Origin: a bacterium HR17
GTDB lineage: Bacteria; Armatimonadota; Fervidibacteria; Fervidibacterales; Fervidibacteraceae
Assembly (NCBI GenBank): GCA_002898575.1
Contig: BEHT01000011.1
Location: 1 to 64,000, forward strand
Length of the DNA stretch: 64,000 nt
Direction of reading: 5' to 3'
Shown piece by piece: positions 1 to 64,000 of the stretch. Every line of letters starts with the position of its first letter. Within the stretch, counting starts at the first letter, position 1. The position numbers and the translations under genes were made by a program. The notes beneath the pieces are model-generated. The model was given only the letters and a program-made list of their open reading frames with translations. It did no database searches and was not told where the DNA came from.

Positions 1-1590
1 GTAGAGCAAATGCCAAAGGACCAACGCCATCAGCATGACAGCGCCGATGCGGTGAAGGAGGCTCCGCAGTTGGGGGCTGCCGGGAAAACTTAGCAAGTAT
101 CGCGCCCATCCCGCTTCCGGGTAACTGAGGGGCATGCCCGAAACGACTAACAACATGAACGCGATGACCAAAACGAGGTGCTGCAATCGTTCGTTCAAGG
201 TCATGCGCTCCACGAACTGGTGCGCTAACGGGTCATCAGGGCGATGGGGGGAAACGGCGTGGCTGGGACGACCGCGCCAGTAGTTGCGCAAGTCCAGCGC
301 CACATAAACGCAAAAGAAAGCGATGAGGACGAAGACGAACAACTGGTAGGCGACTTTGATTGCCCAGTAAACGGGGCTTTCGGTGCGTGTGCCCGCAAAA
401 TGCACTTTGCCTAACGCGACGCCTTTGCCGATGTTCGGGTGGCACCTGCCACAAGTTTGGGGCAAGTTGCGCGGATGGACAGGCGAACGCGGGTCAGTGG
501 ATGGCAGGATGTTGTGGGCGCTGTGACAAGAGGCACAATGGGCAACTTCCGTCACGCCGTAGCGGTTTAAGATGCCGTGATAACTGGTGCGGTAGGTCGC
601 CAACCGCAAAGTCGGTAGCCCCAATCGGCGTTGCAATTTTTCGCTTTCGTGGCACTTGGAACAGGTGGCGACAATGTGCTGCGGGTGCACCAAAGAAGCC
701 GGGTCTTTGGGGCTGCGGATAGCGTGCTCGCCGTGGCAGTCGGTGCAAACGGGGGCGTCCTTCCAGCCCTTTGCCCATGCCTGCCCGTGAACGCTTTGTC
801 GCCACTCCCGCAAGATGCCCTCATGACATTGACCACAAGTCTCTGGCAGGTGCGGACGGGCGACTTTAGAGTGAGGGTCGGTAGCACGCCGAATGCCATG
901 GATGCCGTGACAGTCGGTGCAAACGGCAGGCGGTTTGCCCGGCGCCGCTTGCCCCCCGACGACACCTTTGCGCAACAAGCGTCCATGAACGCTGCGCTCG
1001 TAGTAGAACAGCGTCGCACCTTTCGGGATTTGATGCCATTCCACCAAGCCTGTATCGCTGTGGCAGCGGGAACAAGTTTGCGGGATGTTACGACGGTGAA
1101 TGTGCGAGCGAGGGTCTTTGGCGGGCAAGATGTCGTGATGTCCGTGACAATCGGCGCAAGTGGGCGCGTGAGGGTCACCGCGAGCCGCCGCCTCACCATG
1201 AACGCTGTCGGCGTAGGATTTAAAGGCGGCGACTTTAAAGGGAGGTGCGTGCGGGAGCCGACGCGACAAATGGCAACGCCCACACGCCACTTTTTGAGCG
1301 TGGCGTGGGTGCGGCAGTTGGAACGGGTCAATATCGTTGTGACAATCGGTGCAACGCAACTTGCCGTGAACGGAGCGACGGAAGGCACCAGCGTCCACAA
1401 ACACGCTACGGGGACGCCCTTGCACATCGTAGCCGATTAACTGCGGGTTGGCGTGACACCGCTGACAAACACGCAACTCTTGGTCGGGCGCTAATCGGTG
1501 GTGTGGGCGTTGTTCGCGCAGCCCTTGGGTTGCGCCCCACGCCGCGAACCATGCCACGGCTAACAGCAGTGTCCGTCGCCGTTGCGTCAT
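1..1590 (-). CDS. CbcL-like 11-heme cytochrome c fused to a membrane cytochrome b domain (partial)
   Basis: The gene runs off the left edge, so its C-terminus is missing. It starts MTQRRRTLLLA with a signal/anchor segment, then has 11 CxxCH heme motifs between about residues 42 and 384 (CQRCH, CTDCH, CGRCH, CADCH, CSRCH, CTDCH, CGQCH, CTDCH, CSKCH, CASCH, CGRCH), separated by repeated SVHG blocks. A membrane helix follows at about 411-430, then an NERLQH segment and two more hydrophobic helices with histidines, as in the HydC/FdnI (b561-type) family. This matches the plan of Geobacter CbcL, an inner-membrane quinone oxidoreductase with a multiheme arm, though CbcL has fewer c-hemes. It lies 145 bases after coxA, with a terminator-like hairpin between. 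Direction of electron flow (quinol oxidation or reverse) is not visible. Confidence 0.85.
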   Translation of the reverse strand, partial: MTQRRRTLLLAVAWFAAWGATQGLREQRPHHRLAPDQELRVCQRCHANPQLIGYDVQGRPRSVFVDAGAFRRSVHGKLRCTDCHNDIDPFQLPHPRHAQKVACGRCHLSRRLPHAPPFKVAAFKSYADSVHGEAAARGDPHAPTCADCHGHHDILPAKDPRSHIHRRNIPQTCSRCHSDTGLVEWHQIPKGATLFYYERSVHGRLLRKGVVGGQAAPGKPPAVCTDCHGIHGIRRATDPHSKVARPHLPETCGQCHEGILREWRQSVHGQAWAKGWKDAPVCTDCHGEHAIRSPKDPASLVHPQHIVATCSKCHESEKLQRRLGLPTLRLATYRTSYHGILNRYGVTEVAHCASCHSAHNILPSTDPRSPVHPRNLPQTCGRCHPNIGKGVALGKVHFAGTRTESPVYWAIKVAYQLFVFVLIAFFCVYVALDLRNYWRGRPSHAVSPHRPDDPLAHQFVERMTLNERLQHLVLVIAFMLLVVSGMPLSYPEAGWARYLLSFPGSPQLRSLLHRIGAVMLMALVLWHLLY

Positions 1591-1642
1591 GCGCTCCACC
1601 GCAAAAACAGGAAAACGCGGGGTGCCTCAAAACGCTGTAAGG

Positions 1643-1707
1643 AAAAACCCCGACGGAACGAGAGGCGGGTCCCGCTCAAGCCCACCGCTTTTCCCGCCCT
1701 GTCGGGG
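1643..1707 (-). terminator. Long stem-loop with T-run after coxA
   Basis: Read on the minus strand, CCCCGAC (1707-1701) pairs with GTCGGGG (1654-1648) and is followed directly by five T. A second stem, GGGCGGG with CCCGCC, is nested inside. It sits between the coxA stop and the multiheme gene, so it may end the oxidase transcript or act as a partial attenuator for the downstream cytochrome. Confidence 0.6.
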
Positions 1708-1735
1708 CTCCACAAAAGGGAGCGCCATGGCGTGT

Positions 1736-3496
1736 TCACTGGCTTGCAGGTAGCGGCTCCGTTTGCGGGCGAAAGTCGGTAGGGGAGTCAGGGGGGCTGT
1801 AGTCGTAAGCCCAGCGATACACCGCCGGCAACTCAGTGCCCCAGTTGCCGTGCGGCGGGGGCGAACTTGTTTGCCACTCCAAAGTCGTCGCGCCCCAAGG
1901 GTTAGCGCTCGCTTGCTCACCCCGTTTCAGGCTCCAGAAGAAGTTGACGACGAACAGCGCTTGGGCTGCAATCAACACAAAGGCGGCGACACTGATGAAG
2001 GTGTTGATGGGCTGCAGGTGCTTGAGAAAGTCATACTCCAGCAAAGTGTAGATGCGCCGCATCATCCCGCTCAACCCCAAATAGTGCATCGGCAGAAACA
2101 CACCGTAAACGCCGAACAGTGACAGCCAGAAGTGCCATTTGCCCAGTCGTTCGTTCATCATCCGTCCAAACATCTTAGGAAACCAGAAGTAGGTCGCTGC
2201 GTAGATGGCAAACAAAACGCTGCTGCCCATGATGACATGGAAGTGCCCGACGACATAATAGGTGTCGTGCAAGTGCAAATCGTTGGCGGCAACGCCCAAA
2301 CTCAACCCGCCAAATCCCCCTGTCACCACCAACGACAGGAAGCCGATGGCGAACAACATCGGTGTTGTGAACCGGATGTTGCCGCCCCAAAGTGTTCCTG
2401 CGATGCACAGCAGGACGGTGGCAAAAGGCACGCTGACGAGGATGGTCAGCAGCGAGAAGGGGAACGCCAAGTAGGGGTTCATGCCGCTGACGAACTGGTG
2501 ATGTGCCCAAACGAGGCAACTGAGGAACGCTATCCCTATCAACCCCAAAACCGCCAAGCGGTAAGCGTAGAAGGGTTTACGGGCGAAAGTTGCCACGATG
2601 TCGCCGACGAAACCGAGGGCAGGCAGCACGAGGATGTAAACCTCAGGATGCCCCAGAAACCAAAACAGGTGCTGCCACAAAATCGGGTTGCCGTTGCCCC
2701 GTTCTATCAACTTGCCGGCGATGTGCACCGTCGGGACAAAGAAACTCGTCCCCAAGTGGCGGTCAAGGAGCAGCATGAGGGCACCTGCCGTTAAGACGGG
2801 GAAAGTCAGCAACCCTAAGATGGCGGCGAGGAACAAAGTCCAAGTCGTGAAGGGCAAGCGGAACATCGTCATGCCCTTCGTCCGTAAGTTGAGCACCGTC
2901 GTGATGTAGTTCAGCGAACCCATTGTAGAACTGACGATGAACAGCGCCATCGCCAAAAGCCACAGCGTCATACCCCACCCAGACCCCGGCATCGCTTCCT
3001 TTAGTGCACTCAGAGGCGGGTAAGCCGTCCAGCCCCCTGCCGCTGCCCCGCCTTCCACGGCGAACCCCAACAGCAAAACGATACAGGCTGCCCAAAAGAC
3101 CCAGTAACTAAGCCCGTTCAGAAACGGGAACGCCATGTCGCGGGCGCCGATTTGCAAGGGGATGAGAAAGTTGCCGAACCCGCCGCTCAAAATCGCCGTC
3201 TGGAAGAAGAAGACCATGATGGTGCCGTGCATCGTGACGAGGGCGTAGTAAAACTCGGGTTTGAGGACGCCGCCTTCCGCTCCGTGGGGGAAGAGCCAAC
3301 TGAGCCACGGTGCAGGCTTGACTTGTGTCGGGAAGCCCAATTGCCAACGGATGATGAACGCCAAAAAGCCACCGATAATCGCCATCGCCCAAGCCGTGAA
3401 GAAATACTGCAGCCCGATGTCCTTGTGGTCGGTGCTGAAGCGCAACAAACGCCGCCACAAAGGCAGTTCCGTGACGACCGTATGCTCGTGCGCCAT
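1736..3496 (-). CDS. coxA: Cytochrome c oxidase subunit I (heme-copper oxidase, A-family-like)
   Basis: Catalytic subunit of a terminal oxidase reducing O2 to water; 586 residues, multi-helix membrane protein. Low-spin heme ligands H90 and H420, heme a3 ligand H418 (in HDTYYVVGHFH), CuB ligands H283 with cross-link Tyr287 (GHPEVY) and H332/H333 are all visible. The D-channel aspartate D120 (GARDMAFP), N109, N127 and E285 are present, which is A1-type. The usual K-channel stretch PTGVK is PFATV here (357-361), so the channel Thr and Lys are both missing. The start has a purine-rich GGGGGTGAACGGAA just upstream. It lies 28 bases after coxB. No subunit III or IV gene is adjacent. Confidence 0.95.
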   Translation of the reverse strand: MAHEHTVVTELPLWRRLLRFSTDHKDIGLQYFFTAWAMAIIGGFLAFIIRWQLGFPTQVKPAPWLSWLFPHGAEGGVLKPEFYYALVTMHGTIMVFFFQTAILSGGFGNFLIPLQIGARDMAFPFLNGLSYWVFWAACIVLLLGFAVEGGAAAGGWTAYPPLSALKEAMPGSGWGMTLWLLAMALFIVSSTMGSLNYITTVLNLRTKGMTMFRLPFTTWTLFLAAILGLLTFPVLTAGALMLLLDRHLGTSFFVPTVHIAGKLIERGNGNPILWQHLFWFLGHPEVYILVLPALGFVGDIVATFARKPFYAYRLAVLGLIGIAFLSCLVWAHHQFVSGMNPYLAFPFSLLTILVSVPFATVLLCIAGTLWGGNIRFTTPMLFAIGFLSLVVTGGFGGLSLGVAANDLHLHDTYYVVGHFHVIMGSSVLFAIYAATYFWFPKMFGRMMNERLGKWHFWLSLFGVYGVFLPMHYLGLSGMMRRIYTLLEYDFLKHLQPINTFISVAAFVLIAAQALFVVNFFWSLKRGEQASANPWGATTLEWQTSSPPPHGNWGTELPAVYRWAYDYSPPDSPTDFRPQTEPLPASQ

Positions 3497-3524
3497 TTCC
3501 GTTCACCCCCGTTGACGAACGGCG

Positions 3525-4370
3525 TTACGGCATCGTTTCGCCGAAGGTTTGTTGCTCGCTCAGCCACTTTTGCAGTTGTTCCATCGGCTCCACGACCAAA
3601 ACGCCCCGCATACGGTAGTGCCCCAAGCCGCACAATTCAGCACACGCAAACTCGTAGGTTCCCGCCTTCGTCGGCGTGAACCAGATGCGCGTCGTCATGC
3701 CAGGAACGGCGTCCATCTTGAGGCGCGCAAAGGGCACAAAGAAACTGTGGATGACATCTTTGGAGCGCACCAGAAAGACGACAGGGTGATTGAGGGGCAG
3801 ATGCAATTCGCCCTGCCCCGCTGGGAACACAATGTCGTCTTTGCTGGCAGGGTCGTTGGGGTCAATGCCCAATGGGTTGCTATCGGAGACCAGTCGCAAA
3901 TCGGTGCGCCCAAACTCGCCGTCCTTGCCAGGGTAGCGAATGCCCCACGCAAACTGTTCGCCCGTGATTTCCACCCTGAAAGCGTTTTCGGGCACGCGCA
4001 AAAACACTTTCGCCCACACCTCGTTGCTTCTGTGGTCAAAGGTCAAGTCAAACGCCAGCAACACGGCGGCGATGGCAAGGACCGGCAGCCACTCTTTACG
4101 GGTCACGCCGATGAACATGCTCTGTCGCTGCGGGTGATGGCGGAAACGCCAAAGGGCGTAGGCAAGGTAAAGGTGGGCAGCGACCAGAAAAACGGCGGCA
4201 ACCGCAAGCACAAACAGGATGAGGCTTTCCACTTCGTGGGCGGTGTCGGCGATGCGGTCAGGTAATCGGTGCGCAATCCACCATAAGGCGCTCGCTACGG
4301 TCGCCAACGCAATGACAATCAACACCCCGCTGAGCACCTGACCTCTGCGACGCTTCGCCATTATGCCCAT
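3525..4370 (-). CDS. coxB: Cytochrome c oxidase subunit II (CuA)
   Basis: Periplasmic CuA electron-entry subunit; 281 residues. It has two membrane helices (about 11-33 and 50-74) followed by a cupredoxin domain. The CuA ligands are complete: H208 (VIHSF), C243, E245, C247, H251 and M254 in CAELCGLGHYRM. The electron-entry aromatic stretch GEQFAWGIRYPG is present. The reading frame opens further upstream, but the ATG at 4370 has an AAAGGGG ribosome site and begins just before the first helix, so it is preferred. No cytochrome c domain is fused, so the donor must be another protein, perhaps the multiheme arms encoded nearby. Confidence 0.94.
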   Translation of the reverse strand: MGIMAKRRRGQVLSGVLIVIALATVASALWWIAHRLPDRIADTAHEVESLILFVLAVAAVFLVAAHLYLAYALWRFRHHPQRQSMFIGVTRKEWLPVLAIAAVLLAFDLTFDHRSNEVWAKVFLRVPENAFRVEITGEQFAWGIRYPGKDGEFGRTDLRLVSDSNPLGIDPNDPASKDDIVFPAGQGELHLPLNHPVVFLVRSKDVIHSFFVPFARLKMDAVPGMTTRIWFTPTKAGTYEFACAELCGLGHYRMRGVLVVEPMEQLQKWLSEQQTFGETMP

Positions 4371-4475
4371 CGCCCCTTTGCCGCAACGGAGTTGCGTGCC
4401 TATTGTCAGCGGCACGGGGGATGGGCGCTGTCGGGAAAACTTTGACAAGATGTGTCGGGATTTTCACGGACAGCC

Positions 4476-4630
4476 CCTTCAAAACGGGCGACCGTGTATA
4501 AAATCGGCGCTTCGGAGAAGCGCCCTCCGAAAAAGGCGGAACCTTCAAAACGGATGACTGTGCATAAAATCGGCGCTTCGGAGAAGCGCCCTCCGAAAAA
4601 GGCGGAACCTTCAAAACGGACGACCGCGCA
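4476..4630. repeat. 66-bp direct repeats, two full copies and one partial
   Basis: Units begin at 4476, 4542 and 4608, exactly 66 bases apart. Each starts CCTTCAAAACGG and contains GGCGCTTC-GGA-GAAGCGCC, a perfect 8-bp hairpin, followed by CCTCCGAAAAAGGCGG. The third copy is partial and its first bases encode the last residues and stop of the CopD-like gene. The CCTCCGA core resembles the larger repeats at 31.7, 37.3 and 56.1 kb but the unit is different. It separates copD from coxB within an otherwise tight operon. Confidence 0.85.
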
Positions 4631-5120
4631 CCAACATGACGCCAAACGCCACCATCAACAGCGCCAACGCCACATTGATGCGCCCCAACCACGCCGCTGC
4701 CTTTCGCCACCGTTCCAAGTCCGCCGACGGGTTGCCCTGTTGCGCCGACGCCGTCGCCTTGGGTCCGACCCAAAAATCGTGCGCGGCGCTCAAGAGCACG
4801 ATGACGGCAAAGGTCGTCAACTTCTCCGCCAGCGTTTGCCCAAACTCACCTTCCCACAACAAACCCGTAAAAGCGTCCCGCACCGTAAACCCCCGCGCGG
4901 CGACATTGAACAGCCCCGTGATTAAAAGCGTCGTTAGGGCGATCCAACCGATGACCCGAAATCGCACCGCCATCAGCGACAGCAGTTTGACCCGATGGGG
5001 TTGAACCTCGGGATGGCGCAAGGTGGGGATGACGACAAAGGACAAAAAAAGCATGCCGCCGACCCAAACGGTGGCAGCGAGGACATGTAGCCAAACCGCA
5101 AGGAAGTAGAGCGACCACAC
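4611..5120 (-). CDS. CopD-like integral membrane protein
   Basis: 169-residue membrane protein with about four helices. The first helix carries LHVLAATVWVGGMLF, the signature of the CopD copper-resistance/membrane family, with a conserved His. It follows the cytochrome b-c fusion gene by 7 bases and precedes the oxidase genes, which suggests a role in copper handling or assembly for the CuA/CuB oxidase; that role is inferred from position. Its last codons (VRGRPF, stop) coincide with the third, partial copy of the 66-bp repeat, so repeat insertion or expansion may have reshaped the C-terminus. Confidence 0.8.
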   Translation of the reverse strand: MWSLYFLAVWLHVLAATVWVGGMLFLSFVVIPTLRHPEVQPHRVKLLSLMAVRFRVIGWIALTTLLITGLFNVAARGFTVRDAFTGLLWEGEFGQTLAEKLTTFAVIVLLSAAHDFWVGPKATASAQQGNPSADLERWRKAAAWLGRINVALALLMVAFGVMLVRGRPF

Positions 5121-5127
5121 CCTTACA

Positions 5128-7578
5128 TCACCTCGTCAACAAGTTTTCGGGCAAATGACATTTGCGGCAGTAAGCGTCGGCATGGCAATGGGCGCACAAC
5201 CGTTGGTGCAACCGTTGCACGCTGCCTTTGCCCGCGACGCCCAGCCGCTTCGCTAACTGCCCATGCGTGGTGATGAAGTCGCGGGGATGGGGCATGGGCA
5301 ACTTGTGGCAATCGGTGCACCCGTTGCGCCCGTGACAAACCTGACAACTGACGCCGCCGTCAGCGAGGCGCTGTGGATGCGTTTGGCGAAAATCGGGCGT
5401 GTGGGAAGGTGGGCGCTCGCTGTGGCACCGATAACACTTGGGTTCATTCCAATTGTGACAGCGTCGGCACAACGCCATGTCTTTACGGGCTTCTTGAACA
5501 TGGCGTGCCACGAAATTGGGCGGGTGAGGCATCGGTGTGCCGTGACAGTTGGCGCAAAACGATGGCGCGTGGCAGGTCTGACAACTCTGTGCCCCTTTCC
5601 GCAGTGTCTCCAACGCATGCCCGCTTTTCGCTTGCCTTGCCTCGTCCCCCCTGCGCACCACGAAATTCGGTCGTTCGTGTGATTGGGGTTTTGCGCCCAT
5701 GTGGCAGTTGGCGCAAAACGACGCGGTGTGGCAAGTGCTGCAATCTTGTCGGCGGTCTGTTGGGTTCTCCATTGCGTTCACCAAAGTGCCGTGCCGTTGC
5801 AAAAAGTCGGGCGCTTTGTGGCTTTCGGGCAACGCGCCCCGATGACATTCGTCGCACGACGGCTTGGTGTGGCACTGGAAGCAAAGTTGCTGCAGCGTCA
5901 CGGCGCCGAAGCGCTTCGTCGCCCCAAACCGAGTCAAAGTCGTCCCATGTTTCTGCAGCCATGCGGTGTCGTGGCGGGTGAAGCGATGGCAGTCGGCGCA
6001 ATAGTCAGGCGTGTGGCAGGTGTCACAAGTGCGCAATTCGTCGGCGGCGTTGCCGAAGTGGAATTTGAGCCAATCGGGGCGCAAATGCGACGACGGGCGC
6101 CGCTGTTGATGGCAGGCTTGGCAGAAAAAGGGTTTATGGCAACTGCGACAACTTTCGGGGTCTTTGCGGACTTCTAACTTATGCGTGACGAACCAGTTGT
6201 CCTCAAAGTGGGACGGCGGTTTTTCAGGGTCAACGGGCGGGATAGGTGGCATGCGGGAGTTGGGATTGATGCTCACGAGGTAAGCGACCAACGCTTTCAT
6301 GTCGTCAGGAGGCAAATTGTAAGCGGGCATGACCGTGTGCGTGTTAAAGGCGCCAGGGTTGCGCAAAAAGGCTTCCACCTTTTTGGGGTCGCGTTGTCCG
6401 CCTAAGCCCAAATCGGGTCCGACAGGTCCGCCCCCGCCGTTGATGCCGTGACAGGAGTAACATTTGAGACGCACGAACAACGCTTGCCCGCGCCGCTCCA
6501 GCGGCGACAACTTTTCGGGCTGCGGCAAGGCTTCCATGCCTTTGATGTTCAGGACGATGATGGCAAACAGCACGGTCAAACCCGTCGTGATAGCGGGCAA
6601 GCGGCGCAAGGGGTGGCGTTCAGGGTTGCGCTCTAAAAAGGGCACGAGCAGCAGCAAAAGGACCAAGACCGTCGGCAACACGAACGACCCGACGAACTCC
6701 CATCGGGGCGGAAACAACTTGAGCAACTCGTGCAGCCACAGGACATAAAAGTCGGGATGGGGTTTATAGGCGGTGTCCAACGGGTTGGCGCGGGGCTCCA
6801 ACGGCGCAGGGAAACGGTGCGCCAAAAAGACCAAGAGCGCCGTGAAGATCAACGCCCCGACGGCAATGCGAAAAGTATGGTCAGGGTGAAGGCGCTGCGT
6901 TTGGGGTACGCGGTCGTCTTCGCCGACCCGCACCCACGCGGGCGCGACACCCAAATGGTGCACTTGACGAATGTGCCACGCCACCAGGGCAAAAACCATA
7001 AGGGGCAGCAAAAACACATGCAGGACATAAAAGCGCATCAGCGTGACAGCGCCCATCCCTGCGCCGCCCCGCAAAAAGTTGGCGGCGGCGTGCCCGATAA
7101 GCGGGATGGCTTCTACAATTTTCAGCCGCACCGCTGTGCCCCAGTAAGCCTTTTGGTCCCAAGGCAACGCGTAACCTGTCAACCCCAACGCGACGACGCA
7201 AAGCAGGAGCAAGACGCCGCTGACCCAAATCATCTGGCGGGGTTTTTTGTAAGCCCCCCACACAAAGGCGCGCACCATGTGAACGACCGCCAGCGGGACG
7301 ATAAGCCGCGCCGCCCAATAGTGCAGCGCCCGAACGAACCGACCGAAAGGTAAGTAGTGCTCAATGTATTGCACCGACGCGTAGGCTTGGTCAGGTGTCG
7401 GGCTGTAAAAGAACATCAGCGCCGCGCCCGTGCTGAACAGAACGAGGAGGTTCAGCAGCAGCAACGCCCCAAAAATGTGCCCCCAACCGACAGTGGCAGG
7501 GAGCGGCTGTGCCCAAAAGCGCTGCCAAGCGCTGACCAAACCTGTTTCGCGTTCTAGCCACGCCCAGAAGCGCTGCAT
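5128..7578 (-). CDS. Cytochrome b (b6/subunit IV type) fused to a 17-heme cytochrome c region
   Basis: 816 residues. Residues 1-350 form a cytochrome b: heme b ligands H86/H100 and H187/H202 (14 residues between the second pair, b6-like), GYALPWDQKAYWGT, and a PDFY version of the PEWY quinol-site motif near 275. A final helix leads to a monoheme CYSCHG domain at 373-378. After it come 16 more CxxCH motifs to the C-terminus, arranged as eight pairs (CRSCH/CQACH, CDTCH/CADCH, CFQCH/CDECH, CSTCH/CANCH, CQTCH/CANCH, CRRCH/CYRCH, CQVCH/CTDCH, CAHCH/CRKCH). It starts 11 bases after the Rieske gene, so together they form the core of a bc complex in which cytochrome c1 is replaced by a fused 17-heme wire. 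Function as quinol oxidase is inferred. Confidence 0.93.
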   Translation of the reverse strand: MQRFWAWLERETGLVSAWQRFWAQPLPATVGWGHIFGALLLLNLLVLFSTGAALMFFYSPTPDQAYASVQYIEHYLPFGRFVRALHYWAARLIVPLAVVHMVRAFVWGAYKKPRQMIWVSGVLLLLCVVALGLTGYALPWDQKAYWGTAVRLKIVEAIPLIGHAAANFLRGGAGMGAVTLMRFYVLHVFLLPLMVFALVAWHIRQVHHLGVAPAWVRVGEDDRVPQTQRLHPDHTFRIAVGALIFTALLVFLAHRFPAPLEPRANPLDTAYKPHPDFYVLWLHELLKLFPPRWEFVGSFVLPTVLVLLLLLVPFLERNPERHPLRRLPAITTGLTVLFAIIVLNIKGMEALPQPEKLSPLERRGQALFVRLKCYSCHGINGGGGPVGPDLGLGGQRDPKKVEAFLRNPGAFNTHTVMPAYNLPPDDMKALVAYLVSINPNSRMPPIPPVDPEKPPSHFEDNWFVTHKLEVRKDPESCRSCHKPFFCQACHQQRRPSSHLRPDWLKFHFGNAADELRTCDTCHTPDYCADCHRFTRHDTAWLQKHGTTLTRFGATKRFGAVTLQQLCFQCHTKPSCDECHRGALPESHKAPDFLQRHGTLVNAMENPTDRRQDCSTCHTASFCANCHMGAKPQSHERPNFVVRRGDEARQAKSGHALETLRKGAQSCQTCHAPSFCANCHGTPMPHPPNFVARHVQEARKDMALCRRCHNWNEPKCYRCHSERPPSHTPDFRQTHPQRLADGGVSCQVCHGRNGCTDCHKLPMPHPRDFITTHGQLAKRLGVAGKGSVQRLHQRLCAHCHADAYCRKCHLPENLLTR

Positions 7579-7589
7579 GTTTCACCACC

Positions 7590-8069
7590 TTATGCCGTCG
7601 GCAATTGCACGAACAAAACGCCGCCGTCCACCTTGTGGGGCAGTCCGTCCAACGGGCGCGGGGGCGGACCCGCTTGAACTTTGCCGTCCATATCAAAGTA
7701 GCCGTCATGGCAGGGGCAAAAGAAAGCGCGTTTCGTCGGCTCCCACCGGACGGCACAGTTGGCGTGGGTGCAAATGTTGGACAGCACCTTTACGCGTCCG
7801 TCCGCCTTGACGACGACATAGACGGTGCGCCGCACGGTGCGGATGACCCAACCGTCGCGCCGCTGATAAGTCAGGGTCACGGCTTTGGGTTCGTCGGGGC
7901 GAAAATCGGAAAGGGGAGCGACTTTTAACCATTGCATCGGTGACCGACGAAAGGCTGGTGCGATCAACATCGCAAGGCTGGGGTAGCCCAAAACGGCAGC
8001 GATGCACGCCGCTGCCGCTTTGACGAAACGGTCCAGCCATTGCCGCCGCTTCATCGCCGTCGGGTTCAT
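7590..8069 (-). CDS. Rieske iron-sulfur protein of a bc-type complex
   Basis: 159 residues, carrying a [2Fe-2S] cluster that takes one electron from quinol. The cluster motifs are CTHANC and CPCHDGYF, the two standard Rieske boxes (two Cys, two His, plus the disulfide pair). The N-terminus has KRRQWLDRF before a hydrophobic helix, close to a Tat signal, which is how Rieske proteins are normally exported; tatC lies 4 kb away. It is the first gene of the minus-strand respiratory operon, 11 bases before the cytochrome b-c17 gene, and divergent from the octaheme nitrite reductase. Confidence 0.95.
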   Translation of the reverse strand: MNPTAMKRRQWLDRFVKAAAACIAAVLGYPSLAMLIAPAFRRSPMQWLKVAPLSDFRPDEPKAVTLTYQRRDGWVIRTVRRTVYVVVKADGRVKVLSNICTHANCAVRWEPTKRAFFCPCHDGYFDMDGKVQAGPPPRPLDGLPHKVDGGVLFVQLPTA

Positions 8070-8229
8070 CTGTCGTCACCGCTTTCGGATTTTGCCCCGC
8101 TTTCAACGGTCGGTGTGTCGGGGAAAATCCTGACAGCGTCCGCCGCCCGTTTGCGCACACTTTTTGCTTGAAACGGCAACCGATGTTGTGCCAGTGTATC
8201 GCTGTGAGCCCAAGGGAGGTGCGTTTGCG

Positions 8230-9768
8230 ATGGGGCGACACCGGTGGTTGGTGGTGACCGCCGTCGCGATGGCGACAGGGTTGCTGGCAGCGGCACGGTT
8301 TCAGCCACCCCCTGCCGACGATATCGCTGCCATCAAGGCAAAAGAAGCCTGCCGCGATTGTCACCGCACTGTCGTGGACAATTATGCCCGTAGCGCCCAT
8401 GCGGGGTTGGCTTGTTCACAGTGCCATGCCGGCTCGCTAGAGCACCAAGACGCTGACGACCCCGCTAAAGTGCTACCAGTGGTGGACTTTCGCATTGAAA
8501 GTTGCGGCAACTGCCACCGCTTTCAGGCAGAGACTTACCTGATGGACGAGCCGGGCACAGCAGGGCTTTTCGGCGGCACGCCTGCCGACCCCCACGAGCA
8601 TCCCAAAACGAGGGACTTTCCGCTCTACAACAAAATCATCGCAGGGCACGGGTTCACCAAGGAATACAACGAAGAGCGTGGGCACCGTTACATCCTGCGC
8701 GACCACATCGCTACCAAGCGGGGCAAATACACGACTTGCCTGAACTGCAAATCCACACCCGTCGCCTACTATTGGGGGCGCAAGTGGAAGGGTATCCCGT
8801 TAGACGAAAACGCCGACTGGCATGCCGTGATCGCCCGCATTCCCAAAGAAACGCTGGACTACGGCGCTTCGTGCACCCATTGCCACGACCCGCACACGGC
8901 GCGTTTGCGTATCATCAACAAAGCGCTGCAGAGGGCAATCGCCGAACGGGGCGTCAACCCTTACTGGCAAGAGAAAAACGCCAAAAGTTTTGAGGCTGCC
9001 GACCAACAGCAGAAGGAGACGCTGCTGTGCGCCCAATGCCATGTGGAGTATGTTTGCGGACCGGGCGCCGACGGCAAGATGCGCTTTGTGTTCGGATGGC
9101 GTAAAGTGCGCGATTTGGACGCCTTCTATCGCGAACAGTTTGGCTACCAGCAAGATTGGGTGCACGCCCTCATCGGCGAACCGCTCATCAAAAGCCAGCA
9201 CCCTGAGACGGAAACTTTTTGGGAAAGCAAGTATGAGCGGGCAGGGGCATCGTGTGTGACCTGCCACATGCCAAAGGTCAAAGTCAACGGACGCCTCTTG
9301 ACTTCCCACTGGCTTACTTCACCCCTCAAATACATTGACCGCTTCATCGCGGGCAAACCGTTGGGGGCGTTTCCGTGCGGGCAGTGCCATAGCGTTGCGC
9401 CGCAAGTGCTGCGGGCACAAGTGTTGCGGGTGCAGCAGCATGTGAACGCGGTGCAACAACGCGCCCAACAAGCCCTCAGCGATAGCATTGACGCCATCGC
9501 CGCTGCCAAGCAAGCGCAAAAGGACGGAAAGGCGGTGGACGCCGCGCTGCTGCGGCAAGCCGTGCGGTTGCACCAACTGGCACACCTGCGGTGGGAAAAC
9601 TTGGTCGTCTCGGAAAACAGCATGGGCTTTCACAACCCTGAGGAAGTGCTCAAGGAGTTGAGCGAGGCGCTGGACGATGCCCGCCAAGCCCAACGGTTAG
9701 CGCTGCAAGCCATTGGTGCCCTTTTGCGCCCCGCTGCCGCTCCGACGACCACGCCCAAAACGCAATGA
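8230..9768 (+). CDS. Octaheme nitrite reductase (TvNiR/ONR-like, NrfA superfamily)
   Basis: 512 residues with signal segment; periplasmic six-electron reduction of nitrite to ammonium is the expected reaction. Eight heme motifs: CRDCH (41), CSQCH (62), CGNCH (92), CLNCK (170), CTHCH (215), CAQCH (267), CVTCH (342), CGQCH (383). The fourth, CxxCK, is the Lys-ligated catalytic heme, the position seen in Thioalkalivibrio ONR; classical NrfA has it first of five. Tyr274 and Cys276 (EYVC) match the Tyr-x-Cys pair that is covalently linked in TvNiR, and His360 (TSHWLTSPL) matches the catalytic His. The ATG at 8230 follows AAGGGAGGT and is preferred to an upstream one at 8164. It is transcribed away from the bc operon. 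Confidence 0.9.
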   Translation: MGRHRWLVVTAVAMATGLLAAARFQPPPADDIAAIKAKEACRDCHRTVVDNYARSAHAGLACSQCHAGSLEHQDADDPAKVLPVVDFRIESCGNCHRFQAETYLMDEPGTAGLFGGTPADPHEHPKTRDFPLYNKIIAGHGFTKEYNEERGHRYILRDHIATKRGKYTTCLNCKSTPVAYYWGRKWKGIPLDENADWHAVIARIPKETLDYGASCTHCHDPHTARLRIINKALQRAIAERGVNPYWQEKNAKSFEAADQQQKETLLCAQCHVEYVCGPGADGKMRFVFGWRKVRDLDAFYREQFGYQQDWVHALIGEPLIKSQHPETETFWESKYERAGASCVTCHMPKVKVNGRLLTSHWLTSPLKYIDRFIAGKPLGAFPCGQCHSVAPQVLRAQVLRVQQHVNAVQQRAQQALSDSIDAIAAAKQAQKDGKAVDAALLRQAVRLHQLAHLRWENLVVSENSMGFHNPEEVLKELSEALDDARQAQRLALQAIGALLRPAAAPTTTPKTQ

Positions 9769-9819
9769 GACGGGTCAATGGACGGGCGAGGTGCCGCAAA
9801 AAGAGGGGTGCGGTAGCGG

Positions 9820-11901
9820 CTATTTGCGGGGCACAGCGCCTGAGACAATGTCGGGCACGGTCAGGTCGTCCACACCTAACACCTTGAAGACGCGGATGGG
9901 TTGCGCCCGCCCGCGAACGGTCACCTCGCCGACAGGCTCTGCCTGTAGTTGCGCTCCGAACGCAACCGCCGCCAGATAGGTCGTCTCGCTGATAAGGACA
10001 AGGCTGCCCAACTCTTTGTTCATGCCTTCTAAGCGCGACGCGACATTGACTGTGTCGCCGATAACCGTCAAATCCATTTGGCGGCGCGAACCGATAGCGC
10101 CAAACACCATCGGACCGGTGTGAACGCCGATGCGCATGACTAACTCAGGCAGACCGCGCTGCTGGAACCTCTGGCGCAATCGTTCCATCGCTTGTTGCAT
10201 GGCAACGGCGCAACGGACGGCGCGGGCAGCGTGGTCAGGCTGCGGGACAGGTACGCCGAACAGCACCATGATGCCGTCGCCGATAAACTTGCTGGTCGTG
10301 CCTTCATAGCGGTCAATCACCGCGGTCATCGCCTCAAAGTATTCGTTGAGCAAGGCAGCGACTTCGCTAGGCGAGCGGGCTTCTGAAATCGCTGTGAACC
10401 CTTGTAAGTCGGAGAACAACACTGTCGCTTCCACGAGACGCGGGCGTGTGAGGCTTTCTTCAGAGGCAGCGACCATCGTTTCCAACACCGCCGGTGCCAC
10501 AAAGCGCTGAAACCGCTGACGGATATGGCGGGCGTGTCGCTCTACAGCGAATTGGAGGTAAGCGGTGCTGACGGCAAAAACGAAGGCAATGGACGCCAGC
10601 AACGGGGCTAAGGGGATAACCCATAGCCATCGGTCTAAGGCAAACAGCGCGCCATACAGGCATGCCCCTGCCAGTAGCACGGTCAACGGGAGCGCGAACA
10701 ACGGACGCACCGCAAAAACGAGCGTGGCGGTCAGCAAGACCATCGCCAGCAACAAAAGTCGCTGCATCCACAAGGGGGTAAAATGCAAAAAACGACGCGA
10801 TAGCAGCATTTGCGCTAAGGTGGCGTGGATTTCCACACCAGGAAAAGTGGCGGAGAAAGGGGTAACGAAAAAATCCTTCGCCAGTTTGGAAGTCACCCCA
10901 ACAAACACTAACTTGCCCTTGAAAAGGCGGCGCAGGGTCGCATCAGCGATGCCGTGCTCTTCAGGTGCCAAGAGCACTTTCATGGGCACATAGCGGAAAG
11001 ACCCTTCAGGTCCCGCAAAGTTGAGCAGCACGGCTTGATAGGGCAAACCGCTAAATCCCGGCTCTTGGTCTACATACGGCAGGGTCGGTAGGGACCGCCC
11101 TTGAAACTGCCGGCGAGCAATTTGTCGTTCTACGACATCAGGGGTTAACCCTAACCACAGCCCTGCAGCTAAGGCACCCAGCGACGGACGCCAACCCCAC
11201 GCGTCTCGCCCCGCCACAGTTGCCGCACGGACGACGCGGTCAGAGTCCACGCTCATGTTGATGATACCCGCACCAGCGACGCTGTCGTAAAGGACGGGGT
11301 GGGGTGTCTGCGTTGAGACATCTTGCCCGCTTTTGAGCAACAGGCAAGGTAAGAGGACAGCCCCGTGCGACTGCGCCGCTTGGGCGAAGGCGGTATCGTC
11401 TGCAGAACCGTAGAGGCTGGGGGTGTCCATGTGGATGTCAAAAGCGACTACTTTTGCGCCAGCCTGCCGGAGGCGACGAAGCACCTCCGCATAAAGGGTG
11501 CGGGGGATAGGGTTGATGGGTATCTGACGCGATTTCAACCACTCCTCGGTCGCATCGTCTATCGCGACGATGACGATGTCCAGTAGGTGGGCGAACGCCC
11601 CGTTGTAGGCGCGGTGCAGGTGCCCCTGCAAACGCGTTTCGGTGGACGGTGACAAGCGCCAATCCAACGCTCTACCGTCCTGCCAGACGCTGCCGCGCAT
11701 CCGCATCACAAGGTCGTAAAGCAAACAGTTGACGAGAAGCAGTTGGGGTGTGAAAGGCAAAGCGGCTGGCTGCCCCATGATGCCCCCCAACACATCGTTT
11801 TGGTAGAACCAACCGAGCGAAGCGCTGGTGACCACGATGACGGCTAACGCGACGACGCGCTGCAAGCGTTGACGCCGTCGGGTGCCTTGAAAACCCCCCA
11901 T
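9820..11901 (-). CDS. CHASE2-domain membrane adenylate/guanylate cyclase
   Basis: About 693 residues. An N-terminal helix is followed by an extracytoplasmic CHASE2 sensor (DIVIVAIDDATEEWL to roughly residue 390), three closely spaced membrane helices (about 400-470), and a C-terminal class III cyclase domain (ATVLFSDLQGFTAISE, FIGDGIMVLFG, DLTVIGDTVNVASRLE). The metal-binding aspartates in SDLQGF and GDGIM are present. It would turn an envelope signal into cAMP or cGMP; substrate choice cannot be read reliably. A start at 11901 with GAAGGAAA upstream is preferred to one at 11931. It converges with the nitrite reductase gene. Confidence 0.9.
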   Translation of the reverse strand: MGGFQGTRRRQRLQRVVALAVIVVTSASLGWFYQNDVLGGIMGQPAALPFTPQLLLVNCLLYDLVMRMRGSVWQDGRALDWRLSPSTETRLQGHLHRAYNGAFAHLLDIVIVAIDDATEEWLKSRQIPINPIPRTLYAEVLRRLRQAGAKVVAFDIHMDTPSLYGSADDTAFAQAAQSHGAVLLPCLLLKSGQDVSTQTPHPVLYDSVAGAGIINMSVDSDRVVRAATVAGRDAWGWRPSLGALAAGLWLGLTPDVVERQIARRQFQGRSLPTLPYVDQEPGFSGLPYQAVLLNFAGPEGSFRYVPMKVLLAPEEHGIADATLRRLFKGKLVFVGVTSKLAKDFFVTPFSATFPGVEIHATLAQMLLSRRFLHFTPLWMQRLLLLAMVLLTATLVFAVRPLFALPLTVLLAGACLYGALFALDRWLWVIPLAPLLASIAFVFAVSTAYLQFAVERHARHIRQRFQRFVAPAVLETMVAASEESLTRPRLVEATVLFSDLQGFTAISEARSPSEVAALLNEYFEAMTAVIDRYEGTTSKFIGDGIMVLFGVPVPQPDHAARAVRCAVAMQQAMERLRQRFQQRGLPELVMRIGVHTGPMVFGAIGSRRQMDLTVIGDTVNVASRLEGMNKELGSLVLISETTYLAAVAFGAQLQAEPVGEVTVRGRAQPIRVFKVLGVDDLTVPDIVSGAVPRK

Positions 11902-11956
11902 GTTTCCTTCGCCTCTGTTCTCGGCGCGCATTTCGCTAACAATTGTGCGGCGGATG

Positions 11957-11965
11957 TGCGATAAT
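11957..11965 (+). promoter_or_regulatory. Extended -10 promoter element for tatC
   Basis: TGCGATAAT lies 20 bases before the tatC start, with TG at the extended -10 position. The surrounding GTGCGATAATTTG is identical to the one before the HlyD gene at 31.8 kb. No good -35 box is seen. Confidence 0.4.
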
Positions 11966-11984
11966 TTGGCAGTGGTGACCCGTC

Positions 11985-12863
11985 ATGCCACGATGGCAAT
12001 GGTGGTTGGCTGGCGGTGCGGGGGCAACTTCGCTGGTGCTGGCGTCCTTATTGCTGCTGGGCAAAAAGCGCCGTAACGGTGACCCCGCGCCTGAATTGGC
12101 GACGGAACCCTCGGAGGGACCGCCGGGCGACCGCGAAATGACCTTTTGGGAGCACTTGGAAGAGTTACGGACGCGGTTGCTTCGGTCGTTGCTTTACATC
12201 ACCGTCGGCAGCGTTGTCGGTTGGATTTACTACCAACCCATTCTCAAATGGGTCACTCACCCTGTAGAACCGGCGCTCACAACGCTCAAGGTGCCGATTT
12301 TGGTGTTCCAAAATGTCGCCGAACCGTTCTTGCTTCAGTTGCAGGTGAGCGTGGCAGCCGGCATCGCACTGGCGTTTCCGTTTGTCCTTTACGAAGTGTT
12401 GGCGTTCGTTTGGCCAGCCCTGTATCCGCACGAGAAACGGTTCGCTCTGCAGTTGGTGCCGTTGTCGCTCGCATTGTTTTTGTTGGGTGTGGCGACCGTT
12501 TACGGGCTTTTGCCCCCTGCGTTTCTCTGGCTGCTGAACTTTACGCCCAAAGAACCGCCGTCGCTCATCCTCAACTTTGGACGGCAATACATCTGGCTCG
12601 TGGTGAAACTGATGGTGGCGATGGGGTTGGTGTTCCAGATGCCGCTGGTGTTGATGTTCCTGGGGCGTTTGGGGTTGGTGTCGGCGCGCGGTCTATTGCG
12701 CTATTGGCGGCACGCTATCATCGCCATCTTTACCATCTCCGCGATCATTACGCCGACTTGGGACCCGATCAACATGACCCTTTGGGCGATGCCCATCGTC
12801 GTCCTCTACTTCTTGAGTGTTTTGCTGGTGGCGTTAGTGCAACGGAGCAATCGCGAACCTTAA
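11985..12863 (+). CDS. tatC: Sec-independent translocase subunit TatC
   Basis: 292 residues; the core of the twin-arginine translocon, which exports folded proteins. The TatC core begins at MTFWEHLEELRTRL and contains six helices, ending with ITPTWDPINMTLWAMP. There is an N-terminal extension of about 50 residues with an extra hydrophobic helix (WWLAGGAGATSLVL) and a charged Pro/Glu-rich linker, not part of standard TatC. Likely substrates in this window are the Rieske protein and the aldo/keto reductase at 42.9 kb. secG follows. Confidence 0.93.
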   Translation: MPRWQWWLAGGAGATSLVLASLLLLGKKRRNGDPAPELATEPSEGPPGDREMTFWEHLEELRTRLLRSLLYITVGSVVGWIYYQPILKWVTHPVEPALTTLKVPILVFQNVAEPFLLQLQVSVAAGIALAFPFVLYEVLAFVWPALYPHEKRFALQLVPLSLALFLLGVATVYGLLPPAFLWLLNFTPKEPPSLILNFGRQYIWLVVKLMVAMGLVFQMPLVLMFLGRLGLVSARGLLRYWRHAIIAIFTISAIITPTWDPINMTLWAMPIVVLYFLSVLLVALVQRSNREP

Positions 12864-13003
12864 GTGACACAATTCGGAGGGTGCGGCGCTTGCCAAGATG
12901 CCAAATTAGGGGACGCCTGATAAGACGGGCACGATTGAGCGTGCCGAAAAGCGCGCCTTCCAACAAACGGCACGACTCTGTCACCTGAAGGGGGAATGTG
13001 ACG

Positions 13004-13252
13004 ATGCAAGTTTTGGGCTATTTGATCGCCGGGCTGAATTTGCTGTTCGCTATCGGGTTAGTGTTAGCGATGCTTTTTCACATTACAGAGCAAGAGACCG
13101 GTGGCGCTGGCGGCGGGTGGGGCATCGTCGGCGGGCGCCACATCCTTACGAGCCAATCGGGTGTGGCAACTTTTTTGGATCGCTTCATCACTTGGCTGGC
13201 AGCCGGGTTTTTGATCACCGCGTTCCTGACGGTGTTCGTGTTTCGGATGTAA
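13004..13252 (+). CDS. secG: Preprotein translocase subunit SecG
   Basis: 82 residues with two membrane helices joined by a Gly-rich loop (GGAGGGWGIVGGR), then FLDRFITWLAAGFLITAF, the SecG pattern. It assists SecYE in protein export. The ATG at 13004 is 9 bases after a GGGGG site; a GTG at 12998 is too close to it. Lying next to tatC, it makes a small export pair. Confidence 0.85.
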   Translation: MQVLGYLIAGLNLLFAIGLVLAMLFHITEQETGGAGGGWGIVGGRHILTSQSGVATFLDRFITWLAAGFLITAFLTVFVFRM

Positions 13253-13350
13253 ACGGCTTTTAAGAGGTGTTGTCCCCGTGCCGATAAGGAGAATGGCGGG
13301 GCTCTCTCGCCGCTCAAACGCAACGCGGCAGCGAAAGGGGATGACACCTC

Positions 13351-14310
13351 ATGCCACGCCGCACTTTGTTATTGGCGGCAGCGATTTGTTTCGTCGTGGC
13401 AGTCTTAGCCACGCTTTGGGTTGTGCGCAACCGGCAAACACCGCCACCACAAATAGCGCAAGAGGCGCCGAAAGTGCGGGTATTTGCGGCGCTGCGAGAC
13501 CTTCCGAAGGGCGCCCGTATTGCCAGCACGGACCTCGCCGTGCGCGAGGTGCCGGTTGACCAAGCCCCCAGCGACGCGGTCACTGACATCGCTCAAGCGG
13601 TCAATGCCATCCTGCTCCAAGAGGTGCGTAAGGACGAACCCCTGCGGCTCAGCCTGCTGATCCCGCCTCCAGAACAATTGCGGGAGTTTCGGGTGCCGCT
13701 GGGGCTGCGGGGCTTCGTCCTCTATCAACCCTTCACAGAAGGCGCTGCCGATATGTTGCTGCCCGGCGACTTGGTAGATGTCATTGCGACCAAGCGGGTC
13801 GGCGACACGACGCTCGCGGAAGTCATCGTCCAACGCGCCCAAGTGTTAGTCGCCGAGCATTACACCCCCGGCGTCTCGCGCGAGCAACGCCTTCGCGAGG
13901 CGGCGTTGACCCGCGCGGCACAAACTTCCGTCGTAGGGGCGACGCCCGAGCCGCGTCCCGACGGGGGCAGCCAAACAGCGCCGCCACCGCAAGCAGCAGG
14001 GGCACAACAGCCCGCGACCATGCGACGAATCGTGTTGGCGGTGACACCCCAAGAATCCGTGCGGTTAGCGCGGGCGTTGGAGGAAGGGCGCGCCCTAACG
14101 GTTTTGCGCAACGAACGCGATTTCACATCCCTCCCGCCCCTGCGGTCACCCCGTGTCGTTCCGACACACCGCCATGAACCGCCCCCTGCGCGCCCGGCAC
14201 CGTTGCGCCCTGCGCCAGTGATTTCCGCGCCCTTTCCGCCGCCCCGTCCAGTGCAAACCGTCGTCGTGTATCGGGGCACGCAACGCGAAGAAGTGCTTGT
14301 GAGCCGTTGA
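13351..14310 (+). CDS. cpaB: CpaB-like SAF-domain protein
   Basis: 319 residues: N-terminal membrane anchor (LLLAAAICFVVAVLATLWVV), an SAF domain (VRVFAALRDLPKGARIASTD), and an RcpC/CpaB region with the LLPGDLVDVIAT motif. The C-terminal 100 residues are rich in Pro and Arg. CpaB proteins belong to Flp/Tad pilus assembly in the periplasm. It is followed 33 bases later by a cpaE homologue, but no pilin, CpaC secretin or CpaF ATPase gene is near. Confidence 0.8.
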   Translation: MPRRTLLLAAAICFVVAVLATLWVVRNRQTPPPQIAQEAPKVRVFAALRDLPKGARIASTDLAVREVPVDQAPSDAVTDIAQAVNAILLQEVRKDEPLRLSLLIPPPEQLREFRVPLGLRGFVLYQPFTEGAADMLLPGDLVDVIATKRVGDTTLAEVIVQRAQVLVAEHYTPGVSREQRLREAALTRAAQTSVVGATPEPRPDGGSQTAPPPQAAGAQQPATMRRIVLAVTPQESVRLARALEEGRALTVLRNERDFTSLPPLRSPRVVPTHRHEPPPARPAPLRPAPVISAPFPPPRPVQTVVVYRGTQREEVLVSR

Positions 14311-14343
14311 CCTGCGTGCCGCTCAGGGAACGGGGGAAAGGCT

Positions 14344-15813
14344 ATGGCGGACATGCATGGGCAGCCTGTCGTGACTTTTGTCGTCATCGGCGAGGATGTG
14401 ACTGTGCCCGAAGCACCTTGCTGGCAAGTCGCAGAACAGTTGACGACTTTGACCGATTGGCAAACAGCGTTGGAAACGGTCATCGCCCTTACGCCCCAGT
14501 TTGTCGTCGTGGATGGGGATCGGTTTGCTCCCGATGCCTTAACGCTGGCACGACAAGTGCGCCTGCAAACCCTCCCCGTCGGTGTTTTGCTTGCCACCGA
14601 TCGCACCGACCCCGTGTTTTTTCAGGAAGCCGCGTTAGCCGGTGTGGATGGGGTCATTCCCCGCCACCCTTCACCCGAACAACTTCACCGCACCCTGCTG
14701 GCGATTGCCGATACCCCTCGGTGGCGTCAGTCGGGCATCGCAGATATTTTGAACGCTTGTCAGCCAGCTGGCACTTTCTCGGAGGTCACATCAACATCAG
14801 AGCGATCGCCAGAGGTCACCGTCTTGACGGCAGAGGCTGCGGGTGTCCCGGAAGTTGACGCGTTGGAAGCCACCTTCGTTCCACCGCACACCGAGACAGA
14901 TACCGCTCCGCAACAAAAAGACGGAGCCGAGGAAGCATTCAAGGAAGGCGGCGCGGTAGCGGCAGCCGTTGAAACCCATGTCTCGCCGCCAGTGCCCCCG
15001 ACCGAGACCGCGTTTGAGCGTCCAGAGCCGTCGTTCGCCGCCGGGCAACGAGGGCGAGTCATCGCCTTAAGCAGTGGACGGGGCGGTGTGGGCAAAACGA
15101 CGGTGCTCGTGAATTTGGCGATCGCTTTGGCGCAGGAAACGAACGAGCCGATCGCCGTCTTGGATTTGTTCATCGGCGACACCCTCGTGCTCATCAACGC
15201 TACGGCGCGGATGACGATCAGCGAAATCCCTGAAGCCGTGCGCGAGGTGGATCTGGCGCTGCTGCAATCGTGCGCATTGCGGCACGAAACGGGCGTTCAC
15301 TTCTTCACCTGGTTCTTCGCGCCGGAGCGCAACTTGCCCGATTACATTGACCTGAACCGTTTGGAAGCGGTGTTGAAGGCGTTGCGTGAGGGCTATCCCT
15401 ACATCCTCGTGGACACGCCGGTGACGCTCTATGTGCCCGATTTGGAGTTGCTGCGGTTTACCGATGAAGTCATCGTGATCGCGGTGCCCTGGGATTTGCT
15501 GTCCGTGCGGGCGACGCGGGCGCTAACGATGGGTATGCGCCAATGGGGCGTCACGCCCAAGTTATTGCTCAACCGTGTGGAGAGCAACAGCGAGTTGTCG
15601 CCGGAGTTCGTTGCCAATCAACTGGGGTTGGAAGTGTGGGATATGATTCCCAACAACGCGCGCTTAGCCGTCCACGCAACCAATTCGGGGGAGCCGATTA
15701 TCTTGAACCATCCCGAAAGCGATGTGGCGACAGCGATCCGTCGGGCGGCACGGCGCTTGGCAGGGCTGCCTGTTGAAGGACCGCGCCGCCGACGGTTCCC
15801 CTTGTTTTTCTGA
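14344..15813 (+). CDS. cpaE: CpaE/TadZ-like ATPase with receiver-like N-terminus
   Basis: 489 residues. Residues 1-125 resemble a response-regulator receiver fold; a Glu/Pro/Ala-rich linker of about 110 residues follows; the rest is a MinD/ParA-type ATPase. The P-loop reads SGRGGVGKTT, so the signature Lys of the deviant Walker A box (KGGxGKT) is Arg here. TadZ/CpaE proteins position Tad pilus machines at the pole. The gene has GGGGGAAAGG before its ATG and follows cpaB as an operon. The lack of other tad genes makes the role uncertain. Confidence 0.82.
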   Translation: MADMHGQPVVTFVVIGEDVTVPEAPCWQVAEQLTTLTDWQTALETVIALTPQFVVVDGDRFAPDALTLARQVRLQTLPVGVLLATDRTDPVFFQEAALAGVDGVIPRHPSPEQLHRTLLAIADTPRWRQSGIADILNACQPAGTFSEVTSTSERSPEVTVLTAEAAGVPEVDALEATFVPPHTETDTAPQQKDGAEEAFKEGGAVAAAVETHVSPPVPPTETAFERPEPSFAAGQRGRVIALSSGRGGVGKTTVLVNLAIALAQETNEPIAVLDLFIGDTLVLINATARMTISEIPEAVREVDLALLQSCALRHETGVHFFTWFFAPERNLPDYIDLNRLEAVLKALREGYPYILVDTPVTLYVPDLELLRFTDEVIVIAVPWDLLSVRATRALTMGMRQWGVTPKLLLNRVESNSELSPEFVANQLGLEVWDMIPNNARLAVHATNSGEPIILNHPESDVATAIRRAARRLAGLPVEGPRRRRFPLFF

Positions 15814-15818
15814 CGCGA

Positions 15819-16805
15819 TCACGCTACGCCTGCCGCACGCAACACGGCATGTTTGACGATGGCTTGCGTGAGCGGAATTTTGTAAGCGTTCTGGGCGAGC
15901 GGTTGGGCTTTGGCGACGGCGGCTTTGCCGGCTTGTTCGGCGAGTTGGGGCGTGATGCGGTTGCCTTTCAGCACTGCTTCGGCTTCCGAAGCACGCCAAG
16001 GGATCGGCGCCACGCCCGACAACACCACGCGGACATCTTCACAGACGCCGTCTCGCAACCGCAGCGCGACAGCCGCACCCGTGACGGCGAAGTCCAGCGA
16101 TTTTTTCTCGCGGAATTTGAGGTAGGTGCTGCGCGTGTTTGATGGCGGCGTGGGGACATGCACCTCAACCAACACTTCATCGGGTTCAATGACCGTCTCG
16201 TGATCTAAGCGGCGGGACGGTAGCACAAAAAATTCTTCTAAGGGGAGCGTCCGCTTGCCGCGTGGCGAGACCAGCGTGACTGTCGCGTTCAAAGCGATCA
16301 GAGCAGGGGCGCAATCGGAGGGATGGACGATGTAACACGGTCCACCACCCAAAATGGCGTGGTATTTGTTTTCGCCGTTGTAAGCGTAACAGAGTGGACC
16401 GCCCTTTTTCAAACACAGCGTGTGTTCGTCGCGGTAATACCAGCAACGCGGGCGCTGGCACAAGTTACCCCCGATCGTGCCGACATTGCGGATTTGAGGT
16501 GTCGCAACCGAATGGGCGGCTTCCGCCAACGCTGTGAAGCGTTGGCGAATGACCGAGTGCGTTTCAATTTCGGTCAAGGTCACAAGGGCACCCAACCGCA
16601 GCCCGTCCCGCTCGGAAAAGCGGATGTAGTGAAGATGGCGGAGGCTTTTGAGGTTGACGATGCGTTGCGGGGCAATAATGCCTTCTTTCAATTCGCCCAG
16701 CAAATCCACGCCGCCCGCCAACACCTTCGCATCGCGCCATTGCCGTCCCAACGCGCCGACGGCTTCCTCCAACGAAGACGGCTTGATATACTCAAACGGG
16801 CGCAT
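15819..16805 (-). CDS. Molybdenum hydroxylase FAD-binding subunit (xanthine dehydrogenase family)
   Basis: 328 residues. FAD-binding motifs are VLAGGVDLL near residue 32 and IRNVGTIGGNL near 110, typical of CoxM/XdhB/PaoB subunits. After GGNL comes a Cys-rich insert (CQRPRCWYYR, CLKKGG, LCYAYNGENKYHAI) like the [4Fe-4S]-binding loop of E. coli PaoB/YagS and 4-hydroxybenzoyl-CoA reductase beta. The ATG at 16805 follows AAAGGAGG. No [2Fe-2S] or molybdopterin subunit gene is adjacent, so the subunit is an orphan here; a MocA-like gene at 39.4 kb may serve the same enzyme class. Confidence 0.88.
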   Translation of the reverse strand: MRPFEYIKPSSLEEAVGALGRQWRDAKVLAGGVDLLGELKEGIIAPQRIVNLKSLRHLHYIRFSERDGLRLGALVTLTEIETHSVIRQRFTALAEAAHSVATPQIRNVGTIGGNLCQRPRCWYYRDEHTLCLKKGGPLCYAYNGENKYHAILGGGPCYIVHPSDCAPALIALNATVTLVSPRGKRTLPLEEFFVLPSRRLDHETVIEPDEVLVEVHVPTPPSNTRSTYLKFREKKSLDFAVTGAAVALRLRDGVCEDVRVVLSGVAPIPWRASEAEAVLKGNRITPQLAEQAGKAAVAKAQPLAQNAYKIPLTQAIVKHAVLRAAGVA

Positions 16806-16863
16806 GACGCTCCGCCTCCTTTCGCTCCCGAATCCCTGTCGCAATCGCGACGGACACGGCACA

Positions 16864-18282
16864 TCATAACACATCGGGTTGAATGCTGGACAAGTTCTCA
16901 AACATGGCGTAACGCGGCACGAAGGCGACCTCCACGGTCGTCACTGGTCCGTTACGGTTTTTGGCTATGATGACCTCCGTCACGAAAAATTCTGGGCGGC
17001 TTTCATCTTCCGCCAACCTCTCAGAGGGCGTTTCCGCTGGCTTGCGCCGCCCCCGTTCGTAGTAATCCTCGCGATAAAGAAAGCAAACGACATCGGCTTC
17101 GGCTTCAATGGCGCCGCTGTCCCGCAAGTCCGCCAAGACGGGGCGCTTGTTCTCGCGATGTTCCACCGAGCGCGACAGTTGGGAGAGGACAACGACCGGG
17201 ACATTCAGTTCCCGCGCGAGGCTTTTCAGCGACCGCACGACCTCGGTCACTTCCTGCACGCGGTTTTCCATCCGCCGAGGCGGACGGATGAGTTGCAGGT
17301 AGTCAATCACGATGCAGCCTAACCCTTCGCTGGCTTTCAGGCGACGGGCTTTGGCACGGATTTCAAAGGGTGACAGGTCAGGCGTGTCATCAATGAACAG
17401 CGGGGCGTTATAAAGTTCATGGGACGCCTGACCGAGGCGAATGAAATGCTGCTCGCGCAGTGACCCCGTCCGCAAATGGTGCAAGTTGACCCGTGCGCGA
17501 GCGCACAACAACCGCTGCACCAACTGTTGTTTGCTCATTTCAAGGCTAAAGATGGCAACGGGCAATTTCTCCTGCGTCGCGATGTGCATGGCGATGGACA
17601 AAGCGAACGAAGTTTTACCCATAGAGGGGCGCCCAGCGACAATGATCAAGTCCGACGGATGCAAACCGCCCAACACATCGTCCAGTTCGTAAAAACCCGT
17701 CGGGATCCCCATCAGGGTGCCGGGGTGACGCATCCGCTGATCCAGAAAGTCGTAAGTCTGACGCAACAGTTCCGTCAGGGGTTGGAAATGGGCACCGACG
17801 CGGCGTTGCCCGACCCGAAACAACGCCGCTTCGGCTCGGTCAATTAAATCCTCCAGACTGCCGTCATGGTGCGACGCCCAGTGGACGATTTGGTGGGCGA
17901 CCTGAATCAGTTGCCGCAGGATGGCTTTCTCCTCCACGATGCGACAATAGTCGGCGATGTTAGCGATAGATGGCGGCATTTCCATCAACTTCATCAGGTA
18001 GGGTTGCCCACCACAGTCGTCCAGTTTCCCGCGCCGTTTCAACTCTTCCGCGACGGTCACTAAGTCCACCGGATCGCCCCGATTGAACAAGGTCAGGATC
18101 GCTTCGTAGATAGAGCGGTGCGGGCTGTAATAGAAATCCTCCGCTTGTAAAGTTTCAGCGGCGATGGCGATAGCGTCGCGATCCAGCAGCATCGCCCCCA
18201 AGACACATTGTTCCGCCTCCACGCTGTGGGGCATCGGGGCTGCAGGTGAGAGCGACGGAGCGGACAACCGTGCCGCTTCCAT
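16864..18282 (-). CDS. dnaB: Replicative DNA helicase DnaB
   Basis: 472 residues: N-terminal DnaB domain (MPHSVEAEQCVLGAMLLD) then a RecA-type ATPase with Walker A GRPSMGKTS, Walker B CIVIDYLQL and SQLSRSVE. It unwinds DNA ahead of the replication fork and recruits primase. The ATG at 18282 has AAAGGAGG upstream; a more upstream opening lacks one. It follows rplI by 25 bases, a common bacterial order. No intein is seen. Confidence 0.96.
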   Translation of the reverse strand: MEAARLSAPSLSPAAPMPHSVEAEQCVLGAMLLDRDAIAIAAETLQAEDFYYSPHRSIYEAILTLFNRGDPVDLVTVAEELKRRGKLDDCGGQPYLMKLMEMPPSIANIADYCRIVEEKAILRQLIQVAHQIVHWASHHDGSLEDLIDRAEAALFRVGQRRVGAHFQPLTELLRQTYDFLDQRMRHPGTLMGIPTGFYELDDVLGGLHPSDLIIVAGRPSMGKTSFALSIAMHIATQEKLPVAIFSLEMSKQQLVQRLLCARARVNLHHLRTGSLREQHFIRLGQASHELYNAPLFIDDTPDLSPFEIRAKARRLKASEGLGCIVIDYLQLIRPPRRMENRVQEVTEVVRSLKSLARELNVPVVVLSQLSRSVEHRENKRPVLADLRDSGAIEAEADVVCFLYREDYYERGRRKPAETPSERLAEDESRPEFFVTEVIIAKNRNGPVTTVEVAFVPRYAMFENLSSIQPDVL

Positions 18283-18307
18283 GCAGCGCGCCTCCTTTCC
18301 GACGACC

Positions 18308-18760
18308 TTACGCGGACGCTGCGACGATGTTGACCCGCAAAGTTGCCCGCACCTGCCGGTGCAACCGAACAGGAATTGTGTGCACGCCCAAACTCCGCAA
18401 CGGCTCATCTAAATCGAGTTGGTCACGGTCCAGTTCAATGCCGTGCCGCTCTTTCAGGTGGGCGACGATCTCTTGCGCCGAGACCGCATGGTATAACCGA
18501 CCGCCTTCGCCAGCGGGCACCGGAATGTCCAGCGTGATAGCGGCGAGCCGCTGCGCCAAATCTTGCGCGCGTTGCAGCGCCCGTTGGGCGCGCTGCTGAT
18601 CCAACTGGCGACGCTTCTCCAATTCCCGCAACAACGCCGGTGTCGCCGGTTGAGCCAACCGACGCGGAATAAGATAGTTGCGGGCATAGCCGTCGGAAAC
18701 CTCCACGACCTGAAACTTGTTGCCCAGTTTGGGGACATCCTGCATCAACACGACTTTCAC
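18308..18760 (-). CDS. rplI: 50S ribosomal protein L9
   Basis: 150 residues. The GTG start at 18760 gives the usual KVVLMQDVPKLG N-terminus and has GGAGGTG upstream. The 23S-binding N-domain (VVEVSDGYARNYLIPRRLA) and the long connecting helix are typical. The C-domain contains AVSAQEIVAHL. It is cotranscribed with dnaB. Confidence 0.95.
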   Translation of the reverse strand: MKVVLMQDVPKLGNKFQVVEVSDGYARNYLIPRRLAQPATPALLRELEKRRQLDQQRAQRALQRAQDLAQRLAAITLDIPVPAGEGGRLYHAVSAQEIVAHLKERHGIELDRDQLDLDEPLRSLGVHTIPVRLHRQVRATLRVNIVAASA

Positions 18761-18836
18761 AGCAGCAGCACCTCCGCGATTGAGCCTGAGCGTTAAACCC
18801 TTTGTGCCCGTGTCACCCGCCATGCGATGCACATTG

Positions 18837-20609
18837 TTATTCGTAGGGGTAGGTGATGGAAACACCAACCCCGAAAAGGCGATTGCGCCCTAAGTCTTCC
18901 AAGCCGAGCCGTAACGAGAGTGCAGGTGAAAGGCGCCAGTAAAGCCACGCATTCACTTGCCATCGGTCGGGGTCAAAGGCGTCCACATCCACCCCCCATC
19001 GGTTTGTTCCCCAACGCGCGCCGACCCCAAGTTTAGAACGCCGCACGCCAAAACGCCACGCCAAAGATGGCGCAATTTCCCGCTGAATTTGCAGATTTAA
19101 GCGCGTGCCGCGCCGGTCCGTGTAGGCACCGCCCAACAGGGCGAGGGGACTGGCAGGCGAACTTGCTGCCAGCCACGCCTCGCTGCGCCATTCGTCGGTC
19201 TCCGGATGCCACCACACCCACCAATCGGGATGCGCTTGCACGCGTGTCACCGCTTGCAAACGGTTCAACAGCGCTCTGCCCTGTTCAGCCGTCACGCGCA
19301 CGGTCTTGATGGTGGGACCCAACTCTTGCAGCCCTTCTCGCAGGCTGCTTTGGGTGCGTTCGTCTTTTATCAAGTCGCGCACCGCTTGCGTGGCTTCCTT
19401 GATGTTTTCGCTGCTCTCCCGCAGGTTTACAGCGACTTGGCGCAAATTCTCCTTCACGCCCCCTTCCGTCACCAGCCACTTGACGGCGTCCAGCGTTTCA
19501 TCCAAGTCTTGAGCGGTGTTGCGCAGATGTTCAGCGAATTTTTGCAGGTTGCCCTGAGTCCCCTCAATGAATTGCCGCAACCGCACAAGGGTCGCGTCCA
19601 GTTCGTCCATTGTCTTCTGCCCCTTGGCAGTCAAGGCAGCGAAGTTTTTCGCTGCCGTTTTGATGTTGCCTTGCACTTCAGCGTCGCTGACCAAAGCCCG
19701 CACCGCAGCGAGAGCCTCGCGAGCCTCGCCCAGCGTGCGATACACCTCGCCGCCTTCCGACAGCAATTTTTTGAGGGCTTCGCTGCTTTCCCGCAGGTTC
19801 GCTGCCAACGCCGCCAAGTCTCGCTGGGTGCGGTCGTTTGCCAACCCCTGTCGCACGCTGCGCACCGCTGCGCGGATTTCATGCACGGCTTGGGGTAAAT
19901 CCCGTTGGAGGTATGGGTCCGACAACAATCGCGACAAGGACGCAGTCGCTTCCACGACATGGCTGAGCGCAATGTCCAGCCGCCGGTCGGCAAGCAACGC
20001 CGCCAACCGTTCACTGGCGTGGCGCATCCGTTGCACGGCGACCTGCACATCTGTCGGTGAGACACTGGATAAGAGGCTTTGCAACGCTTGCGCCGATTTT
20101 GCCAAACCCTCCAAAGTCGCCTGCAAATGGCGCTGCAACTGGGGATTACCCAACAGTTCGTTCAAGTTTTGCGCCAACTGATGGGCTTGCGGGACCAGTT
20201 CCTCCCACGAAACTGGGTCAACGCCCCGCACCACATCACCGTTAGCAATGACCTGACCGACACGGCGGTTGGTGATGTCCACATACGGACGCCCCAACAA
20301 CGCCCCCACGCGGATGGTAATTTCCGACGCGGGAGGGTAATAGACGGGAACAGACCGCTCCATGCGGATAACTACCTGCACCGTCGCAGGCGGTCGCAAC
20401 CGCACCTCGTCCACGACCCCCACGCGAATACCTTGCACCATTACTTCTGACCCTGGTTGCAACCCCATCGCTCGCGTGAACTCCACGACGAAGTGATGCC
20501 CGCGCTTTTGCCAAAGGGCTTGAAACCATACCGCCGCCCCGATCAAGATGCTGATACCCAGAAACACAAAAATGCCGGCGCGCAGCGCGGTGTCCGAGCG
20601 GACGCTCAT
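18837..20609 (-). CDS. mlaD: MlaD-type MCE protein with C-terminal beta-barrel
   Basis: 590 residues. An N-terminal membrane helix is followed by one MCE domain (FTRAMGLQPGSEVMVQGIRV to about residue 130), roughly 300 residues of coiled coil with repeated NLRESSE motifs, and a C-terminal 130-residue segment of alternating polar/aromatic strands ending in YPYE, like an outer-membrane barrel. This plan matches the fused MlaD-barrel described in Veillonella, where one protein bridges inner and outer membranes for phospholipid transport. It starts 8 bases after mlaF stops. The barrel assignment rests on composition and ending, so it is less certain than the MCE domain. Confidence 0.85.
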   Translation of the reverse strand: MSVRSDTALRAGIFVFLGISILIGAAVWFQALWQKRGHHFVVEFTRAMGLQPGSEVMVQGIRVGVVDEVRLRPPATVQVVIRMERSVPVYYPPASEITIRVGALLGRPYVDITNRRVGQVIANGDVVRGVDPVSWEELVPQAHQLAQNLNELLGNPQLQRHLQATLEGLAKSAQALQSLLSSVSPTDVQVAVQRMRHASERLAALLADRRLDIALSHVVEATASLSRLLSDPYLQRDLPQAVHEIRAAVRSVRQGLANDRTQRDLAALAANLRESSEALKKLLSEGGEVYRTLGEAREALAAVRALVSDAEVQGNIKTAAKNFAALTAKGQKTMDELDATLVRLRQFIEGTQGNLQKFAEHLRNTAQDLDETLDAVKWLVTEGGVKENLRQVAVNLRESSENIKEATQAVRDLIKDERTQSSLREGLQELGPTIKTVRVTAEQGRALLNRLQAVTRVQAHPDWWVWWHPETDEWRSEAWLAASSPASPLALLGGAYTDRRGTRLNLQIQREIAPSLAWRFGVRRSKLGVGARWGTNRWGVDVDAFDPDRWQVNAWLYWRLSPALSLRLGLEDLGRNRLFGVGVSITYPYE

Positions 20610-20617
20610 CGGTGGCG

Positions 20618-21415
20618 TCACTCCTTCAGCGGGAACGATGCCTTGCCCGACCCAGCTGTCAACGGACCGATCGGGTCGCCCCGCAAGAATTGCTGCACCA
20701 GAGGGTTAGACAACTGACGGAACTCGTCAGGCGGCGCTTCGGCGACGATGCGCCCGTCGTGCAACAAGGCAATACGGTCGGCGAAACGCAACGCGCTGGC
20801 GATATCGTGCGTGACGACAATTTCCGTCACGCCGAAACGGTCACGCATTTTGCGGATGAGGTCGTTGATGACCCCGCTCATGACCGGGTCTAAACCGCTG
20901 GTCGGCTCGTCGTAAAGCACCAAGTCCGGCTGGGTGGCTAACGCCCGCGCGATCGCGATGCGTTTACGCATTCCACCTGAGAGTTGGTCAGGCAACATCA
21001 TTTCCGTGCCGTCCAATCCGACGGCGTTTAACAACTCGCGCACCCGCTGTCGCAACTCTGGCTCGGAAAGGCGGTCGCGCAAACGCAACGGGAACGCGAC
21101 ATTCTCGGCGACGGTCATCCAATCAAACAGCGCGCCGCCTTGAAAGACAAACCCCATCCGAGGGCGCAGCCGCTCGTTCCATTCTCGTTCACTCAACCGG
21201 TGGGCTTCCTCACCGAACAGGCACAAGGTGCCCGATTCAATGGGTAACAACCCGGCGATCACTTTCAGCAAAGTGCTTTTACCGACCCCCGATAGACCGA
21301 CGACAGCGACGATGTCGCCCTTGCGCACTGTCAGCGAAACACCCGCCAAAACCCGTCGCCCACTCAAGCGGCAATGGACATCAACAAGTTGCACGGGCAC
21401 TGTTTCATTTGCCAT
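20618..21415 (-). CDS. mlaF: Phospholipid ABC transporter ATPase MlaF
   Basis: 265 residues. ABC ATPase with Walker A GLSGVGKST, Q-loop FQGGALFD (the MlaF/Mkl form), signature LSGGMRKR and Walker B DLVLYDEPTSGLDP. Paired with the MlaD gene directly downstream, it should power lipid movement between membranes. The permease MlaE, normally the third component, is not next to it and must be encoded elsewhere. Confidence 0.92.
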   Translation of the reverse strand: MANETVPVQLVDVHCRLSGRRVLAGVSLTVRKGDIVAVVGLSGVGKSTLLKVIAGLLPIESGTLCLFGEEAHRLSEREWNERLRPRMGFVFQGGALFDWMTVAENVAFPLRLRDRLSEPELRQRVRELLNAVGLDGTEMMLPDQLSGGMRKRIAIARALATQPDLVLYDEPTSGLDPVMSGVINDLIRKMRDRFGVTEIVVTHDIASALRFADRIALLHDGRIVAEAPPDEFRQLSNPLVQQFLRGDPIGPLTAGSGKASFPLKE

Positions 21416-21596
21416 ATCCCATCGCGCCGGGGTTCAACCCGGCGAAGACCGCTTATCGCCCTCATGGTTGTCTCTGACGAACGACACCATCGGTTGCGCC
21501 AGAGGTCACCACCGACGCGAAAACGCCGTCGCCCTCACGGGGTGACTGCCGAACACCTTATCATGCCACGGCGAAGGCGGCGCGCCCAAACGGCGC

Positions 21597-22466
21597 TCAT
21601 TCCACGATCAGCCACAAACCGTCGTAACCGACTGTGACGCCCTCTTTTTGCAAAGCGGCTGAGAGCAACTGATAAGGCGGTGTCCAATGGGGTGACAGGT
21701 GTGTGACGACGAATTGCCCCTGCCCCTTCAACATGCCTTCGTTCAGCAACCGTTCGCGCAATTGCCGCGCCTGTTCCAAGTTCATGTGCTCGCCGCTGGC
21801 AGGAGCGATGCCGAAGGTCGCATCAACGATGACCAAGTCCAGCGCGAACTGGCGCAAGTAATCCAACGCTTCCTCGCTGAGCCAACCCGTGTCGGTGGCG
21901 TAGAAGATGGCAAACTCGTCCCGCTCTATGACGAACACAAACGCCTCTTCTTCGTCAAGGCAGTGGCTGGCGCGCAAAGGATGCGCTTTTGTTCGTTCGT
22001 CCAAGCGGACAGGTTCAAAGGGTTTAAGTTTGTGGGCATCCACTTTCAGGTCGTATTTGCCTGCCGTCTCCCGCAGAAAAGTCTTGAGCCGCTCCACCAC
22101 TTTGGCGTTGCCGTAAACTGTCAGTGGCGCTAACTCCGGCAGCAACCCGCTCTCGTGGCGGGCAGTTTTCTGCGCCCACACAACTGACCGGCGCAGCAGC
22201 AGCGGGTCAGTGCTGAAATGGTCGGGGTGCGAATGCGTGACTAACAGGTGGCGGACGCGAAACAATTCCACCTGCGCCCGCCACGCCGAATGGGGTAAGT
22301 CAGGGGGGCAATCAATGAGCACATCGGGAAACAGCAAGGCGCATGCAAAATGCCGCCAATCCCGCTCGTCCCGTTCCTCGCGGGCGCGGGCACAGTAGTC
22401 ACAGCCACACCACGGCGACGGATACAAGTCCGATGAACCGGTGCCCAAAAGGACAAACCGTAACAT
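21597..22466 (-). CDS. MBL-fold metal-dependent hydrolase (PhnP/PqqB-like)
   Basis: 289 residues. The metal-binding motif THSHPDHFS is clear, with a leading LLGTGSSD strand as in PhnP and PqqB relatives, and later aspartates and histidines (ATDTGWL, VVDATFG, VTHLSPHW) for the second metal. Four cysteines near the N-terminus (CGCDYC) resemble the zinc site of PhnP phosphodiesterases. The substrate is unknown; phosphodiester cleavage is the best guess. Confidence 0.82.
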   Translation of the reverse strand: MLRFVLLGTGSSDLYPSPWCGCDYCARAREERDERDWRHFACALLFPDVLIDCPPDLPHSAWRAQVELFRVRHLLVTHSHPDHFSTDPLLLRRSVVWAQKTARHESGLLPELAPLTVYGNAKVVERLKTFLRETAGKYDLKVDAHKLKPFEPVRLDERTKAHPLRASHCLDEEEAFVFVIERDEFAIFYATDTGWLSEEALDYLRQFALDLVIVDATFGIAPASGEHMNLEQARQLRERLLNEGMLKGQGQFVVTHLSPHWTPPYQLLSAALQKEGVTVGYDGLWLIVE

Positions 22467-22604
22467 CCCGCTGTCCCGCCCTTCCGCGTTGCCGTTGGAG
22501 TGCGATTGCCGCTACCATTGTAGCGTCACTCAGATAGCGTAGAGTCGCCCGCCGGGACGGTGATGGTGATGCGCCACCGCTGCCGAGGGATGGGGAGAAC
22601 GGTA

Positions 22605-23828
22605 ATGCGGCAATGGCTTTCAAGCGTCATCGCGTGTGTTCTTGTAACCGTTGGCTGCGAGCGGTTAACGCAAGCCGTCGTGGCGACGGCGCTGTTGACC
22701 GGTGTCGTCGGCAGTAGGGCTACGACGGCATCGCCCTCGGGTGACCTCGCCCGCGACGGCGTTCCTTCCGAGTGGGTGGCGCTGGAAGGCGAACGGGATT
22801 GGGAACTGGATGCGATCGCCCGCCGCTTGTTGGAAGGCGAGCCGCAGGCGGAACGGTTTCGGTGCGTTGTCGTGTTGCCGATGCGCGACCCCAACGCGTT
22901 CGCCAGCGAACAAGGGGACATCGCCGTCACCGAAGGGTTGCTGGAACGATTGCAAGGGCGCGATGAAATCGCTTTCGTGTTGGCGCACGAGTTGGCCCAC
23001 CTGCTCAAAGGCCACCCACGCAACTTGGAACGCAACCCGACACGCTTGGAGCGCATTCGCACGGAAATTGAACGGGGCTTGGGCGGTTCAATTGTCGGCA
23101 CGGGGTTGCAACTGCTGGTCAACGCTGTCGCCAGTTACTACAGCCGCGAGCGGGAACGGGAAGCCGACAGCGAAGCCGTGCGCCTGATGGCGAAAGCGGG
23201 TTTTGACCCCCAAGCCGCTGAACGGGCTTTGCGCCGCTTGGGGGAAGAGCAAGGGTTGCTCAGTTGGTTTCGGTCGCACCCGTTTTTATCGGAGCGGATA
23301 GACATCGTGCGGGAAGCCCGGCGGCGTTTTCGTCCCGCTGCCCTGCCCCCCGTGCTGGCGCCGCCGGCGAACTTGCCCCCTGAGGTCTTCGTGGACTGGC
23401 GAGTGGACAACAGTGTCGGTGGTGAACGCCCCGTCCCCCCCAACAACAGAGCCCTTTGGCAGCGCATGATGGCGGAAACGCAAAAATGGTTTTGGTCGGC
23501 GTTGATGGACACGACGCAACAAGGTAAAACGCCCTTCCGCCCCGCCAAACGCTGGCAACGCCACCGCGCGCAAACGCTCGTCTTGCACCTGAGGTTGCTG
23601 GATTGGACGCTTGAGCCGATTAAAAGCATGGACGGCTGGCTGCAGTGGCAAATACAGGTGCAATGTCGGTTGACCGACGCCGATGGGCGCCCTTGGGCAA
23701 CTGGGCAATTGCGGTTCGGCACCGCCTTCGCTGAGAACGAACCGTTGGCGGAAACTTTGTTGCGCTCCGCACCGATTTTGGCGCGCCGCCTTGCCCGCTT
23801 CGTCACGGAGTGCTACCGACAAGGGTGA
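22605..23828 (+). CDS. M48-family metalloprotease, lipoprotein
   Basis: 407 residues. The ATG at 22605 follows GGGGAG and opens a lipoprotein signal (VLVTVGCE, Cys about residue 18). The zinc protease motif HELAH is in VLAHELAHLLKGHP and the third ligand lies in REREREADSEAVRLMAKAG, as in M48 (BepA/LoiP-type) proteases. The C-terminal 180 residues are not part of the protease fold. Such proteins take part in outer-membrane protein quality control. It is divergent from the MBL gene. Confidence 0.88.
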   Translation: MRQWLSSVIACVLVTVGCERLTQAVVATALLTGVVGSRATTASPSGDLARDGVPSEWVALEGERDWELDAIARRLLEGEPQAERFRCVVVLPMRDPNAFASEQGDIAVTEGLLERLQGRDEIAFVLAHELAHLLKGHPRNLERNPTRLERIRTEIERGLGGSIVGTGLQLLVNAVASYYSREREREADSEAVRLMAKAGFDPQAAERALRRLGEEQGLLSWFRSHPFLSERIDIVREARRRFRPAALPPVLAPPANLPPEVFVDWRVDNSVGGERPVPPNNRALWQRMMAETQKWFWSALMDTTQQGKTPFRPAKRWQRHRAQTLVLHLRLLDWTLEPIKSMDGWLQWQIQVQCRLTDADGRPWATGQLRFGTAFAENEPLAETLLRSAPILARRLARFVTECYRQG

Positions 23829-23888
23829 ATTTTGCAGCCCCATTGATCGGGCGCATGACCGTAACCGATGGGCACGGAGGTGACACGG

Positions 23889-24797
23889 ATGGCGATTTTA
23901 GTGCACAAAGACACGCGCGTCCTCGTTCAAGGCATTACAGGGCGTGAAGGCGAATTCCACACGCGGCTGATGTTGGATTACGGGACGCGCATCGTTGCAG
24001 GAGTCACGCCCGGCAAAGGCGGGCAACAAGTTCATGGCGTCCCTGTCTTTGACAGCGTGCACGAAGCCGTCAAAGCGGTCGGGGGCGTAGATGTCTCGGC
24101 GGTGTTTGTGCCCGCGCCGTTCGCTGCTGACGCCGTGTTGGAAGCGTTGGATGCCGGCGTGAAAGGGGTCGTCATCATCACCGAAGGCATCCCCGTCCAC
24201 GACATGCTCAAAGTTGCCCGCGCCTTTGAAATAGCGGGTGACGGGCATTGGTTCATCGGACCCAACTGCCCTGGCGTCATCACGCCTGGCGGATGCAAAG
24301 TCGGCATCATGCCCGCACAAGTCTTTCAGCCAGGGCGCATCGGCGTCATCTCCCGCAGCGGGACACTAACTTACGAAGTCGTGGCGGAGTTGACCAAAGC
24401 GGGGTTCGGGCAAAGCACCTGCGTCGGCGTCGGCGGTGACCCCATCATCGGCTTGGACTTCGTGGACATCTTGCGCCTGTTCAACGATGACCCGCAAACT
24501 GACGCCGTCGTGCTTATCGGCGAGATCGGTGGGACGGATGAGGAAGAGGCTGCCGCGTTCATTGAGCGGGAAATGCACAAACCCGTCGTCGCCTTCGTCG
24601 CCGGCAAAACGGCGCCCGAAGGCAAACGGATGGGGCACGCGGGCGCCATCATCATGGGGCGTATGGGCACCGCCCAAAGCAAAATTGAGGCGTTCCAAAA
24701 AGCCGGCGTGCCCGTCGCTGACTTGCCTGAACAAATTCCCGCCCTATTGCGCCAACTGGTGGTTTCTGGACAAACGGACACAACCGCTGTAAAGTGA
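23889..24797 (+). CDS. sucD: Succinyl-CoA ligase alpha subunit
   Basis: 302 residues. N-terminal CoA-binding Rossmann domain ([18 protein letters not shown]), then the ligase domain with the phospho-histidine loop [18 protein letters not shown] and GGTDEEEAA are also typical. It forms succinyl-CoA or the reverse in the TCA cycle, making ATP/GTP. The ATG at 23889 follows GGAGGTG. The beta subunit gene sucC is not adjacent; mdh follows, making a small TCA cluster. Confidence 0.95.
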
Positions 24798-24854
24798 AGG
24801 GCGACGCACCCGAAAGCATGGGCAATTGGCGGCAGAGCAAGGAGTGAGCCAAGG

Positions 24855-25811
24855 ATGCTGGGACGGGCGAAAATTAGCATCGTCGGAGCGGGCATGGTCG
24901 GGTCATCCGCCGCCCTGAAAATGGCGCAAAAGGAATTGGGTGACATCGTGCTCGCAGATGTCGTGGAGTTCGTCGCCGAGGGCAAAGCGTTGGATATGGC
25001 GGAATCTGCGCCGCTGGAGGGGTTTGACACCGAGATCGTCGGCAAGACCAACGATTACAGCGTCATCGCCGACAGCGATGTCGTCGTCATCACTGCCGGC
25101 GTCGCGCGCAAGCCGGGCATGAGCCGCATGGATTTGCTGATGACCAATGCGGGCATCGTGGAAGGCATTGCCGAACACATCCGCACATTGGCGCCCAACG
25201 CCGCCGTCATCGTCGTCACCAATCCGCTGGATGTCATGACCTACATCGCTTGGAAGGTCACAGGCTTTCCCCGCGAACGGGTCATCGGGCAAGCGGGCGT
25301 GCTGGATTCCATCCGCATGCGTTACTTCGTCGCGCAAGCGTTGGGCGTCTCGGTCAAGGATGTGCAAGCGATGGTGTTGGGGTCGCATGGCGACCAAATG
25401 GTGCCCTTGCCTCGCTACACGACTGTCGCAGGCGTGCCCATCACTGAACTGTTGCCACCAGAAACGATTGAGCACATCAACCAGCGCACGCGCGACGGTG
25501 GGGCGGAGATCGTCAACCTGCTAAAAACAGGCAGCGCCTACTACGCGCCGGGCGCAGCGGTTGCTGAGATGGTGGAAGCGATTGTGCGGGACAAAAAACG
25601 GTTGCTCCCGTGCAGCGTGTTGCTGCAAGGCGAATACGGCTTGCACGATGTCTTCATCGGCGTGCCCGTCGTGTTGGGCAAAAACGGTGTAGAGCGCATC
25701 GTGGAGTTGAAGTTGACCGAAGAGGAATTGCAGGCGCTCCGTCGTAGTGCCGACGAAGTCCGCAAGGGCATCGCTGACTGGGAAGCCGCAAAACGCCAAG
25801 TGGCATCGTAA
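24855..25811 (+). CDS. mdh: Malate dehydrogenase (LDH-like type)
   Basis: 318 residues. NAD-binding [14 protein letters not shown], the mobile loop [11 protein letters not shown] with Arg in the substrate-specificity position (malate/oxaloacetate), catalytic GSHGDQMVP and the C-terminal ligase-like helix match tetrameric bacterial MDH. It interconverts malate and oxaloacetate in the TCA cycle. It lies 57 bases after sucD on the same strand, so cotranscription is likely. Confidence 0.95.
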
Positions 25812-25916
25812 AACCCAAAGATAGAACGACCCTTGCGCCGGTGGGCGCGCTGGTCAATCGGCGCCACCGCCTCGTTTATGGACAACGGGGCACTGGATAA
25901 ACGCATGGAGCGAAAA

Positions 25917-25990
<74 letters not shown>

Positions 25991-26084
25991 GTCGCGCCCT
26001 TGAGGTTCGCAAAGGGCAAGTAACATTTTAGGGCAACTTCCCCCGTCCTGAAAGAGGGCTGTTAAACTTGTCGCGGTGACGCGC

Positions 26085-27533
26085 ATGGTGCGTCGGGTGG
26101 AGTTACCCTTCGTAGAGCCCTTGGCACTTTACCGCCGGTTGCCGTTGGAACGGCAAGGTGCCGTCGTTTTGCACAGCGGGTTAGACCCACTGCCTCAAAA
26201 GCCGTTCCGCTTAGCCCGCTACTGCTTTTTCGCGACGGAACCGTTTGTCCGTTTGGTCTATCGGGTCGGTGACAACTTTGTGTGGCTGCGGTGGGACGAC
26301 GGGACGGGCGGTATCGCGCATGTCTCTCCGTGGCAGGCGCTGCGTGCCTTGTGGGCGACGATGCGGGAACGGTTGGGACGGTTGCCCGACTTGCCTACGC
26401 CGCTGCCCTGCGGGTTGATCGGTTTCCTGAGTTACGATTTACGGGTTACTTTGGAACGGTTGCCTCTGCGGGCGCGGCGCGATGTGCCTCTGCCTGATAT
26501 GTGGTTTTGTGCTTACGGGGCTGTTTTAACGGTGGACTTGCGCGAACGGCGCGTTTACGCCGTCGCCACCGGTTTACCCGCAGCAGGGGCGACCGCTGAC
26601 CGCTTAGCCGCTCAACGGTTGGAGCGGTTAGTCGCGTGGGCAATGGGTGACGAACGCCATCGCCCCGCGCATGTCGTTGAACCGCTCTCGCTCACGGCAG
26701 ACATGAACAAGGACGCCTACCGTCGTGCCGTTGAACACATTCGGGATTACATCGCGGCGGGCGATGTGTATCAGGTTAACTTCGCCCATCGCTTTCGGGC
26801 GCCCGTCAGGGCTGACCCTTCGGCGCTGTTTTTGCGCCTTTGCGAGGTCAACCCTGCGCCCTTTGCGGCGTTTTTAAATTTGGGCGATTTTCATGTGCTG
26901 AGCGTTTCGCCCGAACGCTTTTTGCACTTTGACCCCGTCACGCGTATCGCCCAAACGCGCCCCATCAAAGGCACGCGTCCGCGCGGGGCGACGCCAGCGG
27001 ACGACGCCGCCTTTGCCGATGAACTGTTGCACAGCGAAAAGGATCGCGCCGAGCACTTGATGATCGTGGACTTGGAGCGGAACGATTTGGGACGGATCGC
27101 GGAAATCGGCAGCGTGCAAGTCGCGGACTTGTGGGCGTTAGAGGCACATCCGACGGTGTGGCATTTGGTTTCTACGGTGCAAGGTCGCATCCTGCCACAT
27201 TGCGATGTCGTGGATGTGCTCCAAGCGATGTTTCCGGGCGGCTCCGTCACAGGCGCACCCAAAGTGCGGGCGATGGAAATTATTGACGAGTTGGAACCTG
27301 TCGCCCGCAACCTTTACACGGGTTGCATCGGCTATTGGAGTTTCACGGGACATTGCGATTTCAACATCGCTATCCGCACGATCACCGTGCACAACGGCGT
27401 CGCCTTTTTCCATGTCGGCGGGGGCATCGTAGCGGATTCCGACCCCGATGCCGAATACGACGAGACGCTGGCAAAAGCGCAAGGGATGGCACGAGCCCTC
27501 GGATACGGTAAACTTGTGGCGACGCAACGCTAA
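26085..27533 (+). CDS. pabB: Aminodeoxychorismate synthase component I
   Basis: 482 residues; chorismate-binding enzyme. The C-terminal catalytic domain has AAGDVYQVNFAHRF, TRPIKGTRPRG and MFPGGSVTGAPK. The PIKGT lysine distinguishes PabB (folate, 4-amino-4-deoxychorismate) from anthranilate synthase TrpE (PIAGT). The glutaminase partner PabA is not adjacent. The ATG at 26085 is preferred to a GTG 9 bases upstream; neither has a strong ribosome site. Confidence 0.88.
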   Translation: MVRRVELPFVEPLALYRRLPLERQGAVVLHSGLDPLPQKPFRLARYCFFATEPFVRLVYRVGDNFVWLRWDDGTGGIAHVSPWQALRALWATMRERLGRLPDLPTPLPCGLIGFLSYDLRVTLERLPLRARRDVPLPDMWFCAYGAVLTVDLRERRVYAVATGLPAAGATADRLAAQRLERLVAWAMGDERHRPAHVVEPLSLTADMNKDAYRRAVEHIRDYIAAGDVYQVNFAHRFRAPVRADPSALFLRLCEVNPAPFAAFLNLGDFHVLSVSPERFLHFDPVTRIAQTRPIKGTRPRGATPADDAAFADELLHSEKDRAEHLMIVDLERNDLGRIAEIGSVQVADLWALEAHPTVWHLVSTVQGRILPHCDVVDVLQAMFPGGSVTGAPKVRAMEIIDELEPVARNLYTGCIGYWSFTGHCDFNIAIRTITVHNGVAFFHVGGGIVADSDPDAEYDETLAKAQGMARALGYGKLVATQR

Positions 27534-27544
27534 GCCAAAGGACG

Positions 27545-29149
27545 GTGGTGTCGGTGAAGACATGGCGCTGCGATGTGGCGGTTATCGGCGGCGGTTTGGG
27601 AGGATGTGCAGCGGCGTTGGCGGCGACAGCGTTGGGATGCAAAGTCGTTTTGACCGAAGAGACCGATTGGCTCGGCGGGCAACTGACGGCGCAAGCCGTT
27701 CCGCCCGATGAACATCCGTGGATTGAACATTTTGGGTGCACCCGTCGTTATCGTCAACTCCGCTATCTCATCCGTCACATTTACCGTGAGCATTATCCGC
27801 TTTTGCCGGCGGCGCGATCGGACCCACACCTTAATCCGGGCAAGGGGTATGTGTCACGCTTGTGTTGCGAACCTAAAGTTGCATTGACGGCGTTGCAATT
27901 GATGCTCGCTTACCCGCAAGCGCGCGGCGATGTGCTCGTCCTGTTACGGCGGAAACTTGTCGCCGCTGATGTAAACGGCGATAGCGTCACAAGCGTGACG
28001 GTGCGCAACTTGGAGACGGGCGATGAGGAGACTATCGTCGCCACCTACTTTTTGGACGCGACGGAACTGGGTGACTTGTTGCCCCTGACGGGCACCGAGT
28101 ATGTGACGGGTGCGGAGAGCCACGCCGAAACGGGCGAGCCTCACGCCAAGAGCGAACCGCAACCTGCCAACATGCAAGCCATCACTTGGGTCTTTGCGAT
28201 GAGTTACGACCCGCACAGTAGCCATGTCATTGACAAGCCTGAAGGTTATGAGTTTTGGCGCGACCATGTGCCCCAACTGACGCCGGCATGGACAGGAAAG
28301 TTGTTGGACTGGACACATCCCCATCCGATCACCCTTGCGCCGCGCCGTCGCGTGCTGTTCCCCGAAGAAGGTGACAGCGATTTGTGGCGCTACCGACGCA
28401 TCGTGTGCAAAGACCACTATCCGCCTGAGGCGATGCCCTTTGAAGTCACCATCGTCAACTGGCCGCAAAACGATTACTGGCTGCGCCCGATTGTGCCAGA
28501 GTTGTGCGCCGACCCCAGCGAAGTAAAGCAGGCGCTGCACGAAGCCAAACAACTGTCGCTCAGTTGGCTTTACTGGCTGCAGACGGAAGCACCCCGCCCC
28601 GATGGCGGTGTCGGTTACCCCGGTTTGTTTTTGCGTCCCGACATCACGGGCACCGAAGACGGATTTGCCAAATACCCTTACATCCGTGAGAGCCGGCGCA
28701 TCAAAGCCGTTTTCACCGTCACGGAATGGCATGTCGGTGTGGACGCGCGCAAGGCAATGGGCAAGGAAGGAGCGGAGCAGTTTGACGACAGCGTGGGCGT
28801 CGGCTGCTACCGGATTGACCTTCACCCGTCAACAGGGGGCGACAACTACATTGACATCAGCGCTTACCCCTTTCAAATCCCGTTGGGCGCGCTGTTGCCC
28901 GTGCGGATGCGCAACTTGCTTCCCGCTTGCAAAAACATCGGCACGACCCACATCACCAACGGCTGCTACCGGCTGCATCCCGTTGAGTGGAACATCGGTG
29001 AGGCAGCGGGCGCGTTAGCCGCTTTTTGTTGCCAGCGTAAACTCGTCCCGCATCAGGTGCGGGAGAAAACGGAGTTGTTGCGGGAGTTTCAAGACCTGCT
29101 GCGGGCGCAAGGCGTGGAACTGGCATGGCCTCAAACGCGCCCGGTCTAA
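27545..29149 (+). CDS. FAD-dependent oxidoreductase (FAD_oxidored family)
   Basis: 534 residues. The N-terminal dinucleotide-binding motif is VAVIGGGLGGCAAALAA, followed by ETDWLGGQLTAQ, which is typical of the PF12831 family. The C-terminus has THITNGCYRLHPVEWNIGEAAG. Members of this family are found in carbohydrate-degrading gene sets and their substrates are mostly unknown. The cluster of start codons at 27545-27556 is GTG only, just after AAAGGA. It closely follows pabB but has no evident functional link to it. Confidence 0.8.
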   Translation: MVSVKTWRCDVAVIGGGLGGCAAALAATALGCKVVLTEETDWLGGQLTAQAVPPDEHPWIEHFGCTRRYRQLRYLIRHIYREHYPLLPAARSDPHLNPGKGYVSRLCCEPKVALTALQLMLAYPQARGDVLVLLRRKLVAADVNGDSVTSVTVRNLETGDEETIVATYFLDATELGDLLPLTGTEYVTGAESHAETGEPHAKSEPQPANMQAITWVFAMSYDPHSSHVIDKPEGYEFWRDHVPQLTPAWTGKLLDWTHPHPITLAPRRRVLFPEEGDSDLWRYRRIVCKDHYPPEAMPFEVTIVNWPQNDYWLRPIVPELCADPSEVKQALHEAKQLSLSWLYWLQTEAPRPDGGVGYPGLFLRPDITGTEDGFAKYPYIRESRRIKAVFTVTEWHVGVDARKAMGKEGAEQFDDSVGVGCYRIDLHPSTGGDNYIDISAYPFQIPLGALLPVRMRNLLPACKNIGTTHITNGCYRLHPVEWNIGEAAGALAAFCCQRKLVPHQVREKTELLREFQDLLRAQGVELAWPQTRPV

Positions 29150-29177
29150 CCGCTCTCGCCCGCTAACTTCCCCAAAG

Positions 29178-29205
29178 TTGACTTTTCAACTCGGCATGCT
29201 AAAAT
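29178..29205 (+). promoter_or_regulatory. Sigma-70-type promoter with palindrome, nitrite/sulfite reductase gene
   Basis: TTGACT (29178-29183) and TAAAAT (29200-29205) are 16 bases apart. The -35 is inside a perfect palindrome AGTTGA-CTTT-TCAACT at 29176-29191, a good candidate operator. The gene starts 28 bases downstream with AAGGAGGCG as ribosome site. Confidence 0.65.
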
Positions 29206-29232
29206 TTACACGGCCAAGGAGGCGAAGCAGCG

Positions 29233-30945
29233 ATGACCCAGCCAACGCCTGACGCAACGCCGACGACAGCCGCCAAAAAGCCACCGGACATCCCGTCGTG
29301 GGACTTGGTGCTCAAACGCAACAGCATCGAGCGGATGAAACAGGAGAAGTTTCCGCTGGACATCATTTGCGAACTGCCGCAACTGATCGCGGCGGGCTAC
29401 GAGGCTATTCCCGAAGAGGACATCGTGCGGCTCCAGTGGTGGGGCTTGTATCACGACAAGCCGAAGGTCGGCACTTTCATGATGCGCATAAAAATTGCTG
29501 GTGGGTTCCTAACGCCGCGGAAGTTGCGGGCGATCGGTGAAGTCGCCAACCGCTACGGCAAAGGCTACGGCGAAATCAGCACCCGCCAAAACATCCAACT
29601 GCACTGGATTCGGCTGGAGGATTTGCCTGCCATCTTTGAGCACCTGCGTGCCAACGGTCTAACGACAGCAGGCGGTTGCGGTGACACGGTTCGCAACATC
29701 ACGGGTTGCCCCGTCGCTGACATTGACCGCCACGCCTTGTTTGATGTCCAACCGCTCATTCAGGAGGCAGCGCGCTTCTTCTACGGCAACCGCGACTACT
29801 CCAACTTGCCCCGCAAGCACAAAATCACCATCGCTGCTTGCCCCTTTCAATGCAACGCGCCTGAAATTCACTGCATTGCATTGGTAGGCGTCATCAAGGA
29901 TGGGCGCGAAGGGTTTGCGGTGCGTGTCGGCGGCGGGCTTTCATCCACACCCCGAATCTCCCGCGATATGGGCGTTTTTGTGCCCTACGAGGAAGCACTT
30001 GAAGTGCTGCGGGCAATTATTGACTGTTGGAAAGAGAACCCGCGCTATCGGCTCAGCCGAGTCAAGGCGCGGCTCAAGTTCATGGTGGACGATTACGGCG
30101 CCGACGAATACCGGCGGATGGTGGAAGAACGGTTGGGGCGCAAGTTGGAAGACTTTCAAGCACCTGAAGCGGTGGGCGAAGCGGACCATTTGGGCGTTCA
30201 CCCGCAGCGCCAAGACGGCTACTTTTACATCGGCTTTCCCGTCCCCGTCGGTTGGCTTTCGGGCGACCAGATGCTGCGCCTCGCCGACATCGTGGAAGAA
30301 GTGGGCGGCGATATTCGGTTGACACGCCAGCAAAACTTTATCGTCGGAAACATCCCCGAAAACAAAGTCGCGTGGGTCGCCCATCGGGTTGAGCAAATGG
30401 GCTTTCCGTTGCGCGTCAACCGTATTTGGGGGCGCTCCATCGCTTGCACGGGTGAACCCTTCTGCAACTACTCGGTCACCGAGACGAAGACGAAACTCAA
30501 GGAAATCGTGGAGCGGCTGGAGGCGAAATTCGGCGAAGCGGTTGCCGACCTGAAAATTCACCTTGACGGTTGTCCGCACGCCTGCGGACAGCATTGGGTC
30601 GGCGACATCGGGCTGCAAGGGACGACAGCGCGGGAGACAGACGAGCATGGCGGCAAGATTCAGGCTTACGACATTATCTTGCGCGGCGGCTTGGGCAAAA
30701 AGACCGCTATCGGCAAACAACTGCTGCGGCGCGTCCCCAGCGAGTGGGTGCCGTTGTATGTGGAGCGGTTAGTGGAAGCGTGGCTGTGGTTTCGCACTTT
30801 GCGCAACGGTAGCGGCACCGCCTACACCTTCCGCGACTTCTGTGACGAACGCACTGACGAAGAGTTGATCGCTATCGCCGAAGGGCGCCTGTCCGCCCGC
30901 GACCTGCTGGCGCGCATCGCGCCCGAGCTGGTGTCGGCATGCTGA
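29233..30945 (+). CDS. Ferredoxin-dependent nitrite/sulfite reductase (siroheme, [4Fe-4S])
   Basis: 570 residues with two half-repeats of the NirA/Sir family. Each half has the substrate/siroheme arginine region (STRQNIQLHWI; RLTRQQNFIVGNI). The C-terminal cluster ligands are CTGEPFC and CPHAC (four Cys of the siroheme-bridged [4Fe-4S]). It makes a six-electron reduction of nitrite to ammonia or sulfite to sulfide for assimilation. Which substrate is used cannot be told safely; sat at 54.9 kb argues for sulfate assimilation, nitrite is equally possible. A clear promoter and palindrome precede it. Confidence 0.9.
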   Translation: MTQPTPDATPTTAAKKPPDIPSWDLVLKRNSIERMKQEKFPLDIICELPQLIAAGYEAIPEEDIVRLQWWGLYHDKPKVGTFMMRIKIAGGFLTPRKLRAIGEVANRYGKGYGEISTRQNIQLHWIRLEDLPAIFEHLRANGLTTAGGCGDTVRNITGCPVADIDRHALFDVQPLIQEAARFFYGNRDYSNLPRKHKITIAACPFQCNAPEIHCIALVGVIKDGREGFAVRVGGGLSSTPRISRDMGVFVPYEEALEVLRAIIDCWKENPRYRLSRVKARLKFMVDDYGADEYRRMVEERLGRKLEDFQAPEAVGEADHLGVHPQRQDGYFYIGFPVPVGWLSGDQMLRLADIVEEVGGDIRLTRQQNFIVGNIPENKVAWVAHRVEQMGFPLRVNRIWGRSIACTGEPFCNYSVTETKTKLKEIVERLEAKFGEAVADLKIHLDGCPHACGQHWVGDIGLQGTTARETDEHGGKIQAYDIILRGGLGKKTAIGKQLLRRVPSEWVPLYVERLVEAWLWFRTLRNGSGTAYTFRDFCDERTDEELIAIAEGRLSARDLLARIAPELVSAC

Positions 30946-30964
30946 CAAACCGTTCAGTGCCCTG

Positions 30965-31618
30965 TCAATCGCTGTAAGGCACGGCAACCTCGCCCCGCCG
31001 CAGGGCGAACAGCAACGATGCCCAACGCCCGTCCCCGTGAAGCGGTTGAGGCAAGGCGCTTTCGCTGAAAAATTGTGCGTCCCGGCACTCATGGGGGAGC
31101 GGGCGCAACTTGCCCGCCACATAGCGGCACTCATAGACGAGGCAGTAAAACGCAATGCCCCGGCTAAAACGATGCCGAAAGCCATCCAAGACAGCGATCA
31201 ACCGTAGCGGTTCAACGGTCAAGCCCGTTTCTTCCTGCGTTTCCTTAACGGCGATTTCGCTGGGCGTGTAGCCGACATCCGCCCAACCGCCCGGCAAAAA
31301 CCATGTCCCGCTGTCAGCGCGTTGCACCAACAGCAGCCGGTCGTGTTCGTCAAACACAGCAGCATTGACGACGACTTTCGGCGTCACATAGCCTGCCACG
31401 CCAAGTTGAACCTCGCTTTTCCACGCTCGCAATGTTTGCTCCACTTGCTCTGCGTTTGCCGCGTTTGCCAGCGCCGCTGCCATCTCCGCCGCCAGTTTCA
31501 GCACTTCTTCGTAGCGCTCGCGTTCGTAAGGGCTTTGCGTGAACACTAAACCCGTTTGGGCGATGGCTTTGAGCGCGGCTTGCCAGCGCAACAGTTGAGC
31601 CCACAAGTCCGTCGCCAT
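30965..31618 (-). CDS. Nudix hydrolase with N-terminal Nudix_N domain
   Basis: 217 residues. The Nudix box reads GWADVGYTPSEIAVKETQEE and then TG, close to the consensus, with Lys for the usual Arg before the first Glu. The first 60 residues form the helical Nudix_N_2-like domain. Proteins with this plan hydrolyse nucleotide-sugar or NADH-like diphosphates. Its start lies next to the repeat at 31.7 kb and it converges with the nitrite/sulfite reductase gene. Confidence 0.85.
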   Translation of the reverse strand: MATDLWAQLLRWQAALKAIAQTGLVFTQSPYERERYEEVLKLAAEMAAALANAANAEQVEQTLRAWKSEVQLGVAGYVTPKVVVNAAVFDEHDRLLLVQRADSGTWFLPGGWADVGYTPSEIAVKETQEETGLTVEPLRLIAVLDGFRHRFSRGIAFYCLVYECRYVAGKLRPLPHECRDAQFFSESALPQPLHGDGRWASLLFALRRGEVAVPYSD

Positions 31619-31672
31619 TCGTGCGTGCCCCCTTTTAGCGGTGCGATACCCGTGTTTTCTTTCAGCAGTGCC

Positions 31673-31825
31673 TCGGAGGGCGCGTCTCCTGACGCACCGC
31701 TCTCTTTCAGCGGCTCAGGAGAGCCGCCCTCCGAGAGCCTTCGGAGGGCGCGTCTCCTGACGCGCCGCTCTCTTTCAGCGGCTCAGGAGAGCCGCTCTCC
31801 GACTAAGCCCCATTATTCAACACAG
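31673..31825. repeat. Structured repeat, two units plus conserved tail
   Basis: Units start at 31673 and 31741. Each begins TCGGAGG, ends CCTCCGA or CTCCGA, and encloses two hairpins: GGCGCGTC-TCCT-GACGCGCC (one mismatch in unit 1) and GCGGCTC-AGGA-GAGCCGC. A tail CCCCATTATTCAACACAG follows (31808-31825), shared with the copies at 37.3 and 56.1 kb. It sits in the leader of the HlyD gene. Confidence 0.9.
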
Positions 31826-31833
31826 CATGTCCG

Positions 31834-31842
31834 TGCGATAAT
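31834..31842 (+). promoter_or_regulatory. Extended -10 promoter element for the HlyD gene
   Basis: TGCGATAAT begins 9 bases after the repeat tail and 29 bases before the likely start. It is identical to the tatC element. The repeat tail (TTATTC, 31813-31818) lies at about the -35 distance, so the repeat may supply part of the promoter. Confidence 0.4.
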
Positions 31843-31870
31843 TTGCGAAGGCGACCTTGGGAAGGCAAGG

Positions 31871-33778
31871 ATGGGTGAGCCGATGATTGCACGCCGCTGG
31901 CTGTTTTTAACTGCACCTCTCTTGCTGTCCGTGGCATGGTGGCTGTGGCGGCAACGCCCTGTCGCCGTGCAAGTGATCCCTGTGCGGCAGGGACGGCTGG
32001 TGGAAGTCGTTTACGCGACGGGCACCGTTAAGCCCGCCCAAGAGTTGCTGGTGGACGCCAAAGTCTCGGCGCAGGTGAAAGCCATTTTGGTCAAGGAAGG
32101 GCAACGGGTGCGACAAGGGCAAGCCCTCGCCCTGCTGGACGCTGCAGACTTTGAGATGAAGGTGCGGGAAGCGGAAAAGCGGTTGCGCGTCGCTGAAGCC
32201 CAGTGGCAGCAGTTGCGCGCGGGTACTGACCCGCTCGACATCGCCGCCCTCCGCGCTGAATTGGACGCCGCCATCGCACAATGGCGTGCAGCGCAAACGG
32301 AGATCGCCACGGCGCAAGCGCAATGGGACGCCGCTAAAGCGCGCTACCGACAGGCGCTGGACAGTTTGCGGCTAACACGCGACGAGGTGCAAACTGCCAT
32401 TCGCCAAGCCGAAGAGAACTTGCGGATCGCTGAATCCCAACTTCGCCAAGCCCAGATAGCGTTGGAAACGACGAAGGAAGTCGTGCGGCAGCAAATTGCG
32501 CAAGCGGAAGCCGCTTTAAAAACCGCCAAGGCGCAAGCGGCGCTCTTGGACGAAGGCGCCCGCGAAGAAGAGAAGCGGCGCGCCAAAGCTGCACTGGACG
32601 CCGCTAAAGCCGCGCTGGACGAAGCCCAACGCCAACGGGAACGAGCGCACCGCTTGTTCGCCGAAGGCGCTATCGCCAAAGCCGATGTGGATGCTGCCGA
32701 AACGCGCTACGCGTTGGCGCTGGCGGAGTGGCAAGCAGCCGAAGCCAATTGGCAGCAGGTTATCAAAGGCGCACGCCCGCAAGAGCGCGAAGCGGCGCAC
32801 GCCCAGGTGGCGCAAGCGGAAGCCGCGCTGGAAGCCGCCAAAGCACGCCAAGCGGAAATCCGTTTGCGCCAGCAAGATGTGGAAACCGCTCAAGCCCGCC
32901 TGGCTCAGGCGCAAGCGCAGTTGCGAGCGGCGAAAGCCAACGAACGCCAAATCGCTTTGCGCCAAGCAGAAGTGGACGCTGCCAGCGCCCAATTGCGTCA
33001 AGCCGAAGCGTTGCTGCGCAAAGCGGCGGCGGCAGAGCGCACAGCAAAAGCCCGCATGGACGCAGTGCAGGCGAAATTGGCTCAAGCGCGACGGGGCGCC
33101 CGCCCCGAAATGCTGGAAGTCGCTCGCCGCGAATATGAAGCGGCGCTGCAAGCCTACGAAGACGCTCAACGCAAATTGAGCGATTTCGTCGTGCGCGCAC
33201 CCGTTGACGGCGTCATCACGGAAGTCGTCGCCAAAGTCGGCAGTTACTTGGCGGCAGGCTTTGGCATGTCCACTATCGTCAAGATGGCGACAGGGGAGCA
33301 AGTGAGCATTGAAGCGCAAGTGGATGAAGCCGACATCGGCAAAGTGCGCTTGGGGCAGCGGGCTTACTTCCGCGTGGACGCTTACCCTGAACGGGTTTAT
33401 CGCGCCATCGTCGCCCGCATCCATCCCGAAGCCGACAAAGTAACCCGCACCTACCGCGTGGAGTTACGCGATATTGAGCCGCCGCACGGATTGAAGTTGG
33501 GCATGAGCGGTGATGTGAACATTCAAGTGACGGTCGTGCCCGATGCGGTGTTAGTGCCTACGACAGCGGTTGCCTCCGACACCGCGGCGCCCAGCGTTTG
33601 GGTCGTGGAAAACGGGCGCGCTCGGTTACGGCGGGTGCGAATCGGGGCACGGGATAACCAACACATCCATGTCCGCAGCGGTGTGCGGGTCGGTGAATTC
33701 GTCATCATTAACCCGCCATCCGACTTGCAGGACGGGCAACCTGTTCGCTTCCAACTGAACCACATCGCTCGCCCGTAA
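31871..33778 (+). CDS. HlyD/MacA-family membrane fusion protein with very long coiled coil
   Basis: About 635 residues. N-terminal membrane anchor, a split biotinyl-lipoyl domain (GTVKPAQELLVDAKVSAQV ... VVRAPVDGVITEV), an Ala/Gln/Glu-rich alpha-hairpin of roughly 330 residues between the halves, and beta-barrel/MP domains (VDEADIGKVRLGQ; KLGMSGDVNI). The hairpin is much longer than in MacA, which suggests contact with a tall outer-membrane channel. It forms the periplasmic link of a tripartite exporter. Start at 31871 follows GGAAGG; 31883 is an alternative. The FtsX-type permease gene follows. Open frame further upstream only reads through repeat DNA. Confidence 0.88.
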   Translation: MGEPMIARRWLFLTAPLLLSVAWWLWRQRPVAVQVIPVRQGRLVEVVYATGTVKPAQELLVDAKVSAQVKAILVKEGQRVRQGQALALLDAADFEMKVREAEKRLRVAEAQWQQLRAGTDPLDIAALRAELDAAIAQWRAAQTEIATAQAQWDAAKARYRQALDSLRLTRDEVQTAIRQAEENLRIAESQLRQAQIALETTKEVVRQQIAQAEAALKTAKAQAALLDEGAREEEKRRAKAALDAAKAALDEAQRQRERAHRLFAEGAIAKADVDAAETRYALALAEWQAAEANWQQVIKGARPQEREAAHAQVAQAEAALEAAKARQAEIRLRQQDVETAQARLAQAQAQLRAAKANERQIALRQAEVDAASAQLRQAEALLRKAAAAERTAKARMDAVQAKLAQARRGARPEMLEVARREYEAALQAYEDAQRKLSDFVVRAPVDGVITEVVAKVGSYLAAGFGMSTIVKMATGEQVSIEAQVDEADIGKVRLGQRAYFRVDAYPERVYRAIVARIHPEADKVTRTYRVELRDIEPPHGLKLGMSGDVNIQVTVVPDAVLVPTTAVASDTAAPSVWVVENGRARLRRVRIGARDNQHIHVRSGVRVGEFVIINPPSDLQDGQPVRFQLNHIARP

Positions 33779-33823
33779 ACGACGGTGAGCCGCACCAGGT
33801 ATCAAGTTGTGGGGGCGTCAACG

Positions 33824-35116
33824 ATGCCGATGGAACTGTGGCTGGCGTGGCGGTTGCTTTGTGCTCGTCCCCGCCAGACACTGCTAAGCGTTTTGGGCGT
33901 TACGGTCGGCGTCGCAGCGCTCATCATCATGCGGTCTATGACGCTGGGCTTCCTCAACCAGTTTGTCAACAAGGTGGTGGAATTGGCGGCACATGTAGAG
34001 GTGCTGGGTGAAGAGATGAGCGCTTACCTAAACCCGCAGGACGCAACGGCGGTGGCGACGGAGCCTGTCCGCCGCGTCTTCGCCGCGTCGCCGTTGCTCA
34101 CCCTTTTTGCGACGACCCGCCCTGCCGCTCCGAAGCCCCTCAAAGGCATCGCCAACTGGCAGCAAGTCGCCGCTCAAATTGAACAACTGCCTTTCGTCCG
34201 TTCCGTCGCCCCTATCGTCGCGATGGAAGGGCTTATCCTGTTTGGCGATCGCACTGAAACGGTGGGGCTCATCGGCATTGAGCCGGCACGCTACAACCGC
34301 ACCGTCCCGCTACGCCGTTGGATCGCCGCAGGCAGTTTGGACGCCTTGCAAGCCAACCCGAACAGCGTCATCTTGGGCATAAAACTCGCCGAAAGTTTGG
34401 GCGTGCGGTTAGGGGACCGGGTGACGGTTGTCGGACGCAACGGGGCGACCGCTCCCTTGCGCGTCGTCGGTTTTTACCGATCGCAAGTGACCCTCGTTGA
34501 CCGCTTTCGCGGTTACGCGCCGTTGCGCACCGTGCAGCGGCTCAAGGGCACCGACCGCGTGGACGCCCTTTCCGTTCGCCTGACCGATCTGCACCGCGCT
34601 GACGCCGTCGCGCAGCAAATCCGTCAATTGACAGGCTTGGACGCCCACACTTGGCAGGAGTTGGGACGCGGGTTACTCGCCATCTTCCGCATGATTGACC
34701 TGATCGCCACGCTGGTCGTCGCCGTCATTGTGGTCGTCGCCGGGTTCGGCATCGCCATCACCCTAGTGCTGTTGGTCAGTGAAAAGAAGGGCGCTATCGG
34801 CGTGCTGAAAGCAGCGGGCATGTTGCCCCACCGCATCGCTCTGAGTTTCCTTGCCGCCGGATTGCTCATCGCCATCGCTGGGGTCGGGTTGGGTGAGGCG
34901 GTAGGGGCTATCGGCGTAGAGGTGTTGGACCGAACGCCGACCGGGCTGCGGGGCTTTGCGACCTTTGTGGAAAGCGAAACCTTTCCGATGCTGCGGCGGT
35001 GGGACATTTACGCTTTAGCCGCTGTCACCGCGTTGGCTGTCATCGTCGTCGCCAGTTGGTTTCCTGCCCGTCGCGCCGCTGCCCTTGACCCTGTCGCAGC
35101 GTTGCGGGGCGAATAG
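33824..35116 (+). CDS. MacB/LolE-like FtsX-family ABC permease
   Basis: 430 residues. An N-terminal helix (SVLGVTVGVAALIIMRSM), a periplasmic MacB-PCD domain of about 230 residues, then three helices containing LVSEKKGAIGVLKAAGM, the FtsX-domain signature. This is the membrane part of a MacAB/LolCDE-like exporter. It pairs with the upstream HlyD-type protein; no ABC ATPase gene is adjacent, so the motor subunit must be elsewhere or shared. Confidence 0.87.
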   Translation: MPMELWLAWRLLCARPRQTLLSVLGVTVGVAALIIMRSMTLGFLNQFVNKVVELAAHVEVLGEEMSAYLNPQDATAVATEPVRRVFAASPLLTLFATTRPAAPKPLKGIANWQQVAAQIEQLPFVRSVAPIVAMEGLILFGDRTETVGLIGIEPARYNRTVPLRRWIAAGSLDALQANPNSVILGIKLAESLGVRLGDRVTVVGRNGATAPLRVVGFYRSQVTLVDRFRGYAPLRTVQRLKGTDRVDALSVRLTDLHRADAVAQQIRQLTGLDAHTWQELGRGLLAIFRMIDLIATLVVAVIVVVAGFGIAITLVLLVSEKKGAIGVLKAAGMLPHRIALSFLAAGLLIAIAGVGLGEAVGAIGVEVLDRTPTGLRGFATFVESETFPMLRRWDIYALAAVTALAVIVVASWFPARRAAALDPVAALRGE

Positions 35117-35123
35117 CCCGCGT

Positions 35124-37211
35124 TCACTTGAACGCGGCTATCAGCGCCACGCCGCTCCAATGGACGGCAGCAGTGAACAGGACGGCGACGCTCAACTGAA
35201 AGGCACCCGCAAACACCGCCCACTTCCAATGCCCCGCTTCTTTTGCCTGCACGACGAAGGTGTAAGCGCAAGGCAAATAGAGCGCATAAAAGACGAGGAA
35301 GGTGAACGCCGCAAGGGGCGACCAATGCGCCCGCAAAAAGTCCAGCACCGCAGCCGGTTCGTCCAAAGTCCGTTGCAACCCGTAAGTGATAGCAAGCGAC
35401 GCAAGGGCGATCTCTTTGGCGGGCAACGCAAACAGACACGCCGTCAACATGCTGCCGTCAAGCCCCAACGGTTTTCCGGCGACATCCAATGTCGCGACCA
35501 AGTTACCTGTGACCGTGCGTTCAAAAGGTGCGCCAACGGGCAAATTGCTCAGGAGCCAAATCAGCGCACAAAAAGGCGCGGCGATAAGCAGCGCCCGATA
35601 TTGCGTTTGCACCGCCCGCTCCCAAACGGTGTTGACAAGCAACTTGCGCAGGCTGGGCTTGCGGTAAGGCGGCAACTCCAACACGAACAGTGTCGTTGTG
35701 CCCTTGAGCACGGTGTGGCTCAACAGCCACGACCCGAACAAGACAGCGGTGAAACTGATGGCGATGAGCGCGACCAACACCAGCGGCGCCCATTTGCCAA
35801 ACAACAACAAACTCAAGGGCAGTAAATTGCCCCACCGCCCGTTGCATGGGTTGAGCGCCGCTGTCAAGATAGCGATCAACCGCACACGCGGGTCTTCAAT
35901 GACCCGCGTCGCCAAAACGCCGGGAATGTTGCAGCCATACGAAACCATGCACGAAAGGCAATGTTTGCCTTGTGACCCGACCTTTTGCATCACCTTGTCC
36001 AAGTTGAACGCGATGCGGGGAACTAAACCGAAATCTTCCAGCACGGCGTAGAGCAGGTAGAAGATGAGCATCGGCGGGAACATGACGGCAAACACTGACC
36101 CGACGCCCAACAGCACCCCGTCAACGAGCACGCCCTTCAGCCACCAAGACAACCCGACTGCGTTTGCCCAATGGCGCGCTTGTGCGACGAGCCACGAGAC
36201 GCCTCCTTCCAGCCACGCTGACGGTTTGTTGGCACCGATTGCCGTCAGCCAAAAGATGAGACCGAAAAGCGCCAAGGTGAGGGGTAATCCCAGCCAGCGG
36301 TGCGTCAGCAAATTGTCCAGCCACTCCGTCCAATCAAAGCGCGGGACGACGACTACCCAACGCCCAAACCGCAATTGCAAGGAGGGACGAGGTGTTTGCT
36401 CCGTGACGGCAGAGGCGATAGCCGTTGCCCGTTCGTGCAGCGTCCGCGCGATTTCCAAATCCAGTGAAGTGCCAAACCCTTCAGCGTCCCTGCGGCATTC
36501 GTTGAGCACTTGCTCAACCACACCGTCCCGCTGGGACAACCATGCCAGCGCCAACTCATCGCCTTCCAGCAACCGCAGCGCCAGCCATCGGCTCGCCGTC
36601 CGCCATCGCCCGTCCACGACTTGCTCCAAAAGGGGTGTCACCTTTTGCAAGCAATTTTCCACGAGCAAGGGGTAGCGGGTTTTGACGGGGCGAACGGGCA
36701 AGCGCCCTTCGGCGACGGCAACCGCTGCTTCCAAGGCTTCTGCCACACCTTCGCCCCGCACAGCGACTGTCGGGACGACAGGCACGCCCAGCATGTCGCG
36801 CAACCGCTGCAAGTGGATATTCACGCCTTTTGCCGCCGCCTCGTCCATCAAGTTCAGCGCGACAACTATTTTGTCGGTCAACTCCAACGCTTGCAGGACG
36901 AGATAAAGGTTACGGGCGAGGTTGGTGGCATCCACGACGACGATGACGGCATCCACTTCGTCGCTCAGCAGGAACTCGCAGGCGATGCGCTCTTCGGGCG
37001 ATTCAGCGTGCAGGGCATAAGTGCCCGGCAAATCCACGATTCGCACCGTTTGCCCATCGCGCAGCCGAGCGAACCCTTCCGCCTTCTCCACCGTTTTGCC
37101 CGGCCAGTTGCCGACATGCTGGCGCAAACCTGTCAAGGCGTTGAACAGCGTGCTCTTGCCAGTGTTGGGGTTGCCCAGTAAGGCTATGGTCAAAGTCTTT
37201 GTCGCAGCCAT
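35124..37211 (-). CDS. feoB: Ferrous iron transporter FeoB
   Basis: 695 residues. The N-terminal G domain has GNPNTGKST (G1), DLPGTYAL (G3) and NLMDE (G4), followed by a helical regulatory domain and a membrane region with two Gate motifs (for example CLSCMVSYGCNIPG). It imports Fe2+ across the inner membrane. The ATG at 37211 follows GAGGAGGG. feoA and a DtxR-type regulator lie upstream on the same strand, separated by a 400-base spacer that contains a structured repeat. Confidence 0.96.
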   Translation of the reverse strand: MAATKTLTIALLGNPNTGKSTLFNALTGLRQHVGNWPGKTVEKAEGFARLRDGQTVRIVDLPGTYALHAESPEERIACEFLLSDEVDAVIVVVDATNLARNLYLVLQALELTDKIVVALNLMDEAAAKGVNIHLQRLRDMLGVPVVPTVAVRGEGVAEALEAAVAVAEGRLPVRPVKTRYPLLVENCLQKVTPLLEQVVDGRWRTASRWLALRLLEGDELALAWLSQRDGVVEQVLNECRRDAEGFGTSLDLEIARTLHERATAIASAVTEQTPRPSLQLRFGRWVVVVPRFDWTEWLDNLLTHRWLGLPLTLALFGLIFWLTAIGANKPSAWLEGGVSWLVAQARHWANAVGLSWWLKGVLVDGVLLGVGSVFAVMFPPMLIFYLLYAVLEDFGLVPRIAFNLDKVMQKVGSQGKHCLSCMVSYGCNIPGVLATRVIEDPRVRLIAILTAALNPCNGRWGNLLPLSLLLFGKWAPLVLVALIAISFTAVLFGSWLLSHTVLKGTTTLFVLELPPYRKPSLRKLLVNTVWERAVQTQYRALLIAAPFCALIWLLSNLPVGAPFERTVTGNLVATLDVAGKPLGLDGSMLTACLFALPAKEIALASLAITYGLQRTLDEPAAVLDFLRAHWSPLAAFTFLVFYALYLPCAYTFVVQAKEAGHWKWAVFAGAFQLSVAVLFTAAVHWSGVALIAAFK

Positions 37212-37305
37212 CAAAATCCCTCCTCACGGCAAAAGCGCCAAGCCGATTCGGAAAACGCCATTTGGCGCCGCTTTGCTTTGTTGAATTGCCCTTGTCGGCA
37301 AGACC

Positions 37306-37406
37306 TCGGAGGGCGTGTCTCCTGACACGCCTTTACGGTTTTCATGTCATTTTTTCGGCGGCTCAGGAGAGCCGCCCTCCGACCAAACCCCCGTTATTCA
37401 ACACAA
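37306..37406. repeat. Structured repeat, single unit
   Basis: One unit at 37306-37382: TCGGAGG, hairpin GGCGTGTC-TCCT-GACACGCC, a longer AT-rich spacer, hairpin GGCGGCTC-AGGA-GAGCCGCC, and CTCCGA. The tail CCCCCGTTATTCAACACAA follows. GTTGAAT at 37280-37286 mirrors ATTCAAC at 37396-37402 and may mark element ends. It lies between feoA and feoB. Confidence 0.88.
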
Positions 37407-37610
37407 CAACGCCGTAGCAACTAAGGACCGTTAATTTGTTGAACAGCGCACCGTTGGTCATTCGGACATTACCCCATGGCGCTACCGTCAGAGCCTTTTG
37501 CGCCACCAAGTTGCCTTCCCCCTTGTGTCGGTCATTTCCGCTGTGGACGCGGCGTGCCTCCCATCGCACGGTTTATTGGTGGAGACCTTTTGTGGGAGCC
37601 CTCAAGGTTT
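37407..37610. other. Non-coding spacer between repeat and feoA
   Basis: No convincing gene, RNA or promoter was recognised. Short open frames here have no ribosome site, no family resemblance, and one runs into the repeat. Confidence 0.6.
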
Positions 37611-37895
37611 TTACGGCGGCTGAGGTTCTACCAGCAACAACTGGGCATCCCGTTTGCGCAGGGCGAGGCGGAAGCCACGCATGCGAATTTCCATCGGGTC
37701 ACCGAAAGCCGCAGTGCGCACGACTTCAACTTCGGTGCCAGGCACGATGCCTAACGCCATCAACCGATGGGCGAGAGGGTTGGGGGCGTTGATAGCGCGC
37801 AAAACCGCTTTCTGGTTTGGTTGCAGTTCGCTCAACGGCAGCCAGCGGTCACGCCGGTCGGCGTTTGCTTCGTCGGGGCGATGCCGCTTTGACAT
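37611..37895 (-). CDS. feoA: FeoA-family SH3-like protein
   Basis: 94 residues. WLPLSELQPNQKAVLRAI and LMALGIVPGTEVEVVRTAAFGDPMEIRMRG are the typical FeoA beta-barrel motifs. FeoA is a cytosolic helper of FeoB. The start has GAGGTGAAGG upstream and overlaps the regulator gene by 47 bases, so the two are translationally coupled. A 20-residue charged N-terminal extension is unusual. Confidence 0.92.
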   Translation of the reverse strand: MSKRHRPDEANADRRDRWLPLSELQPNQKAVLRAINAPNPLAHRLMALGIVPGTEVEVVRTAAFGDPMEIRMRGFRLALRKRDAQLLLVEPQPP

Positions 37896-38568
37896 TTGCC
37901 TTCACCTCGGCTAACGGACGGACGAAAACATGGTGGGCTACCTCTTGACCTAAAGCGTGGGTGCGGTCGTCCACTTGCACCCAAATCGGACCGCCAAAAG
38001 GTTCGCGGCGCAGCACCGTGACGATGGCGTGAGGCACCAAACCCAACTCTTCCAAGTATCGGAGCATCTCTGTGTCGCTGTCGCTGACGCGGACGATCAA
38101 AAACTTTTGCCCATGAGGCGCTTCCGAAAGGGATTGATGGGGGGGCTCGTCAAAATGCCCTTCCTTCGTCGGGATGGGGTGTCCGTGTGGGTCATGGGTC
38201 GGGTTGCCCAAAGCGGCGGCGATCAAGTCTTCCAACTCCTCGGAAAGGGCGTGTTCCAACCGCTCGGCTTCCTCATGGACTTTGTGCAGGGGCATGTTCA
38301 GCGCTTGGCGCAAGTAAAGTTCCAGTAGACGGTGGTGGCGGATGATTTCCAGCGCCATCCGTTCGCCCGTCGGCGTCAGCCGCACACCCTTGTAGGCGCT
38401 ATACTGGACAAGCCTCAGACGAGCCAGTTTCTTGAGCATGTTGGTCACCGAAGCAGGCTTGACCCTCATGGCTTTGGCGATCGCCTGCGTCGTGACCTTC
38501 GCGTCCTTTTGCTGCAACTTGTAAATCACCTTCAGGTAATCTTCCATCGCAGGCGTCAGCGTCCGCAT
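37849..38568 (-). CDS. DtxR/MntR-family metal-dependent repressor
   Basis: 239 residues: winged-helix N-terminus (MEDYLKVIYKLQ; AIAKAMRVKPASVTNMLKKL), a metal-binding dimerisation domain (HHRLLELYLRQ; HEEAERLEHALS) and a C-terminal SH3/FeoA-like domain. In the presence of Fe2+ or Mn2+ such proteins repress uptake genes. It leads the feoA operon, and a palindrome overlaps its own promoter, so autoregulation by iron is likely. Confidence 0.93.
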   Translation of the reverse strand: MRTLTPAMEDYLKVIYKLQQKDAKVTTQAIAKAMRVKPASVTNMLKKLARLRLVQYSAYKGVRLTPTGERMALEIIRHHRLLELYLRQALNMPLHKVHEEAERLEHALSEELEDLIAAALGNPTHDPHGHPIPTKEGHFDEPPHQSLSEAPHGQKFLIVRVSDSDTEMLRYLEELGLVPHAIVTVLRREPFGGPIWVQVDDRTHALGQEVAHHVFVRPLAEVKANVKAASPRRSKRRPA

Positions 38569-38591
38569 TTTAGAACCACCTTCAGAACAAG

Positions 38592-38634
38592 TTTAGCCAA
38601 CGCTAAATATGGCACAAGGGTAACGCTAACGCAA
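38592..38634 (-). promoter_or_regulatory. Promoter and candidate operator of the DtxR-family gene
   Basis: On the minus strand TTGCGT (38634-38629) and CATATT (38611-38606) are 17 bases apart. TTTAGC-GTTG-GCTAAA (38607-38592), a perfect palindrome resembling DtxR/IdeR boxes, overlaps the -10 end and the likely transcription start. Confidence 0.55.
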
Positions 38635-38648
38635 GGGACGAGCGGCGA

Positions 38649-39362
38649 TTAAACGAGGCGCCGCAGTTGACTTAAGATGACGGGCAGCATCTCTTCGGGT
38701 GGCTCGGGGACTTGGACGAGGCTGACAAACCCTGCGTATTCGCATTCCCGCAGCAACTCAAAGGCGGGGCACCAAACGAGTGCCGTCGGCAAGTGCACGA
38801 CGCGCAAGTGCACATGGACAGCGAAGGGAGCGACCATCGCGACGGCATCCCACTGCGACGAGGTTGGCGCCAAGTCTGTCGCGATTGACAGACATGCCCC
38901 GACGAAAGGCGAATTGAGGTCATCTAACAGTCGCAAAAACCCTTCCGGGTCGCCGCATTCGTGCGCCCAAAACAAGGCGACGGGCATTCCCCACGCCTCC
39001 GCCTGCCCCGCGATGGCGGCGACCTTCTCGGCGTAAGGGCGCCAATCGTTGACTCCACTCAAGCAAAGGGCGTGGGCGCCCAGTTGATGGGCGATTTGTA
39101 AGGCTTGCGCCAATGTTTCGCACTCCACCCGCTCAGGTGTGGGCGGCAGCGTCCATGTCACAGCAGCCAAGGCGAGGTCGTTCTCCTGTATCTGCTGCCG
39201 CAAGGTCGCCAGATACTCCCAGCGGAGCGTGGGCAGATGTTCAGCCGCCAGTTCCACGCCGTCTAACTTAAGCACGGCGGCGCTGGCGAGGAACGCATTG
39301 AGCGACATCTGCCCCCCTCGCAACGACGGCACTACGCAACAGGTGCTGCAAGCCCAACGCAT
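38649..39362 (-). CDS. Xylose-isomerase-like TIM-barrel protein
   Basis: 237 residues. KLDGVELAAEHLP, LGAHALCLSGVNDW, VALFWAHECGDPEGFLRLLDD and VGACLSIATDLA follow the sugar phosphate isomerase/epimerase fold, but the metal ligands are incomplete compared with true isomerases. The ATG at 39362 follows GGAGGTGG. It is directly downstream of the MocA-like gene and may share its operon; the substrate is unknown. Confidence 0.65.
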   Translation of the reverse strand: MRWACSTCCVVPSLRGGQMSLNAFLASAAVLKLDGVELAAEHLPTLRWEYLATLRQQIQENDLALAAVTWTLPPTPERVECETLAQALQIAHQLGAHALCLSGVNDWRPYAEKVAAIAGQAEAWGMPVALFWAHECGDPEGFLRLLDDLNSPFVGACLSIATDLAPTSSQWDAVAMVAPFAVHVHLRVVHLPTALVWCPAFELLRECEYAGFVSLVQVPEPPEEMLPVILSQLRRLV

Positions 39363-39385
39363 GGCGGCGAGCCACCTCCTGCCGG

Positions 39386-40024
39386 TCAAAATTTTGCCGG
39401 CAGGTTTGCCTGTTGTTGGCGCCGGGCTTGCCAAAGGCGAAGCAGATGCCGGTAATCGTCCCAACTGTCCACATCGGTGACGACGCCTTCGTCGTCCACG
39501 GGCACTGTCAACGGACGAAATTGCGCCCCGTGCACCAGCGGGCGCAACCCCTGTGGGCTGCGAAAATGCAGCACCGTTTCATACATCGCCGCGCGAAAAG
39601 CGACGGGGTGGCCGTGCCGCCTGCGGAAGGTTGGCACTGCGATGAGACGGTCACTGGACAACAACGCCGCGACGAGGTGATGCACCGTCTCTGGCAAGAT
39701 CAAAGGCATGTCGGCGGGGGCGATGAGGAACGCGGTGAGGGTGTCTGACGACAGCGCCCGCAGCCCACATCGCACGCTGTCAATCATCTCTGCCGCTGGG
39801 TCGGGGTTGAAAGCGAAGCGAACGGGGTAGTCCCGCAGCGCCCGTTGAACAGCTAAGGCATAAGCGCCCACGACGATGACGAGTTCGCTGACGCTGGCGC
39901 CGAGAAAAGTGCGCACGGCGCACTCTACCAGCGTGTGTTCGCCCAGCGGCAACAGAAGTTTGCCGCCGCCCATGCGGCTGCCTTGACCAGCGGCTACCAA
40001 AACGGCGGCGACCTTCGGTTCCAT
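39386..40024 (-). CDS. MocA/MobA-like nucleotidyltransferase
   Basis: 212 residues. The nucleotide-binding motif AAVLVAAGQGSRMGGGKLLL and IAPADMPL (metal site) match the MobA-like NTP-transferase family, particularly MocA (CTP:molybdopterin cytidylyltransferase), which serves xanthine-oxidase-family enzymes. The ATG at 40024 follows AAAGGAG. An FAD subunit of that enzyme class is encoded at 15.8 kb. A role as another NDP-forming transferase cannot be excluded. Confidence 0.8.
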   Translation of the reverse strand: MEPKVAAVLVAAGQGSRMGGGKLLLPLGEHTLVECAVRTFLGASVSELVIVVGAYALAVQRALRDYPVRFAFNPDPAAEMIDSVRCGLRALSSDTLTAFLIAPADMPLILPETVHHLVAALLSSDRLIAVPTFRRRHGHPVAFRAAMYETVLHFRSPQGLRPLVHGAQFRPLTVPVDDEGVVTDVDSWDDYRHLLRLWQARRQQQANLPAKF

Positions 40025-40094
40025 CGGCGCGTTGCTCCTTTGCGCGTTGCGGTGCGCGAGAGCGTCGCTGTCCATCTTAGCGCGCCCGGCAGGC

Positions 40095-40100
40095 TATAAT
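40095..40100 (+). promoter_or_regulatory. -10 box upstream of pheT
   Basis: A consensus TATAAT lies 65 bases before the pheT start in the spacer shared with the divergent MocA-like gene. No clear -35 box is found at 16-18 bases. Confidence 0.4.
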
Positions 40101-40164
40101 CCATGACGCCCCGAGACTGCGACGAGTGCAAGCAAAACCTAAGAGGTGAAAGGCGGCTGAGACG

Positions 40165-42225
<2,061 letters not shown>

Positions 42226-42300
42226 ACTGCATCGTGGCACTTCCGACGCTCGGTGCGCTATCGTTTTAGTGCGAACGCGCACAAAGGAGGGACGAACCGC

Positions 42301-42654
42301 ATGCCAACTGTGCCGACTTCCTCCGCTAAAGCCGCTCGGCAGGACAAGAAGAAGGGCGAAAAGGCGTGGATTGAGACGAACTTTTGTTCGGGCTGCGAAG
42401 CCTGCGTGGACATCTGTCCCGTTGACTGTATCTTGACCGTTCAACGCCCTATTGCCCCGCCGTGGTATAACGAGAAGGTTTGCGTCATTGATGTCGCGCG
42501 GTGCACGGGTTGCCGGCTGTGCTGGGAGGTGTGCCCGTGGGACTGCATCGTGATGGTCAGTCAAGACGAAGTGGAGGAAGTGCTGCCGCTGGTGATGGGG
42601 CAAAGGACCAAACAAAGCGATGAACTTGTCGCCGCCGGCGAAGCCAACGCGTAA
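42301..42654 (+). CDS. Ferredoxin with two [4Fe-4S] clusters
   Basis: 117 residues. Two cluster motifs: CSGCEACVDICPVDC and CTGCRLCWEVCPWDC, each with the CxxCxxCxxxCP spacing and a Cys that completes the pair. A 30-residue Lys-rich N-terminal extension precedes the first. The ATG follows AAAGGAGGGA. Electron carrier, cytosolic; partners could be the siroheme reductase, but no operon link is visible. Confidence 0.9.
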   Translation: MPTVPTSSAKAARQDKKKGEKAWIETNFCSGCEACVDICPVDCILTVQRPIAPPWYNEKVCVIDVARCTGCRLCWEVCPWDCIVMVSQDEVEEVLPLVMGQRTKQSDELVAAGEANA

Positions 42655-42918
42655 GCCGTTGTCCAAAGGCACCGACATGTCGCGCCTGTTTTACCGAACG
42701 GCGTGCCCGATGCCGTCTTGAAGGGCATGCCGTCGGTGTGTTGCATGTTTCGCCAGCGCGAGGGTGCTGTCTTCGGGGCGTTGAAAAGGGCTTGTCCATT
42801 TGCCGTGCTCAGCTTTTCCCCTTGTTGCCAAGGACGAAATCTGACCTTCCAGCCCCGACCCTGACGGGTCTCGGCGAAATGGGGGTCAGCATATTACCTA
42901 AAGGGACGGTGAACACCG
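42655..42918. other. 264-base spacer before the aldo/keto reductase gene
   Basis: No gene or recognised riboswitch. A short hairpin GACCC-TGAC-GGGTC lies near 42860 in the probable leader. Confidence 0.5.
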
Positions 42919-43857
42919 ATGGCGGGTTGGAAGCGGCGGGCGTTTTTGAAAGCGTTGGGCGCCACGATGGTCGCATCGGCAACAGGGAGCGTCGCGGCGA
43001 ACGCCCCGCTCCCAACGCGCACGCTGGGACGCACGGGCGTTCAAGTGCCGACGCTGGGATTAGGCTTCGGACCTCTCGGGATGGGACGAAACGCAAAAGA
43101 GGCAACGGCGTTGCTGGAAGCGGCGGTTGAGTTAGGTGTGACTTACTGGGATGCGGCGCCGACTTATGGGCGGGCACATGAATTCATCGGCAATATCTTG
43201 CCGAAGGTGCGCGACAAGGTGTTTTTGGTGACCAAAACGGCGACGGACGATGGACAACGGGCGCTGGCGATTTTGGAAAACGCCCTGCGGACTTTACGCA
43301 CCGACTGTGTGGACTTGGTGCATGTGCACAACATCGGCGATTATGACCCCAACCGCGTGTTGGGCAAAGGGGGTGTGCTGGCGGGGTTGCGAGAAGCGCA
43401 AAAGCGCGGTTGGGTGCGTTTCGTCGGGTTGAGTGGGCACTTGCGTCCCTCGGTCATGGCAAAAGTGTTGGACACGGGTGAGTTTGATGTCGTCATGCCC
43501 GCGATGAATTTTGCCGACCGCTTCACCTACGACTTTGAAGGCAAAGTGTTGCCTATCGCCCGCAAACACCGAGTCGGTGTCGTCGCGATGAAGGTGATGG
43601 CAGCGCCGCAGTTCGGTTACCATCGCCCTAACCCCGGCAAACTCGCCGACTACGCCGACTTTGCCATCCGCTATGTGCTGAGTTTTCCCGAAGTCGCTTG
43701 CGCCGTCGTCGGCATGTTCACCGTTGATGAACTGAAGCGCAACTGCGAAGTCGTTCGCCAGTTCAAACCGCTGACAGATACCGAACGCGAGCGGCTCATG
43801 ACGATTGGCAAGCAATTGGCGCAGCAATGGGGACAGCATTACGGTGACCCGACATGA
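42919..43857 (+). CDS. Tat-exported aldo/keto reductase
   Basis: 312 residues. The N-terminus WKRRAFLKALGATMVAS is a clear twin-arginine signal. The AKR fold follows: RTLGRTGVQVPTLGLG, catalytic Asp/Tyr in YWDAAPTYG, Lys in LVTKTAT and His in VHVHNIGD complete the tetrad. Export is odd because these enzymes need NADPH, so the cofactor may be acquired before export. The next gene overlaps by 4 bases. Confidence 0.88.
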   Translation: MAGWKRRAFLKALGATMVASATGSVAANAPLPTRTLGRTGVQVPTLGLGFGPLGMGRNAKEATALLEAAVELGVTYWDAAPTYGRAHEFIGNILPKVRDKVFLVTKTATDDGQRALAILENALRTLRTDCVDLVHVHNIGDYDPNRVLGKGGVLAGLREAQKRGWVRFVGLSGHLRPSVMAKVLDTGEFDVVMPAMNFADRFTYDFEGKVLPIARKHRVGVVAMKVMAAPQFGYHRPNPGKLADYADFAIRYVLSFPEVACAVVGMFTVDELKRNCEVVRQFKPLTDTERERLMTIGKQLAQQWGQHYGDPT

Positions 43858-44141
43858 CCGCCGATGAGGTGACCGAAATGGTCAAGTGGCTGATCGCCGT
43901 CGTCGTCGCAGCAGCGGTCGTCGCTATGCTCGTGTATTTTCGGCAACAGCGCCGGCGAACGCAGCCGCAACCGGAAGCGGCTGGTGACCCCTTCACCATC
44001 CCGAAACCGCAGCGCATAGAGACCGCCATCGCCACGCTGGAGCAAATCTTGGACGAAACCGACGACCCCGTTATCCGCGAGGCGGTGCAAAATCGGTTAA
44101 AGCAATTGCGAGCGGAGCAGCAACGGTCGCAGCAAAGGTAG
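43854..44141 (+). CDS. Small membrane-anchored helical protein
   Basis: 95 residues, unknown family. A single N-terminal helix (WLIAVVVAAAVVAMLVYF) is followed by a basic stretch and a helical, Glu/Arg-rich domain. It starts with ATGA overlapping the aldo/keto reductase stop, so it is translationally coupled to it and perhaps functionally linked at the membrane. Confidence 0.7.
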   Translation: MTADEVTEMVKWLIAVVVAAAVVAMLVYFRQQRRRTQPQPEAAGDPFTIPKPQRIETAIATLEQILDETDDPVIREAVQNRLKQLRAEQQRSQQR

Positions 44142-44176
44142 CCCGAAGGAATCCGCACGAAGGAGCGTGAAGGGCG

Positions 44177-44803
44177 ATGCGCTGGATGCTGGCGGTGATG
44201 TTGATAGGCAGCGGTAGCGTCGCGATGGGACAAATGCGGTCACCTTACGAGACGCACCCCCACTATGTTTGGGCGTTGGGACCGTCCTTTTTCGCCCACC
44301 ACACGACCCACACCGACAGCGAAGTGGTGGATAACGCCATCGGCATTTTGACGGGCATCGGCGACTTTTGCTGGCACGAAGGCTACCACTTCCAACTCAT
44401 CCGCATCCTGAAGGCAGCGGTTGAGTTAGACCCGACTTTCGGCGACGCCTACGAAAACGCGGCGTGGCTGCTGGTCAGTTACGACCGCAAGGACGAAGCG
44501 CTGGCGCTGCTCCAACGCTACTTGCAAGCCGCACCCGACCGCTACGAGCCTTATTGGGAACTGGGCTGGTTCTACTACCACTGGCAAAAAGACCCTGCCG
44601 CCGCCATCCCTTGGCTGGAGAAGGCGGTGCGGTTTCCGCATCCGCCGCAGATTGAGCACACGCTGGCACACGCTTATGAGCGGGTGGGACGACCGCAGGA
44701 CGCTTTGCGGGTGTGGGGGAACAAGTTGAAGCGCTATCCCAACGACCCTGTCGCCAAACGGCATTACGAACGGTTGCGAAAACAGTTGCAGCCCAGTTTG
44801 TAG
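44177..44803 (+). CDS. Secreted TPR-repeat protein
   Basis: 208 residues. A signal peptide (LAVMLIGSGSVAMG) precedes a His-rich segment and about three tetratricopeptide repeats (AAVELDPTFGDAYENAAWLL; YLQAAPDRYEPYWELGWFYY; RVGRPQDALRVWGNKLKRYP). TPR domains hold protein partners; the partner is unknown. It is the last gene of the group with the exported aldo/keto reductase. Confidence 0.75.
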   Translation: MRWMLAVMLIGSGSVAMGQMRSPYETHPHYVWALGPSFFAHHTTHTDSEVVDNAIGILTGIGDFCWHEGYHFQLIRILKAAVELDPTFGDAYENAAWLLVSYDRKDEALALLQRYLQAAPDRYEPYWELGWFYYHWQKDPAAAIPWLEKAVRFPHPPQIEHTLAHAYERVGRPQDALRVWGNKLKRYPNDPVAKRHYERLRKQLQPSL

Positions 44804-44861
44804 GCGATGTAGCGTCGCACCGACCTATCGGATGCATGCGTCCGATGGAGGCACTTTTGCG

Positions 44862-46283
44862 ATGGCGGAACGACAGTGGGATGTCGTCGTGATTGGAGGC
44901 GGACCAGCAGGTTACACCGCTGCCATCCGCGCCGTGCAACACGGGTTGCGCCCGCTGTTGGTGGAACGGGCGGAGTTGGGCGGGACTTGTTTGAACCGAG
45001 GGTGTATCCCGTCCAAAGCCCTTATCCATTGCGCCAAAGTGTGGCAACAGGTGCGACACGCTGAACGCTTTGGCGTCATCGTTAGTGGGGCGTGCAAGGA
45101 TTGGCAAGGAATGCGGGCGTGGGCGGACCGAACGGTCGCGACTTTGCGGCGCGGGTTGCAAACGCTGTTGCGCCACCACGGCGTCACTGTTTGGCGCGGC
45201 GAGGCACAACCCGTCAGCGAACATGAGTTGCGCCTCACGCTGCCTGACGGCACAGTGCAAACGGTCACGACCCATGCGACGATTTGGGCGACGGGGTCAT
45301 CGCCGAACATGTTGCCCCACCATCCCGACGCGCCCGTGTTCACGGAAGAGCAAGCGCTATTTTGGGACGCGTTGCCCGACCGCCTCGTGGTCATTGGCGG
45401 GGGCGCATCAGGTGTGGAGTTGGCGTGGCTGTTCAATGCGTTGGGCGTGCGGGTGACACTGCTGGAAATGTTGCCCCGCTTGCTGCCGGTGATGGACGCG
45501 GAAATTGCCGACGCGCTAGCCGATGCGTTGCAGCGACAAGGCATTGTGGTGCGCACAAGCGTTAAGGTGGAGCGCATTGACGCCACGAACGGGCGCGCGC
45601 TCGTGCATTGCAGCGACGGAACACAATTGGATGCCGATGCGGTAATTTGCGCTGTCGGGCGCAAACCCAACAGCGAACCGTTGCGACCGTTAGGCGTGAC
45701 GCTGAACGCGGACGGGACGGTGGCGGTGAACGCGTGGCAGCAAACGAGTGCGCCAACCGCCTTTGCCGTCGGCGATGTCGTGCGCGGCGGTGGGACAGCG
45801 CATGGCGGGATGGCGGAAGGCGAACGAGCGGCAAAGGCTGTCGCCCATTGGCTGCACCGGCGCACTTTGCCGCCACCGCCTGAACCGTTGGTCGTGCCCT
45901 TTTGTGTCTACTGTGAGCCGCAAGCGGTGCGGATGGGCTTAACGGAAGCAGATGCCCGCAAGGGAGGTTACGAGGTGGTGATCAGTCGCTTTGCGTGGCG
46001 GGCGTGTGGGGCGGCAGTGGTGACGGGGGAGACGGAGGGCTTCGTCAAAATTGTTGCGGACAAAAAAACAGAGCGCATCTTAGGTGTGCACATTCTCGGC
46101 ACCGATGCGGCAAACTTAAACGGCGAAGCGGGAGCGTTAGTGGCACACGGTCAAACAGTGGGGCGAGCCGTGACCCTCGTGCGGCAGCATCCCAGTCTCA
46201 GTGAGGGGTTAGGAGAAGCCCTTTGGGCGTTGTTAGGCATCCCGCTCCACAGCGCGCATCGGTCGGAACGGAGGCGACCTTGA
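44862..46283 (+). CDS. lpd: Dihydrolipoamide dehydrogenase (E3)
   Basis: 473 residues. FAD motif VVVIGGGPAGYTAAI, redox disulfide GTCLNRGCIPSK, NAD motif VVIGGGASGVELAWL and C-terminal catalytic HPSLSE. It reoxidises lipoyl groups of 2-oxoacid dehydrogenase or glycine-cleavage complexes. The ATG at 44862 is 10 bases after GGAGG. E1/E2 genes are absent nearby. A CheY-like gene starts inside its stop (TGATG). Confidence 0.92.
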   Translation: MAERQWDVVVIGGGPAGYTAAIRAVQHGLRPLLVERAELGGTCLNRGCIPSKALIHCAKVWQQVRHAERFGVIVSGACKDWQGMRAWADRTVATLRRGLQTLLRHHGVTVWRGEAQPVSEHELRLTLPDGTVQTVTTHATIWATGSSPNMLPHHPDAPVFTEEQALFWDALPDRLVVIGGGASGVELAWLFNALGVRVTLLEMLPRLLPVMDAEIADALADALQRQGIVVRTSVKVERIDATNGRALVHCSDGTQLDADAVICAVGRKPNSEPLRPLGVTLNADGTVAVNAWQQTSAPTAFAVGDVVRGGGTAHGGMAEGERAAKAVAHWLHRRTLPPPPEPLVVPFCVYCEPQAVRMGLTEADARKGGYEVVISRFAWRACGAAVVTGETEGFVKIVADKKTERILGVHILGTDAANLNGEAGALVAHGQTVGRAVTLVRQHPSLSEGLGEALWALLGIPLHSAHRSERRRP

Positions 46284-46681
46284 TGGCGGACTACATTTTG
46301 GTCGTAGATGATGAAGAGGCAGTGCGGTCAGTTATCGCAGAGTCATTGCGGCGGGATGGGTTTGAAGTGCGGGAAGCCTGCGACGGACAGGACGCACTGG
46401 AGCAAGTTGTTGCTGATCCCCCCTCGTTGATCGTGATGGATGTTCTCATGCCCCATTTGGACGGCTTTTCCTTGTGCCGCACCATCCGACAGATGCCTGA
46501 ACCCTTCAACCGGGTGCCCATCATCATGGTCACTGCGTTGGACACCCACTTGGGTCAGCAAATGGGGCGCGAGGTGGGAGCAGACCTTTACCTGACAAAG
46601 CCGTTCAGCCCGCGCGAGTTGCGCCAGCGGGTGCGGGAGTTGTTGGCGACCCGTCAAACCTGCGAGCGCTCCGCTGATTGA
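46283..46681 (+). CDS. Single-domain response regulator (CheY-like)
   Basis: 132 residues, receiver domain only. Acidic pocket VVDDEE, phosphoacceptor Asp in IVMDVLMPHLDG, Thr in MVTALD and Lys in LTKPFSP are intact. No output domain, so it must act by protein contact. Its ATG overlaps the lpd stop. Confidence 0.93.
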   Translation: MADYILVVDDEEAVRSVIAESLRRDGFEVREACDGQDALEQVVADPPSLIVMDVLMPHLDGFSLCRTIRQMPEPFNRVPIIMVTALDTHLGQQMGREVGADLYLTKPFSPRELRQRVRELLATRQTCERSAD

Positions 46682-46720
46682 ACGACACGACAGCGTCGCC
46701 GCAAGCGGAGGGATGGGGAG

Positions 46721-47113
46721 ATGAAATGGCGTATCTTGGTCGTGGATGACGAAGTGGCAATCGTGCGCATGCTACGGGACCGGTTGGAGACAGAGGGTTT
46801 TGAAGTTTTGACGGCTTACGACGGCGTCCAAGCGTTGGAGATCGCCCGTCAGGAGCGCCCTAACCTTATCGTCATGGATGTGATGATGCCCCAGATGGAT
46901 GGGTTGACAGTGGCTCGGCTTTTGCGCGATGACCCCACAACCGCCCATATCCCTATCGTGATGCTGACCGCACGGGGACAAGAAAGCGATGAGCAAGCCG
47001 GCTACGCCGCCGGTGCCGCTCGCTATTTTACGAAACCGTTCAGCCCCCGCCAACTGGTGCAAGAAATTCGCGCCCTTTTACGAGAGGCTGCGCCGCCGCA
47101 CGAGCAGTTGTAA
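46721..47113 (+). CDS. Second single-domain response regulator (CheY-like)
   Basis: 130 residues. VVDDEVA, phosphoacceptor IVMDVMMPQMDG, MLTARG and FTKPFSP. It is clearly related to the gene just upstream (shared MDV-MP and TKPFSPR stretches), so the pair probably arose by duplication. No histidine kinase is nearby. Confidence 0.93.
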   Translation: MKWRILVVDDEVAIVRMLRDRLETEGFEVLTAYDGVQALEIARQERPNLIVMDVMMPQMDGLTVARLLRDDPTTAHIPIVMLTARGQESDEQAGYAAGAARYFTKPFSPRQLVQEIRALLREAAPPHEQL

Positions 47114-47133
47114 CCTGAATTGGGGAGGTGGCA

Positions 47134-47442
47134 ATGGTTGTGCCGCAAAAACCGTTGTACCTGCTGATCGTCACCCGCGACGGTTACGCCAAACGCACAC
47201 CGTTGGAGGAAATCAAACCGCGCCGTAAAGGCTCCAAAGGGGCATCGGCTCTGCGCGAGGAGCTAAAACTGGGCGGTGCCGCTGTCGTCAGCGACAACGG
47301 CGATGTGCTCATCGTCACCGCACGCGGACGGGTGCTGCGCACCGATGTCCGCGAAATCGCCGTCATCTCCCGCACCGGTCGGGGTGGGCGCGTCATCCAA
47401 TTGGAAGAAGGCGACCAGGTCGTCGCCGTGTTGCCACTTTAA
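47134..47442 (+). CDS. Mini-protein resembling two blades of the GyrA C-terminal domain
   Basis: 102 residues. YLLIVTRDGYAKRTPLEEI and DVLIVTARGRVLRTDVREI are two GyrA-C-type blades, ending GRVIQLEEGDQVVAVLPL. GyrA proper has six such blades and a catalytic domain, neither of which is here. It may bind and wrap DNA or a partner. The ATG at 47134 follows GGGGAGGTG and it lies 20 bases after the second CheY gene, suggesting one operon. Confidence 0.72.
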   Translation: MVVPQKPLYLLIVTRDGYAKRTPLEEIKPRRKGSKGASALREELKLGGAAVVSDNGDVLIVTARGRVLRTDVREIAVISRTGRGGRVIQLEEGDQVVAVLPL

Positions 47443-47472
47443 GACAACGGTCGTCGGAGGGCAAATCCACCG

Positions 47473-48513
47473 ATGCAACGGCAATGGGAATTGCACTGGC
47501 AATCAGTGGCGCATCCGACACCCCGGTTGCTGTTTGTCGGGTTGGGCACGATCGGCTTGACCGCAGCGCGGATGTCGCTGCACCGTGCCGATGTGCAAGT
47601 CGTCGGCGCCGTGGACGCAGACCCGCAAAAGGTCGGACACGATTTGGGCTTTCTGACGGGCTGGGGACGCACGCATGTGTCGGTCACCGACGCGTTGCCT
47701 GAAGCCTTGGCAGCGCAGCCGACCGTCGCCGTCGTCGCTACCACTTCCCACCTGGCATCTTTACTGCCCACTTTGCACACGCTCGTGGACGCCGGAGTGC
47801 ATGTCGTCGCGTCGTGCGAGGAGTTGTTTTTTCCGTGGTTGACCGGCGGCGACGAAGTGGAAGCGCTGGATGCCTTGGCAAAGGAACGCCAAGTCGCCGT
47901 CGTCGGTGCGGGGGTCAACCCCGGTTTCGTGATGGACCGTCTTCCCGCGTTTGTCGCTCAAGCGTGCGTGAATTTGCGGGGCGTCACTGTGCGGCGCGTC
48001 GTGGACTTGGGCACCCGTCGTCCCCAGTTGCAGCAAAAAGCCGGTGTCGGTTTAACACCCGAAGAATTTGACCGTCTCGTCGCCGACGGCAAGTTGGGAC
48101 ATGTAGGGTTGGCTCACTCCGCCGCTTTCCTCGCTGCAGCCTTAGGCATCAAACTGTCGCGCCTGACAGAAACGATTCGCCCGCTTCCCGATGCGGCAGA
48201 CATCGTTCGGGGTATTGAACACATCGCGTCGGGATGGGAAGGCGAATACGAACGCGTTCGGCTGGAATTGCAAATGGTCATGGGGGCTGCTAACCCCCGT
48301 GACGAAGTAGAGATTGACGCCGACCCACCGCTCCATTTGATCGTGCATGGCGGTGTCGCGGGCGATGAGGCAACGGCTGCCATTTTGGTCAACACGGCGA
48401 CTTGGGTAGATCAATTACCCCCCGGCGTTCATGCCGGCGCCGCATGGGTGCCCCGATTGGTTTGGTTGCCTGTCACTGCCAGGCGGGAAAAAATCGGCAC
48501 CGACGGTAGGTGA
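47473..48513 (+). CDS. DapB-like amino-acid dehydrogenase (2,4-diaminopentanoate dehydrogenase family)
   Basis: 346 residues. N-terminal Rossmann fold LLFVGLGTIGLTAARMSL, then VVASCEELFFPW and VGAGVNPGFVMDRLP, as in the Ord/DAPDH branch of DapB-like enzymes. Members reduce or oxidise amino acids with NAD(P). The exact substrate is not determined. The next gene, a zinc-type dehydrogenase, begins 6 bases later, so both may act in one pathway. Confidence 0.75.
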   Translation: MQRQWELHWQSVAHPTPRLLFVGLGTIGLTAARMSLHRADVQVVGAVDADPQKVGHDLGFLTGWGRTHVSVTDALPEALAAQPTVAVVATTSHLASLLPTLHTLVDAGVHVVASCEELFFPWLTGGDEVEALDALAKERQVAVVGAGVNPGFVMDRLPAFVAQACVNLRGVTVRRVVDLGTRRPQLQQKAGVGLTPEEFDRLVADGKLGHVGLAHSAAFLAAALGIKLSRLTETIRPLPDAADIVRGIEHIASGWEGEYERVRLELQMVMGAANPRDEVEIDADPPLHLIVHGGVAGDEATAAILVNTATWVDQLPPGVHAGAAWVPRLVWLPVTARREKIGTDGR

Positions 48514-48519
48514 ACGCCC

Positions 48520-50501
<1,982 letters not shown>

Positions 50502-50594
50502 TTATTACTGCCGACGCTGCACCACACCTGCCCCTTCACGCCCGCCAAACATTATGCCCCTACAAATTTAGGCTTACATGTGCTTTCGTTGCAA

Positions 50595-51290
50595 TCATCG
50601 CACGGCAACGGCTGACAGAATTGACTGCCAGAGGAACGCTCCATCGGCTGAACCTAACACCGCTTCCGATGCCCGTTCGGGGTGCGGCATCATACCTAAC
50701 ACATTGCCCCGCTCGTTGACGACTCCTGCGATGTTAGCGATGGAACCGTTGGGGTTAGCGCTCTCTGTTACCTGCCCGTCCGGCGTGCAATAGCGAAACA
50801 CGATTTGACCGTTGCGCTCCAAAGTTGCCAGAGTCGCTGGGTCGCAATAATAACGCCCGTCGCCGTGAGCGATGGGAACACGCAAGACTTGCCCGACGCG
50901 ACAACAGCGGGTAAAGGGAGTGTCAATGTTGTCTACCCGTAAGTGGACGAACTTGCAGACGAAGTGCAGCGAGCGGTTCCGCAGTAAAGCGCCCGGCAAC
51001 AGACCGGCTTCTACCAGCACCTGAAAGCCGTTACAAATGCCGATGACCAAACCGCCGTCTTCAGCGAATTCGGCGACCGCGTCCATGACAGGCGAAAAGC
51101 GGGCGATAGCGCCAACCCGCAAGTAGTCGCCATATGCAAAGCCGCCGGGTAAAATCACGACATCAAACCGGCGCAGGCTGCGTTCTTCATGCCATACAAA
51201 TTCAGCATCGCAGCCCAGCACTCGCGTGACGACATGGTGGCAATCGCGGTCACAATTGCTGCCTGGAAAAACAACGATGCCGAACTTCAT
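50595..51290 (-). CDS. purQ: Phosphoribosylformylglycinamidine synthase glutaminase subunit
   Basis: 231 residues. [30 protein letters not shown], the nucleophile Cys in GICNGFQVL and the HPER dyad of class I glutaminases. It supplies ammonia to PurL in purine synthesis. The ATG at 51290 follows GAAGGGGG. purS and purL are not adjacent. Confidence 0.95.
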
Positions 51291-51343
51291 GTGCCCGTTG
51301 CCCCCTTCGCGAAACGGCTGTCCAAATTTTGGCGCGGCGGTCA

Positions 51344-51373
51344 TTGACAGGCTCAGCGGGTGCCGAATAAAAT
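51344..51373 (+). promoter_or_regulatory. Promoter of kdsD
   Basis: TTGACA (51344-51349) and TAAAAT (51368-51373) with an 18-base spacer; the leader to the kdsD start is about 115 bases. Confidence 0.65.
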
Positions 51374-51494
51374 CGGAGGCGGCGTTCCTACACTGCTGAA
51401 CTGCAGGGCGCCCTTCCAAGGCAGCATTCGGCGCACAAGGACGCACGCCTCCGAAAGGGAGAACCAGACAACGAGCGGTCAAGGAGGACAGTCT

Positions 51495-52496
51495 ATGAGC
51501 GGGCAACATGGGTCGCTACCGCGCTTTGACACCGACGAACTGATGTCGTTGGCGCGCGAAGTGTTTCGCTTGGAAGCCGCTGCGATCAGCGCACTTGCCG
51601 ATCGGTTGGGCGAAGCGTTTGAGCACGCCGTCGCTATGCTTCTGAGTTGTCAAGGGCATGTCATCGTGACAGGCATGGGCAAATCGGGCGCCATCGGCAA
51701 AAAAATCGCCGCCACGCTGTCCAGCACGGGCACGCCGGCACTCTTCCTGCACCCTGCAGAGGGCGTTCACGGGGACTTGGGCGTCGTGACGGCACGCGAT
51801 GTCGTGTTGATGCTCAGCTACAGCGGCGAAACGGACGAGTTGCTCACGATTTTGCCTGCCCTCAAACGATTGGGTGTCCCGCTCATCGTTCTGACGGGCA
51901 ACCTTAGATCCACGCTGGCAAAGGCAGCAGATGTCGTGCTGGATGTGTCGGTGGAACGGGAAGCCTGTCCGTTGAACTTAGCGCCGACTGCCAGCGCGGT
52001 GGCGATGATGGCGATGGGCGACGCGTTGGCGTTGGCGGCGATGAAAGCCCGGCGCTTCACGCCCGAAGATTTCGCTCGGTTGCATCCCGGCGGCGCTTTA
52101 GGGCGCCGCCTGTTACTGCGGGTGCGCGATGTCATGCGGACGGGCGAACGGTTGGCGAAGGTGCATGTCAGCGAGCCGACAAAAAACGCTTTCGCCGCAA
52201 TTACGAAAGCGCGGGCAGGCGCGTGTATCGTCGTGGACGATTCCGACAAGTTGTGCGGTATCGTCACGGATGGCGATTTGCGTCGGGCGTTGTTGCGCGA
52301 TGTCAACTTGTTCCATGCGCCTGTCGCTGCGGTTATGACCCCAACGCCGAAGGTCATCCACCCTGAGGCGTTGGCGACGGAAGCGTTACGGCTCATGCAA
52401 ATACACCAGATAGACGACTTGCCCGTTGTTGACGCCGAGCACCGCCCTGTCGGCATGGTGGATGTGCAAGACCTTCTGCGGGTCGGCATCGTATAG
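51495..52496 (+). CDS. kdsD: Arabinose-5-phosphate isomerase (KpsF/KdsD)
   Basis: 333 residues. SIS domain with [27 protein letters not shown] and [16 protein letters not shown], followed by two CBS domains ([22 protein letters not shown]). It makes arabinose-5-phosphate for Kdo, so the cell should have an LPS-type outer membrane. The ATG at 51495 follows AAGGAGGA. Confidence 0.94.
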
Positions 52497-52575
52497 CGGC
52501 GCCGCTTTCGTGCCGAAAAAAGAAAGCAGGAAGACCCGTATCCACGCCGTTTACGCTGGCAGGGAGTGAACGCCG

Positions 52576-53082
52576 ATGCAAGAGATGGAATGGATAGAGC
52601 GTCTGTGGCAGCAAGTCAGTCAACTCGCCGGTCAGGTCGCCACAAAACAAGAATTGTTGCGGTTAGAGGAACGGCTGATGAACTGCGCCAGCCGGGAAAT
52701 GGTGGAGCGGCTTATCGGTAAAGTGGACACGCTGCTCATCAACGCCGCAACCAAAGTGGAAGTCGCCCGCATAGACGGGCGGTTGGAAAACGCGCCGACA
52801 AAAGACGATGTGGCGCGGATAGATAATCGGTTGGCTGACGCCCTTTCCCGCCTTTCCACGAAGCAGGACGCCACCGTCTTGGAAACTCGCTTGGAAAAGA
52901 CCCCCACCCGCGAGGAACTGATAGGGGCGTTGCAACCTTTGCGCGAACAGTTGGACAGCACCCATCGGACGATGCTGGAAACTTCACAGCGGCTCCGCAA
53001 CTTGCAGGGATGGTTGTGGTTTTTGGCGTTGATGAACGGGCTAATGTTAGCGGGACTGTTGGCTCTCCTGAGCCGCCATTGA
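52576..53082 (+). CDS. Tail-anchored coiled-coil protein, unknown function
   Basis: 168 residues. Heptad-like repeats each with an RL pair (RIDGRLENAPTKDDV; RIDNRLADALSRLSTK; LETRLEKTPTREEL) form a coiled coil, and the only membrane helix is at the extreme C-terminus (WLWFLALMNGLMLAGLLALL). No family is recognised. It stands alone between kdsD and the TrkA-like gene. Confidence 0.7.
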   Translation: MQEMEWIERLWQQVSQLAGQVATKQELLRLEERLMNCASREMVERLIGKVDTLLINAATKVEVARIDGRLENAPTKDDVARIDNRLADALSRLSTKQDATVLETRLEKTPTREELIGALQPLREQLDSTHRTMLETSQRLRNLQGWLWFLALMNGLMLAGLLALLSRH

Positions 53083-53124
53083 GGGAGGCTCAACGAGACG
53101 CTGAAGGGGTTACCCGCCGCGGTT

Positions 53125-54192
53125 TCACACATCGCGGGGCGAACCTCTGTCGCCTCGCCCGGACAAAGCGACGATTGCATCAGGGGTACCGACGACGACC
53201 AAAGTGTCGCCACTTTGAATGGTGGTCGCCGCCGAAGGGTGCAAAAGTAAGGTGCCATCGGCGCGCCGTAGCAACACCACCGATAAGGTGCGGTGCTGCT
53301 CCAACGCACCGACGCTGCTGTTTGCCCAAGGGCTATCAGCGTCCACCGTAAATTCGGCGACATGAAACAAATGCTCCCCGATGTAGAAAGCGTGGGCGAC
53401 GGAACGACGCATAGCCGCTGCGACCAATGCCGGTGCTGCGATCGCTGAAGTGGAAACAGCCACTTGCACGCCCAAAAACTTTTCGGCGTGCTCCGCTATC
53501 GCGTCGCTGAACAAGCGCGCTGCGATGCGCACCTTGGGGTTTAGTTCTCGCGCGGTCAGGGCGATTTCCAAGTTGGTCAGGTCGTTACCGGTGCAAATGA
53601 GCAAGCAGCGAGCGTCCCTGAGACGGGCGTCGCACAACACTTCTGGGTGGCGTGCGTCATCGGCGATGACAGGGACACCCATCGCCCTCAGTTGGCGGAT
53701 AAGGTGGCGGTTCTCGTCATCCACCAGCGTGATGGCGACAACCTCTTCGCCCAACCGCAGCAGTTCTTGCGCCGCGCGGAAACCGACCCGCCCGATACCG
53801 ACGACAACGATGTGGTCACGGTAAGTGCTCGCCATGACCCGTTGCCACTCCTCTTCGCGGTAACTTTTAGCGAACAGCAGAATACCGAAACGGATGACGG
53901 CTTCAGTGAAAATACCCACACCCACGACAGGCACGACGAAGAAGACAGGGCGCACTAACGCCGACGACGGGAACTCCAGCGTCGGGTTGAGGAAAATGAG
54001 CATCAAAGTAGCGTAGAGGGCTTCGGTGAAATCCAACCGCTTAGGGCGGTAAAATAGCCATAACCAAACAGCGCCCCACAGTGTCAAGGCGGTAAACGCC
54101 AACAGCGAGATGCGGAATTGTCGCAGCAGCAACACCGCATCGCGCCAGTAGGCTTGCGCCAAGTGCCAACGCCGCCGCAAAGCACCGCGCAT
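53125..54192 (-). CDS. Two-helix membrane protein with TrkA-N and TrkA-C domains
   Basis: 355 residues. Two membrane helices, a RCK/TrkA-N Rossmann domain (HIVVVGIGRVGFRAAQELL; VIADDARHPEVL; LLICTGNDLTNLEIA), and a TrkA-C domain (GALEQHRTLSVVLL). The layout equals MthK-type K+ channels, but between the helices the sequence is TLMLIFLNPTLEFP with no TVGYG selectivity filter. It may be a regulator or a channel for another ion. ATG at 54192 chosen over an upstream TTG. Confidence 0.83.
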   Translation of the reverse strand: MRGALRRRWHLAQAYWRDAVLLLRQFRISLLAFTALTLWGAVWLWLFYRPKRLDFTEALYATLMLIFLNPTLEFPSSALVRPVFFVVPVVGVGIFTEAVIRFGILLFAKSYREEEWQRVMASTYRDHIVVVGIGRVGFRAAQELLRLGEEVVAITLVDDENRHLIRQLRAMGVPVIADDARHPEVLCDARLRDARCLLICTGNDLTNLEIALTARELNPKVRIAARLFSDAIAEHAEKFLGVQVAVSTSAIAAPALVAAAMRRSVAHAFYIGEHLFHVAEFTVDADSPWANSSVGALEQHRTLSVVLLRRADGTLLLHPSAATTIQSGDTLVVVGTPDAIVALSGRGDRGSPRDV

Positions 54193-54275
54193 AACCTTGT
54201 CACCGACCTGCAATTATTGCACCGCTTTGACGCTATTCAGGGCGTGGCATGCTTTTGACAAGGAGGGAAAGGAGA

Positions 54276-54848
54276 ATGCCTTCACAACACCGCGGACGGT
54301 TGTTCGTCGTCTCAGGTCCGTCTGGTGTGGGCAAAGGGACTTTGGTCACAGAAGCACTCAAGCGCCTACCTCATATGCGCCGTGCGATAACCTACACGAC
54401 CCGCCCACCTCGCTCCGGTGAGGTCGCGGGTCAAGACTATCACTTCGTCAGCCCTGAAGAGTTTGAGCGGCTAAAGGACGAAGGGGCATTTTTAGAATGG
54501 GCGGAAGTTTACGGTAACTTTTACGGCTCGCCCCGCGCCGAGGTAGAGCGTCTGCGCGACGCCGGTTACGATGTCGTGTTGGTGCTGGATGTGCAAGGAG
54601 CCTTGACAGTTAAACGGAAATGTCCCGAGGCGATCCTGATTTTCGTGGAACCACCTTCAATAGCGGAACTGCAACGGCGTTTGGAAGAACGCGGCACTGA
54701 CCCTCCCGACGCCATCGCCCGTCGCCTCGCCAAAGCCCAATGGGAAATGGAACAAGCTGCCTTCTTTGACCACCGCGTCCTCAACGACACCGTTGAGCGG
54801 GCAGTAAACGAACTCGTGCGGGTGTTGCAACGACCCGATAAACCGTGA
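54276..54848 (+). CDS. gmk: Guanylate kinase
   Basis: 190 residues. P-loop SGPSGVGKGTL, GMP-binding TTRPPRSGEVAGQDYHFV, FLEWAEVYGNFYG and the LID region. It phosphorylates GMP/dGMP. The ATG at 54276 has AAGGAGGGAAAGGAGA upstream. It stands between a divergent channel-like gene and sat. Confidence 0.95.
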   Translation: MPSQHRGRLFVVSGPSGVGKGTLVTEALKRLPHMRRAITYTTRPPRSGEVAGQDYHFVSPEEFERLKDEGAFLEWAEVYGNFYGSPRAEVERLRDAGYDVVLVLDVQGALTVKRKCPEAILIFVEPPSIAELQRRLEERGTDPPDAIARRLAKAQWEMEQAAFFDHRVLNDTVERAVNELVRVLQRPDKP

Positions 54849-54922
54849 CGCCGTCAACACCGTCTCCCAAACAGTGCTACAATTTCTGACCGAAAAATTC
54901 AGGTTTGGGGGTGCTTACTCGC

Positions 54923-56062
54923 ATGGCTTCCGTTCCGCACGGAGGTGTTTTGGTAGACCAGACGGTGCCGATGGAAGTAGCGGCAGAGGAACTGAAACGC
55001 GCGGCAACACTGCCGCACTTGCCTGCCGACCGCGACACGCTGTGGGATGCCGAAAAGATTGCCATCGGTGCTTTCAGCCCGTTGACGGGGTTCATGACAG
55101 GCGAACAAGTGAAGGCGGTCGTGGACGACATGCGCCTACCCTCTGGCGAAGTGTGGTCTATGCCGATTTTGTGCCCTGTTCCCGACGCGTTTGTGGGGCA
55201 AGTGCGGGGTGCCAAAGAGGTAGCGCTGGTTGATGAGCGTGACGAAGTTGTGGCGATACTTCAAGTGCAAGATGTCTTCCGCCCCGACAAGCGTTGGTTG
55301 GTCAAGGGCGTCTTTGGCACGGAGGACGAAAAGCATCCGGGCGTGGCACGGGTGCTCAATCAACCCGAATGGTTTGTCGGGGGTGAAATCCGCTTGCTCC
55401 AACCGACCGAAAACCCTTATCGGCGGTGGGAGCAGACGCCGCGCCAAACGCGGGCACATTTTGAGCGGATGGGTTGGCGCACCGTCGTCGGCTTTCAAAC
55501 ACGCAACGCGCCCCATCGGGCGCACGAGTATTTGCAACGGTGTGCGTTGGAGTTTTGCGATGGCTTGCTCATTCAACCCATCATGGGCACCAAAAAAGGC
55601 GACGATTTTCCGACGGAAGCCATCATGGCTGCCTACGAGGCGCTGGTGCGCGAATTTTACCCCGCCGACCGTGTGCTCCTTTCGGGCATCACGACTTGGA
55701 TGCGCTACGGCGGACCGCGCGAGGCAGTGTTCCACGCGATTTTTCGTAAAAACTACGGTTGCACGCACTTCATCGTCGGGCGCGACCACGCCGGTGTCGG
55801 CAACTATTACGATCCGTATGCCGCGCATCGCATTTTTGACGAACTGCCCGACTTGGGCATCACGATCTTGAAGGTGACAGCGGCGTTTTATTGCGAGCGG
55901 TGCGGCTGCCTGGCGACGGAGAAAACCTGCGGGCACCTTGAAAGCCGCCGCAACATCAGCATGACGGCACTACGGACGATGCTGCGCAACGGCGAAATGC
56001 CACCCCACGAACTCATCCGCCCCGAAATTGCCGCAATTTTGCGGGAGTTTGTGGTGCGTTGA
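54923..56062 (+). CDS. sat: Sulfate adenylyltransferase (ATP sulfurylase)
   Basis: 379 residues. QTRNAPHRAHE (nucleotide-binding HxxH), GRDHAGVG and LSGITTWMRYGGPREA define the homodimeric Sat/MET3 family. The C-terminal CERCGC/TCGH cluster is a zinc site of bacterial members. It activates sulfate to APS. APS reductase genes are not adjacent. Its stop codon lies at the left edge of the 56-kb repeat array. Confidence 0.94.
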   Translation: MASVPHGGVLVDQTVPMEVAAEELKRAATLPHLPADRDTLWDAEKIAIGAFSPLTGFMTGEQVKAVVDDMRLPSGEVWSMPILCPVPDAFVGQVRGAKEVALVDERDEVVAILQVQDVFRPDKRWLVKGVFGTEDEKHPGVARVLNQPEWFVGGEIRLLQPTENPYRRWEQTPRQTRAHFERMGWRTVVGFQTRNAPHRAHEYLQRCALEFCDGLLIQPIMGTKKGDDFPTEAIMAAYEALVREFYPADRVLLSGITTWMRYGGPREAVFHAIFRKNYGCTHFIVGRDHAGVGNYYDPYAAHRIFDELPDLGITILKVTAAFYCERCGCLATEKTCGHLESRRNISMTALRTMLRNGEMPPHELIRPEIAAILREFVVR

Positions 56063-56079
56063 ATTTCTTTTGCGGCACC

Positions 56080-56435
56080 TCGGAGGGCGCGTCTCCTGAC
56101 GCGCCGCTTTCTCCCTTCAGCGGCTCAGGAGAGCCGCCCTCCGAGAGCCTTCGGAGGGTGCGTCTCCTGACGCACCGCTTTCTTTCGGCGGCTCAGAGAG
56201 CCGCCCTCCGAGAGCCTTCGGAGGGTGCGTCTCCTGACGCACCGCTTTCTTTCGGCGGCTCAGAGAGCCGCCCTCCGAGAGCCTTCGGAGGGTGCGTCTC
56301 CTGACGCACCGCTCTCTTTCGGCGGCTCAGAGAGCCGCCCTCCGAGAGCCTTCGGAGGGTGCGTCTCCTGACGCACCGCTCTCTTTCGGCGGCTCAGAGA
56401 GCCGCCCTCCGAACGAACCCCATTATTCAACACAG
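56080..56435. repeat. Tandem array of five structured 67-bp repeats plus tail
   Basis: Units start at 56080, 56151, 56218, 56285 and 56352; the last four are exactly 67 bases apart and nearly identical. Each holds TCGGAGG...CCTCCGA around two hairpins, GGTGCGTC-TCCT-GACGCACC (GGCGCGTC/GACGCGCC in unit 1) and GGCGGCTC-AGA-GAGCCGCC. The tail CCCCATTATTCAACACAG ends the array. GTTGAAT (56058-56064) opposes ATTCAAC (56425-56431). Confidence 0.93.
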
Positions 56436-56557
56436 TGGGAATTTGTCAACCGGTGATATGCCCCGCAAAATTTGTAGGGGCGTATGGTGTTCGCTTTTCG
56501 CGACGGGCAGACTTAATGCACGAACACGAACGCGCAACGCTAAGTGAGGCAACGGTC
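56436..56557. other. Spacer between repeat array and DUF58 gene
   Basis: No gene recognised. The DUF58 frame is open through here, but no family similarity or ribosome site supports an earlier start. Confidence 0.5.
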
Positions 56558-57454
56558 ATGCGCCGACAGCTGTGGGAGTTTCTCAAGACAGCCTTGCCCA
56601 AACTGGGACGGGTGGAACTGACTGCTCGGCGGGCGGTGGAAGGAACGCTGACAGGACGGCACAAAAGCCCCTTTCGCGGCTTCAGCGTGGAGTTCGCCGA
56701 GCACCGTCCCTACTTTCCGGGCGACGACCCCCGTTACTTGGACTGGAAGGCGCTGGCGAAACTGGACAGGTTATTTGTCCGCCAGTTTGAACAAGAAACC
56801 AACCTGCGCTGCTACTTGTTGGTAGATGCCAGTGGCTCAATGGGTTATGGGGGCAACGGGGTCAGCAAGCTGGACTATGCGACACAGTTGGCAGCGCTGT
56901 TGGCGTATCTCGTCCTGCAGCAAGGGGACGCTGTCGGGGCAGTCGTGTTTGCGGATCGGCTGCGAGCGTTCGTGCCCGCTCGGCGCGCCACAGCGCATTT
57001 GTCTGTGGTTCTTTCCGCGCTTTCCGACGCTGAACCGAAAGGACAAACCCATCTGCGTCAAGTGACAGCGGAGCTAACGGCTCACCTGAAGCGGCGGTCG
57101 CTGTTGGTGCTGCTATCGGATTTGCTGGACGAGGATGGGGCGCTGGCGAAAGCGTTGCACTATTTGCACAGACGCGGGCACGATGTGCTTGTGTTCCAAC
57201 TCCTTGACCCTGACGAACTGCAGTTACCGTTTACCTTGCCCACAACTTTTATGGACATGGAACAGCCGCATCAAGTGCCTACAGACCCAGTAGCGGTGCG
57301 GACAGCCTACCGTCGGCAAGTAGATGCCTTTGTGCAAGCGTGCCGCACCGCTTGCGGTCAAGCCAACGCCCACTACATTCTGCTGCCCACCGACACCGAC
57401 TTACCGACAGCGTTGGGACACTATTTAGCTTGGCGGGCTCGTAGGCGCCGCTGA
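56558..57454 (+). CDS. DUF58-family protein with vWA-like fold
   Basis: 298 residues. ELTARRAVEGTLTGRHKSPF, the DUF58 core VEFAEHRPYFPGDDPRYLDW and the metal-binding LLVDASGSMGYG of a von Willebrand A-like domain. Such proteins usually sit beside a MoxR AAA ATPase; none is adjacent. The ATG at 56558 follows AAGTGAGG, while an ATG at 56516 is possible. Confidence 0.88.
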   Translation: MRRQLWEFLKTALPKLGRVELTARRAVEGTLTGRHKSPFRGFSVEFAEHRPYFPGDDPRYLDWKALAKLDRLFVRQFEQETNLRCYLLVDASGSMGYGGNGVSKLDYATQLAALLAYLVLQQGDAVGAVVFADRLRAFVPARRATAHLSVVLSALSDAEPKGQTHLRQVTAELTAHLKRRSLLVLLSDLLDEDGALAKALHYLHRRGHDVLVFQLLDPDELQLPFTLPTTFMDMEQPHQVPTDPVAVRTAYRRQVDAFVQACRTACGQANAHYILLPTDTDLPTALGHYLAWRARRRR

Positions 57455-57527
57455 CCCTGTTGGCTTTTATAGTTCAACGCGCAGCCACGCCAGCGGCGAA
57501 CAAAAACGCTTTTCTTGAAGATCACCT

Positions 57528-58343
57528 TCAACGCACTTGCACTTGGAACCGTCGGGTTGGCAAAACAAACGCCCGATACATCGCCAACGGTTGCCCAGGC
57601 GCACCGAAATAGCCGTAGGCGTCCACTTCCAAGTTGTAAATGCGCCGTTGCATCTCTTTGGGCTGTAGCGTGATATTAACCGTCATCTGCTGTTGGGGCG
57701 CCAGCCCGGCAAAATACAGGCGGACGCTATCACCGATGAACTCAGGGGGCACGATGGGGTTAGGCGTCACTTGAGGCGGTTCCGCATTGGTGACCAAACT
57801 GCCCCGTAACACCAGCACCCATTGATTCAACGGATTTTGTTCGCCGTTGGTGAAGGTCACGGTAATGTGGATCGGGTCACCTAACATCACCTGTGACGGC
57901 ACAGCGGTTTGCAGTGACAACAACGCCGACTCCGGCACGGGCGGACCGACAATCAGCGGGAGCACGATGAACCGAAAAACCAGGAGCAAAACGACAGCGG
58001 TGCCTGCTCCCCACGCCAACGCCCGCAGCAGCGGGTTGGCTAAAACCATCTGCCACGGTGTGGGGTGTAACGCCGGGCGGTTTTCCGGGCACGCCCACAC
58101 ATGGTCGGGTTCAGGAATGTGGTAGCGTCCAAACTCGTCTCCAAAGGTGAAACGGATGCGTTGGTTAGTGCACTCCCAAGTGGCGGTATCGGCATATTGA
58201 CAGTAGCGACATTTGCGGAGGTTCTCGCCGCACTGAGGGCACCGCACAGTCGTCGGCTGCGGGACGAAAATGACGCCACATTCGGGACAACGCCATACGG
58301 GCGGCGATGAAGGATGCGCCGGCACTTTGGTCGGCTGCTCCAT
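57528..58343 (-). CDS. Zinc-ribbon membrane protein, unknown function
   Basis: 271 residues. Two N-terminal zinc knuckles (CPECGVIF, CPQCGENL) and a further CRYCQY...C set precede one membrane helix (GTAVVLLLVFRFIVLPLIV). The C-terminal 120 residues form a beta-rich domain outside the membrane with phrases like DPIHITVTFTNGEQ, as in CARDB/DUF11-type folds. The start has GGAGGTG. It is 60 bases after the glycosidase-like gene on the same strand. Confidence 0.75.
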   Translation of the reverse strand: MEQPTKVPAHPSSPPVWRCPECGVIFVPQPTTVRCPQCGENLRKCRYCQYADTATWECTNQRIRFTFGDEFGRYHIPEPDHVWACPENRPALHPTPWQMVLANPLLRALAWGAGTAVVLLLVFRFIVLPLIVGPPVPESALLSLQTAVPSQVMLGDPIHITVTFTNGEQNPLNQWVLVLRGSLVTNAEPPQVTPNPIVPPEFIGDSVRLYFAGLAPQQQMTVNITLQPKEMQRRIYNLEVDAYGYFGAPGQPLAMYRAFVLPTRRFQVQVR

Positions 58344-58403
58344 TGGCGCCCACCTCCTGTGGGCTGGCGACACCGTTGTCCGCTGGCGGCTATTATGCCG
58401 CAC

Positions 58404-60206
58404 TTACCACACGAATTGCACCACCGCCACACCGTATGACGGCAACACCAAGCGCACTACAGGCGACGCCTTCTGCTCCGCGTAAGTCGGCGTTTCCCGC
58501 TCCCGCAACAACCGCCAACGCACGAGGCGGGCGCGCTCCACGCCAATAGCCTCCAGCAAAACTTCCATTTCCGCAGTGTGCGTGTTTACCACCAAGACAT
58601 TCCCGGCGGTAGCCGTTCGCCCCGCCAGAATCAGACACGGGGCATAGTTGCTGGCTGCCGCAACCAGCGGGGTGCCTGCCGGAAAGTAGGTGTTGCACGC
58701 CCACACCGCCCAATAAGCCGCCTGCGGCGTCCCTTGGCGGTCCAGTAAGCCCCACCCGTTACTTGCCAAACAGTAGTGGACTAACGACTCCGCCTTGCCT
58801 GCCATCGCTGTAAACAGGGCTGCCAACCACGCCGCGTGGAACGATGTGCCGACGCGGTTATCGGCAGGTTCCCCGTCCTTCGTGCGGGCGGCGTTCAAGG
58901 CGCACTCGCTCACTTGCAGCGGCACCCCTGAGGGGGGGTAAAGCCGTCGCAGCCATTCGTCCAAGCGGTTCAACGGCACTTGATCAGGTAAGTCGGCACT
59001 GACCGTTTCACGGGCAGCGCGCATTAACTCTTCATCGCTGGTGCTGGCTGTGTGGGAACCGTAAAAATTCAAGGTGAGGAAATCGGGGCGCGGCGACTTG
59101 GCAAACAATGTCGTCAAGCGCGAGCGCCATGCTGCTCCCTCGCCCCATCCGCCCACTTGGGCGTTGGGCACAACCCGCTTGATCGCGTCCTGCAGCGACG
59201 CAAAGTAAACAGCCACAACCTCAGGACGCAGTTGCAGCGGCGGTTCCGCAGGACGGTGAAACACTTCAAATAAGCGCACCGTTTCTGCCAAGCGCTGTGC
59301 CCAGAACACGGCTTGCTGCTGAAACGCACCAGAGGGCAAATCGTCAGGTGCCATCGGCGTGAGGGTGACCAAAGGCACCATGTCCAAGCGGCGCACTTGG
59401 CGCGCCCAAGCCGTGACATCGCGCACCGCCACTTCAAAAGAACGCCCCTGAAGCCATTCGTTTACGACAACGCGCGCCAAGCCCAGCCGCAACTCTGCGA
59501 TGCGTTTGCGGGCAGTGGCGTTCTGCAGCAACTCAAACGCCACAGGGTCCCAATGCGCGCCCCACCTCAACAAAGTCACACCTTGCTCCTGCTGAAAATC
59601 CACGACCGCGCGGGCAGTGACAGCAGGTACGGACGGCGCACTCACTTCCACCGCTACATCGTCCATCACGAAAAAGAAAGGGGCAAACGGTCCGTTGCGC
59701 TCTATCCGCAACGCCGTGAAGTAACGGACGAAAACGGTCGCTGGCGTCCCGTCAGCGTCACGGAAACTGTCCCATGCGAGCCGTTCCGTTTGCCAACCCG
59801 TCGGCAACGGCAGTTCAGCGCGGAACACGCGCTCGGTCCCTTGCCGTTCCACGACCAGCGAGAGGGTGACCGATGCGGTGCTGCCGTCGCCAACCCAAGT
59901 GAAAGTGAGCGCGGTCGCTTTACGGGCGCTGAGTTGTGCACCGTTTAGCGGAAAGATGAACCGTGCCCACTCGCCCTCGTGAGCACGGCGCCACAAAAAC
60001 AATCCGGCTCGCTGACTTTGTCCCGACGGGGTCAAATGAGAGGTTTCCAATTGGGCTAACGGAAGGGGTTCGCTTTCGCGGTTTTGGTGCGCTTCCACAA
60101 ACCACCGCCCAGTCCCTTGTTCAAAGTCCTCCAACACCCATCGTTCCTGTTCCGAAAAACCGGCGTCGCAAAGCGCGACAATTGCCAACAAGATAAACCA
60201 CCGCAA
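58404..60206 (-). CDS. Secreted glycosidase-like protein (GH39-type TIM barrel)
   Basis: 600 residues. A signal peptide (WFILLAIVALCDAG), an N-terminal beta-sandwich of about 180 residues (VLEDFEQGTGRWFVEA, carbohydrate-binding-like), a TIM-barrel part (RLGLARVVVNEWLQGR; FLTLNFYGSH; LQVSECALNA), and a small C-terminal beta domain. The acid/base and nucleophile Glu cannot be assigned with certainty (candidates E in RVVVNEWL and QVSEC). TTG start with AAAGGAGG. Function as glycosidase is inferred from the fold. Confidence 0.65.
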   Translation of the reverse strand: MRWFILLAIVALCDAGFSEQERWVLEDFEQGTGRWFVEAHQNRESEPLPLAQLETSHLTPSGQSQRAGLFLWRRAHEGEWARFIFPLNGAQLSARKATALTFTWVGDGSTASVTLSLVVERQGTERVFRAELPLPTGWQTERLAWDSFRDADGTPATVFVRYFTALRIERNGPFAPFFFVMDDVAVEVSAPSVPAVTARAVVDFQQEQGVTLLRWGAHWDPVAFELLQNATARKRIAELRLGLARVVVNEWLQGRSFEVAVRDVTAWARQVRRLDMVPLVTLTPMAPDDLPSGAFQQQAVFWAQRLAETVRLFEVFHRPAEPPLQLRPEVVAVYFASLQDAIKRVVPNAQVGGWGEGAAWRSRLTTLFAKSPRPDFLTLNFYGSHTASTSDEELMRAARETVSADLPDQVPLNRLDEWLRRLYPPSGVPLQVSECALNAARTKDGEPADNRVGTSFHAAWLAALFTAMAGKAESLVHYCLASNGWGLLDRQGTPQAAYWAVWACNTYFPAGTPLVAAASNYAPCLILAGRTATAGNVLVVNTHTAEMEVLLEAIGVERARLVRWRLLRERETPTYAEQKASPVVRLVLPSYGVAVVQFVW

Positions 60207-60209
60207 GGC

Positions 60210-60893
60210 TTACTGCCCTCCTTTTGATGCGCGAGGGTGATGGACTGGTGGGCAGCACGGCAACGGGCGTCCCGACAACTCTGCCAATGCTGCCATCACC
60301 TGCCACGCAAAGGCTACTAATGCGTCGCGCCGTCCATCGCTGGAGAACCGAAGGGGTGTTCCGACCCGCACCCGCACCGTGGCGGGACGGGGCAGCCAGC
60401 GCCCCTTGGGCATCAACTGTTCGCTCCCCACGATGGCGACGGGCAACACGGGCGCGCGGCTCCACGCCGCCAACACAGCGACACCCAACTCAGGCGGGCG
60501 GAGCGTGGGAGCGGGATTACGCGTCCCCTCGGGAAAAATGGCAAGGCAGCGCCCGCTGCGCAGCAAATGTAACGCGCGTCGTAGCGCCCGTCGGTCCGGC
60601 TCACCGCGCCGCACAGGAAAGGCGCCCAGAGCCCGAATGAGTGCGGCAAACGGCGGGAAACGAAAAAGTTCTTCCTTCGCCATGAAAGTCAAGGGGCGCG
60701 GAAACGCACATCCCAGAATCACTGGGTCTAAAGTCGCCGTGTGTGTGGACGCAATGATGACACCGCCGGTCGGCGGCAGGTGGTCAGCGCCTTCCACTTG
60801 CAAGTGCGCCCAAACCCGCGCCCCCAAGCGGCACAAATACCAACCCAGCCGATACAAGGTATTCATCCGCTCCGGCGTCACACCCTCGCTCAC
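60210..60893 (-). CDS. plsC: 1-acyl-sn-glycerol-3-phosphate acyltransferase
   Basis: 227 residues. Catalytic motif HTATLDP (Hx4D), substrate motif IFPEGTRNP and a C-terminal IVGSEQLMPKGRWL block are typical of PlsC. It makes phosphatidic acid at the inner membrane. A GTG at 60893 with GGAGGA upstream is preferred. It ends 4 bases before the glycosidase-like gene begins. Confidence 0.9.
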   Translation of the reverse strand: MSEGVTPERMNTLYRLGWYLCRLGARVWAHLQVEGADHLPPTGGVIIASTHTATLDPVILGCAFPRPLTFMAKEELFRFPPFAALIRALGAFPVRRGEPDRRALRRALHLLRSGRCLAIFPEGTRNPAPTLRPPELGVAVLAAWSRAPVLPVAIVGSEQLMPKGRWLPRPATVRVRVGTPLRFSSDGRRDALVAFAWQVMAALAELSGRPLPCCPPVHHPRASKGGQ

Positions 60894-60971
60894 TGCCGAT
60901 TCCTCCACTTAGACAACAGGCTCCTGTCTTCACTGACCAGCCTTGCAGCGCATTGACATAAGTTTCCGAAA

Positions 60972-62009
60972 CTATGTGCCGTTCAATCCCAGCGATCTTT
61001 CTGCGTCAAAAAGCAGACGCATCGTTTGCAAGTTGTCGTCGGCATTGCACAAGGGTTGTCGCCCTTGCTCAGCGGCTTCCAGCAAATCGCATAATGCCCA
61101 GAGAAAAGCGTCGGGCACATAACGGTAAGTGCCGCGCAGGACAACTTCCGTGCCATCAACACCGACCCATCGGACGGTCGGTGGTTCCATCGTAACCGCA
61201 TCGTCGTAGCGTTCCACACCTAACAAATTAGCCTCTGTGCCATACACTTCACACCGCCATTCCGTCGCAAAAGGCATGCAAGTGGTGTCTGTTGCCGTCG
61301 CGACGGCGCCGTTGGGGAATCGGACGACGAAAGTGACGCACCACCGATAGTGCCCGTCGTGATGGGCTGTCGCCGCCACGAGGGTCGGCGTCGCCCCCAA
61401 AAACCATCGCAACAAGTCCATCGTGTGGACGCCGAAGTCGTGCACCATCCCTTCGTAACGGTTGGGGAAGTCCGACCGCAGCAACACGGCGAACGGTTCA
61501 CCGACCGCACCCGCTTCTATCAAGCGACGCACGGCGAAAAAAGTGGGGGCAAAGCGCGCGTTTTGATTGACCGCCAGCAACACGCCCGCCCGTTTTGCCG
61601 CTTCCGCCATCGCCACACATTGTTCCCAGGTCGCCGCCATCGGTTTCTGCAGAAGGATGTGGCAGCGGTGTTCAGCAGCGGCGCAGACCGCTGCCAGTTT
61701 GTCTTCGGCATGACGCTGCCAATGCAGCGTGATGTCCACGACATCTGGGCGTTCTTTGTCCAACATTTCGCGAAAATCCGCGTAGACGGCAGGGATACCC
61801 CAGAGGCGGTAGGCTTGCTCACGGCGTCGTTCGTCTACATCCGCAGCGGCGACGATGTCTATGGGGATACCCCATGATTGCCCTTTGCGATAGGCGGGCA
61901 AGTGGGCGGATTGAGCGATGCCGCCGACGCCGATAAGAGCGATACGCCAACGGCGCTGCAACTGAAAGCGCGGGTGTCGCTCCACCTTCACGAGTTCGTC
62001 AACGGTCAC
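60972..62009 (-). CDS. Gfo/Idh/MocA-family oxidoreductase
   Basis: 345 residues. N-terminal RIALIGVGGIAQSAHLPAY binds NAD(P); the catalytic EKP motif reads QKPMA (LLQKPMAAT), with Gln for Glu; C-terminal domain includes DFGVHTMDLLRWFLG. It acts on a sugar or inositol derivative not identifiable here. The GTG start overlaps the WD40 gene end by 11 bases, with GAAGGGGG inside that gene, so the two are translationally coupled. Confidence 0.87.
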   Translation of the reverse strand: MTVDELVKVERHPRFQLQRRWRIALIGVGGIAQSAHLPAYRKGQSWGIPIDIVAAADVDERRREQAYRLWGIPAVYADFREMLDKERPDVVDITLHWQRHAEDKLAAVCAAAEHRCHILLQKPMAATWEQCVAMAEAAKRAGVLLAVNQNARFAPTFFAVRRLIEAGAVGEPFAVLLRSDFPNRYEGMVHDFGVHTMDLLRWFLGATPTLVAATAHHDGHYRWCVTFVVRFPNGAVATATDTTCMPFATEWRCEVYGTEANLLGVERYDDAVTMEPPTVRWVGVDGTEVVLRGTYRYVPDAFLWALCDLLEAAEQGRQPLCNADDNLQTMRLLFDAERSLGLNGT

Positions 62010-62937
62010 GCGCGCTGCCCCCTTCGCTCAGGCGCCATAGCCGCACCGTTTTGTCGCGACCACCCGACGCCAACAATGTGCCATCGGGCGCAAACGCTAC
62101 GCAGAGCACTTGGTCACGATGCCCCTGCAGCGCCCGCAGAAAAGCGCCGTCCCGAACACGCCACAGCCGCACTGTTCCATCGTAAGTCGCCGACGCCAGC
62201 AATTCGCCGCTGGGCGAAAACGCTACGCCGAGCACAAGGTTGTTCGGCGCTTGCAAGGTGTGCAGCAAAGCCCCGTCAGCCACGCGCCAAAGGCGAATCG
62301 TGCGGTCCCAACTGCCGGTCGCCAGCAGCGTGCCATCGGGCGAAAACGCCACGCCCCGCACCCAGTCGCCGTGTTCGGGCAGGATCAGCGCCGCACTCCC
62401 GTCGTCAACTCGCCAAAGGGTCACGCTGCCGTCGTAAGTCGCCGTCACCAGCAAAGTGCCATCGGGCGAAAAGGCTAACGCCATCACGGGGCTGCGGTGG
62501 CGCCCGAGGGTGCCCAACGGTTCACCGTCTGGCAGCCGCCACAAGCGGACCGCCCGGTCGGCGCCCGCCGATGCCAACAGCCCTTGGTGGGGGGCAAAGG
62601 CGACAGCGTTGACCCAATCGGTGTGCCCCGTCAAAAGGCGGTGCAGTTCCCCAGTTGCCACCGTCCACAGCCGCACCGTCTTGTCACCGCTGCCAGTTGC
62701 CAGCCAACGCCCATCGGGGGAGAAGGCTACGCCCTTCACCCAGTCCCTGTGTCCTCGCAGTGTGTGAACCGCTTGACCGTCGGTGACCCGCCACAGCCGA
62801 ACGGTCGCATCGCGGCTGCCCGACGCCAGCAGGCTGCCGTCCGGCGAAAAGGCAACCGCTTGCACCCCGTCGGCATGCCCCTGCAAGATGTCCGGCGGCG
62901 AGCGCTTGCCCCAAAGGGTGCGGAGCCATCCGACCAT
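61999..62937 (-). CDS. Seven-bladed WD40 propeller protein
   Basis: 312 residues. After 20 residues come seven repeats with the GH...D(K/A)TVRLWRV pattern, for example LRGHRDWVKGVAFSPDG and GSGDKTVRLW, making a closed propeller with no other domain. The repeats are very alike, which points to recent amplification or a synthetic-like scaffold. No signal peptide. Role probably protein scaffolding; it is coupled to the Gfo/Idh gene downstream. Confidence 0.9.
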   Translation of the reverse strand: MVGWLRTLWGKRSPPDILQGHADGVQAVAFSPDGSLLASGSRDATVRLWRVTDGQAVHTLRGHRDWVKGVAFSPDGRWLATGSGDKTVRLWTVATGELHRLLTGHTDWVNAVAFAPHQGLLASAGADRAVRLWRLPDGEPLGTLGRHRSPVMALAFSPDGTLLVTATYDGSVTLWRVDDGSAALILPEHGDWVRGVAFSPDGTLLATGSWDRTIRLWRVADGALLHTLQAPNNLVLGVAFSPSGELLASATYDGTVRLWRVRDGAFLRALQGHRDQVLCVAFAPDGTLLASGGRDKTVRLWRLSEGGSARDR

Positions 62938-62974
62938 CGCGGTTTGTCCACCTTGTCGTCCCACGACGGACCTG

Positions 62975-63511
62975 TCATTTCGCCCCCTGCGGCGCCTCTC
63001 CTTGTTGCAAGGTACGGAGCAGTTTGACCAAATCTTGCCCGTGCGTGCGGACATTCACTTTATCGTCAACGGCGCGGACGATGCCTTTGGGGTCAAGAAT
63101 GAAAGTGACGCGCCGGGCGAGTTTGCGCTCCTCATTGAAGATGCCGAACAGTTTAGCGACCTTGCCGTCCGAATCCGCCAGCAACGGGAAGGGTAACTTT
63201 TGTTCGGCGCAAAATTCCTTTTGCGTCTGCGGTGGGTCCACGCTAACGCCCAACACGACAGCGTTGAGCCTTGCCAGCTCCGCCGCTGCGTCCCGCAGCG
63301 ATTGCATTTGCAGCGTTCAGCCAGGTGTTTTCGCTTTGACGAAAAACGCGATGATGACCCACTTGCCCTTGAAATCCGTGAGTTTGACGGGCTTGCCCTC
63401 GTGATTGACGGCTTCAAACATTGGCGCTGGGTCGCCCACCTTTAACGGCTGAGATCGCTGGGGTTCTTTGCCCAGCAGCGCAAACGAAGTCAGCATGGCA
63501 AACCAAAGCAC
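62975..63511 (-). CDS. Peroxiredoxin (AhpC/TSA, BCP-like), likely selenoprotein
   Basis: About 178 residues, read through an in-frame TGA at 63319-63317 (residue 65). Before it: LKVGDPAPMFEAVNHEG and WVIIAFFVKAKTPG; after it: TLQMQSLRDAAAEL and LPFPLLADSDGKVAKLFGI, all in one frame and typical of BCP peroxiredoxins. The TGA stands exactly where TPGCT has its peroxidatic Cys, so selenocysteine is the simplest reading. A 7-bp hairpin with a G-starting loop follows 23 bases on. A GTG at 63511 begins a signal-like helix (WFAMLTSFALLG), so export is likely. One Cys remains (EFCAEQ). No sel genes in the window. Confidence 0.8.
63284..63300 (-). promoter_or_regulatory. Candidate bacterial SECIS hairpin
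   Basis: RNA CGCUGCG-GGA-CGCAGCG: a perfect 7-bp stem with a three-base loop starting with G, whose loop begins 23 nucleotides after the UGA. Bacterial SECIS elements lie inside the coding region at this distance and need a G at the loop start. Confidence 0.65.
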
Positions 63512-63588
63512 GGCTCTCACCCCCGTATGGGACACCCACAACTTTAGCACGCTCAGGTGCCGAAAACCATAGCGAACGGGTGATATCA

Positions 63589-64000
63589 GTGGCAAAGTCT
63601 CCATACGCCGTTGATCCGGAGGGCTCGGTCGTCTTGACGGAACGCGAGAAATTTCAACTTTACCGTCAGACCCGGGACGAACGATTGCGGGAAGAACTCA
63701 TCAACACCTACCGCCCGCTGGCGGAACATATTGCCCGCCAGTTCGCCTATACGGGTGAACCGTTGGAGGACCTTATCCAGTGGGCGCTGATTGGGCTTAT
63801 TAAAGCCGTAGATGCCTACGACCCATCTGTCGGGGTAAAGTTCACGACCTACGCGTGGCACCACATTCGCGGCGAAGTCAGCCATTATTTGCGGGATCAG
63901 GGCAAGTTGATTGCCGAGCCGGCATGGTTACAAGAAGCCCGTATAAAGGTAGAGCGTGCCCGTAACGAACTGCGCCAACACCTTTACCGTGAGCCGACAG
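63589..64000 (+). CDS. RNA polymerase sigma factor, SigB/FliA type (partial)
   Basis: The gene runs off the right edge; only the N-terminal 137 residues are seen. Region 1.2/2: NTYRPLAEHIARQFAYTGEP, EDLIQWALIGLIKAVDAYDP, VKFTTYAWHHIRGEVSHYLRD match sigma-70 region 2 of group 3 (sporulation/stress/flagellar) factors. Start is a GTG at 63589 or 63580. It is divergent from the peroxiredoxin gene with a very short shared upstream region. Confidence 0.88.
   Translation, partial: MAKSPYAVDPEGSVVLTEREKFQLYRQTRDERLREELINTYRPLAEHIARQFAYTGEPLEDLIQWALIGLIKAVDAYDPSVGVKFTTYAWHHIRGEVSHYLRDQGKLIAEPAWLQEARIKVERARNELRQHLYREPT

Follow-up and report, generated by a model that had tools for sequence, protein, structure and literature searches.

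Within the window, the 64,000-nt stretch of DNA that was analysed, a predicted selenoprotein peroxiredoxin gene of the PrxQ/BCP type lies on the reverse strand at 62975..63511, running from a GTG start to a TGA stop and encoding 178 residues when its internal TGA is read as selenocysteine (Sec65). An earlier note on this DNA had described a frame open on either side of a single TGA. Direct reading of frame 63511-62975 confirmed this: one internal TGA was found at 63319-63317 (codon 65) ahead of the terminal TGA at 62977-62975, and the gene contains no further disruption. Three other features lie within it on the same strand: a hydrophobic signal-like or anchor-like N-terminus of ~20 residues (63452..63511), a bSECIS-like mRNA hairpin (63283..63301), and the codon of a candidate resolving cysteine, Cys101 (63209..63211). 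A divergent gene of the sigma-70 family (region 2; 63586..63999, forward strand), which extends past the window, is also a conserved neighbour at the locus of the ortholog in G003, a genome of the same family. A further pair of neighbours looks alike by eye at the two loci (window 57528-58403 and 58404-60206; G003 locus L137, 245-1030 and 1088-2965). On the other side, a gene for a WD40-repeat protein (beta-propeller; 61999..62937, reverse strand) starts ~38 nt 3' of the peroxiredoxin stop and is possibly cotranscribed with the peroxiredoxin gene. No WD40 gene was seen next to the ortholog in G003; a P-type ATPase occupies that position.

With the TGA translated as Sec, the protein matched PF00578 at residues 25-147 with 139 bits (E 1e-40), and the match spans the TGA; PF08534 scored 84 bits. 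Together with matches to BCP/PrxQ structures, this bears out the claim that both sides of the TGA belong to a BCP/AhpC peroxiredoxin. The top NCBIfam model, PRK09437 (thioredoxin-dependent thiol peroxidase), reached 113.2 bits, under its cut-off of 140, and the assignment to PrxQ/BCP is therefore made by resemblance and motif rather than by that curated model. The PrxU model NF040737 gave 80.6 bits, below its cut-off of 270. The best solved relatives by sequence were Sulfolobus Bcp1 and other BCP proteins. An AlphaFold model built with 27 sequences showed the peroxiredoxin fold (mean pLDDT 92.7, with low confidence at residues 1-20), and its nearest solved structures were BCP and AhpE. The PrxQ subgroup is marked by a Gly directly preceding the catalytic residue and by a G(V/I)SxD motif (PMC5302317); the window protein carries both, as TPG-U and as GVSVD at 88-92. 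It shares its fold, the TxG(C/U) motif, GVSxD and the conserved Thr and Arg with Cys-type PrxQ/BCP proteins (3drn, 5iiz, 5epf, 5enu), but, unlike them, has Sec in place of Cys, lacks a Cys at +5, carries Val instead of the Pro and has an N-terminal hydrophobic segment. Fold similarity to the 1-Cys peroxiredoxin AhpE (1xvw, 4x1u) is also high; however, the Ala-Phe dyad of the AhpE motif is lacking, and a Gly stands before the catalytic position as in PrxQ (motifs from PMC5302317).

To place codon 65 among its homologues, we aligned 30 sequences of the phylum, the window gene included. Within (P/V)xxxTxxC, the TGA occupies the position of the peroxidatic Cys, as had been noticed from the sequence at the outset, and only Cys or TGA was found at this site (22 TGC/TGT and 8 TGA). 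Thr62 of PxxxTxxC is invariant, as is the conserved active-site Arg, R134 (alignment A2). On the tree, the TGA forms group together: 3 changes suffice, against an average of 7.2 when labels are shuffled (0/500 as low); as to a putative single origin of these forms, the tree speaks neither way. A tRNA-Sec match was found in 7/8 genomes with the TGA form; since 13/22 genomes with the Cys form also had one, the link between tRNA-Sec and TGA across the phylum is not significant (Fisher p 0.21). Among the TGA genomes, tRNA-Sec was not matched in G024, which is 88% complete. One further locus (L039; genome G055:C305:9418-10296) encodes two peroxiredoxins in tandem within a single frame, with a TGA at the catalytic position of each half, and is possibly a two-Sec fusion selenoprotein.

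The G003 ortholog is 53% identical and has a TGA at the same codon. Identity is 26/44 before the TGA and 57/113 after it, and third codon positions vary most on either side, indicating that the sequence beyond the TGA is constrained at the protein level; in an attempt at dN/dS, synonymous sites were saturated. In the same-genus genomes G001 and G002 (61-63% complete), only distant paralogues were found.

The hairpin 3' of the TGA has an 8-bp stem (UCGCUGCG/CGCAGCGG) and the loop GGA (63293-63291), with a folding energy of -11.4 kcal/mol; a hairpin with a loop starting in G, 23 nt downstream of the TGA, had been noted before and is confirmed here. Published bSECIS limits are a loop of 3-9 nt, a stem of 4-16 bp, a G at loop position 1 or 2, a distance of 16-37 nt from the UGA and an MFE of at most -7.5 (PMC13188914). 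When the RNA fold was checked against these limits, all values lay inside them (loop 3, stem 8, GGA, 23 nt, -11.4 kcal/mol). By itself the hairpin is mildly unusual and is weak evidence: an equally stable hairpin follows 1.7% of all codons in long frames of the window, and the whole 54-nt fold gave z = -1.45, with 20/200 shuffles as good. The G003 ortholog has a hairpin at the corresponding place with another sequence (UCCCUGC-GGUCG-GCAGGGG). One stem pair is G-C in the window gene and C-G in G003, compensated on both sides; as the only compensated pair between the two, it is suggestive of a conserved hairpin and goes no further than that. The weight for Sec comes from the sel machinery, from the five sister genes described below and from the ortholog.

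We then searched the genome of the window (G000; 3.15 Mb, 96% complete) for the selenium machinery, as the earlier note had proposed, and selA, selB, selC (tRNA-Sec) and selD were all present. Profile matches gave selA on contig C14 (581 bits), a full-length selB on C34 (409.5 bits) and selD on C2 (385 bits), while tRNA-Sec with a UCA anticodon lies on C7 (78.3 bits). The selD gene has its own in-frame TGA in GGUACK, and SelD itself is thus probably a selenoprotein. Its simple hairpin (SelD at L023:1501-2427) has -5.8 kcal/mol, weaker than the bSECIS limit of -7.5.

PF00578 had 11 matches in G000, of which 6, counting the window gene, contain one TGA. In the five other genes, the TGA stands for the first Cys of a CxxC-type motif (HWUEPC, FGUGPC, PHUGAC, PGUSAC and YCUINC). 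In each of the six TGA genes, a hairpin lies 16-25 nt beyond the TGA, with energies of -9.9 to -12.6 kcal/mol and a G at loop position 1 or 2. Hairpins of this kind stand behind 3.4% of codons in the window's long frames and behind 0/28 terminal TGAs, so that finding one in 6/6 genes by chance has a probability of ~1e-9 if the sites are independent. The five other genes of the thioredoxin fold (L002, L003, L005, L008 and L102), each with one TGA in the UxxC position and a hairpin behind it, probably encode selenoproteins and would be split by automatic annotation.

These results bear directly on the possibility that a nonsense mutation, or a sequencing or assembly error, broke a Cys peroxiredoxin gene. 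TGA is one base from TGC and TGT, and TGC/TGT homologues are common. However, an ortholog of only 53% identity, with matching neighbour genes, shares the TGA, a TGA is found at the catalytic Cys of five further PF00578 genes in the genome, constraint continues past the TGA in a gene without any other disruption, and the genome has the full sel machinery. Together with the normal use of TGA as a stop, this makes a mutation or an error very unlikely.

Equally improbable is that the UGA at codon 65 is read with insertion of Cys, through a sulfur analogue or a tRNA charged with Cys, at least when selenium is low. What speaks for it is a tRNA-Cys with a tRNA-Sec-like form in G000; however, its GCA anticodon does not read UGA, selD is present in full, and neither a second selB in the genome nor a cysS alongside this tRNA was found. 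The tRNA came to attention as a candidate second selC, which was rejected when the second tRNA-Sec match turned out to be this tRNA-Cys(GCA) (L010:1501-1591, reverse strand, corresponding to G000:C22:52032-52122; RF01852, 55.9 bits, above cut-off). It has a U at the discriminator position and is the second tRNA-Cys(GCA) of the genome, the ordinary one lying at G000:C47:6727-6799. It resembles the selC* tRNA-Cys, which is known from Firmicutes, Thermodesulfobacteria, Nitrospirae and Proteobacteria (PMC7609411). Genes for tRNA-Cys(GCA) matching RF01852 were also found in two other genomes of the phylum (L142 and L143).

Least probable of all is a genome-wide reassignment of UGA as an ordinary sense codon for Cys or Trp, without selenium: several genes do have an in-frame TGA, but TGA is the stop of 28/45 of the longest non-overlapping frames in the window, no tRNA other than tRNA-Sec was found with a UCA anticodon, tRNA-Trp has CCA, and the in-frame TGAs found sit at catalytic Cys positions. 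We therefore rejected a reassigned code and, given the constraint after the TGA, a pseudogene. The reading of the earlier note, that this gene uses Sec, is supported by the sel genes, by a hairpin within the limits, by the presence of Cys or TGA only at the site and by the intact frame. Taken together, these results make us highly confident that the gene encodes a predicted PrxQ/BCP-type peroxiredoxin with selenocysteine as the peroxidatic residue at UGA 63319-63317.

The frame, family, TGA site, sel genes, hairpin and ortholog were obtained by computation, and we infer Sec insertion and peroxidase activity. In the mechanism that we propose, SelB and Sec-tRNA-Sec would decode UGA 63319-63317 as Sec, directed by the hairpin just 3' of it, and the selenolate of Sec65, aided by Thr62 and Arg134, would attack the peroxide in the manner of PrxQ. 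The resulting selenenic acid would be reduced, probably via Cys101 and a thioredoxin-like partner, possibly a UxxC selenoprotein of the same genome; the Cys101 step and the reductant are both conjectural. Cys101 lies in helix 94-104 of the model, and homologues without a Cys at +5 often carry a Cys in its column, so that a selenenylsulfide between Sec65 and Cys101 is a reasonable guess. In Xanthomonas PrxQ, the resolving Cys lies in the same helix as the Cys101 column. In the G003 ortholog, however, residue 101 is Ala and the conserved part contains no other Cys, and this protein would thus act as a one-Sec enzyme. A conserved resolving Cys as a trait of the family was therefore rejected, although C101 suits the Cys-type homologues.

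The Pro of PxxxTxxC is near-universal in peroxiredoxins. It is Val58 in the window gene, as it is Val in the G003 ortholog, and Pro in 28/28 other homologues examined; the change may be neutral with Sec, or catalysis may differ. Tentatively, and with the odds against it, one family's Sec-peroxiredoxin may have lost this Pro and, in one of the two members seen, every resolving Cys, with selenium chemistry relaxing near-universal constraints. The protein begins with a short hydrophobic stretch that lacks a clear cleavage motif, and clearer signal-like N-termini occur in six more distant TGA-bearing homologues. The export proposed in the earlier note is thus plausible, though less certain than the use of Sec, and the protein is probably exported or membrane-anchored.

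BCP-type Sec-peroxiredoxin (Prx, COG1225 Bcp, TxxU) is an established selenoprotein family, first described from Eubacterium acidaminophilum (PMC9312934, PMC13188914). The window gene resembles known members in its BCP type, Sec at the peroxidatic position, TxxU motif (TPGU), sel system and hairpin after the UGA, but differs in Val58 for the motif Pro, its hydrophobic N-terminal extension and the 80.6 bits to NF040737. Since TxxU peroxiredoxins of this type are already established, the window gene is a further member of that family. The gene is likely to be split at the TGA by automatic annotation and the enzyme missed. Within its genome, the Sec65 peroxiredoxin is one of a few likely selenoproteins of the thioredoxin fold. 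With Val in place of the Pro, it offers a way to find out which residues of the active site are truly required in a Sec peroxiredoxin, and, if the tentative reading above is true, Val58 and the lost resolving Cys would show selenium chemistry loosening active-site constraints that have been regarded as near-universal.
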